Shown: positions 1 through 64,000 of the stretch, piece after piece
Numbering within the stretch: position 1 is the stretch's first letter
How the letters are laid out: the number at the start of each line of letters is the position of its first letter
Origin: Sipunculus nudus
Lineage: Eukaryota > Annelida > Sipuncula > Golfingiida > Sipunculidae
Assembly: GCA_026874595.1 (NCBI GenBank)
Contig: CM049308.1
Coordinates: 51,218,624-51,282,623 of the forward strand
Length of the DNA stretch: 64,000 nt
Direction: 5' to 3'
The notes under the pieces: generated by a model
Databases searched by the model: none
Told to the model about the DNA's origin: nothing
Seen by the model: only the letters and a program-made list of their open reading frames with translations
Position numbers and translations under genes: made by a program

Positions 1-650
1 CCAGATGTCATCCCGATGTGTCCACGATGTTTAGCTGGTATCAATCCATGTTAAGTCGAAGTCACATTGGAGACGATATCGGTGATGACCTGCTTGTATG
101 TATTTGCGTATAAAGTAATATGCTATGTCTTGCAGTAACAACGCGCGGCACGACTGGCTAATGGACCGGACTCGACTGGCTATGACGCTGACTTTTAAAA
201 AGACCGGCTTGGATTCATAACCTGAGCTGTTAAGGCTGTGGACTTGGCCTCGAACAGAAAGTGCACAAAAAATCATCTGATGTTCAACTCCTGTTTCTAG
301 TGTATTTTTGTTGCAAATAAGGATTATGTTGCTCATTTGTTTCGTTGCCTTGGCTTCTTAAAAATATATCTTAAAGTGATTGAACAATGACTATTTTTGT
401 GTAGATTACATGCACCATTAATGAATTGAATCAAATGTTGTATTTTTACCTGGCAAGCATGCACATTTCCACGAACATTTTATTCTGACCGATAATAAAA
501 AAAATGGCCAATGCATGGGCCATGGCGCTCAGATGAATTTGACAGACAGACGATGCATGTATTAATAATTAATGTTGTGATAAAACGGAAATTATTTGTT
601 AAAGGCAATGATTTCCAGAGTGCTTAGAATCAGGCGTTTTGTCCATAGGG
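1..650. other. Intergenic, no gene seen
   Basis: I see no supportable gene, transposon end or splice-flanked exon here. The longest minus-strand open frame (31-336) has no recognisable domain and no codon structure that stands out from background. Confidence 0.4.
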
Positions 651-654
651 CTTA

Positions 655-1405
655 GGAAATAGAAAATACAGTGACCTTATTAAGGGTTTCCAATGAGATT
701 TTACCAGGAACTTTGTAGATGCCAAGTTCTATGTCTTACTGCAACGTTTTGTTTACATCTACTTACTTTAAAAGGTACCAGGAGAATCAAATCATGTCTT
801 TTTTACCTGTAGCTCACAGAATATAGGTAATCTGTTACTATAGCACACATAGTATAAGGCACAGTGACCTATTTTCATGTTTCCACGTACATTTGCCCAG
901 GATCTCCTTAAATATTACATTAGAAGATTCTAGGTCCTGTCTGTCTGGGTGCTCAAAATGTTTTAGACTAATTGCTCACAGGATATAGGTCACCATGACA
1001 TAATTCAGGTTTCCAAGGAGATTTGTCCAGAACCTCCCTTGAGATTTCTTCAGAAGATTTTGGGCTTAACAGATACAGATTGTGCCCAACTGAAACAGTG
1101 ACCTTATTTTATGTTTCCATCGGCATCGGTCAAGATCTCTCTAAATTTTACATCAGAAGATTCTAGGCTTAAGTTACCGGTGACAATATTTGCCTGCTGA
1201 CGAACAGTAGGCTAAAATCATGTTTTCGAACCATAGGTTGAGAAAAATATAGGTCACCATAACCAGATTTCAGGTTTCCAGGGATATTTGCCTAGATCAT
1301 CCCTGGATGTTCTGTTTAAAGATTTCTGCTAATCTGACAGTCAGGGTGTTCAAATTACATTTTCGGCCTAAAGGTTCAGGTAAAATTAAATCAGGTTAAA
1401 AACCT
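655..1405 (+). repeat. Diverged satellite-like repeat, 'GACCTA' family
   Basis: Irregular units of roughly 130-190 bp carry the phrases 'gtgacctta', 'aggtttcca' and 'agatttgcccagg', seen near 671, 863, 989, 1099 and 1253. The same unit recurs in inverse orientation at 21.97-23.02 kb and in direct orientation at 42.0-43.5 kb. In those better copies the array lies inside an element with hairpin-forming ends, so this is probably the decayed interior of another copy. No coding capacity. Confidence 0.6.
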
Positions 1406-1483
1406 ACCCTCTCTGAGACTGAGTGCATGAAGAGGTCTGTTATTTTGCTTTTGAACATTCTATTCTCCTCAGTTAATACATAA

Positions 1484-1485
<2 letters not shown>

Positions 1486-1537
<52 letters not shown>
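1486..1537. repeat. (TA)n microsatellite
   Basis: About 26 uninterrupted TA dinucleotides directly 3' of the diverged satellite block. Confidence 0.95.
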
Positions 1538-1541
<4 letters not shown>

Positions 1542-1814
1542 TTATACAGGCTTTACACAAGCGCAAAAACTAGGTAAGCTATACTTACGACCAATATTTT
1601 GCCCAGGCTGTTCGTATGCTGCACTGCATTGTGTTGTGCATGAAAAGTGGCTTAAAACTTTCGTTCAAGAACCCACAAGCAAGCTATCCCAGGCCACAGC
1701 TCAAATGTTGTTAAATTATTTCAAAATACAAAGCCACGGTTTCTACTGGTTTTTGCCTAAACAAAGAGTTAGGCCTACTTCGCGTCAGGGGTGACAACCA
1801 CTGACGATTGTTAA

Positions 1815-2265
1815 AGGTGCAGAATCACCTTTCTGATCTTAATTGACTAAAGTTGGGCTTTTATAAAAAATAGGCCAGAAAACGTGAATATCACAGCATA
1901 CAGGCTGCTAGTTTTGTTTATATCAACGTGTTTATAATATGTAGGGGCCCGCCAGAATAATCAAAACAAATTCAACACGGGCATCTGGCAGCATGTCAGA
2001 ACAGCCAGAGCTTTGCAAATGGCCTTTTGCAACAAGTGATCTTTTTACCTCCTCAGATATGCATCCTACCACCTTAGGTTACACGTTTTTCCTGTTTGTC
2101 AACTTTGCTGTGCTGTGTTGTGTAGTATAAACATGTTTAACAAAATGAACAAGTGAATAAATATTCCAAAAAACTTCACACAACAAGAATTACCTTTATA
2201 TCATTAATATATACAAGGAGGAAGCCAGAAAATCACAGTTTTTTCTAAAGGTAGGTGGCCATTCT
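1815..2265 (+). mobile_element. TTAA-flanked MITE, copy 1 (piggyBac-like target)
   Basis: The 451-bp segment is flanked on both sides by TTAA (1811-1814 and 2266-2269). It is homologous along its length to 41535-41997, which is flanked by TTAA in the same way; shared text includes 'tttgtttatatcaac' and 'gggcatctggcag'. The left end begins AGGTGCAGAATCACC. The right end is an imperfect inverted counterpart, much clearer in copy 2. There is no open frame of note, so the element is non-autonomous. TTAA duplication is characteristic of the piggyBac superfamily; the superfamily assignment is inference. Confidence 0.7.
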
Positions 2266-2839
2266 TTAATGTGTCTCTTCGATCAAATTATTATGATTAA
2301 TTAAAAATCAGTGATATTTGCGTAAAAAGGATAAATTTTAACCAGTTTTCTAGAGATATGTTGACGCTTTGAATGTGACTTAGATTTAGATACACCACGG
2401 CGGGGATGGAACACAACACTGTCGTTAACTGAACCAATCACAGAACCGGTATCTATTGGCTAAATGCCAGAACTGTGATAGTCGTGCCCCATGCATAATA
2501 CTACATGACCTATTTAGGAGCAGCAGCCTCCAGTGAGGATTTTATTTGGTCCATCACAGCTAAATTGTTACTAAATTTATAAGATTTAACTATAGGGCCT
2601 GCGCTTTACAATATACAATTTTGTGAGCTTATTTTTCAAAAGGTCTAGGCACGCCTGACAATTAACGAAATTCGGTGCCCCCTGAAAATTTGTTGAACAG
2701 ATTTTAGGGGCGCGCCCCTCCCCCTGTAATCACGCCCCTGGATTTATTAAAAGATTCTTGTGCCTTTATCCTGTGCTATGTAGCTTCGTCTGAAAGCCAT
2801 TACAAGATATTAAAAGTATAGAACAAATGATAATATATG

Positions 2840-3430
2840 CACGTACGGAGGATTTTGGACATGTCCAACAGATTCTACGAATTCTCTGCGAACAACGAGG
2901 CGCAAGGGAAACTTGCTCCACCCGAAAGGAGTACGTTAGTATTTTGCAAGTGACACGTGCAATTTTTAAGGTGCCAATGGAAGACAATTTGTGGTCTAAA
3001 GCAGCTCTCACACTTTCACTAGCTGGGTCTAAGGATAGCTCGGTCAGAAATCGGGATACACTCGGCTTCATGCTCGGGAAAAATCTAAACAAGTCGGGGT
3101 CACTCGGTGAGCTCGTGGAGCTCGGGAAAAAATTGCCGAGGTTCAAAAATTTTATCCGGAGTTAAGAGATCAGCGTTAATCGTAGGGCCCTCGAATGTAG
3201 CTCGAGGTAGCTCGGAGTTACTCGATCGATCGGGACTCACTCGGCACAGATTGGCGTTGCTCGCGGTCTGGAATAACATACCGAGATATCCCGAGGTAAG
3301 GCCGAGCCAAGCCCGTGGGGTCCCGGGTCACACCGAGTATTTCCGAGTTGCGTATGCATTGAAGCCGACATGAGTATTGGTATCTTGCGGGTTAACGTCA
3401 TATTTAGCCGAACTCAGCAACAGTTAAACC
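2840..3430. mobile_element. CTCGG-rich flank of a Harbinger-like transposon
   Basis: This stretch is unlike its AT-rich surroundings. From about 3020 it holds dozens of 'ctcgg', 'cgagt' and 'ccgag' motifs in both orientations, and the same motif reappears at 3718-3740. Dense short subterminal repeats next to a transposase gene fit a DNA transposon end region, and a Harbinger transposase lies immediately downstream on the minus strand. A plus-strand open frame (2827-3165, 112 codons) overlaps it but shows no domain. I did not find a matching outer terminal inverted repeat. Confidence 0.4.
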
Positions 3431-3554
3431 GAGAACCAACGATTTAGTCCAGAGTGCCCATGGAGTAGTTAATAATATAAACTATTTTATTTTAAATGGA
3501 TGGTACAAACAGTTATTATAACTAATTAAGGCACTCTCCATGGCTCAGATGACG

Positions 3555-3715
3555 GCGTTCGGTAGTCTGTAGGGGTGAAGAAAACCGGAGAAAACCACTA
3601 GCCTTTGACTGGCAACTACAACCCACCAATAGCCACACCGGGGATCGAACCCGGGTCGCCAGCGAAGAGAGCTGAGCGTTTTACCCCTCGACTGTCCAGG
3701 CCCCAGGCACAAGGA
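3555..3715 (-). mobile_element. tRNA-derived SINE fragment
   Basis: Read on the minus strand this has a tRNA-like head. The B-box GGTTCGATCCC lies at about 3641-3652, inside the phrase 'gcgacccgggttcgatcccc'. An A-box-like region precedes it (about 3680-3700, 'ggggtaaaacgctcagc'). The body then continues with 'tggttttctccggttttc', a phrase common in invertebrate SINEs. It sits between the CTCGG-rich flank and the Harbinger transposase. A functional tRNA is excluded because there is no acceptor stem pairing. Target duplications are not clear. Confidence 0.6.
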
Positions 3716-3878
3716 GCAGTGCCGAGTGTATGTCGAGTTGCATATAAATAAACATCTATGTACTAAAAATCAGAATCATAAATGACAAGAAACATGAATT
3801 ACAAGATTATTTGAGAAACTAATGCAAATTCAACAACGTTTGATACCAAATAATTAAGTTTCAGTGATTATAAAAAGC

Positions 3879-4480
3879 TTAATTCATAGCATGCTGCCAG
3901 GGGACGCTACCGATATCGGAGTTTTGGTTACTCTTCAGATAGTCCCGCTGCGCCTTGGCCGCCTGTGTAGCGTTGTTCCCTCTCATGACCTCAAGCCAAG
4001 CCAGATCACCAGCATCTGTCCAGGCTCCTGGGGTGATGCTGTGTTTCTCCGGATCTGTATATTCCAGGTGTGTGTTTGGTAACCGAGGGTACCTCAGCCT
4101 CATTAGATAATGAAACACACAGAAGGCTAGCACAATGGATTCTACCCTAACAGTGCCCTGTGAAAAGGTTCCCAAAAGACAGCGAAATCGGTGTGCAAGA
4201 ATACCAAAGACATTCTTTACCTCACGCCTTGCGCGAGGCAGCCTGTAGTTAAATATTCGTTCTTCATCGGTCATTAGACGTTGGGGATAGGGTTTCATGA
4301 GCAAGTTCATTAAGGGGAAGGCATCATCTGCAACGATAAAGTATCGGTCGGTCATTCTTGGGTAAGGGAGCCGTAGGAGGAAGACCCGCTCTCCTCCCGA
4401 TTCCAAAGCTTCCCGCAGGCTCCACTTTCCAAAGATCCCTCCGTCTGAGTATGTTCCATTGGCACCAACCGCAGCCCGCA
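3879..4480 (-). pseudogene. PIF/Harbinger (HARBI1-like) transposase, C-terminal part
   Basis: This minus-strand frame encodes the C-terminal half of a DDE_Tnp_4 (PIF/Harbinger) transposase, a nuclease that cuts and pastes its own transposon. Visible family blocks, in order: GANGTYSDGGIF, carrying the second catalytic Asp in SDGG; FIVADDAFPLMNLLMKPYP; RIFNYRLPRARREVKNVFGI; and a histidine-containing FCVFHYLMRLR helix. The usual block around the third catalytic residue reads RRVVENAFG; here it is RREVKNVFG, so the catalytic Glu is Lys. The N-terminal half, including the first Asp, is not visible upstream. Upstream DNA is instead a short tandem repeat of the GANGT coding segment (about 4440-4550). 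Truncation plus the lost Glu indicate a dead copy. Confidence 0.8.
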
Positions 4481-4689
4481 CATGTTCCGTTGGCACCAAC
4501 CGAAGCCCGCACATGCTTTATTTCGCCCAAACCCGCACATTCCAGAATCTAACCCACCCCGCCCATACAGAATGCAGGTCCACGCTCATGCGCAGGGCCA
4601 TACCGCTGCAACAGGACCACCTGGCCTGATCCCCTCTTGGGCGGACACCCCACCACAACGGACAAATCGTCCGGCCCCATGACCCGTGA

Positions 4690-6490
4690 GAGTCCGATAT
4701 GGAGGGGTTACGTTGTATATAAAAGATAACAAAATAAGTATCATATGTATGTATATGTTTACGTATGTTTGGTATATGAATATATCTTGTGTTATGTTAT
4801 AAGAGTAAAGGTGTTATATGTTTGTATGTATGTATGCATGTTTATGTGGTGTTATAATTTGTTTATGTTATATTTCTGTAATGTTATATATTTAATCCTT
4901 TTATGTAGGATGTATGTAATGCATGTATATGCGGGGTTCCATATATTAGCTCAGTTCCTCATTTTACGACCAGTGGTAAAGGATAAATCGTGTAGTGTTA
5001 AATTCAGCGTCATAAATTAACCCCTGCCACTTCAAATGCTTACGACATGTTTTGGCACGGCAAAATTGATATGCTGCTTGCACCTCTGACCACCTTGTTA
5101 ATAGTACCCACGGAAAAGAAAGTTTCTTTACGGATTTGTATATGTGTGTTTATTAGCAACCACACGCGTGCACACAAGACACGCTGCAGCTATGTACACA
5201 AAAAATTATTAATAATAAGGTATCCCATATACTTAATACTGTGTTGTCCTTAAGCTACTCTACACCAAGTTGAACTTGCTCTTTCTGAGTTTTTGTCTGC
5301 ATGCGGCTATCTACCGTCCGATGTCGTATAAAACACACCTTGTCCCGCCTACCTCCTGAAGCTCGAGACGTGAACATTGCTCACGGCTGTACATATCACA
5401 TGACCCCAAACGTTTTTCCTTCTAAGAAATGGGTCCAGTTTATGCAAAATCTGTATTAATACCTTTAGGTTAAAATGTTGTATGATACTGATTACCTGGA
5501 GTAAGTTTGCCTGGCCTGTTATGGTAGCAGAGCGGTAGTGACCTCTGGTGGTGAATATCAACAGTCTTGTCTTTCCTATGGCTGACATAGTACACGCTCT
5601 TGTGTAGTTCATGTAGTATCTAATAGATGGCACTGAGATAAACCTTGAATAAATGTTAAACTTCTCAGGATTCAGGTGGAACTGTTAGGAATGATCTACC
5701 TAAGAACACCCTCAGCATTGTTTCAGACAGTTCAAGACTGAAAGCAGCTTTTTCCGATGAGGAGTTCCGTGACAACGGTTGAATGGAAGCACTGTCAATT
5801 TTATATATAAAGTACGGAAAACAGCACTGTGCGGCATCATTGAGGAGAATTCAAAAACACAAAGGAAATGTTCATTTCCTATGGCAATGCTGACCAGAAA
5901 GCTCGCACAGATTAAATAGCTAAGTCTGGTTTCGAAGCTGTAGAAAGTTTTAGGTCAATAGAATTAAGTTCGAAAAATGTGCTGAAATAAGTAAGGACCA
6001 AGTGTTAATAATATTCAAATAATATAGCTCGTAATCACCATTTACAGTGTCATAGTAAAGAGTATACAGTAACAGTAAAATAAAACATTTGTTAATAATA
6101 GCCAATTGCCAATAAGCTTTGTTCTTTGTTCGCACTTAGTGGCTGTTATTTAAAATTACGCAATTATATCTACGGTAATTTTAGTATTTATTAAGCCACA
6201 GCGTACTTGGAAAATTTGAAAAAAAGTTGCTTTGCTAGCACTCTTTGCAGATCTAAGAAAAGTGATCCATCAGTGATTTCGGAATCTGCTAGGTGTAGGT
6301 CACAATTATTGTGTCGTCAGCGAATAATGTATCACCGATGAGATGATAACCTCATGTACCTCTGTATTGCCTTTGACAAGAAAGAACGAGAGCGATATGC
6401 TATTCGTACTTGTTAGCAGATGGATGCCTGTTTGCAATCAGAATGGGTTATTTCACGATCAGTGCTAGAATATCCTTAACAATGATGGAG
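4690..6490. other. Intergenic, low-complexity AT-rich DNA
   Basis: It contains GTAT/TATG-rich low-complexity DNA (about 4740-4930) and otherwise unremarkable AT-rich sequence. Short open frames here (for example 5349-5633 on the minus strand) show no domains and no splice context. I see nothing I can annotate as a gene. Confidence 0.4.
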
Positions 6491-6494
6491 CCAG

Positions 6495-7488
6495 CAGGCT
6501 GAGGTCAAAATACTTTGCATTAAAATTTGGCACATTTAAATTTAAATGCAGCGATCGTGAAAAGCCCACATTTACATTTGCATTCAAATGCAATGCTCAT
6601 GTAGTGAATTTGCATTAGCCTTGGGGGAAAAATGCTTTGCATTTGCATTTGAAGTATGTGTTAAGTGTCAAATGCAATCCTTTTAAATGAAAAAAATGGT
6701 GATTTCTAATTTTCTGTCAAAGACCCTTTTCGGTATCAAAATGGATGTGTGAATTTTTAGTGTATCAACTAAAAGTACTTTGTTCAAAATGATTTACTGT
6801 CCTGCAATAATTGACAGGTGGAAAAATAGACAGGTGGAAAAATATTAATACATACATATATGTATATGTATACGTATCTTGTTTGATGTCAACTGAACAA
6901 ATCTGCCCACCTGAGCTTACTACTTCGGCAGGTATATTTGATTTGCTCACAGGGGGTTAGCAGGGCATCCATGGTGGCACTGGCAGGTCTGTTAAGGCTT
7001 TGCTCGAGGTTAAGCAAATCTGGTCATTTAAAGGGAGATAAGTTAGCTGGCTTCATCGGCACTAGTAGAACGTATTTTCTCAATAGCTGGATAAAGTTTT
7101 CCTCCAGAACGTAACAAACTCTCCAGTAAATTGTTTTGATCACTCATGTACATGTGGAATTTAAAATTCCCTTGAAGTAATTTATTTTAAATGAAGCACA
7201 TCACATTAGCTTAAAAAAAGAATAAATTAATTGTGACTGAAACATGTTCATGATTAATGCTAAGTTTTCAAAAGAATGGATCATTTACTTTTTGTTATAT
7301 GTATTCCATCTACAAAATTTTATAAATGGCACAATAAATGTTTATACAGAAACAGAGTATACTTGACTGTTCAAACTGTTTAAATGCATTTATATTCAAA
7401 TGAATAATGAAGCATTTGCATTTTTGGAAAACAACATAGTATTTGCATTTGCATTTAATGTATCAGACAGCATTTGGACCCGACTCTG
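6495..7488. mobile_element. hAT-like non-autonomous element with TTTGCAT subterminal repeats
   Basis: The two ends form an imperfect inverted repeat: left CAGGCTGAGGTCAAAATACT, right (reverse complement) CAGAGTCGGGTCCAAATGCT, 14 of 20 identical. Both subterminal regions (6510-6690 and 7380-7470) are packed with ATTTGCATTT-type motifs in both orientations. CAG ends and dense subterminal repeats are typical of hAT elements. No 8-bp target duplication is visible at these boundaries, and the interior has no transposase frame, so the family call is tentative. Confidence 0.45.
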
Positions 7489-7914
7489 CAAGGAGTATCA
7501 TTCTTTGACACCACTGCGAATTTCGGTGCCAAAAGAAACCCTGCATGCTGATGAAAAAAAACTATGATCGCTCGTTTTTACATTCGCACGAGTTCTGCTC
7601 TCTGGATTGTCTGGGTACTTTCCCCTGATATCGGTGCCGATCTTGTGTCTTGCCTTGGGCTTTGGGGCTGTGGATGCGGTAGCTTTCTGCGGTCTTCAGT
7701 ACGGAAAAATGATGGCGGCCTCTCGTGCCTTCCTGCTTGGCTTGTGTGGCATCTGGTCTATTGGTTTTATCAAAATTACGCTTAGGGAGCGCGCAGGGCT
7801 GAAGTCCGAGATTACAGCAATTTGTAGCTGCTCGATAAAGCTAAAAGCATCTTCAACTAGTCAGAAACCCTGCATTCTCGCTTTCAAGTTCGTGTGTATA
7901 GATTAGATCATATT

Positions 7915-8170
7915 TTGAAGTCTTGGCGGACAGCCTATCTTAAGGAGACCTTTGAAGAGGCCGTTCCTGCTAACCACATCGAATGCCTTGGCGAGGTCAA
8001 CAAATACGACATAGTGATACAGAGACTTCCGTTGCATTCGAAGGGACTGCATCATGTCTACAGTTGACTCTCAAGCACTAAGTCTCGGGATAGACACGTT
8101 CTGCTTACTTCCGCAGGCCGGTCAGAATGACCTGTGCATTAACTTGGTGACACTGCTGAGGGATGAGATC
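7915..8170 (-). pseudogene. LINE reverse-transcriptase fragment
   Basis: On the minus strand, about 7930-8065 translates to a stretch containing TVDMMQSLRMQRKSLYHYVV followed by FVDLAKAFDVVSRNGLFKGL and LKIGCPPRLQ. This is the reverse-transcriptase block of non-LTR retrotransposons in which FVDLxKAFD holds the first catalytic Asp. Further residues to about 8170 resemble the preceding region but are interrupted by stops. The rest of the LINE (endonuclease, YADD block, 3' end) is not seen. It is a short dead fragment; the RTE/CR1-like subtype is a guess. Confidence 0.8.
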
Positions 8171-8261
8171 CCTCAATAAATTTTATTGCAGTCATTTCTC
8201 TCACTCCTGTCTGAACTGGCATAGGTCTGCATGCAGAGGACTCTTTATTACAGGCAAGAAC

Positions 8262-8720
8262 TAAGGCCCCGGTATGGAACCTTTATTATAGGCCAATTCC
8301 ACGCACCGGTATAGAACCGCAAAAATCAGGCCCTGAGATATAGAACCTCTCTATTACAAGAAAAAAATCAGGCCCTTTTATAGAACCTTTCTTTAAAAAA
8401 ACACGTCGTTTTATAGAACCTCTCTATTACAATAAAAAAAAAACCCAGGCCCTTTTAGAGAAACCTCTCTTTTACAAAAAAAATCTCAAACCCTTTCAGA
8501 GAACCTCTCTATTACAAGACAAAATAAGGCCCTTTTAGAGAACCTCTCCATTACAAGAAAAAAATCAGGCCCTTTAACAGAACCTCTCAACTACAAGAAA
8601 AAACAGGCACTCATAGAGAACCTCTCTATTGCAAAAAAAAAAAATAAATAAAAATAAACTCAGGCCCTTTTAGAGAACCTGTATTACAAGAAAAACCTCA
8701 GGCCCTTTTATAAAGGCCCT
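8262..8720. repeat. Minisatellite, about 50-bp units
   Basis: Eight or more imperfect units share 'aggccctttta-agagaacctctctattacaag' followed by a variable A-run. Unit length drifts between roughly 45 and 65 bp because of the A-runs. Related single units ('ggcccggtat.gaacc') continue at 9565-9630. Non-coding. Confidence 0.8.
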
Positions 8721-8760
8721 CAGGCGGTGTATTATAAGAAAAATCTAAAGATAAAAATGT

Positions 8761-8809
8761 AACGGTGGGGCGGGGGTGGTGATGGTGGTGGTGGGGGGGG
8801 GTTATTGTC
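8761..8809. repeat. G-rich simple repeat (GGTGGTG)
   Basis: A purine-rich tract of GGTGG/GGGG blocks, a candidate G-quadruplex on the plus strand. Confidence 0.7.
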
Positions 8810-9094
8810 TGCTATAGATGTCTCATTCGACTTAATTCACACTTTGCCCCTCCTGGTCTTTCGGGTCTGTTCATTCTTGTAGCTTTTCTTGGCTACCTGG
8901 GGAGCATAAACCGAGCAGCCGCACACGGAGCTAGAAGGTTGTTCGTTCACTCCCGAGTCGAGAGAGCGCTCCCTTGTGGCAAAGACTTTGGCTGCCATCA
9001 CACAAGTTTACAGAAAGATCGAAATAAAAATGTGACAGAAAAGGATGAATGGGACACAGATTAATCAGAAGACAAAATTTAATTTTCTCTAAAG

Positions 9095-9565
9095 ATGCCA
9101 TCTTGTAAATAATTTGACTGAATTTATTCCCCTTTCCTTTAAGGAATTTTTTACTTTGACATGAAAGCCAAAATATTAATACTTTATGAAACATATTGGA
9201 ACAAGCAGGAGACAACCTTACAGACTGCAGAAAGTAGGCCAATATACATGGCGCCACCTGCAGATCAGAATCAGTTTTAAAAGCAGATACATGCTCAATA
9301 TTCCTGTGAAATTTGGTGCTGCAGGTTGCGGCATCTATTTGGTAACACAGATGGCGTCATGTATGCATCACAACAAAATGTAAAATTTTGTGATCGACAT
9401 AATTTGAACTTTCATCTTGAAAATAATTTGACTGAATTTATACTCATTTTATTTCCCTTCCTTTAAGGAATTGTTTACTTTAATATGAAAGCCAAAATGT
9501 CAATACTTTAATGATATATTTTGGAAAAAAGCAGAAAAGAACATTACAGTCTGAAACTAAAAACA
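9095..9565. repeat. Direct duplication of a ~150-bp segment
   Basis: The segment at 9105-9235 ('aataatttgactgaatttat', 'cctttaaggaatt', 'atgaaagccaaaat') is repeated at 9420-9560 with moderate divergence. The spacer between holds a 'ggcgccacctgca' motif at 9250-9262. This is probably part of a larger repeat family rather than a gene duplication. Confidence 0.7.
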
Positions 9566-9652
9566 GGCCCCGGTACAGTACATTTCTTTTCGAAGTAGAA
9601 AGCCCAGACTGGTATAAAACTTATATAAGGCCAAAATAAAAAAAAACAGTCA

Positions 9653-9919
9653 TGGTTCTCAGGCACTTTTTTCAGAAATTAGTGCGGGCGGGCGATATTT
9701 TATTTTAATTTATTTTTTGTATGTTTCGATAAAAAGACATATGATCAGGGAAAAGTATGAAAATAACCGCGGCAAAACAGACAAAATCAATACATAACAA
9801 AGAAATCCTATCAAAATTGTATTATTACATCTTCTTGAAAGATGAGCATCAAAATAAAAAAAAATCTTGATGCAGGGGTGGGGGTGTTTAAAATTGACGC
9901 GAGCGGTGCCTGAGAACTA
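9653..9919. mobile_element. MITE with TTCTCAGGCAC inverted ends
   Basis: The left end GGTTCTCAGGCAC (9654-9666) is matched in inverse orientation by GTGCCTGAGAACTA (9906-9919), giving inverted ends of about 12 bp around a 267-bp body. The interior is A/T-rich with GCGGGCGGGCG near the left end and GGGGTGGGGGTG near the right. No target duplication is unambiguous, so the superfamily is not assigned. Confidence 0.55.
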
Positions 9920-11108
9920 TACCTTTTAATTTTTTTTTTTGCCATAACAGGCAAAAACTCAGCCATAGAAAATCTGCTAAAACTTTAATTTCATCGAAAC
10001 CTGCCTGACGTACCACCTGTATTAGCAGCATATTCTCAGGTATCCGATTTTAGGGCTTGCCAGTTCATGTATATAATTTTTTTTACCGCATTCCATGGAA
10101 ATTCTAATTGTATTTTTAACGGAAGTAAATATAAGTGTTCATCCTTCAGTGATTGAAAAGGAAAAAAGACAATACCAATTCAAAGAGAAAAAGAAACATA
10201 ATGTTAGATTTAACTTTATTCTGTGTCTATATATAATCAGACTGTAGGAATATGAAAAATATTCTTAAAAAAATAATGTGAACCATAATGGCTCACTTAT
10301 GCTTTATTACGTGATACCGATACATGATTTGTTTGCGTTTGATTTGTATAGCATAATATATTTGTGTATATCATACACAATACCCTACTTACGATATAAG
10401 AATAATGTATGAGAACATTTGTAAATTATTTTATCGATACACAATGAAACACGTATATGACAGTGGATTCTATGAATAAAGCAATTACATAAGAATCCGT
10501 TGAGATCACGCAAAAAATATGAAAAAAATACAATGCAAGGCAATCTCTGTCTGGACGTCATTCTGGACTCACCGTCTGTCGTATAGTACAATGCCCTTCA
10601 CTGAAATTTGCTTTAAACCTGAATATTGTTCTATATTTAACTGGTTAAGAACAAGTTCAGATAACCTAAACTTTTAGAATAATCTCAGTTATCGCCAGAG
10701 TCACTTGGGTAAGCCACAGCAACTAACTGCCGTTAGTTAAATACTTTTCATTAGAGGTTAAGCTGCTCGGCCTGTCAGTGTAAATTCCATTCTGATAGAA
10801 GTTTCTTCAGACACGGAATATCATTTGCTGTCAAATTATATATCAGACCAAATAGATTTAATGGAAACTAAAATGGAAATTAAAACTTCTTGATCAGACT
10901 GAGCAGAAGTCACAAAAAGAATACAATGCCTTGACGCTTCATGCTCAAGACACGAAAGAACATCAATGAATAAAATATGACTAGCCTAATTTATCATTTT
11001 TCAGTACGAATAGGTGCGTGTTATTGACATTATCCGTATATCGAGAAATTACACCTATATACCAGTTACCCTATCAGCCAGAAATGTGTGTTTACCACCA
11101 TTACGACA
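9920..11108. other. 3' flank of the UNC93-like gene
   Basis: AT-rich DNA with no coding signal. The variant poly(A) hexamer ATTAAA (minus strand) lies near 10858-10863, about 250 bp past the stop codon of the UNC93-like gene, and could end its transcript. Nothing else is annotatable. Confidence 0.35.
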
Positions 11109-12496
11109 TTACAACGAACTGAGTTTCAGTCCGATGTCTTGATTGACCTCGTTGACCTCTATGACCTGCTCCGTGACCTTGCCCTCTGCTTGCTTCCTCT
11201 CTACTCTCCTCTGTATGACCTCCGTGACGTAGTATAAGATCCAGCCAACTATCTGTAGCGAGATCATAAAGTATAACTTGGGGACCAGACATATGACGCT
11301 GTTGACGAAGTAGCCGACCATCAAACCAAAAGACTCGTATAAACGGTAGATCGCAAAGGCGCTCTCCGAGCTCTCATAGTACATGTAACCGTACATAGCT
11401 GTAAATAAAAAAGGATATACATATATTTTTGGGAAAAGGATTTAAAAAATGAAATAATAATTCATATTATAGTTAAATCGTTAACTGGAGAGGCGCCATA
11501 TAATTTTCCTTGTTTGAATTAAAATTCATCATGTAAAATTAGCGGTATCTCAAGCAGGAATATGGCTTCACCTACCGTTGATCTGTGAAATTAGTATGCC
11601 ATCACCAATGGCCCACAAGCTGGGGATAAGGAAAAATATCCACATAGATGTGTTGTCGACGGTCCATATTGAGAGAAATAATATCAGACCCAGACGAAGT
11701 AAACCGCCTGCAAGTTAAAAAAGTGCTACTTTATAAACTGAATATAATTCCACTGGATATATAGCAATAGAATGTAAAGAAATGGTTATTTCACAACACG
11801 CCAGCACATAAGGAAATCTGAGTTGTCTCGATAATAAATATATTCGACAATGTGTATTCATGTAAGGTTGAATTACTTATATAATAATAATATATATTAT
11901 ATATATATCAGTCCTAGTCATCGCGGATTAGGTCCTTTAGTCAGATATCCGCGCGTCCCATTGGACACTGGACACTCGTTCCTCTCGGTCGTGCGTCTGT
12001 AGAAGAATTCGTGCGTCACAGTCGCGTTCCTTATTGCCCTGCTAGTATAAGAGGTTCCACTGTTACATAGAGAACAGAAAAAAAGGAAATGTTTATGGTC
12101 GGTGAGGATTGGAGATGCATTTCATGATAACAAGGAATATGACGTCGAAATGTATTGTCCAGATTTTTTTAAAATTATCATCATAAACTTTATTTTATAC
12201 TTAGCAAAAAGATCCTGCACCGATGGAAACAAAATGTTCAAGACTAAAAGAATTTATGAAATAATTATTATCCAGAGAAGAAATAAGATTCTATCCTTTG
12301 AAAGAAGGTCGATGTAACTGTCGGATCATAAGGAGCAAAGACAGGTGAAGGTGTCCGTGAACTCCCCCCCCCACCCCCCGCTGGTTAGACATGTTCGGAA
12401 GCCAGGTTATATTTGTTCCTTTCACATGGATATAAACTTTATTAATTTAAACTTGTTCAGTCATTTCCCACGCACGTAACACACTTCGATTCAATG

Positions 12497-12560
<64 letters not shown>

Positions 12561-15500
12561 TGTCTATTAAAGAACGGCATTTGTAATTCTGAACATGTTT
12601 ATAGTGTTTTTACATTGTATGTTGTATTCGCCTAAATATAAGAAACATTCATTTGCTGTTTTCCTTGTAAATAATAGCTTTACAGCATACGATGTAAAAC
12701 CATTGAACACCATCAGATACAGATCAGGGTCAACTCTCATGCTTCTTAATTTGATGCGGCCTTTTTATACGTCGAGTATACTTAACATGTACTTACAGAA
12801 CGTAAAAAGTGATAACCTTCCGGTGTATTTGATAATAAATCCACACGAGATTGAAGCAATGCACGAAATTATACCCCACGTCATCAAGGCATAGCCAATC
12901 ATCTCAACGCCGAGCGCACAGGCCACAAACGACTACACATACAAAGGAAAATACATATGTGAGCTTTCAATTGTTATGACGTATAGCTGGTTGGCGGCGT
13001 AATCTACGTTCATTTGGCGGAAACATTTTTTTTCGCTACAGTCATTTTGTTATAAACTATTTGTTTGGCTCAGGTTTAGATATTTTACTGTAAAAAAACT
13101 GTTTTTTTAACATTAAAGTTTAAAAAAAACTATAATTAACTGTTATTAAGGTAAAAAATGTAAAAAAAAAAACAGTATATAAATTAATGTTTATTTGAAA
13201 CCTCTAACATACTAAGTTGGGTTTTAACATATAAGTGTACCATGTCATATATGTACGCAACATTGTTTCTCTCTAACTGAGCGACTTATACACTATCAGT
13301 CCTCAGGGGCGGATCCAGGATTTAGGAGAAGGAGGGGTCCAACTGGAGAGGACTAACGACAAGACCTAAAAAAAGGTCCTTAGGTCCGGAAAGGGGGGGG
13401 GGGGGGTCCAAGCCGGGAAAATTTATCAGAAACCCTTTAAAAAAGGTTGCAGTGGCTGTAAAGGGGGTGGGGGTCCAGGCCCCGCTGGACCTTCCCCCTG
13501 GATCCGATTCTGGTCCTGTCATTCACCGTGTAAGTGAATATTTTACATTCATTCATATTTACTGGGCTTTGTTATATGGTTCTGCGTGGGTTGTCCTTAT
13601 CAGTGCTCTTTCTCAAAGCCCTTTTGCAAAACACTAACTTAACAGCTTTCTTTGGTTCCAGTCGGTTTCTTACTTTACTGTGGGTATCCAATATTTGAGA
13701 TTTTCCTTTCAATAGGAACTGATGAGGCAGGTGCTGCCATTAAGTCCACTGCTAATTTGATAAACTCATTTTCAAAAAGTTGGCATAGAATCACTGGAAA
13801 TAGCCAGTGATATTGTATTAATGCTGTCAGGAATCCCTGTTTACATCTGTCAATGAGCTCCTGGAGCTGCAAATGGACAGTGTCTATCAATCCAAGGCAT
13901 AAGTTAAGTCACCCCTGTCCCCTTTCCTTGAAAAAAACATAGATGCCCAACATCAGCTATGGCAGCTGAAATTTTGGACCAACAGGAAGTTGTTGATCAG
14001 GCACCAGTCAGCCTGTAGCTCATAACTTATTGACATGATTAGTACATTTATGAGCCCTGTGCCCCCGGGCTGATGCACCTCCCAAGGCCTTGGTCATAAA
14101 TAAAGTTTATTTGATGAACTCATGCATGGGTATCACTTCACAGACCCACATTCAACTAGTTTTTTACAGTTTTTATTTTGTGTGTAAAAACATGAACATT
14201 AATCAACGTTAATTAACGTTGTAGATAGTGTCAGTGTGAGAAACTTGCCATCTCTGCAGGGTTTGGCTCACGGTATGCAGGATTCGGATTTATGTAAGTG
14301 TTACAATGGAATTCTTCGTGGAGAATTGGAATCACATACTTAGCGCGGTGTATGGGACCTAGTTACCACGTTTTGTACCAACGTATGTACCAGTACCATA
14401 CCGCAGTGCTTCACCGCTCTCCCAATAAATATCGTAATATAATGTATCGTAAATATTGATTAAGGAACTGAGTTTCAGTCCCATGTCTTGATTGACCTCT
14501 TTGACCTCTGTGTCAGGCACTTGACACTATGGGGTGAGCAGGGGGGGGGGGGGGGGGGAGACAGGATCCACTTTAACTGTCGTTTTAGCATATCTTAGCG
14601 GTTATCAAACATTCCGTAGCGTCTCGCTTCCACTGCACTGGTACCCATAAATATTCTGTGGGTACCAGTTGGAAGTGGACGGTACGAAATGTTTGAAAAG
14701 TCATATTTAAGGCGTTGTGAGCGGATAACGACTTATTTTGGGAAAACCAGTTTGTTTAACGATAAGATGACAGCTGGGGAGGGTACTGCTACCCCCTCCT
14801 CCCACAATGTGTGAAATGTCTGTGGTTTAACAGCCGCAATCTGCATACCGCTTGAGCCGCGCCAACTTTATGTAGCTTTACAGGACAAAAAATGTATATA
14901 TTCTTTTGCATTCGATCTGTATTAGCAAGACGGAACGTCACGTATCACGTGATCATTGTAGTAAAAACACGTCAGTATGTTGCTTGTTCGCTAGTTTCAC
15001 TGATGTCAGTATTTCACGTTTTTAAGTTTGTGCTTTTCCTTGCTACTTCTATTATACCCATGCACTATTAACTGATATTTAACCCGTACTTCTTAACATC
15101 CTTAGATGCTCGTGTTTTGGTTTTGTATCTTTTTTTTTTACAAAAAGGGATTGTAAAAGTTCACGGGAATAGAGTATTATTTTACCTTGTATAAAGCACG
15201 CTTGAGTACTTTAGAGGGCCATTTCATTTCCCTTTGATTCAACTTAAAGATATTATCTGTAGCTATAACTTATCTATGATGTCCCATGAAAGAAAAATAT
15301 CCTAGTTTGTGTAATATCTATGTAACATATGTTATAAACCTTCCATTTTGGTATTATTTTACCCGTAACTTCGGCGTGTACTACTGTCCGAAGGCCACTG
15401 AGAAGACACAATCAAAGGTTCATAATTATATTTTTTTTAGATAACCACACATATGACAAATACAACAGATATTGAGTACAGTGATATACACGTCAGCCGC

Positions 15501-18500
15501 TTGACATATCCAAGGTAGTACTGCGAATATTATCTGTTCCATCCCGGCGGATGGGGCACTTGACCACAGTGCATTACAGCGGATTTGAAACGGACACACC
15601 AGGCCGATATAACTTGTAATAACCCGGTCGTGGTACGGTTTCGACCATTCACGTCATTTCGCTCTTGCCGAAGCATAAGCCCGGTTGATGACATGCCTGG
15701 TCGGGTCGTTTAATACTTACGAGAACCTGATATCTTATGAAGATATGATTAACAGTATGAAACATCTCTGGTTATGACGTACCTCTGAAATATCGGCGAG
15801 GAGGAAGCTGATGGACAGTCCTGTGTAAAAGTTGATGGGGACCATCAACAGCTGTCGTCTCTTCATCTGCTGTCTCACCATCTTCAGAGTCTCCGTCTTA
15901 ATGGTCCGTAAAATCGGCATCCTCTCCGGCCGCGGCAGTTCATCAGCGAAGAAAAATACGACGAAGAAAGCCAGAGCAGTCACACAGGTCAGAACACCGA
16001 TCACAACCATCACCTTCACAAACGACGTCAATATCACCAGTTTAGGTTATGTTAAGGCTATATTCAATAGAAACGTCAGTATCACGACAGTCTGTATGAC
16101 TGATCTTGTCCTTAGTTTTTTATTGTACTTGATGATCGGCAATTTTTACTATTATATGCACAAACATTTTTTTCTTGGTGATGTACTATAGACGTGACAT
16201 TGATTTGTAGATTATTCTGTATTAGCAGAAGTGGAAGTTGTAGCAGTAGTAGTTTAGTGGTAGATGCCGTATATGTTCGGGGTACCGGTAGTGGTAGCGT
16301 CTTCAGTGTAATATGAAAGGGGATATATAACTTACCTTAGCACGTAGCGCTGACTGCGAATCATCCATGGCGCCTGTGGTTCCGTTAGTGCCGTTGTAGA
16401 CTGGCATCATGGCGCCCATCATTTCGGCGATGACGCCTGGACAGTAACCTTTTCCACATTGAGGCAGGACGCCCACCGGCCAGGAGGGGACTGTCACGTT
16501 AATGGCCGCAGATACATCCGGTGGCGGATCTCCTATACTGCTACTCAGGATCAGCGATACAATGCCGCATCCCGTAGAAGCACCTGTACAGAAAACAGGA
16601 TCAATCAAGGTGACAGTTAGTGCACACTTAGCAATGCCCTGCAATACAGTCTGTCACATCTTCAGATTCAAAATATTTTTCTTAGAAAGCTGTATCATAC
16701 TTGTCTGTTCATAGTGGGAGTTGTTCAGAGCGAAGAAATAGGCTGGCCGGGAAGGTGCAGAAGCGGAACCAGGGGAGGGGTCCAGGGGGTCCGGATGCCC
16801 CCTTTTTTATCCTCTGCAAGCTTTTCTTAAGGGTTAAAGACAAAAATTTGCGGCCTGTACCCCCCCCCCTTTTTTTCCGGACTTGGTGATCCCAGTTATT
16901 AGTGATTTTATGCTTTCATAAAATAAATTCATTATTTTAAGAAGCCCGGTAACAAGACTGGCAACGTAAAAATAAACTAAACGAAAATATACTTTTGCTG
17001 TTCCAGTTATAATTATCAATGTCTAGTTTCAGTTACTTAAAATGATATAAATTTATAATTTCTGCTTTTACTGATTAAAATTTGTAGAGTGATGTGCAAG
17101 TTTTTAAAGATACAGAAAAGATTTTAAATGTCATTTTATCATACTATATAATGTAAAATAGGTCCATATTTTCAGAGTCATGTATCATAATGAACACGCT
17201 GAATGCGCCATCTTGACAGGAAGCACGTTAACCTGAATGTTTTGTATCTGGAGACACAGTGTCCTGGCCAAAGCTATATAGCAGTAGACCATTAACACAG
17301 GTATGATATAAACTAATATTATTCCCTCCCTCTAGGATTACCGGATAGTGATTTTACCTATGTCAATTAACTTGTCTGTCTGTTTGTATTTCTGGGTTTA
17401 TGATCAATGGTGAATTTCACTTTTCGCTGTTGGCTCTGGAACAAGGCTCAGTTGATCCAGTTTTCTCTGTCGATGGCCTTTCAAGATCCCATACCATCGT
17501 TTTATATATATATATATATATATAGTCAACATCAGATGGGTTTGAACATTTTCATATGGATGTAGGTATTGTCATATTGCGGTAAAAGAGTCAAAACCAC
17601 ACGCCATCTTGTACTAGTTTGTGAAATCCTGGTTGTTTTCGATCAGAAAGGCATAACGCCTTCCGTTGAACCATTGTATATTAGGGCTTAAAAGCATGAA
17701 TTCGAGCTCTGTATTCAATAGTGTTGTAGCCGAGTCTATACCATCCGAGTCCTAACTCAAGTCCCAGTCCAAGCCATTAAAACAAAGTGCTTGCAAGTCC
17801 GAGTCTTTTCGGTTCGAATCCAAGTCCACTGTATACAGCTTCGTGTGTTTTAACCTCGAGTCCAAGTCCCAGTCCAATAAAGATAGCTTTACTTTAAATT
17901 GGATAGACGACATTGTCATGTATATTTCTGTTATAGTTTACACTTTTTGCTTTTATGTTTAAATATATTAAGCTCTCGAAACAAAAATAGAGCTTTGTAT
18001 ATACAATCTTGATTTATTTTAATATTATATCAATAGTTCACATAAGAGTCTCTATGGTGTGCTCTCCCATCTGAACCGTCCAACTTAATCCCGAGACCTG
18101 ACCTCCGAGTTCGAGTCCAGACTCGAGTTCAAGTCCGTTACGAGTCATACACCACTGGTATACAACAAAAATAACACTTCGCTAAACCATATCATTTACG
18201 GTCACGTGCCACTGGGCATAATCGACGCCTTATGTAACAGCTATCGGACGAGACCCTGCCTTAAAGTCTGACTTGGTTTACGTTATCTCATATATCATAC
18301 CATATCATAATCATCAGTGACAGGAAAGTTGTCCAATTGTTCACTTTATCTGTTCGCTCTATTTTCCTGGCCGACCTTGTCAAGTGCACGGATATGTATT
18401 CTTCATTGGGTCAGCATTTTCTGTTCTACCGGTAGAGGCATGTATAGCACAGTATTGTGTTCTTAAAAATCTTTGGAAGTATAGAACATAAATTTAAATC

Positions 18501-20995
18501 ATAGTACCACCACAAAATATGTATCATTTGGAGGTCTAATTTTGAAATATTACTTAAACCGGGTTACATATGAATTTTATGGTTTTAAGAAGTAGCACCA
18601 TATATGAAAGGACATGCCACTGTTTTGTTTTGATGTTTCATCCCAAATTTTAGCATTTTTCCCAAGCTGTAACTTCGCTAACTCACCATAATCAAATGTG
18701 TTGTACTGCGACTGATTATAGTTATGGACTTAGCATTTCATGGTTATGTGGGCCAGCAGTTAGCGAGTTGTACAGAAGAATATTATTTGTTTAGTAAAAA
18801 AATGTCTGATGACACCAGGATATTTTGTGTGCATTGTCAGGAATCATCTATAACCAGTTATAGATTAATGCATTTTAGAATCCTTATCATACAGGATTAA
18901 TGATTCAATATTAAACGTCATATAAATGCAAGTGTCCCTTATTTCAATTACTCGATTGTAATACGTTAATGAAAGTAGGGAATGCTCATTATTATTCTCA
19001 AAGAATTAATCAATAAGGCTTTTCTGTAACCTTGAATGTTTAACTGAAATGGTTTAATTAACAGTGGCAACTTACCACAGGTCCCGTCCCCTCAGCGTAA
19101 GAGAAATGACCAGTTAGACCTTTTAAAAAATTATAACTTCTAAAATGCTAAGCTGAAAATGATAAGATTACCCAGAATGGAAGAATGTGTAGTTTTTTTT
19201 TTTTTTGCAATACTGGTGATAAGAGTCAATAACGAGAATACGGGTAGTCGACAAGCGACTACGTGTACCCGCCGAAATCAGAGTGGAACGGGTGAAGTGA
19301 AGCATGGATTGAGTGACACGGGGAAATAGAGTGCATGAGATGTGTTGCATATGTCAATAAGCAATGATGTCTGCCACGTAAACATGATTGTTGGTGGCGC
19401 CACCTGTTATTTGAAAGAGAAAGCCATCTAAAATGTATGCCTATGCAAAATTTCAGGTGGATAAATCAAACCACTGCTGAGATATGAGTGATTTTATCCC
19501 AAGGCAGTTGACCAGATGGGCGCTGTGCAAAAATGGTTGCAGGTGGCGCCACAAGTTTAGCATATGATAATGAGCTATGTGAGATGTATACACATGCAAA
19601 ATTTCAGGCCGATACGTCTAACCAGTCCTTTAGATATTAGCATGGATGTCTGCAGCGTAAACATAAATGTAGGTGGCGCCTCAGGCGCTTGAATTGCTAT
19701 TTGTGTAGATTTCGGTTAAATTTGTTACTATTCTGGGTCATTTCCTTATAACTATTACTTATCTGACATTTTCCTAGCGGTTTTCACACTATATGGTTCA
19801 TCTCTTTAATATTTGATATAGGCAGGCAAGAAGCCCCAAACGTTAGGCCCCGACGCGTGTATGTGTTCGTTTGTATTTGAAGAAGCGAATTTAATAACCG
19901 CCACAACCTTTTTTTAAGGGGTTCAGACCAATTTTTACGGCATGGACCCCCACCTCCTTTTCCGGTCTTTTCCGGGCCTTTTTTTAGGTTTGTCATTTGT
20001 CCTCCTGGGTCGGCCCCCCTCTTTACCTGAATCCTGAATCCCCCCCTCGTTCGCGACCTACTTCAATCGATTTTCAAATATATTTTAAGTGGGACTGGAT
20101 GTTTAAGTTAGGAATGGATTGAAAAGATCTATGTTTAAGCTTTGCTGAATAAGTCAAACAGCTTTGTAACAAGGATTAGTAATGTTAAAGGAAGTCCTGT
20201 ACATAGATTCCATGCATATGGATGTCGGTGTTACTCTGTTACTTTGTTGCTATGTAGTTAATATGAATGCTATATTCGTCAATGTTAAAAAAATTATGCC
20301 TCTTAGACCAGAGCACCTAAAACGCTATAATGGTGACCGAACTTGAGATTTAGATTGATTTTGCGGTTAAAAAGGAAAATGACGCGCATATACAGAGACA
20401 AAAAACGTGTGTCATATTAAAAAATCACCCAGCCATTGACACAAAATTCCCAAGCGAATGAAACTGTGCAGACTGAGTCCATCCAAGGGCATTATTTTAT
20501 AAGCGAGCAAACCAGATATATAAGAAACTAAAGAAAGAAGTTAGGGCGAACAGAACAGAAGGATGCTAGTATACAAGTTATAAGAAGAGAAGAGATTCTA
20601 ATAAATAATGAAGAGGAAAAAGAAAAAAATCAAGAATGTAATAATTACCAAATAAAACGAAGCAGTAAAATAAACCAAAGAAGCGGGCGAGGACGGCCTC
20701 TTCGCTTTCTCCGGTGACCTGGTGGTATTTAAATCCTAGCTGGGTGAAGGCTTTAGACTGTGCTGTCCAGAGAGGTCCATTACCCATGCCGCTAATAAAC
20801 GCTGCGGGCACAATGGTCCACATCCTGACGTAGAAATGAGTGGCCATCCAGAGCAGAAACATGGCGATGGCAACCAGGATGGTCCTCTGTGTGAGGGCCA
20901 AACATTAAGCGTCAGTTCTAGTATTGTACTGAGGGATTGATAATCTTTGTTTTAGCAAAGGTGACTGGGTTTTACACCTCTCTTTGAAGTAAAAC

Positions 20996-21026
<31 letters not shown>

Positions 21027-21732
21027 ATAATAACAGGAACAATGTTTTTCGCAAATAATTTGAGTTATTAACATGCTTGTTTGTTTATTGATGTCGGTTG
21101 GCTATACACTTACAATTGTTATAAACATAATTCATAAATATTAGTTTAACATTCTGCTCATAGCTTAAGCCTACAGCTGATATACATGTAGCATTCAGTC
21201 CACTTGAAATTTCTGAACCCTTCTTGCAGACACCCGATTGCGATGTTCATTAGCGATTTGAACTAAAAATGGGGTTAAACTTGTAAAGCAGAATTTAACC
21301 ATTGTAAACTATAGTTGCAAGGGATATGAATGAAAGAAAATATAAAAAAATCTAATATCGTACAGAAATATACAGTAAAACGTACCTTGGACCCGAAGGC
21401 GTTGGTGGCGATGCAGGCAAGTCCGAAGCAACCAACGCCGGAGGCGGTGCAAAGAACTCCCGTGCCGACCACCCCAGCAACGCCAAAGATCGTACTCTGT
21501 ATGATGGTAAACCCTATATAGGCACTGAAGACCATAAGGAAAGCAATACTGATAGCAAATATATTTTTGTTAACCATCCTCTTTTCCGAAATAGCCTTTG
21601 GGACGTCGACTGGGGGCTCTGGACCCTGTCTCCATTGTTCTTGGACGCCATTGTCGCTTGTCTTACCCTTCACGTGTCGTTTTAACAGGCCTTCAGACTC
21701 TGTTGGCTCTGGTCCAAAACCGTCCGGCGACC
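11109..21732 (-). CDS. UNC93-like multi-pass membrane protein (7 exons to stop)
   Basis: UNC93 proteins have the major facilitator fold; UNC93B1 escorts Toll-like receptors, while UNC93A-type members have less certain roles. Exons, 5' to 3': 21386-21732, 20649-20886, 16336-16583, 15783-16013, 12797-12932, 11576-11707, 11109-11398. All junctions are GT-AG and phases join without a break; they total 1622 nt, with TAA at 11109-11111. Family hallmarks: the first membrane segment (KNIFAISIAFLMVFSAYIGF, then IQSTIF); WTIVPAAFISGMGNGPLWTAQ; a lumenal loop with NVT and two NGT glycosylation sites; SFVACALGVEMIGYALM; LWAIGDGILISQINAMYG; AFAIYRLYESFGLMVGYF. These align to human UNC93A as I remember it. 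The first exon here opens with an acceptor, so the start codon lies upstream, probably in the SAM exon at 27.05-27.38 kb. The acceptor of exon 15783-16013 has a weak pyrimidine tract. Confidence 0.88.
12498..12559. repeat. (TA)n microsatellite
   Basis: About 31 TA dinucleotides in an intron of the UNC93-like gene. Confidence 0.95.
13309..13520. mobile_element. MITE with GGATCCAG/CTGGATCC inverted ends
   Basis: It starts GGGGCGGATCCAGGATTT and ends CCCCTGGATCCGATTCTG, roughly inverted copies, around a G/C-homopolymer-rich interior with 'aaggtcc.taggtccgga'. Relatives occur at 47762-47950, 16735-16870 and, inverted, 19895-20050. It lies within an intron of the UNC93-like gene. No coding capacity. 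Confidence 0.6.
13600..13900 (-). pseudogene. hAT transposase C-terminal remnant
   Basis: Minus-strand translation of 13675-13890 ends LAVDLMAAPASSVPIERKIS followed by NIGYPQ. This is the hAT dimerisation-region signature (small residues, then SVPxERxFS). After a one-base frame change near 13675 the expected continuation appears: SKVRNRLEPKKAVKLVF. Weaker similarity extends upstream to about 14000 (KISAAIADVGHLCFF). The catalytic domain is absent. It is an old hAT remnant inside a UNC93-like intron. Confidence 0.7.
14465..14512. repeat. Copy of the UNC93-like last exon's 3' end
   Basis: These 48 bp match 11115-11162, the terminal coding codons of the UNC93-like gene, at about 44 positions in the same orientation. 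The copy lies in the intron between exons 15783-16013 and 12797-12932. No other part of the exon is recognisable around it. Confidence 0.7.
14607..14694. repeat. Imperfect 88-bp foldback
   Basis: AAACATTCCGTAGCGTC...CTTCCA..ACTGGTACCCA is mirrored by TGGGTACCAGTTGGAAG..GAC.GTACGAAATGTTT, with the uninterrupted 10-bp core CTGGTACCCA/TGGGTACCAG and a short AT loop. It could be a tiny foldback element or the fused ends of an internally deleted transposon. Confidence 0.6.
17502..17524. repeat. (TA)n microsatellite
   Basis: About 11 TA dinucleotides in an intron of the UNC93-like gene. Confidence 0.9.
17719..18157. mobile_element. 439-bp hAT MITE with CGAGTC subterminal repeats
   Basis: The left end TAGTGTTGTAGCCGAGTC and the right end (reverse complement) CAGTGGTGTATGACTCG are imperfect inverted repeats. 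They are flanked by near-identical 8-bp target duplications: GTATTCAA (17711-17718) and GTATACAA (18158-18165). Both subterminal regions are filled with 'gagtccaagtcc' and 'gactcgag' motifs, as hAT elements often are. There is no open frame, so it is non-autonomous. It lies in an intron of the UNC93-like gene. Confidence 0.78.
19233..19725 (-). mobile_element. Helitron-like element with GGTGGCGCCACC units (minus)
   Basis: Read on the minus strand the element ends with the 7-bp hairpin GTAGTCG-CTTGT-CGACTAC, then CCGTATT and CTCG followed by T. Its better relatives at 26444 and 30278 end CTAG before T, the canonical Helitron 3' end. The interior carries GGTGGCGCCACC-type palindromes at 19393-19404, about 19549 and about 19671, about 120-155 bp apart. 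The 5' end is not defined. It is non-autonomous. Confidence 0.65.
20998..21025. repeat. (ATT)n microsatellite
   Basis: About nine TTA triplets in an intron of the UNC93-like gene. Confidence 0.9.
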
Positions 21733-21964
21733 CTGAACAGATATACACAGTACAGTTAAGCTCATGAATATAATACGGGCACCATTGGCACTGAGTTAAA
21801 GTGTGTGTGTGTGGGGGGGGGGGGGTATACGGTTCCCTCCACTTTAAAGCGGGGGGAGGGGTCAATGTAATCATCCCTCCTGCTATTTAGAGAATAATAT
21901 TTATATATTGGAAATTAAATTTATTAATAATTATAATCTGGGGACTTTGGTTCCATTTCTGAGT

Positions 21965-23025
21965 TTTTAACTCAGCTGACTGTAAGTCATCTGAACTATG
22001 GCGATCACCCTTTGTCCGGCGTCCGTCCTTCCGTTAACAGGGCACAAATCGTGACCGTTAGACCTAGAAACATCTAACTGTACATCCTGGGAGGTCCTGG
22101 ACAAATCTCCTTGGAAACCTGAAATTAGGTGATGGTGACCTATATTTTGTGACCTACGGGTCAAAAACACGATTTTTAACACCCAGACAATCAGACGGCG
22201 TACAAATTGGATCCATTAAGCCCCGAAACATCTAACCTGACATTTCGGGAGATCCTAGGCAAATGTCCTTGGAAACCTGAAACTAGGTCACCATGACCTA
22301 TATTCTGCGAACTATAGGGAAAAGATGTCATATGAGCACCCTGAATGTCAGATGGTGTGAATCGTATCTGTAAGGCCAAGAATCTTCTTACACAATTTCC
22401 TGGGAGGCTCTCCTTGGCAGATCTCCTCGGAAGCCTGAAAATAGGTCTTGGTGACCTACATTTTGTGACCTACAAGACAAAAACCTTATTTTGAGCCTCC
22501 TGAATGTCAGATGGGGCACAAATAGTATCAATTGGGCCTAGAATCCTCCAACATGACATTAAGGGAGGGCCTAGGCAAATGTCCTTAGAAACCTGAAATT
22601 AGGTCATGGTGACCTATATTTTGTGACCTATGGGCCAAAAATATGATTGTGAGCACCCAGACAGTCTGATGGGGCACAAATAGTATCCATTAGGCCTAGA
22701 ATCCTCTTACATGACATTCAGGGAAATCTTTGGCAATTCTCCTTGGAAACCTGAAATTGGATCATGGTGACCTATATTCTGCCAGCTATGGACCAGAAAC
22801 ATGAGTTTGAGCACCCAGAGAGACAGGGTACAAATTGTATCTATTTTACTTGGAATCCTCTATTGTGAAATCCAGGGGGGTCCTGAAATTTTTATTTTCT
22901 GTCCATTTTTCAACACTGTCACTTTAGCCATAGGTTATTCTCACAGACAGTATATAACATTAATAAAAAAAATACATGAGCACCCAGTCAAAATTAGCTG
23001 AGCGTCATGGCCCATGAGCCACTTG
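21965..23025 (-). mobile_element. Satellite-filled element, 'GACCTA' family
   Basis: Five or six tandem units of about 157 bp carry 'gaaacctgaaattaggtcat', then 'ggtgacctatattttgtgac', with phases at 22138, 22296, 22453, 22612 and 22770. The left edge has 'ttaactcagctgac' and 'gtccggcgtccgtccttccg'. The right edge has 'agctgagcgtcatggcccat' running into 'gagccacttgtt', a short hairpin around GGCCCATGAGCC. The same edges are seen at 38.4 and 41.2 kb. Satellite guts between hairpin ends resemble non-autonomous Helitron/Helentron elements; that placement is inference. It lies in the putative large intron. Confidence 0.6.
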
Positions 23026-23109
23026 TTTGATGAAATATTATATATCTAGTCCTGGTTTAGAATCAAAATTACTGATTTTTTAAAACCCTTTACTTAATTG
23101 TAATATATT

Positions 23110-23111
<2 letters not shown>

Positions 23112-23158
<47 letters not shown>
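23112..23158. repeat. (TA)n microsatellite
   Basis: About 23 TA dinucleotides. Confidence 0.95.
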
Positions 23159-23160
<2 letters not shown>

Positions 23161-23319
23161 CATGATGGACCAAGTAGAAGCGGTAAAGTGCTCTACACGA
23201 TTGACGTAGAGCTTTCGTGACCACCGACCAAAAAAACTAACCGCTTGTTACGTCGGCCTAGCTAGCGGACACTTCAATACCAGATACAATAATCACACAA
23301 AGTCATTTCCGCAAATAGG

Positions 23320-23640
23320 CAATGGAAAGGAATCCGAATTGTCAAAATACATATGGAGCTTAAAACGAAACAACACACTGATCACATCATAACCTGGGAA
23401 ATACTAAAGCATTCCAACACATGAAACGCAACTCCGGACAATGTAATCTTTGTACTGAAGGAAAGGTACAAATCCTATTGAGCAGGAACGGCAACGCACA
23501 AGAACAACTCAACAAGCGAAATGGTTTGAGATCGTCATTCAGGAAAACCACCGAACCACGCAAAGAACAAATGACCACTACGAATCTCTGTGACGATTAC
23601 CCAGACCCCTGATGTTACACCCTCTGGCGTTAAACTCAAG
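23320..23640 (+). pseudogene. Penelope-like GIY-YIG element fragment
   Basis: The plus strand translates to pieces such as ESELSKYIWSLKRNNT and CNLCTEGKVQILLSRNGN followed by LNKRNGLRSS. These resemble the C-terminal GIY-YIG endonuclease region of Penelope-like retroelements (consensus TELSKYIWxLKD ... CxLCLxEKxxIL ... LNKRxE). Only this C-terminal part is visible; it is a broken, old fragment flanked by (TA)n tracts. Confidence 0.65.
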
Positions 23641-23680
23641 AGTTGCCATTGGTAAGACATACTGACGTGTTTTATTACTA

Positions 23681-23681
<1 letters not shown>

Positions 23682-23727
<46 letters not shown>
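23682..23727. repeat. (TA)n microsatellite
   Basis: About 23 TA dinucleotides. Confidence 0.95.
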
Positions 23728-23730
<3 letters not shown>

Positions 23731-24194
23731 GTCCAAAATTTGATAACCCTCCACGCCGGCGAATCCCCCCCCCCTCGTATATTAATTGACGCCACTGATA
23801 CACGCTGGCTTCGTGTCAAACAACACAGTCACGCACATGGGGCTGACCGTTATCCAGGCATTAATTGTCAGGCGGTCCCACTAGGGTGAGCGCACTGCGG
23901 ATTCCTCAGTGTTATATTCAAGCAATAGAGTTGATTACACACCCAGGAACCGCAAGTGCGCTAGACACCTGAGCAGGAATGACACCAGGATACAAAATAA
24001 CATGAAAGGAAGCGAGTGCTATACCGCCTGGTCTCCTATTCCTTAACCGAAATGGAACTCTGCAAAGGTATAAAGTTATATTAAGAATCAGACCAGACAG
24101 CATAACAAGTCGTCTGAGATCAACAGAGCTCGCCGGTACGGGGGCATTCAGAAAACATAAATGCAAAACAGGGGTGCGTAATATGCCCGTCATA

Positions 24195-24545
24195 TTACCT
24201 GTGACCTCTGACCTCATTAAATATGCATCGATTATGGCGGGAATCAGACTTAGGTGAGATGATATTGATAATAAATTCTTTTGAGTTTCATGAAAATCCA
24301 TGATGTTCCTGCTAGTTATTGCAGCGACACCATAAAGTTGGCTGGTGACCTCTGACCTCATTAAATATGTGTGGATTTTGTCGGGAATCAAATTAAAGCG
24401 AGATATTATATTGGTTAATATGTTTGTTGAGTTTCATCAAAATCCGTCACATTCCTGCTAATTTATGACAGGGACACCATAAAAAGCTTGGTGACCTCTG
24501 ATCTCATTAAATATGTATGGATTTTGCCTATAGATAATAAAACTC
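24195..24545. repeat. Tandem repeat, ~142-bp unit, three copies
   Basis: The phrase 'gtgacctctgacctcattaa' recurs at about 24201, 24343 and 24490, each followed by 'atatg...ggattttg..gggaatca' and 'tttcat.aaaatcc'. The minus-strand open frame 23918-24391 is produced by this repeat and shows no domain. Confidence 0.75.
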
Positions 24546-24979
24546 GAACTAGTTAATCTATGAGAAATGTTAAAGAACATCAGTGTACTAAGATTAATTG
24601 AAATATCTTCATTAGCAACGGAGCAAAGAGTCAACAAAAAAAAACTTTAATCTGACTTTTTCATGAACAACGGGGAACTGGGACCTTGGCTCTTTGATCC
24701 CCAAATAATTAGGGAGATTCCTATCCATCTATACAATATTAATGTTTAATATAAAAGCAATATTTTAAGTGGTTGTTCAGTTGTAAAGAGTTAACAAAAA
24801 ACTTTGACCACGGTTGTCCATACGGGTGACGCCGACGACAGAGCGGTATAAGCTTCCTAAAATTCAGTCTGACGAGCTGAAAAATAGAGACTGTTACCTG
24901 CACCAAAATTATTTATGCGAACAAAAATTCCTAAATATGTAGATGGTTGTTACACAACTTTCTCTTCTCATTTTTCAGA

Positions 24980-25224
24980 CGAAAATAAAGATTATAAGAT
25001 TAAAAAAACTGGGCAAACTTGTGCATAATCTTGAGCTCAAATGTGGACGCTCGGCTTGTTGTGTGGCAGTCATTGAGTCACTTTCAGTGACCGGTACTGC
25101 GGAGTTTACTGGACTCCACGAGATGGACATAATACGAAAGAGTGGAGTGACCTTAATTGACAACAAAACGGGGGAAAATTTGGGATTAGTTTTTATAGAA
25201 GCTCTGGTCGTCAACGAAACGTAA
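24980..25224 (+). CDS. Candidate 3'-terminal exon, PDZ-like (host gene unknown)
   Basis: A strong acceptor (tttctcttctcatttttcag) ends at 24979 and is followed by an open frame of about 81 codons to TAA at 25222-25224. The frame reads in part CVAVIESLSVTGTAEFTGLH, then EMDIIRKSGVTLID, then ENLGLVFIEA. The pattern of beta strands around 'GLHEMDII..SGVTLID' resembles a PDZ domain, though the usual GLGF-type loop is not obvious. It lies in the putative SAM-UNC93 intron on the opposite strand. I found no partner exon on the plus strand, so it may be an isolated or degenerating exon. A minus-strand open frame over the same bases lacks splice signals. Confidence 0.35.
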
Positions 25225-25385
25225 CTGTAAGCAGGAGTTCTACTGTAACTCTGAACCATGAACTCTCACAGTTTACTTGTCCTTGTTTTACCCTTCGTTA
25301 AAATTGTATAAGTCAGCATGCAACGTTTAAAGATATATATCCCTGTTAAAACAATATTTAACTATAAAAGAAACTTAACTTAATT

Positions 25386-25415
25386 GTATCCGCCAAAACA
25401 GAGTTTTGCGGATAC
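25386..25415. repeat. Hairpin GTATCCGC...GCGGATAC
   Basis: GTATCCGCCAAAAC and GTTTTGCGGATAC pair over 13 bp with one bulged C and a 3-nt AGA loop. It is followed by a CCG-triplet run (25436-25462). It could be the 5' hairpin of the Helitron-like element that continues to 26444. Confidence 0.65.
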
Positions 25416-25509
25416 TATGTTTTCAGTCGGACGCTGCCGCCGCCGCCACCGCCGCCGCCGCCTGGGTTTCCGGAGAACTCCTCCGTAACCACTGGGCAGA
25501 ATTTTTTTT

Positions 25510-26444
25510 AAATTCGGAATTATGATCGGGTCACATGTGAACTGCTACGCCCTCATTTTTGGTTGACCCCTGACCTTTCCTCTCTGCCCAGCGTCCATTT
25601 GTGATGATTCCACACATAAACCCACATATCTCGGGAACCATTCGACCGATTGGGCCAAAATTGTGCACATATGTAGCCCTTAGAGACCTTTATAACATAC
25701 ACTAAAAATGGTGGCGCCGCCTGCAACCATTTTTGCACAGCGTCCATCAGTTCATCTGCTTTGGGAAAAAATCACTCATATCTCGGCAGTGGTTTGACTT
25801 ATCCACCTGAAATTTTGCAGGTTTATTCATCCTGGACAGCTTTCTTGATTTTATGACAGGTGGCGCCACCTACATTCACGTTTACTCTGCAGACATCCAA
25901 GCTCATATCTCCAGAACGTTTTACCGATTGGGCCAAAATTTTGCATGTGTATAGATCTCACATATCTCTTTATCATACGCAAAACTGGTTGCGCCACCTG
26001 CAACAGTTTTTGCACAGCGTCCGTCTGTTTGTCTGCCGTGGGATAAAATTACTCATATCTCGGCAGAGGTTTGACATATCTGCCTAAAATTTTGCTGGTT
26101 TATACAGCTTGGATAGCTTTCTGAATTTTGTGGCAAGTTGCGCCACCTACATTTATGTTTACGCTGCAGACATTCAGGCTTATATTTCAGGACTGGTTTG
26201 ACATATCCCCCTGAAATTTTGTATGTGTATAGATCTTACATAGATCTACAGCTTATACAAATTTGGTGGCGCAACCTGCCATCATTTTTGCAGAGCGTCC
26301 TTCTGGATACAACTTGGACATCCATGCTGATATGCAACACACCTCACTATTTCCACTTGCTACAAAATTCCATGCTCCACTTTACCCGTCCCACTCTGAT
26401 TTCGGCGGATACACGTAGTCGCTTGTCGACTACCCGTATGCTAG
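25510..26444 (+). mobile_element. Helitron-like element with GGTGGCGCCACC units
   Basis: The 3' end is textbook Helitron: hairpin GTAGTCG-CTTGT-CGACTAC, spacer, then CTAG (26441-26444) followed by T. The 5' part starts about 25530 with CACATGTGAACTGC, shared with the copy at 28676. The body is a run of ~130-147-bp half units, each with 'ctcatatctc', 'aaattttgca' and a GGTGGCGCCACC-like palindrome (25708, 25859, 25985, 26132, 26264). There are no Rep or helicase frames, so it is non-autonomous. A 5' TC terminus is plausible (25530) but unproven. Confidence 0.72.
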
Positions 26445-26582
26445 TTTTGTATGTTCTTAATCTTTGCACACTTCCAGGAGTCTTTCAAGGTACTGATCCA
26501 TAAAATTGGAAAGGGGGGGGGGGGATGTCCAATTGTAAAGCTTTGCAGTTCTTATATATGAAAAAATCGTATATTACTATTA

Positions 26583-26585
<3 letters not shown>

Positions 26586-26646
<61 letters not shown>

Positions 26647-26673
26647 CATTATTATTATTATTATTATTATTAT
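26586..26673. repeat. (ATT)n microsatellite
   Basis: About 29 ATT triplets with one interruption. The isoleucine-rich open frames over it are artefacts. Confidence 0.95.
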
Positions 26674-27050
26674 CAATTTATTAAGAAATACTATCAAACA
26701 TTCGTATTAAATCTTATTAAGGCATAAGCTTCAAACTAGGTATATATATATATAAAATATGTGTGTGTATACAGAATTAATAACGAAAATGTTCAGTTAC
26801 ACATTAACATTTTAAATTTTGTGTATCAGCTCTTAGCATCAGGCTTCATAGAGCACTGTAGGATTCGTTCAGCATAAATATAACTGTATCTTGAACTTAC
26901 AAAATTATATCTACTTTGGAAAGGGACATTGCTATGTGAGAAACTATGCCACATTGGGATGTTACCGGATAGATATTTCTAGTGGGCGGTTTGTTTAAGG
27001 GTGATTTGTTATGGTAAAATAACATCCGAGACTCCTGGAACTCCCCTCAC

Positions 27051-27378
27051 CTTGTATGATGGCTTCAACTGGCTCATGGTGCACGGGAATTCTGGGACCA
27101 TTTTCCGTAGCGTCTACCTGATCCAATCCCACAGTCCTCTCCTGTAGTCTCTTCTTTTCCTCTCGCCTGGCTGCAGCTTCCTGGACATCTTTTACACCTT
27201 TAAACAACAAAAGCCTTTGGCCGATACTGAATTCTAAAGTCTGTAGTTCTTCAATACTTATAATTTCTAAAACCGCAATACTATTAATATCTTCCTTTTT
27301 GAGCGTTTCCACACTTTTCTCTGATATTTCGTACTTCCGGCAGAAGTCCTCGAATGTGAATTCCTCCTCGGTAGCCAT
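27051..27378 (-). CDS. First coding exon with SAM-like domain (possible start of SAM-UNC93 gene)
   Basis: The ATG at 27378-27376 has A at -3 and G at +4. It opens a 109-codon frame that ends at a GTGAGG donor (27050-27049) after codon phase 1. Residues ~8-60 form a SAM-like helical bundle of the kind common in invertebrate proteins: FTFEDFCRKYEISEKSVETL, then KKEDI, then a helix ending SIGQRLLLFKGVKDVQ. A charged helix (EAAARREEKKRLQER) follows. SAM domains mediate protein-protein polymerisation. The next downstream exon on this strand with a matching phase-1 acceptor is the first UNC93-like exon at 21732; joined, the frame is 650 codons including stop. The link is inference. The alternative is an independent SAM gene with exons I failed to recognise. 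Confidence 0.7.
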
Positions 27379-27724
27379 ATTTAGCCACGCACGGAAATCG
27401 ACTCACAATGAAAGGATGGAGCACCTTAACCAAATCAAAGGACCGGGGTATTACAACCTTTGCTTGAATGTCTTTTTTAACTAGACCAGCTATCACAAAT
27501 TGCTTTTGGATCCATCATGCATAGATAACGTATGTTTTGTAGGCTATCAGAATGGATCTTATGTCATAGAGGCCGATAAAGTGGTTGTAGATATATTAAT
27601 AACGAGTTCTCTGATAACACTTTTGAACCGGACTGAAGACCAGAGAAAGTCGCTCGGCTGATAGACAGCGACAAACGATTTACCTTTGCACCGTCACAGA
27701 CCTGATCCCGCATTTTTAGCGAAC

Positions 27725-28260
27725 CTGTGAGCTTATGCGATGGTGCGGCGTCGTCCGTCGTACGTCGTGTGTCGTGCGTCGTCTGTACGTTAACCATAGC
27801 TATCTCAAAAACGGCAGGAGCTAGCATCACCAAAGTTTTTGCAAATAATCAGTCATCCAAAAAACTATATCGGATATTGTTTATTTTTTTTTTCTTACTG
27901 CATTTTCTTAGATTTTATAGGGGAAAAGCTAAAAAAGCTTTAAAAATCTTCTTCTCTGAAACTGTCCAGCCAAATTGTCCAATATTTCATAGAAATGATC
28001 CCTGGAACAATCTCTCTTAAGTTTTTTGAATGGTTCCAGTTCGGAGATTTTTGGCCGAGTTAAAGGAGGTTGAACTTAGTCATCTGTCCAAAAAAGCACA
28101 CTAAAATTAAAATATCAGAAACGGCCAGAGCTATAATCACCAAATTTTATACCAAGGTTTGTCACATATGTCATATCTGATTTTGAGGTGTTGGTGGCGC
28201 CACCTACATTGATGTGTTTTTTACAAGACAAAATGTAATTTTAAACTCTTCTAGCTTATA
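27725..28260 (-). repeat. Repeat element with GTCCGTCG-type end
   Basis: It begins 'gaacctgtgagcttatgcg', then 'gtcgtccgtcgtacgtcg', which is the inverse of the end at 47340-47395 ('gcgtcatcgcattagctcac'). The interior has 'aacggc.ggagctagcatcaccaaagttt' twice (about 27810 and 28115) and one perfect GGTGGCGCCACC at 28192-28203. These features match the 45.3-47.4 kb element in reverse orientation. Non-coding. Confidence 0.5.
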
Positions 28261-28537
28261 CATTGATTTATGATGAAACTGTTAAGCTGATTGGTTTAAA
28301 CTTTACAAGAATTATTCTATGGTAGGGTTCTGCCCGTTTTATAAGAATAGATTGGGTAAATACAGTTTTAAAAAAGCATTGTAGCCAGTTGAAAAAAAGG
28401 CTTTCTGTATTTGAAAACAGATTTGACAACATTCTGAGTTTCAGCAGCCAAGTCAAGAGGTCACTCAGTACGAACAGGTGGGGTCCAGACATCACCATGG
28501 CAACTGACCTGGCTAGGGGGGGGGGTGTCTAGACAAT

Positions 28538-28576
28538 GTGTCTAGACGTCTAGACAGCGTCTAGACGTCTAGACAC
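28538..28576. repeat. Perfect 18-bp inverted repeat of nested TCTAGA palindromes
   Basis: The left arm GTGTCTAGACGTCTAGAC (28538-28555) and its exact inverse (28559-28576) are separated by AGC. Each arm is itself a 16-bp palindrome (GTCTAGACGTCTAGAC). It follows a run of nine or more G at 28516-28525. Confidence 0.95.
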
Positions 28577-28649
28577 AATGTTTAGATGCTGATTTCCCAA
28601 TTTATTGGAACTATATCTTTCAACTGTTTGAAAAAACTTGGTTTGCATT

Positions 28650-30278
28650 TTAAGCGAATTGGGTTTATCATCAGAACACATGTGAACTGCTGCGCCCTCA
28701 TTTTTGGTTGACCTCTGACCTTTCCTCGCTGCCCAGCGTCCATTTGTGCGTCTGTTTTCACACATAAACCTGCATATCTCGGGAACCGTTAAACCGATCA
28801 GGCTAAACATTTTGCACAAATGTAGCCCTTTGATAGCTTTATAACATACACTAAAAATGGTGGCGCCACCTGCAACCATTTTTGCACAGCGTCCATCTGT
28901 TCAGCTGCCTTGGGATAAAATCACTCATATCTCAGCAGTGGTTTGACTTATCCACCTGAAATTTTGCAGGTTTATACATCCTGGACAGCTTTCTCGATTT
29001 TATGACAGGTGGCGCCACCTACATTTAGGTTTACTCTGCAGACATCCAAGCTCATATCTCGGGAACCGTTTGACCGATTGGGCCAAAATTTTGCATGTGT
29101 ATAGATCTCACATAGCTCTTCATCATAGGCAAAACTGGTGGCGCCACCTGCAACCATTTATGCACAGCGTCCATCAGTTCATCTGCCTTGGGATAAAATC
29201 ACTCATATCTCAGCAGTGGTTTGACATATCCACCAGAAATTTTGCAGGTTTATACATCCTGGAAACTTTCTCGATTTTATGGCAGGTGGCGCCACCTACA
29301 TTTAGGTTTACTCTGCAGACATCCAAGCTCATATCTCGGGAACCGTTTGACCGATTGGGCCAAAATTTTGCATGTGTATAGATCTCACATAGCTCTTCAT
29401 CATAGGCAAAACTGGTGGCGCCACCTGCAACCATTTATGCACAGCGTCCATCAGTTCATCTGCCTTGGGATAAAATCACTCATATCTCAGCAGTGGTTTG
29501 ACATATCCACCAGAAATTTTGCAGGTTTATACATCCTGGAAACTTTCTCGATTTTATGGCAGGTGGCGCCACCTACATTCAGGTTTACTCTGCAGACATC
29601 CAAGCTTATATCTCGGGAACCGTTTGACCGATTGGGCCAAAATTTTGCATGTGTATAAATCTCACATAGCTCTTCATCATAGGCAAAACTGGTGGTGCCA
29701 CCTGCAACCATTTATGCACAGCATCCATCTGTTCATCTGCCTTGGGATAAAATCACTCATATCTCAGCAGTGGTTTGACTTATCTACCTGAAATTTTGCA
29801 GGTTTATACATCCTGGACAGCTTTCTCGATTTTATGACACGTGGTGCCACCTACATTTACGTTTACTCTGCAGACATCCAAGCTCATATCTCGGTAACCG
29901 TTTGACCGATTGGGCCAAAATTTTGCTTGTGCATAGATCTCACATAGCTCTTCATCATAGGCATAACTGGATTCGCCACCTGCAACCACTTATGAACATC
30001 TTCCATCTGTTCATCTGCCTTGGGATAAAATCACTCATATCTCAGCAATGGTTTGACTTATCCACCTGAAATTTTGCAGGTTTATACATACTGGACAATT
30101 TTCTTGATTTTAAGACAGCTGGCACCACCTACAATCACGTTTAAGCTGCAGACATCCATGCTAATATGCAACACACCTCACTCTATTCCCCTTGCCACTT
30201 AATCCATGCCTCATTTCACCCGTCCCACTCTGATTTCTGCGGATACACATAGTCGCATGGCGACTACCCATATTCTAG
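28650..30278 (+). mobile_element. Helitron-like element with five ~277-bp tandem units
   Basis: It shares its 5' region (CACATGTGAACTGC at 28676) and 3' region with the 25.5-26.4 kb copy. The 3' end is hairpin TAGTCGC-ATG-GCGACTA, then CCCATATT, then CTAG (30275-30278) before T. The core holds tandem units at 28891, 29171, 29447, 29725 and 30003 (period 277-280 bp). Each unit is an ancient dimer of two ~139-bp halves sharing 'ctcatatctc-g', 'gtttgac', 'aaattttgca' and a terminal GGTGGCGCCACC. Some units are nearly identical, implying recent amplification. All long open frames here are repeat by-products. Confidence 0.8.
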
Positions 30279-31040
30279 TTTTAAAATGTCCTAGTCTGAA
30301 ACTTGCAGGTACAAATGTCCATTTTGCTGAAATCAAAATGACTAAGGTAGATATGCAGGACTTAAAAGGATCAATATTAAATTTTAAAAATAAACCTCCA
30401 TTCATACTCCCAAACTTTGCACAGGTTCGCATTAGGCCAGTAGGCCTTGTTCATTAACACAGTAGGTAATGGAGAACTTGTAATCATTCTTCATGGCTAT
30501 TTTCTAATATTTATCCGTAAACGAGTTCACATGTATGAATCACACGAGCGTCCTCAAATTGATGCTAATTAGGGAGCGAATTGTGAACTTAAATTTAATA
30601 TTTTTAACATATGCTTTCTGAAATCTGTTATGGTAGAGACATACATGACTTAATATTATCACATGGAAATGTGCTTGAGCAGAGCCCGACAGACACATGT
30701 TTAGACAGACGGAACTGTGAAATATGCTCAGGGGTCAAAAGCTTGCAGAAACTTCAAATAGTTAGAGGAAAAGACAGACAGAGACAAACGGGTAATAAGG
30801 AGGCAACAAAAATTCCACCAAAGCAAAACCTATGTAATTCTAAATAGAGCAGACGGTGTTAACACAACAGCTTTTGGCCCAGGACGTTAAGTTCATTCGT
30901 TCAGCCTGTGTCACATATCCAACGGCCTCTGATCAAATTTGTGGATCACCAGAAAGTCGCCGAATTCCAAGCCCGGCAGGAAGTCGAGCGTGTTTTACGT
31001 TTAAAATTTAACCTGTCACATAACGGATGGGGATCGGGCG
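30279..31040. other. Intergenic, nothing recognised
   Basis: Mixed-composition DNA without a supportable exon or element boundary. The frames at 30206-30457 and 30611-30847 show no domains or splice context. Confidence 0.4.
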
Positions 31041-31327
31041 TCGCTCATTGAATAATGGTGATCAAAAATCGCCCGGCGACCGTCGGTAGTCAGGCGAAGG
31101 CGCCGTTCGAGTTGCGGTCGATGGTCATTTGGTCTGTCGATGCCCGCCAGACACACGGGCAACGCCCAGGCGGGCTCCGCCCGACGGCCTGCCTGACTTT
31201 GTCCGACGTCCGCGCCTCGAGTATATATATGGCATGTAAAATGTTTGTCACATCATATGACTGAAGTCTGACAATTTCGAGCTCTACGACCTCAAAAATC
31301 ACCATTTGAAAATCGCTGATTGAATAA
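31041..31327. mobile_element. Possible MITE: inverted AATGGTGAT ends inside 15-bp direct repeats
   Basis: A GC-rich island is bounded by AATGGTGATCAAAAAT (from 31054) and its partial inverse CAAAAATCACCATTT (to 31307). Outside these lie the direct repeats TCGCTCATTGAATAA (31041-31055) and TCGCTGATTGAATAA (31313-31327), 14 of 15 identical. The interior holds CGGGCGG and CCGACGG motifs unlike the surrounding AT-rich DNA. No known family is assigned. Confidence 0.4.
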
Positions 31328-32074
31328 CAGGTTTCAGTGCCCTGCGATCATGGGCCGACCCCTAAAATTCGCGGCGGAGTCCGCAGTGATCGAGCAAACA
31401 CCGGCCATATTCCTGCCAAAATGACCTTTTCAGTTCGCAGAGATTTCGGCTCCGTTTTGGATATGTGACGCATGCTTTTGGAACACTTGCGTGACCGCAG
31501 AGAACAAAGGTCCGTTTCCCATTGGATATAGAGGAGGTGCCCATGACGAGAGTGTGGGCGGAATATTTGAGGGGCCGAAATCCAAAATGGCCGCCTTCCG
31601 CAATTTTGAACTTTTAATCCATCCTTTTCAGTAGTCCAATGGTTTGGCCTGCGATGCTGTTCAGTATGTGGATCATGTTTTGTTTGGGTCCCACGAATTC
31701 GTCATTGATGTCAAAGTGGAATTTAACTTATTTTCACTCCACCAAATCCAAAATGGAACGGAATCTTACACTGCCATTTATTTATCATACTTGTCATAAA
31801 TGCTTCATAAAACTCTGCTGAATTTTGTAAGGATTTGTGGAAAACAATGCTAAGTACACAGACGGCATCTTACAATTCATCTTTTCGTGCTCAACGTATC
31901 GTTTCTCTATGTTCGCTCCTGAAACAGATTTAAGTCATAAGTATCTTTTGGTGCGATTAAAAAAAAAGTCCGTCATATAGCGTATCTCTCAGTGCTCTTC
32001 TTAGCTCCTCCAAAATTTGAAAGTATCTCGTAATGCTCCTCGGACACCTATCGGTGTCATAATATTTCTCTTTC

Positions 32075-32285
32075 TGGGTGCGCCTCAGACGAACGTCCGT
32101 GTCATTACATTTCTCTTTGTGTGCCTCAGACGCACGTCCATGTCATAACGTTTCTCTTTGTACGCCATAAGCACGTGTGCCTCATATCGTTTCTCTTTGT
32201 GCGCCTCAAACGCACGTCCGTGTCATAATCTTTCTCTTCATGCGCCTCAGACGCACGTCTGTGTCATAACCTTTCTCCTAGTGCC
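32075..32285. repeat. Minisatellite, ~40-50-bp unit, five copies
   Basis: Units carry 'gcgcctcagacgcacgtccg' and 'tgtcataacgtttctctttg' with small indels. Confidence 0.85.
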
Positions 32286-32316
32286 CCACAGTATCAGATT
32301 TAATCAGACTCAAAAG

Positions 32317-32321
<5 letters not shown>

Positions 32322-32350
<29 letters not shown>
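32322..32350. repeat. (TA)n microsatellite
   Basis: About 14 TA dinucleotides. Confidence 0.9.
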
Positions 32351-32355
<5 letters not shown>

Positions 32356-32817
32356 ATATACTGATACCAATATTATATAAACGCTGCAGATACCTTAACA
32401 CTTGCAGAGATGACACCATAAACAGCCAACCGCAATTAATCACACACACACACACACCAAGCAATTGTCTAACACACACAAACTATACAAACTCCGTCAC
32501 ATGAAATGCATATATATATTAAGCATTTATCTGTCTTTCTTTCACTTTTTGTTAAAATGAACCAGGTGATAAGTTATTACTGTGTATGATCTGTTATCTG
32601 TACCTGCTCAACTGTCGAATAAACAATGAACACTGATGACCCGGGTTTCAGGGACCTACTTTCACAAGATAACATGATTTACCGCAGGTTACTCATTGAA
32701 GTTGTTACCTCCGTGTGTAGAAGGTGCTTGATAGATGGTGAAAGTGATCTCAAGTGAACGCTCTGTATATCAGATTAATTTATGACATCCATATTATACA
32801 TCTATCCATTTGTCCCT

Positions 32818-32818
<1 letters not shown>

Positions 32819-32887
<69 letters not shown>
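32819..32887. repeat. Compound (AT)n(AG)n microsatellite
   Basis: About 12 AT units pass directly into about 22 AG units. Confidence 0.95.
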
Positions 32888-32893
<6 letters not shown>

Positions 32894-33209
32894 TAAATAG
32901 AGACGTGACGTTATCATCAGCGTATATTTGTTTAATTGCATGTTGTCTGTGCATTAATGATAATATTTTGATTAATGAGCGTATTATTAATCCTTTGTTA
33001 TTCTGGTGTTGATAAATTGTTCTGATAATCTGAATATCTTTCTCACTTTCTCTCTCTTAACCTATTTAGTTGAAACACGTGTGTGCCCTACAATAGCCAG
33101 ATGTCCAGTTAAGTTACTGATCCCATGCAGCATGCACAGAGCATCTAACCTGTCGGTGCGACATTTATATTGCCTTAAAATTAGATGGTCCTAAAGGTCT
33201 ATATTGTAA

Positions 33210-33262
33210 CACACACAGACACGCACACACACAAGCACACACACAAATACACACACACACAT
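33210..33262. repeat. (AC)n microsatellite, interrupted
   Basis: An ACACAC-rich tract with several interruptions. Confidence 0.85.
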
Positions 33263-33528
33263 ATAAGTACAGAATATTTGGTCTCTACCAAGGTCCTTCT
33301 AGTTTAGTTAATTCTTTGTTTTTCATTTTATGCTGTTCCTCACATGGGAGCCTACCGATCAGTCGCCGCTCAGATTAATTAAAATTCATAATATAAATGA
33401 TTAGTATATGAACAGTAAGGTAGGTTCAAATATTCCACTTACATCATTTAATGCACTGAGTTTTCATAGTTGCTCATTCACTTTGTAGTTCATCCTTGCA
33501 GCATTAGAATGAGTCATAGTTTACTAAC

Positions 33529-33581
33529 TTGTAAAAGATGCCGAAGAAGGCAAGTTCCATAGGTACTGATCCGGTAATGAC
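33529..33581 (-). CDS. Candidate isolated exon (membrane-protein-like), unassigned
   Basis: A minus-strand acceptor (ccaatag) and donor (GTTAGTAAAC) bracket 53 bp reading VITGSVPMELAFFGIFYK. The hydrophobic 'TGSVP' text resembles a segment of major-facilitator transporters, possibly of the SLC49/FLVCR type, but it is too short to place. No neighbouring exons were found on either side. It may be chance. Confidence 0.2.
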
Positions 33582-33599
33582 CTATTGGTAAAAATATAA

Positions 33600-36500
33600 A
33601 TATGTTATGTATTTACTATACAAGGTATCTTATATTGATCTATATTGATCTGTACAGTGTATATATAAATAACCTTTGAAGGACGCATTATAAACTAAGA
33701 ACATGTACTTTATCTAAGCTCGTAGAGACGTTGGGAACTTATCCCGTCCCCAGTCATTTTTGCATGTGTTATTTCAAATAATTTCTTATAAACAAGTTCA
33801 CAATCCTCATATTAGCACCATTGGTAATGATATAAACAGTCACATAGTTGTATTCACGGAAAGGATTATCTTTGCCTAATTAAAATCGATTATAAACAGG
33901 GAATGAACGTGGTGTTCGTTTTACCCTTCGGGTTTACGACTGCAGCATTTTGAGTATAAAGCTCTTAAATAAAATCTATTTATGTCTAAAATCATAATTC
34001 CTTACACTTACGTCAATACATCTTCTGTTACGTTATACCTTTCTATTTTTGTTGAGGAGGTGGCCGCCTTCATTTTCGAAAATTTCTTTACCTTCCAATA
34101 TATGTTTGCAGCATTTCATTTTGGTTTGAACTGCGTGATAGGTTGGCAGCACATACTTCCTCTCAAAATATATCCATGCGTTAACCAGGCCCGGTGTTTA
34201 CCTTGGTGTCTATTATCCCCACCGCGGGGTCAAACTGAGGACCCGCCAAAGGCGCAGTCGTTTATGAACGGTGCACCACCGATGGCCTCTGCCATTAAGC
34301 CTGCAGTGTGCCGACTGGGAAAATTCTCCGCGCTTCTTGCCTGAGATTCGACCCAAGATTTCCAAGTTTTGGTGCCTGTACTCTATCTAGTCTCTTGATC
34401 ATCCTACCTGTTACAAGAGGAGCCAAGTTAGTGCCTCCGCCAGGATGGTATGCGGTCATCCCCGCTCGTATGTGTGTGGTTTGTGCGTGTGCTTTTGTGT
34501 TTGTTCATGAACGGAATCTCATGAAATATTCAGCACATTTTGGAAATGGGCAAATTGATGAAGAATCAATTAGATTCTGGCGTGGATCCGGGTATGATCC
34601 GGATTTAGGAATGTAATCAAGGATATCTGCAGTTTGAATATTTGTAAAGGTTTATATAAATGATAAAATTCTATCCTAAAATGTAACAGTCACCAAACGT
34701 TCAATGAGAATTAGTATTATTTACATTTTGTTTGCAAACATATATATTAATTTTTTATATTTCATTTTAAGATCCATTACTCTTTCAGGGAAAAAGTATG
34801 AAATCCGACGTAAAAAGCAACATTTTAAAAAATCGAAATAAGTTTACAAAATAGGCAAGAATTAATTGTGAAAATGAATATTTTAAACTGTTTTTCTTTT
34901 TGCTTCAAATCTCTGAAAGTCTACATCAATTCATCTTTCTTTCATTGTCCTGGCTTTTTATAGTGCATCTAGAAATGTGCTATCTAAGGAATGCAAGCGC
35001 TACGTGTAAGGGTCCCTATTGTGGGATGATCCCAAAACCGTGTTTGCATTCAATTATTTATTTTCATTATGTATAAAAATTACATGAAATTCGGTTCATG
35101 ATTCCGCGAGCTATGTTGTAAACAAACACAAACACACACAAACGGAGATGAAAGCATAATCTCATGCGGAGGCAATGAATAGTGTAAGTCATTATGTGAA
35201 GACCACCCACGGAGGTAGCCGTGAATACACGACTCAGTAGGTATTTATGTTTGGCTACAAGCCATACGGAGGAGGGCATTGCAATGGCCTTCCAATATGT
35301 TGAATTGATATCGTGGTAAACACCCGATAATCTAACACGAATGATGATTTAACACCAAATATTACATGTGAACTCACTACCCAAACTGAAAATCCGTCTT
35401 TATGGATCGAGTCATTTCCTGTATCGCGTTCAAGTTGGCTCTCATCCAGTAACCCGTGCGAGCTTTGCTTGTATCCATGCGGTTAGAATTTCAACAAACA
35501 TGGAGAGGGATTTGCCAATATGCTGGGCCAAAACGGAATTTTTGGAAGGTGTTGTTAGAAAGTATACTAAAAAGAAAAACTATTGGTCTGGCTTCTGTCA
35601 AGTTACAGCGAACTTTAGGTCATGCTGTGTTGTCAAAAAATGACGAAAATATTTTCACCCCCCTTGAAAGATGTAAAGGCACTCTGACTGCAAAAACTCT
35701 GGTCGAAGACTCTCTAATGTTAGAGGGCCGAAATGGCGCTACCACGGAGGAAAGCTTAGGCTTGTTATATAGTGTCTTTATTCAAAGAAACTAAAAAAGT
35801 CCAGGAAGGATTTTTTTCCACACAGCGCGCGTCAGTTTTGACACCCACACACAAAAAAATCTTTCATTTTGATTTTCAGTAGAAATTTGCCGATTTTTAG
35901 CTATAATAATTCGGAAAATACTTAAAAAAAAACAAAATTTGGATAAGAAATGTTCAGTTATTACATGTGTTTAAACTTGTTTACAAAAAAAATCTCTTGT
36001 CTTTTTATATATAAAATTTTTGCCAAATGCTTATATTTTCTCTACGAGCCCCTCAACAGCTAATTTGACTTCTGACCAATCTAGTGTGATTAAAAGATGA
36101 TAGAGTTCATTTCACTTTCCTTGACCTACACAGAGTTTGCTCTCCCGAGGTCCTCAACACTGACGTACCACATCTTATCACATGGGTAACTTGTAATGGG
36201 CCAGATTAATATGTCAGATGTCCGATCTGACACATACCCTTTCACACTACATAAACTAGTCATCATGTATTATGTTATCAGATAAAAATGTAGTTCACGT
36301 CAAAACAAAGTCGGTGTACTGAGACAACTTCAATACATTACACAGCAGAATTTATTAAAGCTGTTACAGCAATGCCATAGTTGATAAGCGTATGGTCTAT
36401 GAAATATCCTTTCATGTAATTTAATAATAAAAAAAATAAATACAAAAATAAAAAGAATTCATTCGGGACAAGAAGACAACAAAGATATTTCGGCTACACC

Positions 36501-37990
36501 AAGGGATGCCCCTTACATCTAAACGACAGACCTTGGTGCAGAAAGCGCCTGAGTCGCTTATTTCATTTTTTAAGTTAACCGATGAAACCGTAACGAAAGT
36601 GAACGAACAAAAACAGATACAGGCATAGTCAGTTCTGAATGGCGAATTCAGAGCCACCCCCCCCCCCCCCATACCTTTAGATGACACAGAGTGCAGCTAA
36701 ACTTAATTTTCCGTTTTAATGTTTATATGTATGCTTATGTTCTATATACATGTGCAACTGTAATCCCCCGTAGGTCCAACCAGAATATCGTTATCTAATG
36801 CGGTTCTGTTGAAATGCATTTTTTTACAAACTCTTTTAGGTCAAGCTCCGTATATTTTCCCAGTAGCTGCTGTCCACATATGTAGTACATGGACACATTT
36901 TTCCTTAATATAAATATACTAAGTATTCACCACATATTAGGTGTTTCAAGTGGTCTTATTTATTTTTTTAATTTATAAAATGCTCTAAAAAGGTGAATAA
37001 GCAGCGAGTAAAATGTCAATGTTAATACTAAAATAACAATGTTCCCTCCCCCCTCTCCAACCCCCACTATAATGACCATTATATTCCCCCCAAGAAATTC
37101 ATATATTATATCAAAGCTCTTGTAAAGTTTATGAAACAAACTAGTTTTTGTCATTATCAAATATAGACTGAAATATCTATTTAACCTTAAACTTTAACCT
37201 TAAATGGTAACCGATGGCATCATAGAAAATCGGACATGAAAACATTTTGATTGTTTGATCTGGAGCATGAATGAATATCTTTACACTGAACTGCTCTGAG
37301 CATCTCCTTAAAGTATACATAAAGAATTAAGACATTCCTACAGGAAACCGTCATTCCAAAAATTTAAATGTCCCTTATTTTTGGTAAATATGTTTTATAT
37401 AAACAGCAGGTTTAGCAGGATAGAATATAGATATGTATACATAAGATGCATATAAATATCCCACCTTGATAAAAACCATGTATTTTCTAGGTATTTTCTG
37501 CAGGTGTTTTTCTGCCCTTACCTTTATCCTTTTAAAAACGTTTTTTTATCCACTTTAACTATAAATGATATGCATTATCAGCATTGAAACCCCTTAATAT
37601 GGAATTAAACCCCTTGTGTTGTTATACTGTATCATGCACTACCTAATAGTGCATGATAACTTATATGTCGAAGCAATTCATTGTTGGGAAGGTTTATGGG
37701 AATTAAACTAAATTAATCCTTAGGTTAGGAGGTTTGCACTTAAAACTAAAATATTTAGTCATTTTATTGTATTTTTTCACGAAAGTTATAAAATATCAAA
37801 TCGACCAAGACGCAATCTAATCGGACGATGGGTTGTCCATCGGCCGATCGGCGATCCATCAGTGAATCGACCGCTGGCGCAAGCCCATCCGCCGATTTGT
37901 CAGATCGACCGATGGAGCGTGACATATATTATTCAATAAAACTGCCATTTTGATAAGTGCGGAGAGTGGGCAATATTTTTGTTACAGCAT
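33600..37990. other. Intergenic, scattered repeats only
   Basis: I see no gene. 34430-34620 and 35070-35280 are loosely related in inverse orientation ('gtgtttgttcatgaacggaatctcatgaaat' type text, split here from memory of the two copies), a common dispersed repeat. 36656-36670 is a C-run. 37800-37920 is a GC-rich patch full of GATCGACC/CGATCGG motifs. The plus-strand frames at 35368-35794 show no domain. Confidence 0.4.
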
Positions 37991-38412
37991 GTTTTTATAC
38001 ACTACTCTGTTACATCTGCACTACCCGGATGGGAGTAAGGATCATGAAAATCCTTATAACAGATGACCTATAATACTAGCCGGAAAAGTTTTAAGCACCT
38101 AGACAGTCAGACTAGGTACAACACTTTACTGTTAGACCTAGAATTTCCTGTCTTCACATCCAGGGTTGTCCTTCAAAAATATGCATGGTAATTTTTATGG
38201 CAGCTGATTGCATCCAAAAGGCTAGATTTCATGGGAATGGCTGGGCATATTATCATGAATCTTTTTCTTCTTGTTGATTTTGAAGAACTTTGATTGCTAC
38301 AGTTGAATGGGGATACCACCTACAAATTGTGGCATTCAGATGATAAAATTCTTTTTGTGAATCTCCTTCTAGTCAGCTGAGTGTCATGACAAATGGGCCG
38401 CTTCTTATTATA
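37990..38412 (-). repeat. Inverse partial copy of the 41.2-kb element end
   Basis: The segment ending 'tcagctgagtgtcatgac' then 'aaatgggccgcttctta' is the inverse of 41225-41530, including 'gtggtatccccattcaa' and 'tcttcaaaatcaacaagaag'. The two form an inverted pair about 2.8 kb apart. The preceding bases (38060-38170) are GACCTA-family units. Confidence 0.7.
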
Positions 38413-38537
38413 TTGCAACAAATTACCCTTCATATGAAAGAGGGGGATTTTTGCTTCAACCTTAAATCATACTTGATGACATTGTGCCAAAGTTAAAGGT
38501 CAAAGGGGTAAATAATTATATGAAACCTAATTACGAG

Positions 38538-39522
38538 GGCCCTGCTTGACAAGCGGTGCCCTATAGTGATCACCGTGTCAGTCCGTCCACTGTCCTTCCG
38601 TACTTCGGTCAGTGACGCTTTCTTTCGCGCGATATCTCAACAAGAACATGCTTGATCTTTATCAAATTCACAGGGAAGATTGGTATCTATGAGGGCCCCA
38701 GATCTTTCGATTTACCGACCTGTCGGAATTCCAATATGGTCGCCACAGCGCAATCGCTGATTTTTTCGCGCGCGATATCTCAACAAGAACATGCTTGATC
38801 TATCTCAAATTCACAGGGATGATTGGTACCTAAGAGCGTCCCAGACCTGTCGATTTACAGACCTGTCGGAATTCCAATATGGCCGCCACAGCGCAATCGC
38901 TGATTTTTTCGCGCGCGGTATCTCAACAAGAACATGCTTGATCTTTCCCAAATTAACAGAGATGTTTGGTACCAATGAGAGCTCCAGACCTCTCGATTTA
39001 CCCACCTGTCGGATTTGCAATATGGCCGCCACTGCGCAATCAGTGATATTCTTTCGTGCGTGAAAAGAACATACCGTATCCTTCTCAAGTTCACAGGGAT
39101 GATTGTTTGGTGGTTGTGAGGGCTCCAGACCTGTGGGAATTCTAATATGGCCAGCACACTGCAATAAGTGATTTTCTATGGCGCTTGACACCTTAACAAT
39201 AACATGCTTTATCTGTCTCAAGTTCACAGGGAAGATTGATACATGTGAGGGCTCCAAACCCGAATTAAAGACCTGTCGAGATTCCAGTATGGACACCACA
39301 GCACAATCGGTGATTTTGTTTTGCACATATTGTTTCAGACATATCTTCTTTATTATGATTTGGACCTGAAGGATTTTGTCGCTTATGCATATTGATAAAT
39401 ACCTGTTTCTGTTTGTCATATTTTTAAACTGTAAATTAACTAAACTTTTTACCCACATGTAAACTAGTCCAGCATTACCAGAAATGCGGGGCCCCATGAG
39501 GACCATTGTCCGGCCACATCTA
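38538..39522 (+). mobile_element. Helitron-like element, ~145-bp tandem units, CTAG end
   Basis: Five or more tandem units of about 140-147 bp share 'gcgcgatatctcaacaagaa', 'catgcttgatc', 'aaattcacaggga' and 'cagacctgtcg..attccaatatggccgccac'. The left side has 'cagtccgtccactgtccttc'. The right side ends 'gtccggccacatCTAG' followed by TTTT (39519-39522), with a short GGAC-CATT-GTCC hairpin upstream, matching the Helitron 3' rule. The 231-codon minus-strand frame across it is a repeat artefact. Confidence 0.65.
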
Positions 39523-40840
39523 GTTTTCTTTTAAAATGATGCTCCTTTACTACTTTTCTCGAGTGAAAAGTTTTACCAAAGTTTTCAATTTAAGATTCAT
39601 ATTCACATTATTGGTATCAGTGGTCAGCATCAGCTCTCGGGCTGTCAGGGTAAATGCAAATGGAAAAGGTGGGGCATTTTGTTATGACAGCATATTTTTG
39701 TATACACAACGGTTACGAAAATCTGCAGATCTCGATCACAGGATATTAGTAAGGGTAATAATAATAAATTAACTCCATACGTATTTAAAATACTGCAATG
39801 GTTAGAATTATAACTAACAAAGGTCCTTTGGGATAAGTGGATATTTATGAAAATCCTGATATTCATATTCAACAGCATTTAAATATTTTCCCTTTTCTTT
39901 TTTCCTTACTGTCTGTTTATTTTTGCATTCTTCATAAGCAAAAGTAGCATACATTAGCTATGCTATGAAAACTAATGAAAGCCATTATAATTATTTTAAC
40001 AAACATCAACAGAATATATTGTATTCATAAGTTACTTTCAATTGTCGGCCGAACACAATCATATCCTAATTTGTTGGTTTGCTTTATCAATAAGGAGACA
40101 AAAGGTAGAGGTTTATGATGCAGTCCTAAATAGGTAATGCTGCCTTTCTGTAATTTACAGGGCACGCGTTGCTGTCAATAATTTTTTTAAAGATTCAAAG
40201 GGTAAATATCTGTGTATCAAATGGTACTATTTATATAAATGAACATTAAGGTTTTCTGATAACTTTATATGTAATATCGAAATTATATGAAGATACATTC
40301 TATGAACTCAGGTTAAACTATCTAGGATTTTATGTCATAGAAAAATTTGCATTTTATGGGAGGTCAGATCCATGTATTAAGTTTTAATGAATAAATTATA
40401 ATTATTTCAAGATAAGATTTTGGTTGTGACAGCCTACGATAATAGTTACCCGTTTGACTGGGCGCTTAAGCTGTATGTTTATCTCAATGCGATTCAATCA
40501 TAAAACAGTGGAGGATTTGTCGTACAATTTTATTATGGCGTAATGTAGAGTGTGTGGATGTTGTCTGATTCGGTTTACATGACGTCAAACAGATTTTGGC
40601 TGTATGGCTTATTATAGGGTTTCCATGCAGGTGATGGATCCGAGAGTTCCGGCAATAATGTAATAGCTGTCTGAAGTCCCAGTAACCGTATGATGCTTAT
40701 AATGAAAAGCACGTGATCTTGACCTTGCAGCATAAATAAATATAGGACATATATAGATTATTCTTTTAAAGGACATTCACCAGAATGCTTTGATAGGAAC
40801 AGTTATATTTAACGTAAACCGTATCTTCATTAATCTATTT
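39523..40840. other. Intergenic, nothing recognised
   Basis: AT-rich, without exons, transposon ends or tandem repeats that I can support. Confidence 0.4.
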
Positions 40841-40849
40841 CACCGGCCT

Positions 40850-41190
40850 TGGACATCATTTCACTCATAAAAACTGGAGAAAAAGACTCTAAATGAACAT
40901 TGATTTTCATTGTTGACTTGTCAGCCCCTCTGACCTTGACATAACACAAAATGACAACGAATATGACACGACAATACAATGCAGAGAGCTGTAGCTGATC
41001 AATGATACCAGTAATGGGTTTATGAACATTAAATGAACAGCTTGGGTGAAATTTTTCAGGGAAGTAAAGAAACATTTTTTTTTTAAAGAAAAGTTTTATG
41101 CACTTGTTGACTCCTCTGACCTTGACCTTTCCCATAATGTCATTAAGAATGATTTGAGGGTGAAGCAAATTTGCTACTCTTTCTATGAGG
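40850..41190. repeat. Diverged tandem pair, ~180-bp unit
   Basis: 'cttgtcagcccctctgacct' and 'cttgttgactcctctgacct' lie about 185 bp apart, each preceded by related 'gaacattaaatgaac'/'aaatgaacattga' text. The minus-strand frame 40830-41195 follows from it. Confidence 0.5.
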
Positions 41191-41224
41191 GGCAAATTGT
41201 TGCACTATGATATAAACTAAAGAA

Positions 41225-43500
41225 AAACAAGTGACCCAAGAGTAATGACGCTCAGCTGACTAGGAAGACATTCACAAAAGGAATTTTCCATCTGAATGCC
41301 AACTTTGTGGTATCCCCATTCAATTGAGTTATTAAAGTTCTTCAAAATCAACAAGAAGAAAATGTTTCATGATAATATGTTCAGCCATTCCAATGAGATC
41401 TAGCTTTTTTGTATGAAGTCAGCTGAGCTAAAAATGATAATAAACATTTTTAAGGATATCCCTGGATGTCATGACAGATGGTTCTAGGTCCATCAGTTAA
41501 GTGTTGTACCCTGTCTCACTGTCACGGTGCTTAAAGGGACCCAATCACCTATCTGACCTTTATAAACTAAAGGAAATCCCTTGGAGTTTTTATGAAAATA
41601 GGCCTGAAAATATGGATGTCACCACACACAGGCTGCTTGTTTTGTTTATATCAACATGTTTATAATATGTGAGGGCCCACCAAAATAATCAAAACAAATT
41701 TAACAAGGGCATCTGGCAGATAGTCAGATAAGCTAGAGCTATGCAAAAGGCATTTTGCAACAAATGACCTTTCTACCTCCGCATATATGCAACCTACAAC
41801 CTTAGATTATATGTTTTCCTGATTGTCAATATCGCTGTGTTTACAAACATGTTGTTGATAAACAAGTTCATGCATCCTTCACAAAGGCCTTTTAAGAATT
41901 TTTCACTACCAAATTTACTCTTAGATTATCAACATTGACAAAGAGGAAGCCAGAAATCACATAAATTCTTTTTCAAAAGGGAGGTGAATGGGCACCTTTA
42001 AAATGATTTTTGCCAGTAATATAGGTCACCATGACCTAATTCCAGGTTACAATGGAGATTGCCCAAAATGTTTTGATCGGTAGCACGCAAAATAAAGGTC
42101 ACCATGACCTAAATTCAGGTTTTCATGGAGATTGCCCAAGACTTCAGTTTATATTACACTGGAACAGTTTAGGGCTAGCAGATACAATTTGAGCCCATCT
42201 GATTTTCAGGGTGCTAAAATTCATAATCTTGGCCTATAGTTCACAGGATACAGGCCACCAGGACCTAATTTCAATTTTCCATGCAGATTTACCCAGGACC
42301 AACCTCAATGACATGTGAGAAAATTTTAGCCCTAGGAATACAATTTGCGCCCTGTCTGACTGGATTCTCAAAATCTTGCTTTCAGCCTGTAGTTCACAAA
42401 ATATAGGTTCCCATGACCTTATTTCAAGTTTCCAAAGAGATTTACCAAGGACCTCCCTGAGTATACTGTTAAAAGTTTATAGATCTAACAATTTGTGCCC
42501 TGTTAACCCTTAATCTGAAGGTTTCAAAAATAGAAAAAAATTTGAAAAAAAGTACAGGTAGCGCCACCAGTTTTCAGGAAATGATGAAACATTCAATGAT
42601 CAATATGCATGAAAAAACCACACAAAAAACAAGACAATCAATGCATCAGTTTTTCAGATACTGGAGCTTTTGCATTGATTTTTTATTTATTCTGGGGGCT
42701 ACTTTAGAGCCCCAAAGCTCGGAGGATATAGGTCCTAGTGACCCAATTTCAAGTTTTCCTGGTGATTTTTATGGACCTTCATGGGAGTAACATTAGAAGA
42801 ACCTAGGTTTACCGGTATAATTTGTGCTCCATCTGACTGACTGGGTGCTCAAAATCATGTTCTCAGCCTAAAGTACGCTAACGATAGGTCACCATGACCT
42901 AATTTCAGGTTTCCAAGGGGATTAGCCCAGGAACTCACTTGATGGAACTTTCTAGGTCTAACAGTTACGATTTGTGCCTTGTTAACGGAAGACTGCTTCA
43001 TCTGAAGATTAAAAAAAAATAGTGAAAAAATGCGTAAAAATGAGAAGAAATCCCGCCGGTACCACCAATTTCAGGAAATGATGAAACACTCCATGATCAA
43101 TATGCATACAAAGAATCATGGCAATCAATGCATAAGTTTTTCAGATACTGGAACTTTTGTATCATATTTTTAATTATTCTCCCCGGGGAGGGGGGGGGGG
43201 GGTACTTTAGAGCCGTATAGCCAGGAGAATATAGGTCACAGTGGCCTAATTTCAGGTTTCCAATGAGATTTGTTATGGACCTCCATCGGTGTAACATAAG
43301 AAGATTCTTCTAGACCGAGCGGATACTATTTGTGCTCAATCTGACTGACTAGGTGCTCAAAAACATTTTTTTTTGGCCTAAAGTACGCAAAATATAGGTC
43401 ACCTTGACCTAATTCAAGGTTTTCATGAATATTGGCCTAGGACCTGTCTGGGTGTACATATAGAGGATTCTAGATCTAACTGCTTCGTCTGAAGGTATCA
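41225..43500 (+). mobile_element. Satellite-filled element, 'GACCTA' family, with nested MITE
   Basis: The left edge 'acaagtgacccaagagtaat', then 'gacgctcagctgac', is the inverse of the right edge of the 21.97-23.02 kb copy. The interior contains eight or more units with 'ataggtcaccatgacctaat' and 'ttcaggtttcca', spaced irregularly from 42020 to 43420. Two units at about 42550 and 43060 carry an inserted block with 'caccagttttcaggaaatga' and a GCGCCACC-like motif. A TTAA MITE (41535-41997) has inserted into the left part. Non-autonomous; Helitron-like classification is inferred. Confidence 0.6.
41535..41997 (+). mobile_element. TTAA-flanked MITE, copy 2
   Basis: Flanked by TTAA at 41531-41534 and 41998-42001. 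The ends are AGGGACCCAATCACC and, reversed, AGGTGCCCATTCACC: imperfect 15-bp inverted repeats. It is collinear with copy 1 at 1815-2265. It lies inside the GACCTA-family element, so it is the younger insertion. Confidence 0.78.
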
Positions 43501-43689
43501 ATAATAGAGAAAACAGGGCCTACAGGCCTCATGCGAACCTGTGCAATGCGATATACATCGGGTATAATGCTTCCATGATAACATGCTTGATCAATATTTG
43601 AAAATTTCTTGATTAATTTTTATTTAAATGTGTGACATACACATGTTCAATGCAAGTAATAAACATTTTAAACTCAATTTCAAGCACAA

Positions 43690-44000
43690 ATTACACAAAC
43701 GTCAGTCGTAAAATTCTGGCATGGATGTAGATAACAGAGAAATGATCATAGGTGCCGCCCCCAGTCTTGTGTATGAAAAAGTCATCGAAGATGTATGGAC
43801 ATGTAAAAGTCCAGGCAGATACTTCAACCCACTCTTGAGCTATATCAACAGATGCATGAAACCCAAAGAAAATATAGGTGGCGCCAGAAGTATTGTATAT
43901 GACAAAGCTATCCGAGATGTATAAATATGCCCAATTTCTAGCTGAGATGTAAAATATCTCATAAGAAATAAGCATGGATATACATACGCTCTTTACACAG
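43690..44000. repeat. GGTGGCGCC-type repeat, two units
   Basis: Units at about 43750 and 43877 share 'ggtggcgccagaag'-like text followed by 'tgtatatgacaaagctatcc', 'agatgta' and 'atatgcccaatttc'. Further units of the same family lie at 44690-44960. Confidence 0.6.
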
Positions 44001-44689
44001 CGCTTTAACTATAGGCCTAGTACCTATATCGTAAGTGCTGTTTGTTATGACCTTTTATCCTGAATTGCTACACTAGAGGGGAGCACTGTATTTTTGTCCA
44101 ATCAGGTGAGACCTTGTGCTGGAAGACACTGCCAAGCGAGGAGTACACGGAGCCAATCCTGTTCATTTCGTTTTGATTGACAGCTCATCGCCCCGGTAAC
44201 CGTCTAAACAGGCCACAGGCTCAGAGAGAATTACCCCTGACGTGGTTTGCTTAGGGCCTTAGGCACATAGGATGCCCGGCCGGTGTGCTGTAATTCAAAC
44301 GAAACGAAACGACGGGCTGCGTGCACACCTCGCTGGCTGGTTTTAGTTCTGCAGACAACAGATACATGGCAACGCTAACACAGTCATAAAGTCATAATCG
44401 AGTCGGTCGATGATGGGAGAATGCAGAGGGAGCAATTAAAATTCGACCGTAAACTCATCAAGCGGCGCTTGAAGCGCAGCTATGGGCGGAGCCAGGATGC
44501 CTGTCGAGTGTTTGTTTATTGGCATCTGGTTGGCTGCTTGTCACATCATACGCACGTTTTTTTCATTGGACATCGAACCGCCATCTGGTGTCTAAATATA
44601 TCATAAACGGTCAAAGCTGGCAGCGTGAAAATCAGTTGCTTCTTTAGAAGCGCAAGATTTCCGCTGCCTCGGGAGCGTAGGATATACAC

Positions 44690-44965
44690 TGCAAAAACAC
44701 TTTGCAGGTGGCGCCACCAGCCTTGTATATGACGAAGCTATCCCAGATGTAGAGATATGCACAATTTCAATATGATAGATCAACATCCCTCCTGAGAAAT
44801 AAGAAGAGACATAAACTAGGCATAAATCATTGTAGATGGCGACACCAGTCTTGTGTACGAGAAAGCCAACAAAGATGTATGGAAATGTCAAAATGGCAAA
44901 CCAATACATCAAACCTCTAGTGAGTCAGATGCACTGGTCTGACCAAGCTGAGATGAGGCAGGCAG
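44690..44965. repeat. GGTGGCGCC-type repeat, two units
   Basis: Units begin at 44706 (perfect GGTGGCGCCACC, then 'agccttgtatatgacgaagc') and 44832 (GATGGCGACACC, then 'agtcttgtgtacgagaaagc'), 126 bp apart. They are the same family as 43.7-44.0 kb. Confidence 0.65.
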
Positions 44966-45339
44966 TTGCTGCGAGTGAACCGGAACAAATCGCTAGTTGC
45001 AGCTACTGCACTAAGTGAACTCCTGTACCTGGCTGCCCTAAGTGAACTCTCTACCTGTTGCCCAATCTGGTACAGCTGGCAGTCTGCCAAAGCTATAAAT
45101 AAATCCAGACAAACCTTTGGCCTGTTTCCTAATCTGAACTAGAAATGCCTGGTATCGGTAATGCCATGGTATACCCGGACATTTGGCAGTTCAAGAAGAT
45201 CAAGTTCATTGTCACTAGTCTTCACACTCCTCAAAGAAATTGGTTGAAACAATTGGTGTACCAATTTGAGAAAAAAATATACAGTACTGCAGAAGTTATG
45301 GGGTTCATAATAATCCTGCAATTTTGCCTGATTTGACCT

Positions 45340-47400
45340 TGAAGGTCATCGGTTTTCGATTTCGAGAAATACTTATCCACGATAATTTATAATCCTGATT
45401 TTCCACAATTCATCAACCGATTCTTGAGAAATCTAATGTTTTATGGAATTGTCACCAAATACGGCCTTATTCAAGGCCAAAGGCGCTCATGGCCGGAGTT
45501 TAAAAGGCATTATCCTTAGGCCGATATCTATTCATCTGCATAATATGTAAAAATTCTGTCCATTATTTTTTTTTATTATTACATTGCTGACACTATTGTG
45601 AAGTGGCAGTGATGGGGGTATTCAACGACAGAAAAACATGAAAAAAGAACTATAGTTAGCGCCACTAATCTCCCACACAAATCAAAGCTTTCCAAGGTCT
45701 AAATGAATCCTGATTTTCAGACCTATCCATTGAGTAATTCTTTAGATATCTCATGTTTTGTGTGATTTTCAGCAAAATTGGACCTATTCAAGGTCAAGGT
45801 CACTCTCCTGGTAAAGGTCATGACCCCATTTTAAAAAGGCTTAGTCCTTTCACCATATCTACGTACGTGTAACATTTAAAAAGGATCCATGTAATCTTTC
45901 TTGAGTTTTCTTGCCTGATAGAAATCTCTGCGGCGGCGGCTCGACTGTGGCTAAACCATAGTATCCCGACTTTGACTGGGGATACAAATAGTTGGCAGTC
46001 TGCAACAGATACAATCTTTGCATGTTTGTAAATCTGTTTACACATACTGAACGACTTTGGCTAAAATGCTTTTTTTTCAAGCTGACATATTCATAAGATA
46101 TTTTCATCAAAATGTTTAGAATAATAAAAGATGCAATCCTTTCATCTGTTGAAGGTCCAGTAATTCTGCCAAAAATCAATTCAGTAAACTTGAACAAAGG
46201 CCTCCTAAGAATCATTTTTGTGCAAGAGTTGAAACAACAGTTTTGCAGAAGGAGACTATTGCAGCCCTCAGTTTGAAATAGGCTTATTAATGGCCACAAG
46301 ACCAACTTCAGCTTTCTTTGACTCTACCAAAAATCAATGAACCCAATCTATTCTTATACAATTGAAAGAAAACAACCCTAGGATAATTCTTGTAAAAAAT
46401 TAAACAATTCAGCTTGACAGTTTCATCAGAAAACATTTTCAAGTTGAAATAGGCTAAAATAATGAGGTTTTTGCCAGTAAAAAACAGGTATTTGTAGATT
46501 GTGCAATAGAAACTACAATTCAAATATGAATCATGTGACCAACATTTGCACAAATCTTGATGCTGTTAGCTCCTGTCCTTTCTGAGAATGTTATGATAGT
46601 ATGCTTACTTGGCCAAATGACCAAGTTCTAATTCCTGTAACTCGGCCAAAATTCATCAAACCAAAACCATTTGAACAAACTTGAGAGAGCTCGTCCCTGG
46701 AATCATTTCTGTGAAATATATAACAATGATTTCAGAGAAAATTTTCTCATTTTTTTATAGTTCCACCCGTAAAATATAAGTTATTGCATGTGGCGCCACA
46801 AAAAGCTCAATCCCACAACATTTGATATGTGACAGGGTTTTGCATAAAATTTGGGGATGCTAGCTCCTACTATTCCTGAGAAATTATGGGTTAATATAAT
46901 GATGAATGATGACCCCCATACGAAAAAGGTTAATGCAGGTTGCGCCACCAATACCTCAATTTCAAAAATGAGTCATGTGACCAACATTTGCAAAAAGAAT
47001 GGTTATGATAGCTCCAGTTGTTTCTGACAACGTAATTTTAGTATCCTTGTTTGGCCAAATGACTAGTTTCAGCTTCCTGTAACTTGGCCAACATTCACCG
47101 AACTTAAAACCATTCGAACAAACTGTGAAATATTCTGTGAAATATTTAACAATTTGGCTGGACTGTTTCGGAGAGGAAGATTTTTTAAGTTGTTATAGCT
47201 TTTTCCTTAAAAATCTAAGTAAATGCATATAGCAAAAAAAAAAATAAATAAAATAATAATAATAAGCAAAAATAAGTTTTTTTTTTTATAACTGATATTT
47301 TGCATACAATTTGGTGATGCTTCAATTGTTTTTGAGATAGCATGGGTTAACGTACGAACGACGGTGCGTCATCGCATTAGCTCACAGCTTCGCTAAAAAA
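45340..47400 (+). repeat. Long diverged repeat element with 'GCATTAGCTCAC' end
   Basis: Loosely tandem units recur across 2 kb, with text such as 'ggccaaatgac.agttt.agct.cctgtaactcggcc', 'atgtgaccaacatttgca' and 'tttggggatgctagctcctac'. GTGGCGCCAC-like motifs fall near 45659, 46791 and 46935. The right edge 'gaacgacggtgcgtcatcgc', 'attagctcacagcttcgc' matches the inverse edge at 27725. I recall similar edges in bivalve repeats. No coding capacity despite several open frames. Confidence 0.5.
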
Positions 47401-47761
47401 AAACTTGAAATATTCAAAATGTGTGATCAATGAAATTTTAGTTCCGTACATTCAAAACTTCCAGAATAATTCAACTAAAATTCATACTCATACACTTTGT
47501 GCCATAGTTTAAATATATTGTGTTGTAAATATGCGATTGGCAACAACAATACTGCATGTAAATGCCTCTCACAAAATGCTGTGCCCTGTAATGAACAATG
47601 GCTTCTAAAGTTTTCGCTCCATAACCACAGAATAAAGCTCACGGTATTCTACTTTTTGGTTCTGTCTGGATATGTTGGCATGTAAAGTTAAAGCTTCTTA
47701 AGTCTTGCATTTACGATTTGTGCCCTGTTAATGAAGGACAGCATTCTGAAGTTTTACTGCC

Positions 47762-47950
47762 GAGGGGCGGGCCTACGATTTCGGAAAAAGGGAGGGGGTC
47801 CAACCTATGAGGACTAATAAAAAAACCTTAAAAACACGGTTCCCGAGGTCCGGATAAAAAAAAAAAGGGGGGGGGGGGGGTCCAGGCCACAAAAAATGTT
47901 GTTTCGGATGATAAAGGGGTTGTCCGGACCCCCTGGATCCGCTTCTGCTG
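47762..47950. mobile_element. MITE related to 13.3-kb element
   Basis: It starts GAGGGGCGGGCCTACGATTT and ends GACCCCCTGGATCCGCTTCTG-like text (key ends: CGGGC..ATTT and TGGATCCGCTTCTG). The interior 'ggggtccaacctatgaggac' and 'ggtccggataaaa' plus a G-run matches 13309-13520. Confidence 0.6.
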
Positions 47951-50940
47951 CCTTACAATCAGAACATAGGTCACAGTCATCTACATTTTGGTTTTCACAG
48001 AGGACCTATCATGGCCCATTAGCATGTAAAGTTTAAACTTCCTTACGCTACGATTTGCCCAGTTAACAGGTGGCCAGACAGCAAGACAGATGATGGAAAA
48101 AGGGTTATCCCTCAATTGACTTTAAAACATCTGGGTAATTGATTATTTTATTTAAAAACTCGCCATCACCCATATACACGTAACACACAAGTCGCACACA
48201 CCTCAACTGAGGTGAAGAAAACAGAAACGATGCAAATGAAAACCATAAATGCAGACAGTTTAATAAATTTCTGATAGACATGTTAGAAATGTTTAGTCCA
48301 TGTGAGCATTTCATGTTGTAACATCACCATGGCGAGATCAGTAAAAAAATATAAAAGATCCACATCATCACTACATACATATCTCTGTTAGGATACAACA
48401 CATGAAAAAAACTACTTAGTGTAGATCTTTAGATATGTAAGACTGCTGTGAAATTACAAGATGATAACTTTATCTTATTTCTAGGATTCACCACTGAAAA
48501 TGCACAAATTGTAGAAACATTTAACAAGCATATTTTTATCAGTTATGCTCAACAATGACATTGTACTGGCCTCAGTCAAAATTTGTATATGAAGGGATTT
48601 AAAACACTGATAAAATTTGTTGTAAACAGGGGTTGGTGCATGTAGCTCAAAGTGCAGATCACAGTGACAAATTATCTTGTATAAAGACAGACCATACAAA
48701 AATGTGGGCGTGTGTGTGTACATCAGTAACAGTAAGTCTTCATGTTTTTCCAAAAGAGAAAGTAATGAAAGTGATAAACTTACTGCTAATCCACCGAAGG
48801 AATTTAATGGTATTCAATGACAGGGGTCAGCTGCTCGAGGACAAACTTTGGTTTATGTATGTGTGTGCATGGTCTACTTGTGCAGAAGTATATATATATA
48901 TATTTATATATGTATGTGTGTGTGTATACACTACAATCACACTGCCTCTATTCCAATTCTGAAACTGTCTAAATCATTAAATAGCAGTATCCAGCAACAC
49001 AGCTGTGTGCGCAGTGATAATGTCAGGTTTGTAGAATGATTTTCTGTCGGTTTCTTTCACTGGCATCAGAAGATGACCAAGTGTCATATCTGAAGATTAA
49101 GCACTGCTGGTTTTAAAAATATGAAGCAATTCTGAAAAGTCACTGGTGAAAATACGATTTATACACAATCAGGATGAAATGAAGTCATCTGATGTAAATA
49201 TGGGTGCAGAGCTGCAGTATGGATGGTATTACAGGAACTGAAACTCGTTTAGGTTGGTACAGTCATCAAGTTTGCAGTCTTGTGGTCTGTTAAACCTCCA
49301 AATCCACCTGTTTCAGGGGGATTTTCAAATGAAAACTTTATTGTAAAAAGGCATTTAGCAAGAGAAACTTAAGTTATGAAACTAATTTACAACTAAGGAA
49401 TTAAATGCCTACCCTTCTCAATATGTCAGAAAATTTGATAACTTATCAGAGAATTGAGTCTTATCATAACATTTCAGCAACACTTTAAGCAGCTTGGCCT
49501 AATTTATCTCTTGCAAAACAGCCATGTCCGACAAATGCTGACCAGACAATGTAACGTTAACTCTCTAAAATCAGAACCAGCCAAAACAAAGATGGCAACT
49601 CATGATGGGACACAATCTTTCTGATCAGCTCAATATATAGTGTTATATAAACCTTGCTTTATCTTTAAATCTTTAATGACATAATAATTTGTCATTTCCA
49701 TGAGTAGTTTATAATGATAATATATGAAAATACAAATCTTAAAGAAAATTATCCCCATAATAAACAGATCAGGCTGACTCAGCTTGGTGTAACAGAATGT
49801 AATCCAAATAATATGAAACAAAAATTATTCTATAAAAAAAACTAACAAAATAAGGGAGATCAGTTGATTATGAAATTAATTGGAAAGTATTTACTCATAT
49901 ATATGGTAATCATAATCATAAGTGGCAGACCATATTTAATTACACATAAGATATCCTGACAGAAAATACCACATGTAACATATATCCCCATTCAAGTTTC
50001 AGTAGCTGCTTAAAATCAGGTACCCCTTAGGAAAATGTCTGCAGACATATAAATAAGTCTTTACATGTATTTGGCCCAGAGCTGAAAGTGTTAGCTGTCA
50101 CGTCATGAAAATAAACTGGCATTGGGACAAGGAAGGCCCCAGAAAAAAATCATTCTTTATTAAACATATATGACTGTATTAAGACAGACAAACAAAAGAA
50201 GGTATTAACTATCATGGAATAAAAAACATATAACCCATATAAACTTTGTTTTGTATTTATGTATAAACCTGAACCACGTTTGGTTTTATAACAGGAAGAG
50301 CCACAGTTGTGCTGCTCAATATCTCAACTGCCCATAACATTTATACAAGTGCTCCAAAGAAACCCTTGACAATGTTAGGCTGCCTTTAATGAGCGTGGGG
50401 CATTCACTGCACGGGATACTGCCACATCCCGCACAGCTGGAACTTTTCCATGAATGTGATTTTTCTGTGGTGTGATGCCATTGTGTTGCGGTGTTCAGAA
50501 TCGCTCCAGTGTTTCATTCATGTGGCTTTTCCATGTGCATAGGTTTGGCACATGTAGGGATTTATGTGGCAGGTGTTCAATTGCTCAGCTAGGTGTATCC
50601 TTGCCAGGCAATGGCAATGCACTGAAGAAAAATCACACTCATGGACAGGCACTCTAATGGATGTAGATCTTTTGATTCACTTGTGCTCAGTGGTGAAAAG
50701 AAAATCAAAATAAATAACTTATCTGTTTTTTTTTTAAATTTTGTTTATTCACTGCTTATTTTTATCTTTGACCTTTTGTATATAAGTCAATACCTTGATG
50801 TCTTTTCAATTTTCATTTTCAAGCCTAATTTTCAGCTATAGAAAGGATCTTCAAGGTAACAGTGGTCATAATTACCGTTTTACCAATCCCAGCACACAGC
50901 AGAAACTTTTTATTTCTCCTGAAAGAGGAATTTTCAGGGT
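47950..50940. other. Intergenic, nothing recognised
   Basis: AT-rich DNA without domains, splice-bounded exons or repeat structure beyond a TA/TG tract at 48888-48926. Open frames such as 48105-48314 and 48633-48962 show no family similarity. Confidence 0.4.
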
Positions 50941-50959
50941 ATTACATCAGATGACGCAC

Positions 50960-52060
50960 TGGTGATGCACATACTGCTGAAGATACACAAATGATGATGC
51001 ACATACAACCAGTGATACACAAACAAAAGATGATGCACATACAACCAGTGATATAAAAACAAAAGATGATGCACATACAATTAGTGATATACAAACAAAA
51101 GATGATGCACATACAACCAGTGATATAAAAACAAAAGATGATGCACATACAACCAGTGATACACAAACAAAAGATGATGCACATACAACCAGTGATACAC
51201 AAACAAAAGATGATGCACATACAACCAGTGATATAAAAACAAAATATGATGCACATACAACCAGTGATATACAAACAAAAGATGATGCACATACAACCAG
51301 TGATATAAAAACAAAAGATGATGCACATACAACCAGTGATATACAAACAAAAGATGATGCACATACAACCAGTGATATAAAAACAAAAGATGATGCACAT
51401 ACAATCAGTGATACACAAACAAAAGATGATGCACATACAACCCGTGATATACAAACAAAAGATGATGCACATACAACTAGTGATATACAAATAAAAGATG
51501 ATGCACATACAACCAGTGATACACAAACAAAAGATGATGCACATACCAGTACAACCAGTGATTCACAAACAAAAGATGATGCACATACAACCAGTGATAT
51601 AAAAAACAAAAGATGATGCACATACAACCAGTGATACACAAACAAAAGATGATGCACATACAACCAGTGATACACAAACAAAAGATGATGCACATATCAG
51701 TACAACCAGTGATACACAAACAAAAGATGATGCACATACAACCAGTGATACACAAACAAAAGATGATGCACATACAACCAGTGATACACACACAAATGAA
51801 AATGCACATATCAGTACAACAAGTGATGCACATACAAAACATGATGCACATACACCAAGTGATGCACATACAAATAGTAGTGTTCATACATCCAGTGATA
51901 CACATACAAATGATCTGAACACATAAAGATGACACACATACCACTGATGACGCACATACAACCTGTGATGTAAATTATGATGCAAATACAATTGAAGAGT
52001 ACATATGACAAGTTATGCACATAAAACAAATTATGCACATACAATTTCAGGGTTCCAAGT
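50960..52060. repeat. Minisatellite, 36-bp (2 x 18-bp) units
   Basis: About 25 copies of 'gatgatgcacatacaacc' followed by 'agtgatacacaaacaaaa' (or the 'gatataaaaacaaaa' variant), contiguous, with no spacers. The unit is itself a dimer of an 18-mer. Because 36 is a multiple of three, frames stay open on both strands, producing spurious 100-250-codon frames (CMCIIFCLCITG-type on the minus strand, DDAHTTSDTQTK-type on the plus strand). From about 51800 the units decay into 18-bp-like variants. Confidence 0.9.
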
Positions 52061-52439
52061 TTCAAGGGGCTTGGAGGCCTCTAGCTTAAAAATCTTTTAT
52101 CCTTTAAAATTGTCCCTTTTATCATCAAAGAGAGCGGTGCCCTGAGTTACCAGATGAGCAGCTATTCAGCTCAGTGATGTCTACCAGCATAAAGTTCATA
52201 AAATAATGAGATGAGTTGCTGCAGTATTTTCTAATTAACAGAACCTGAAATGAAATGATGAATTTTGACTTGCTGTATTAAGTTTATATTCTTCTTAGAA
52301 CAGATAAACTCTTTTCTGCCTTCAGTGTTAAAAAGTTATGCATCCTTAAATGAAATATATGATGCACTTCAATAGAGAGTCTGTCAACTTCTAAGCAGAC
52401 ATGTGAAACCTATAATTTTGTAAAAAAAAATGGACCTTG

Positions 52440-53000
52440 AGATGCACAGATAACATATGATGCATAACCAACTGGTGATGCACATACAACTGATGATGCA
52501 AATACAACTGATGGTGTACCTTCAATTGATGATGCACATACAACTGGTGATGAACATATAACTGGTTATGCATATTCAACTGATGATGCACATTCAACTG
52601 ATGATGCACATACAACTGGTGATGCATATACGACTGGTGAGGCCCATGCGACTGGTGATGCTAATACAAACTGGTGATACACATACAACTGATGATGCAC
52701 CTTCCAATGATGATGCATATTCAACTGATGATGCACATACAACTGGTGATGCATATACAACTGGTGAAGCACATTCAACTGATAATGTGTATTAACTGAT
52801 GATGCACATACAACTGAGGATGCACATACAACTGGTGATGCATATACAATTTATGATGCACACACAACTGATCCTGCTCATTCAACTGACAATGGACACA
52901 CAACTGATGATGCCTATTCAACTCGTGATGCACATGCAATTGATGATGCACATACCACTGGTCAAGCACAAACAACTGGTGGTGAATACACATCTTCATA
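52440..53000. repeat. Minisatellite, 18-bp units
   Basis: About 30 diverged copies of 'gatgatgcacatacaact', clearly related to the 36-bp array at 50.96-52.06 kb. It ends 310 bp short of the TTC13-like stop codon. Confidence 0.9.
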
Positions 53001-53150
53001 ATAACACAAATGATAAGTTACCTGAGGATCAAGATATTAGATGAGCCACTAGATTTTTTAAGTTAATTATTGGAACTAATAAATTCATTATGGGAACATA
53101 TCTATGTTATTACATTTTAGTGTAAACAGATTATCACAATTATTCCAGTT

Positions 53151-53156
53151 TTTATT
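53151..53156 (-). promoter_or_regulatory. Poly(A) signal candidate for the TTC13-like gene
   Basis: AATAAA on the minus strand, about 155 bp past the stop codon at 53310-53312 and before the minisatellite. Confidence 0.5.
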
Positions 53157-53309
53157 AAGCAATTAATGTTCACATAGGCTGTACAAATAACAAAACACAA
53201 AAAAAAACATTTAACACATACACTGCTCAACTCATCCATTTGTAACAAAAGGCATATTTTATAACTGTATAATGTATAATAAGTGTTTCAGTGGACTTCT
53301 GAGCAATCT

Positions 53310-56300
53310 TCATCCCTGACACCAAGTAGCACCCATGTTGAGCACTTCCAAGGCACTTCTTGTAGTTGGGAATGTCTCGAAGACTTTAGGTAGTGTTGAT
53401 ACTGGCCTCTGAATTCTGTATGAAAATACATCAAAGATTTTGGTATTAATCCCAGTAAAAGTTTTAGGATAACTGGATGAAAAAATGATTAAAAATCTTT
53501 AAAACTTATCTTTAAAACTACATGAAGTGAACTTAGTAATCCTAAATATGAATGAGATAAAATCATTCATACACATAGTTAATAGTTTATTAATAGTTTA
53601 TTAAATTTATAAAGCGCCACAATAAAACTAGACAGCATGTGTACTACTCAGCTGCGCTGTACAGATGTCACCTGTTTACCAGATCTGTGTATAATGAAAG
53701 ATAAAACTAACAAAAAGGTCTTCTTACTTTTTGAAGGTAAGCCACTGTTTCAGCACTGCTGTGAATATATCAGGGGCCCCAGCCAGCTGGGCCTCAATGT
53801 TCAGCAGCTGAAAACAAAGAGGTATCCATGTTCAACAACCTGTCAATACTGAAACTTGATAACAATTTGACCTGCTGGTTTATACCACACAACTGAGCTG
53901 TTCATACCACGCTGTTTATACCCCTTCACTGATCCACCCATTCCACCATGGTTTATGAACTGCACTAGAGGAGCAGACCAGACCACTTGCACTAATCCAG
54001 TCTACAATTTTGTGCCGGAGTATAATGGCAACACAATGTACCCAACAGCCTACCCCTGGACTGGACCGGTCCAGACCGCCCTTCTGAAATTTAATGGTTT
54101 TAGCAATTCCTTAATTTCTTTCATGCTATAAGATTAAACCTACAAACCTGTTTGAACAAGGTGTATATGATTGTGTTTGTAGGTAGCTTACAAGTAAAGA
54201 GTCTTTAACCACAATAAATGGTCAGCTGTTTTATTTATTTATTACTATTATTATTATTATCATTATTTGTGTCAGTTTGAATATTTTCATTTTTTCTTAT
54301 ATAATTTAAACTAGATATGTCGGAAAAAAAGTGAAAAAAAGTCCATACATGTGCATTTTCCACAAAAATTTCTGTCTTTCATGAAATTTTCTATGTTTAG
54401 GAGCCTAAAACAATCAAAAGTAGGTCAACCGGGATGAAACGCGAACTCGATCTGTAACTGTCATTATCTGCCCACACATAAAAAATCAGGGTGGTATCTG
54501 CAGGCATTGAGGAAAAAAAGTAAGTACATATGCATTTGTTATGAAAATTAATATTTTTCATGAAACTTTCTATGTTCAGGAGCAGTCAAATGGTGAAAAG
54601 TAGGTCAACTGAGAGAAAACAAGAACTCGATCTGTAACAGGTCATTATGTGCCTACACACCAAAAATCAGGCCCGTATCTGCAGGCACTGCGAAAAAAAG
54701 TCCATACATATGCACCTTTTTATGAAATTTTCTTTGTTAGAGCACCGTCAAACGGTCAAAAATAGGTCAACTTGGACAAAACGTGAACTTGATCTGTAAC
54801 TGGTCATTATCTGCCCACACACCAAAAATCAGGCCAATATCTGCAGGTATTGTGAAGAAAAGTCTGTACAAGTGTATTTGTCATGAAAATTTATGTTTTA
54901 AATGAAATTTTCTATGTTCAGGAGCCGTAAAACAGTCAAAAGTAGGTCAACCAGGACGAAATGCGAACTCAATCTGTAACTGGTCAATATCTGGCCACAC
55001 ATAAAAAATCAGGCCAATATCTGCAGGCATTGCGAAAAAAAAGTCCGTACATGTGTATTTGTCATGATATTTCATATTTTCCATGAAATTTTCTATGTTC
55101 AGGAGCCATTAAATGGTCAAAAGTAGGTCAACCAGGACGAAACGTGAACTCGATCTGTAACAGGTCTATATCTGCCCACACACCAAAAATCAGGCCAATA
55201 TCTGCAGGCATTGCGAAAAAAAGTCTGTACATGTGTATCTTTCATGAATATTTCTATTTTTCATGAAATTTTCTATGTTTGTACAACGGTCAAAAGTAGG
55301 TCAACCGGGACGAAACACAAACTTGATCTGTAACTGGTCTATATTTGCCCACACACCAAAAATCAGGCCAATATCTGCAGGCATTGCGAAAAAAAGTCCG
55401 TACATGTGTATCTGTCATGAATATTTCTATTTTTCATTAAATTTTCTAAGTTTAGGAGCCGTTAAACAGTCAAAAGTAGGTCAACCGGGACGAAACGCGA
55501 ACTCGATCTGTAACTGGTCTATATCTGTCCACACACCAAAAATCAGGCCAATATCTGCAGGCACTGCGAAAAAAAGTCCGTACATGTGTATTTTTTATGA
55601 AATTTCATATTTTTCATGAAATTTTCTATGTTCAGGAGCCGTAAAACGGTCAAAAGTAGGTCAACCAGGACGAAACGCGAACTCCATCTGTAACTGGTCT
55701 ATATCTGCTCACACACCAAAATTCAGGCCAATATCTGCAGGCATTGAGAAAAAAAGTCCGTACATGTGTATCGGTCATGAATATTTCTATTTTTTATGAA
55801 ATTTTCTAAGTTTAGGAGCCGTAAAATGGTCAAAGTAGATCAACCGGGACGAAACGCAAACTCAATCTGTAACTGGTCTATATCTGCCCACACACCAAAA
55901 ATTAGGCCAATATCTGCAGGCATTGCGAAAAAAAGTCCGTACAACTGTTTGATTTCGGAATGACGGAAGGACGGAATGACGGACATGGGTAAAACTATAT
56001 GCCCCGGCCACTTTGTGGCGGGGGCATAAAAAAATAATAACTAAATTAAATAATAACTTTTAAAATTATTAGTAAATAAATGAAGCCAACCCCTTGGACC
56101 AGTCCATCCCCAGTACCAGACCACCAACAGCTGGACTGGACCAGGACTAGACCGCTGTGGTGGTGGACCAGACCAACAGTCTGCACCTCTAAACTGCACC
56201 ACTGAGCCGTCGATAATGTGCTGGTTTATTCCACACAACTGATCTATCCATAACATGCTGGTTAATAATAAACCAATGAGATGGCTGTGTCACTCACCTT

Positions 56301-59300
56301 CCCATAAGGCACCCTGTTATTTACTTCTCTTCCCAAGGACATAATAAGTCCCAAGGTGACAGTGTAGGTCACAACGCTGGATCCCCTGGAGATAGGGACC
56401 CAGTTATACAAGTAGTATGCCAGATGAAAGATCATTTCCACGATGTGGTCAGACTCCTGAAACACCACACAAAACATATTATACAGTTATACATGTTGTA
56501 TAAAGGTGAAGGATCATCTCCACCACATGGTAAGACTCCTGAACCACCACACAAACATATAATACAGTTATACATGTAGTACATCAGATGAAGGATCATC
56601 TCCACCACATGGTCAGACTCCTGAACCACCACACAAAACATATAAATCAGTTAAACATGTGGTACGCCAGATGAAGGATCATCTCCACCACATGGTCAGA
56701 CTCCTGAAACACCACACAAAACATATTATACAGTTATACATGTAGTACATCAGATGAAGGATCATCTCCACCACATGGTCAGACTCCTGAACCACCACAC
56801 AAAACATATAAATCAGTTAAACGTGGTACGCCAGATGAAGGATCATCTCCACCACATGGTCAGACTCCTGAACCACCACACAAAACATATAAATCAGTTA
56901 AACATGTAGTACTTCAGATGAAGGATCATCTCCACCACGTGGTCAGACTCCTGAAACACCACACAAACATATAATACAGTTATACATGTGGTATGCCAGA
57001 TGAAGGATCATCTCCACCATGTGGTCAGACTCCTGAAACACCACACAAAACATATAATACAGTTATACATGTAGTACATCAGATGAAGGATCATCTCCAC
57101 CACATGGTCAGACTCCTGAAACACCACACAAAACATATAAATCAGTTATACATGTAGTACGTCAGATGAAGGATCATCTCCACCACATGGTCAGACTCCT
57201 GAACCACCACACAAAACATATAAATCAGTTAAACATGTAGTACTTCAGATGAAGGATCATCTCCACCACGTGGTCAGACTCCTGAAACACCACACAAAAC
57301 ATATAATACAGTTATACATGTGGTATGCCAGATGAAGGATCATCTCCACCATGTGGTCAGACTCCTGAAAAACCACACAAAACATATAATACAGTTATAC
57401 ATGTAGTACATCAGATGAAGGATCATCTCCACCACATGGTCAGACTCCTGAACCACCTCACAAAACATATAAATCAGTTATTCATGTAGTACATCAGATG
57501 AAGGATTATCTCCACCACGTGGTCAGACTCCTGAAACACCACACAAAACATATAAATCAGTTATACATGTAGTACATCAGATGAAGGATTATCTCCACCA
57601 CATGGTAAGACTCCTGAACCACCACACAAAACATATAAATCAGTTATACATGTAGTACATCAGATGAAGGATCATCTCCACCACATGGTCAGACTCCTGA
57701 ACCACCTCACAAAACATATAAATCAGTTATACATGTAGTACATCAGATGAAGGATTATCTCCACCACGTGGTCAGACTCCTGAAACACCACACAAAACAT
57801 ATAAATCAGTTATACATGTAGTACATCAGATGAAGGATTATCTCCACCACGTGGTCAGACTCCTGAAACACCACACAAAACATATAAATCAGTTATACAT
57901 GTAGTACATCAGATGAAGGATTATCTCCACCACGTGGTCAGAATCCTAAAACACCACACAAAACATATAATACAGTTATACATGTAGTACGTCACATGAA
58001 GGATCATCTCCACCACATGGTCAGACTCCTGAACCACCTCACAAAACATATAATACAGTTATACATGTAGCACGCCAGATGAAGGATCATTTCCACAATG
58101 TGGTCAGACTCTTAGAATACCATTTAAAACATGTAGTTACACATGTAGTGTGATAAATGAAGATATCACCATGGCCTGTTTGGATGTTGAACAAGAACTT
58201 TCTATTTCTAATGGTCAGATTTTGTGCCCTACTAAGGGACAGACAGAGGGTAAGCTTGTAGGCAAGATATAGAGATGATGGGCAGAGGGTGATCGCTATA
58301 GCTCAGTATAACTGAAAGTCATAAATAATAATGAGCAAAATAATTAATGATTAAGTTTGTTTATACTTACATAAGCCTGTTTGAGGCCCAGGTCCTTGAC
58401 CTTTTGTCTGATGTACAGCATGACATGGTTGATCTCTGCCATATATGCATTGGATCTCTTTTTACTGGCTATAGTGTTCAAAGAGAACAAAACTCGCCCA
58501 CGTCTGCAAAGTGTGAAAGGCATAATCACTCAGCATATGAAATTATTGAGAAACAAACATTTAGTATGGAGACTATAGCATGACAGTTAAGATTAAAAAT
58601 ATTAGTCAATATACTAAAATATATCCAATGACTTTGGTAATATTTAAATACATCTAAAAAATTTAACACTAAATATAATCAATATATCAAATCTGCTTAT
58701 ACCCAACATGTGGAAAAATTTGAAATAGTGCAATAAGGACATGCATATACATATGAATATGATCAGTATGAGGTCATTCATGACCATTCATTCATAATTA
58801 TTCATACTCGCAGTTTTATTATGTAATCCACATGGTACATTGTTGAAACAATAAATAAAAAGAAATGAATAAATTACACTTGGTCCTGATGTTCCATTCA
58901 ATTTACTTTATTAAATCAGAGTGAAATATCAGTAAATAATTAATAATGTCAGCCAAATAAATATGACATAACCTACACTTTCAGACATATTTGCTTTTGC
59001 TCCAGCAGTTTGTATTTTTTAAGACTTCTATGAACAACAATAAAGCTAAAATGGTTTAACAAGTTTGAACAGAAACTGTCCCAGCAGAATACTGTACCCC
59101 TCTCCATGTAATGTCAGTACAGCTCCATCTAGCTTGGGTGTGTTGGGTAATTGGATGCTAGGAACTTCAGTGGATACTGCAAACCCATTGTCTGCAAGGT
59201 CGTATCTCTGAGAAAAACAGAAGAAAATTTTGTCTGCGAAGTGGTATCTCTGAGAAAAATAAAAGAAAAATATTGTCTGCAAGGTATTTTTCTCTGGAAA

Positions 59301-62300
59301 AAATAAAAAAAAAACAACCCCCCCTCAAAGAAAAGACCAGAAAATTTGTTATGTCCTTTATTCAGGACAAAACAAGTGACTGGCTGAATGGGAGAGGTAA
59401 TATGAAAGAGTGATACTGGTGCTAGCTGTTGTTTCACAAATTAAATCGGAATGAAATAATACACCTCGTGTCACTCAAAATAAACAGCTTGATTTCATTA
59501 ATGGTGTAAAAAATGACCAAAAACAACATGAACAATATTATAAACGATACTCAATAGTCTTCAACAACCTGTTACACAGCTTATGTGGCCCAACCATTAC
59601 CACAAACTGAACAACTCATTTGTTGTTCACCTTTGACAGGCTGAGCAGATCATCTGGTGTTCCAATCTTCTCAAGTTCCCCAAGAAAAGCTCTTTCTTTT
59701 TCATCAGTGCCCCTGTGATCAAAGAAATAAGACAATAAAAAAACCTATATTGACATGCATAACCACTCTGTTAGGTTAATTAAATAAACATGAACTGATC
59801 TGTAATTTCAAATATATCCTCAATACAGTTCCTCGCAAAACTTCCGAAACTTCATGAATAATGCTCATGGGAAGCTTATTATAAGAATATTATTTGTAAG
59901 CCATGGTAAATAGTTAACCTATATACAGTGTTCAGTCTCACAGCTCCCCTATTCGCAAAATGTTCACTTTGGTCACTGAGTGAAAGCCTGTAGCATTAAC
60001 TAAATACTAAACAGGACAGTCCACATAAATTTAGTGGACCTAAACTTAGGCCACTCTCAACACATTTCATCTGAATCTAAGCTAAACTTATGATGAAGTA
60101 AAAAGAATTTAACATGTGAATAACTGCCCTCTTGTGGACACAGACAAATGATTGCTTGTAGATTGAGGAGAATAAAACTTAAGAACCTCTTTTTTAACTG
60201 ACTAGGCCTGGCAAATAATATGCTTTAAGCCAGAGACTAGGGAAGATTTATATTATATATATTCAAGGTATAAAACATGTACAGAGCCATAAGCAGTCAT
60301 AAAGAGAACAAAGCAAAATGCTACAGACTGACAAGCTTTTGTAGCAGCTTTTGTAGCTGGATATCTTAACACTCACCCATAGTAGTGAATAATCATGGTC
60401 CTGGCCAGTTTAAATATCACATCAAAGTACGAGGACAGTCTGACATTAAGTGTCTGTCCACTGAAAACACAAAATACATTCAGTGAGCATACACAAATTA
60501 TAGTACGTTTACTGAAAAATATGAAATTCTTAACACTTACCAGTATATTTAATCTTAAACACAGTTCAATAACACTTTGTGCTCATCAAATCTTTATGCT
60601 TGTTTACTGATGGTTAAGACAAACTCTGCGAACAAATGCCCTAATCTGCAAAACAGATTCTCACAAAACATTGACAAAACATTTTTATCTTTAGTGAAAA
60701 ATATATCTATTGCTGAGAAACTGCAAAAGCTAGGGATAAATGGGATTTTGTGCATATGATTTATGACTGTGCACAGACTTCCCAATGAAAACTCAAGGTT
60801 TGACATTTAAAAAAAATGTTGCCTAACACAAACCAAAAATTAATATACATACTACATATCGGATTCCCATTTAGTAATGTGCAGTTATGTGGCCCTAAAG
60901 TGAATAAGAAATGGTATGCTGGATGTTACTTATGGTGATGTAGAGATTTTTACCGGATTATAAAAGGCTCTGGTATTTTAACATCTTCACTTATTGACAG
61001 AACATCCATCCACACAACAGCTTGGTTTGGGTCCACCAGGCGGCGCCACTGTATAGCAGCAGTCACCAGATCCTGCCAATCTATATCTGAAAATGACAGC
61101 AACTCGTACCAGAAGACAATATGTTTAAGCTTAGGCTTAATACCATATCTATCTTTTATTAATTTTCCAAATGAATGTTAAAGTTATATAAAACTTACAG
61201 TACACGGTAAACTGTGATACAATGGATATATTGAATATTGAAAAATAAGGTTACATAAAACTTACAGAACACAGTAAACTGTGATACAATGGATATATTG
61301 AATATTGAAAAATAAGGTTACATAAAACTTACAGAACACGGTAAACTGTGATACAATGGATACACTGAATATTGAAAAATAAGGTAGGCCACATTTATCG
61401 AAAATGCAGTTACATTGCTGGTGATCTATGAAACATATAAAACCTTGCAAGAAAGAAGTACCAAATCATACATAAAAAATATGTTTCTTTAATGAATCAC
61501 AGAAAAAGGATATCTTTCTGTCTCAAAAAGTTGTGAATCATCTGTGTATTATGAAAATGGTCATCAGTGAAAAAAAAAATAATGAAAATTTAAGTAAAGT
61601 GGTTCAGAACATTAAGTAACCTTAGTGTACTTACCGGATGTTTTTCCACTGTTATGTAACCACATGGTCTGAAAATAAAAAGTGTAAATAATATATTCAA
61701 ATAAGATAATTATATGGTTATGTAGTGTCTGACTGGGATCAAATTTGGATTGTTGTCATAAAAATATAAAGAAAGATATAATTATATTGCTGTATTATGC
61801 TCTCCATTGTGTTTGTTGATGCAGCAGAACTTGTATGTAAATAAATATGAGGTATACAAGGATAAAATAATAACTTTTGGTAAACTTGTGGCTTTAACAC
61901 CAGACCTACAGTTATATCTTATTCAAATTCATGGTGTTTAAATGCTGGGGAAGAGGGTAACTTTTTACTGCCATTTTGTGTTCTTGTAGGTATTCATTAC
62001 CAAACATCCTATTGCTGAAAGCTCCAAAGGCTCCTACCATGCACTGTGTAATCACTCCCTTCATGAGAAACAGCAATACATAAGACACCAAAATAAAATT
62101 TATTTTAAAAAAGAGTTAAACTGAGTAAAAACAACCCAAGCAATGAAATCCATAACTGAGAGAAGGTGTTCCATTCTATTTATAGTAACAAGTGTATCAC
62201 ACTTATAATAACCTTTACTGGCATACACCTGTCAGAGTCAGTCCACAACACAGGGTGTTTAGTACTGAATAACCTATGAACCACTATGTTGTTTATTTAT

Positions 62301-63760
62301 GTGTACTGAATATATAATTACCTCTGCCATCTGGGCTGTCTGTATTGCTGCCAGACCCATGGCTAAGTTGATTCTGGGGTTGACATGGAAACCATCCAGT
62401 GTGACCTGCATCATGTCACCTACGTGGGCGGCCTTACATATCAGCTCTCTCACTGCAGGCTTGTACCAAGACGGGTCTGGAGTCTCCACATCACTGCATG
62501 ACAATGTGCCAGGATAAATGGATATTCATGTACAGGCTTCCTCAAATACTGGTTCCTTAACATTTTTTAAAGGGATCATATAAGACATACACAAAATACA
62601 GGGTACCAGATTTGAATAATTATTCATTTTATTATAACATAATCATAAATAATTATTTGTTAAGAGATTTACTTAATTTAAACATGATTTGTGGGTGAGA
62701 TTTATTCATATTACACTACAGACATGCAACCTTGATAATTTATGACTGAGCAGTATATTAATTTTACTATTTCTAAAATAACACCTCAAGAACAAAATCA
62801 GGAATTAATTTAAGAAATTAATAATAAAAATAGGGCAATTTATAAAACAGAAAAAAGGTAGAAAAATCTGAATATACCTGATGTGTGGCTGTATGCCTGG
62901 TTGTTCTTTAAAGCCCTGGAAAAATATAGATTCATCAGTTTTATTTTCTTGCCAATAATCCAAAATATTTGAAGGGAATGCACTTTGACTGACACCAAAA
63001 GCTTAAAAGACACCAATAGCTTATATTAATAACAGTTTCTCTCTCATGGTATTCAACCAGTCATCAAAGATGTATAACTCATCCAAACAGAATTATAATT
63101 TTAAAGATTTGTGACTGCCTTTTGCTCTTGTCGGTCTGTTTGAGGACACCAACCTGTGCACCATCCACACCAAGGGTGTGCTGTGCGCCATCCACACCAA
63201 GCGTGTGACCATCATGCCCATGGACATCATGTATTGTTCCTCATCTATGACAGAACACCTCTGCTAGTAAGGTGCAGAGTAACACAGTGGTTAAAGGGGT
63301 CATTCTATAGAATCCCTTGATCAAACAAAATGAATTCATTGCCTCTGTAATCATTATTTAAAATTCTAATGCAAGACCAGACTCAATCAAATATTCTAAT
63401 ACTGATACTAACTACACCTGACACTGTTTCCTGTTGTTTTGGGCACCTATTAATGGTAGGAAATAAGGTGCTCAACTGACTGGAAATATATTCCATTCTT
63501 TTTAGGATTCCAAGATATATCTCACCCTTAACAAAGCAACTTTTTAACATGAACAAACAAGCAGTTTCTTTTATTTAAAAAGTATTGCACATTTACTGAG
63601 GTAGTTTGCATATGAATGGTGAGGAAGTAAAGCTGTCTTACCTTTTCTAAATACAAGTCTCCTTTTGCCCACATATTTCTATATTTAGGTGGGAAGTCTT
63701 TTTCAATCTCTAGCTCAGATAGAGGGGAATCTAATTTGTGGTGAAGATACCTGGCATACT
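53310..63760 (-). CDS. TTC13: TTC13-like protein, C-terminal 12 exons (5' end outside window)
   Basis: TTC13 is a TPR protein of unclear function; this window carries the region after the TPRs. Exons, 5' to 3': 63642-63760, 62878-62915, 62322-62493, 61635-61668, 60954-61086, 60377-60460, 59631-59712, 59098-59207, 58371-58503, 56298-56456, 53728-53807, 53310-53415 (1250 nt, TGA at 53310-53312). Every junction is GT-AG and every phase agrees. Landmarks matching human TTC13 as I remember it: [102 protein letters not shown], and the tail [20 protein letters not shown]. No TPRs or signal peptide are in view because they lie beyond 64 kb. Two exons (59098-59207 and 56298-56456) have tandemly duplicated acceptor regions upstream. 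Confidence 0.88.
53966..56191. mobile_element. hAT MITE with exact 8-bp TSD, carrying a nested element
   Basis: The ends TAGAGGAGCAGAC (53966) and, reversed, TAGAGGTGCAGAC (56191) are inverted repeats. They are flanked by identical 8-bp duplications AACTGCAC (53958-53965 and 56192-56199). Subterminal 'ggaccagtcc'/'gaccagacca' motifs occur at both ends. TAG...CTA ends plus an 8-bp duplication are hAT hallmarks. Removing the nested satellite element leaves about 0.5 kb, so it is non-autonomous. It lies in the TTC13-like intron between the last two coding-exon pairs (53807-56298). Confidence 0.85.
54320..56029 (+). mobile_element. Satellite-filled Helitron-like element (180-bp units)
   Basis: About nine tandem units of 175-180 bp share 'aggccaatatctgcaggca', 'aaaaaaagtccgtacatgtg', 'tcatgaaattttctatgttc' and 'aaaagtaggtcaaccggga'. 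The right edge has 'gacggaaggacggaatgacg' followed by the terminal hairpin ATGCCCCGGCCAC-TTT-GTGGCGGGGGCAT (55999-56027, 13-bp stem, one mismatch). I recall closely similar hairpin edges in bivalve repeats. It is nested within the hAT MITE. The Helitron/Helentron placement is inferred from the hairpin and satellite core, and the 5' edge is approximate. Confidence 0.7.
56437..58125 (-). repeat. 83-bp tandem array of duplicated splice acceptor plus exon start
   Basis: The unit consists, on the minus strand, of 'atgttttgtgtggtggttcag' (intron 3' end; here 21 positions, acceptor AG last) followed by the first ~60 bp of the TTC13-like exon 56298-56456. The phrase 'ggtcagactcctga' recurs at 56447 (true exon), 56529, 56611, 56694, 56777, 56858, 56941, 57023 and then every 83 bp to 58102: the exon copy plus 20 more. 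No copy carries the exon's donor. The most upstream copy is the most diverged. 83 is not a multiple of three, and the copies are not in-frame extensions. Confidence 0.95.
59182..59300 (-). repeat. 42-bp tandem repeat duplicating an exon's acceptor
   Basis: 'tgtctgcaaggtcgtatctc' and variants recur at 59189, 59231 and 59273. The first belongs to the TTC13-like exon 59098-59207. The second reproduces its acceptor and first codons (exon start would be 59249). The third is degenerate. The unit is 14 codons and stays in frame. Confidence 0.9.
61183..61384. repeat. 67-bp tandem triplication in a TTC13-like intron
   Basis: Three near-identical units start at about 61183, 61250 and 61317: 'gttacataaaacttacagaa', 'cacggtaaactgtgatacaa', 'tggatatattgaatattg'. 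On the minus strand each carries a donor-like GTAAGT. Confidence 0.9.
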
Positions 63761-64000
63761 CTACAAAATTAAACAATTTGAACTTTTAAACAATACCTCA
63801 AGTAATACAATATGTCAATGCCTTGAGCAGCTATTTACACAATATAATTACTGAGATAAATATATAAACAGAAAGAATCCCGTTCCCTGACATTTCAACA
63901 TTTTCAGAAAACTTGTTCAGAACTTCTATGTGTAAGTCTGAAAAAAAAGTTTGTATCCAAAATAACACATAATGACATAATCTGTACTGGACCAAAATAT
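63761..64000. other. TTC13-like intron running off the window
   Basis: This is the intron 5' of exon 63642-63760. No further exon is recognisable before the window ends. Confidence 0.5.

Follow-up and report, generated by a model that had tools for sequence, protein, structure and literature searches.

A tandem array of partial exon copies upstream of an exon of a TTC13-like gene in Sipunculus nudus, and comparable repeats at other exon edges of the genome

We analyzed a 64,000-nucleotide stretch of Sipunculus nudus DNA, hereafter the window (GenBank assembly GCA_026874595.1, contig CM049308.1, forward-strand positions 51,218,624 to 51,282,623); coordinates at this locus are those of the window. 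Its minus strand holds the 3′ part of a TTC13-like gene, all of whose exons described here lie on that strand. These comprise exons at about 63.76-63.64 kb and 62.49-62.32 kb, a microexon of 34 nt (61668-61635), an exon at about 61.09-60.95 kb, an exon that we call D (58371..58503, running from ttgcag/ACGTGG to GCTTAT/gtaagt), an exon that we call E (56298..56456), and an exon at about 53.42-53.31 kb, with a further, tentative exon near 53.8 kb (match with E 0.12). Exon E, whose splice sites were read from the sequence, is 159 bp long, is in phase 0, and translates into 53 residues. We call the gene TTC13-like on the strength of two matches, one to TPR_2 (Pfam, E 6.4e-7) in a piece upstream, just outside the window, and one between exon E and the C-terminus of human TTC13 (E 5e-16, 46% identity). 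Pfam gave no family for the other four of the five pieces searched, namely exon E, the exon at 62.4 kb, and two upstream pieces.

The window also contains tandem arrays other than the one that is our main subject. A 67-bp unit is repeated 3.1 times (61179-61385) in the intron that follows the 34-nt microexon, with an acceptor-like ACAG and a GTAAGT lying 13 nt apart in the units, amounting to a tiny pseudo-exon present three times. A 180/353-bp tandem array (54333-55943) lies in the next intron of the TTC13-like gene, and two neighboring arrays with periods of 36 bp (50987-51969) and 18 bp (52441-52978) have related consensus units.

The intron between exons D and E (56457..58370, minus strand) is 1914 bp long and is largely occupied by an array with an 83-bp unit. 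Tandem Repeats Finder places this array at 56401..58111, with a period of 83, 20.7 copies, 91% matches, and a score of 2715, which is far above chance. Read along the minus strand, which is the coding strand, exon E (56456-56298) has 20 partial copies of its own head upstream, and the array interval takes in these 20 copies together with the real exon head. Each unit consists of about 27 bp of intron tail and about 56 bp of exon head and recurs at a step of 83 bp, so that it crosses the intron/exon boundary; each copy ends like exon E's TATAACTG, where the intron tail of the following unit is joined on. On the minus strand, the exon heads of units u0 to u9 start at 58111, 58028, 57945, 57862, 57779, 57696, 57613, 57530, 57447, and 57364, and those of u10 to u19 start at 57281, 57198, 57115, 57032, 56950, 56867, 56786, 56703, 56620, and 56538, after which comes the real exon head at 56456. 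An AG is present in 19 of the 20 array copies, the exception being the distal copy at 58111, which has TAA instead. The real acceptor (56457..56482, minus strand) comprises the intron tail and its AG, and its last 20 intron bases are letter-identical in seven of the array copies.

An earlier note on this DNA had described twenty tandem copies of a splice acceptor and exon head within a TTC13-like intron, and the 20 copies located here bear this out. It had also placed exon E, its donor, and the upstream donor (first intron base 58370) correctly. The tandem nature of the unit that it proposed holds, with the proportions corrected from roughly 20 bp of intron and 60 bp of exon to those given above, and its statement that each copy keeps an AG applies to all copies except the one at 58111.

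A genome search with the array region returned 31 matches, of which one, the only full match, was the locus itself and 30 fell near 58161-58321, where a dispersed repeat sits immediately beyond the array in the distal part of the intron. None of these 30 fell in the array, in a search that leaves out simple repeats and highly frequent words, and with no copies of the array unit elsewhere among these matches we rejected the idea of the array as a transposable element or introner. An older, decayed copy beyond u0 was also considered and rejected: with 58129-58250 aligned to the unit, 9 of 500 shuffles did equally well, which makes the match too weak, while the wider stretch of 58129-58370, which is partly dispersed repeat, was matched by 24 of 500 shuffles. 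Open reading frames of 60 aa on the plus strand of the array were attributed to the 83-bp periodicity.

The array behaves as a minisatellite and not as constrained sequence. Among the 21 copies that include the real head, the intron part had a pairwise diversity of 0.097 and the exon part one of 0.093 (permutation p 0.91), and similar comparisons gave 0.097 and 0.085 for the 20 array copies (p 0.75) and 0.064 and 0.073 per site for the 18 interior copies (p 0.80). This equal divergence of the intron and exon parts suggests that the array drifts as a minisatellite. Neither the part-wise diversity nor the codon differences gave any sign of purifying selection on the copies; nonsynonymous differences from exon E outnumbered synonymous ones in all 20, although these copies share descent and are not independent. 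Selection on the AG is likewise unsupported. Its two columns show 0 and 1 change in 20 copies, which is not unusual in a unit with 48 of 83 columns unchanged and with 51 of 82 adjacent column pairs carrying at most one change.

Exchange among units appears to have been concentrated in the interior of the array. Two pairs of units are identical (u3/u4 and u16/u18), and identity at a lag of four units (332 bp) is 0.943 versus 0.923 in shuffles (p 0.003, uncorrected, the only value below 0.05 among the eight lags tried), an excess of the kind that exchange in four-unit blocks should produce. The most divergent units are u0 at the distal edge (58056..58111, minus strand), which has lost its AG and diverges most of all (mean identity 0.779), u19 at the proximal edge (56483..56538, minus strand; mean identity 0.84), in which an indel disturbs the exon part, the real head, and the interior unit u15, so that three of the four lie at edges. 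A tree of the units joins u0 and the real exon head with weak support (68/71), 13 of the 16 inner branches being unsupported. The divergence of the edges and this grouping fit growth from an original duplication, with both ends remaining outside the exchange. The earlier note had read the array as the product of recent unequal exchange among near-identical units. For the interior, the identical pairs and the lag-4 excess agree with such exchange, but the edge copies are more divergent, and "near-identical" is too strong a description of interior units that differ pairwise at the levels given above.

Splice signals were scored with approximate, vertebrate-like matrices. On this scale the donor of exon E at 56297 scores 12.15 bits, and three other scored donors of the TTC13-like gene range from 7.74 to 10.48 bits. 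The best other GT in the intron and exon E reaches 4.96 bits, and the scan found no donor-like GT above 5 bits within the host intron, in agreement with the earlier observation that none of the copies has a donor. Because no strong donor other than exon E's own is present, no copy forms an exon with two good ends.

The acceptors present a different picture from the donors. The real acceptor scores 4.32 bits, and eight of the 20 array copies score the same; the copy at 57364 scores higher (6.81), and ten AG-bearing array copies score lower. Given the identical tails, the eight equal scores, and the higher score at 57364, the local 3′ signal alone is insufficient to mark the real site. The real acceptor is also outscored by five intron AGs that do not begin a copy (58228, 58311, 58231, 57242, and 56911) and by an AG inside exon E at 56385 (9.62 versus 4.32), whose use would cost 71 nt and shift the frame, and acceptor scores therefore discriminate poorly. 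A branch-point match to yTnAy at -27 is found before 11 of the 20 array copies and is absent before the real acceptor. Judged from these sequence features, branch points included, array acceptors may be preferred over the real one.

If exon D were joined to a copy, translation in the gene's frame would meet a stop somewhere from codon 17 to codon 63, and this is so for all 20 copies. These stops rule out a coding use of the copies, and no productive isoform is expected directly from them. The earlier note had suggested that any copy could provide the start of the exon in transcripts or that the array could serve as an acceptor decoy. Local signals permit the first, but every such start ends in a stop; the second may be true of the array, but no selection on the copies was detected.

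One possibility is that the array takes part in regulated unproductive splicing, its acceptors being used often enough for stop-containing transcripts to reduce the dosage of TTC13, to a degree set by the length of the array. The nearly universal AG, the scores that equal or exceed that of the real site, and the stop that follows each copy are all compatible with such a role. The copies show no visible selection, however, none has a strong donor with which to pair, and comparable arrays in amphioxus are reported not to disturb splicing (PMC3087553, PMC3902484). We therefore regard regulation of this kind as unlikely.

Tandem repeats that cross intron/exon boundaries are called "mirages", and the original description is reportedly that of Canestro 2002. 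In amphioxus they occur in Adh3, the globin genes BflGb6 and BflGb9, troponin C, and PGBD5, and they are reported to leave splicing normal, to be unstable in length, to keep AG or GT signals in many copies, and to have cluster edges that are excluded from homogenization (PMC3087553, PMC3902484). The TTC13 array resembles them in the structural respects examined: its unit spans the boundary, many but not all of its copies keep the AG (19/20), and its interior shows concerted turnover from which the edges are excluded, u15 being interior yet divergent. Amphioxus mirages are found on either the acceptor or the donor side, as are the exon-edge repeats of this genome. The dimensions differ, with 20 extra copies in the TTC13 array versus 6 and 3 repeat units in the BflGb6 haplotypes, and a unit of 83 bp versus 150-160 bp in BflGb6 and 10-72 bp in Adh3 (PMC3087553). 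The lineage differs as well, since this genome of 1.43 Gb is well above amphioxus in size and its muscle myosin resembles that of molluscs. Five concatenated exon translations, taken to belong to a single muscle myosin gene, score 523 to 497 bits with eight PDB sequences of squid and scallop type, 486 with the next (Myosin-6), and 453-433 with arthropod chains, among the 60 of 150 matches listed; a single myosin exon failed to separate squid from vertebrate (3i5f 194.1 bits, Myosin-6 193.0). Human FAM20C has a VNTR that, like the TTC13 array, spans a splice junction, and an influence of this VNTR on alternative splicing is mentioned (PMC5941971). Among the open-licence titles and abstracts listed, which in one search came to 15 of 6,802 matching papers, none names such arrays in molluscs, and this is weak evidence of absence.

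Other kinds of duplication share some of these features. Tandem exon duplication, which can yield mutually exclusive exons, also places repeated coding sequence beside an exon, but the TTC13 array copies the exon head alone, without a strong donor and with stops, and we rejected mutually exclusive exons as an account of it because its copies lack the two splice ends and open frame that each such exon has. Intron gain by tandem genomic duplication likewise involves a duplication that carries splice signals (PMC3087553), with the difference that no new intron is evident at the TTC13 array.

We think it quite probable that the array is a neutral minisatellite of the mirage kind and expect its last copy to be the one used, by means of exon definition. 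A local tandem duplication would have spanned the boundary between the intron and exon E, and slippage or unequal exchange would then have added copies up to the present 20, some of them as blocks of several units. There is a single complete exon, with every copy located on its intron side, so the reading frame remains intact. The spliceosome would then use the last copy, with the exon starting at 56456, since only that copy has a strong donor 159 nt on. Leakage to another copy would introduce a premature stop, leaving the transcript open to nonsense-mediated decay.

Amphioxus mirages have also been put forward as possible sources of new introns (PMC3087553), and the TTC13 array might accordingly be seen as an intron or exon in the making. 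On that model, proposed for the amphioxus globin genes, a copy would turn into a new exon or the whole array into a new intron. No copy is paired with a strong donor, the 83-bp unit length is not divisible by three, and each copy leads to a stop, all of which make this outcome very improbable here.

We surveyed other exons of the genome (assembly G000; 1,426,538,692 bases in 153 contigs, with the window on C3) for self-repeats that overlap an exon match and lie mostly outside it. The survey covered two families, and its edges are those of the profile matches and not annotated exon ends. Exon E served as a positive control and gave 18 hits. Of the 78 matches tested, 70 came from a single protein family, the myosin head (PF00063; 75 matches, tested as 30 and 40 with five rows left out), and eight from the protein kinases (PF00069; 138 matches), for which the flanks were shorter. 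Raw self-repeat hits in the myosin heads numbered 1/30 and 5/40, and after reading, four of the 70 were true exon-edge repeats (L038, L062, L049, and L082); one of the eight kinase matches also had such a repeat (L087). Overall, 5/78 carried exon-edge repeats (Wilson 95% interval 2.8-14.1%), with acceptor and donor sides both seen, and within the TTC13-like gene itself this was true of one of seven tested exons. Two survey hits were dropped, L044 because its repeat lies in an intron and L074 because its repeat covers most of the exon match and was judged, from profile matches and self-repeats, to represent mutually exclusive exons. This genome does seem to have a case of whole-exon duplication in muscle myosin, as four adjacent matches to positions 109-153 of the myosin-head profile (G000:C2:44849337-44852248) resemble mutually exclusive muscle-myosin exons.

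Of the five repeats, L038 is a donor-side mirage at a myosin-head exon (L038:523-1522, G000:C7, minus strand), in which a 36-bp unit made up of 12 bp of exon tail and 24 bp of intron head is repeated 27.8 times and presents 23 exact ACAG/gtcagt donors. L082 is an acceptor-side mirage at another myosin-head exon (L082:1004-1535, G000:C9), with a unit of about 82 bp repeated 5.8 times in the same layout as the TTC13 array. The kinase exon L087 has a donor-side mirage with a 65-bp unit (L087:1-531, G000:C4, minus strand) that runs to the end of the examined stretch and contains at least eight donors, the real one counted. The remaining two are donor-side duplications of the exon tail at myosin-head exons, with four donors, again counting the real one, at L062 (L062:1638-1826) and one extra copy at 81% at L049 (L049:1687-1852). 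Decoy copies ran into stops wherever they were translated (4/4 at L082, 3/3 at L062, and 2/2 at L038). Given such comparable arrays at other loci, the mutual differences among the TTC13 copies, the distinctness of both array edges, and the position of the window within a 97.9-Mb contig, it is most improbable that mis-joined or collapsed reads multiplied the copies, even though the length and structure of the array are taken from one assembly.

Repeats were not enriched at exon edges in this sample: the 6/70 raw hits compare with a mean of 10.8/70 for length-matched pseudo-exons drawn from the flanking sequence of the 70 myosin loci (200 draws, sd 2.5, minimum 6), and exon edges are, if anything, spared. 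Around the first 30 myosin loci, tandem arrays with a period of at least 10 make up 6.5% of the flanking sequence, and in the window they make up 13.7%. The lack of enrichment points to ordinary minisatellite growth that touches exon edges, and mirages look like what a minisatellite-rich genome does when its arrays reach them.

These observations extend to this genome a structure described in amphioxus, probably adding a new lineage to those with mirages, and they provide a small first estimate of mirage frequency in this genome. The TTC13 array is a natural test of exon definition, in which one donor faces 19 array AGs, seven of the copies having tails identical to that of the true acceptor. 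Together with L038 and its exact donor copies, it offers paired cases on the acceptor and donor sides within one genome. More speculatively, and we hold this to be rather unlikely, the genome could be full of mirages, with acceptors or donors multiplied at perhaps a few percent of its exons. Many genes would then rely for accurate splicing on exon definition and not on splice-site sequence, with array length perhaps tuning the share of stop-containing transcripts between individuals.
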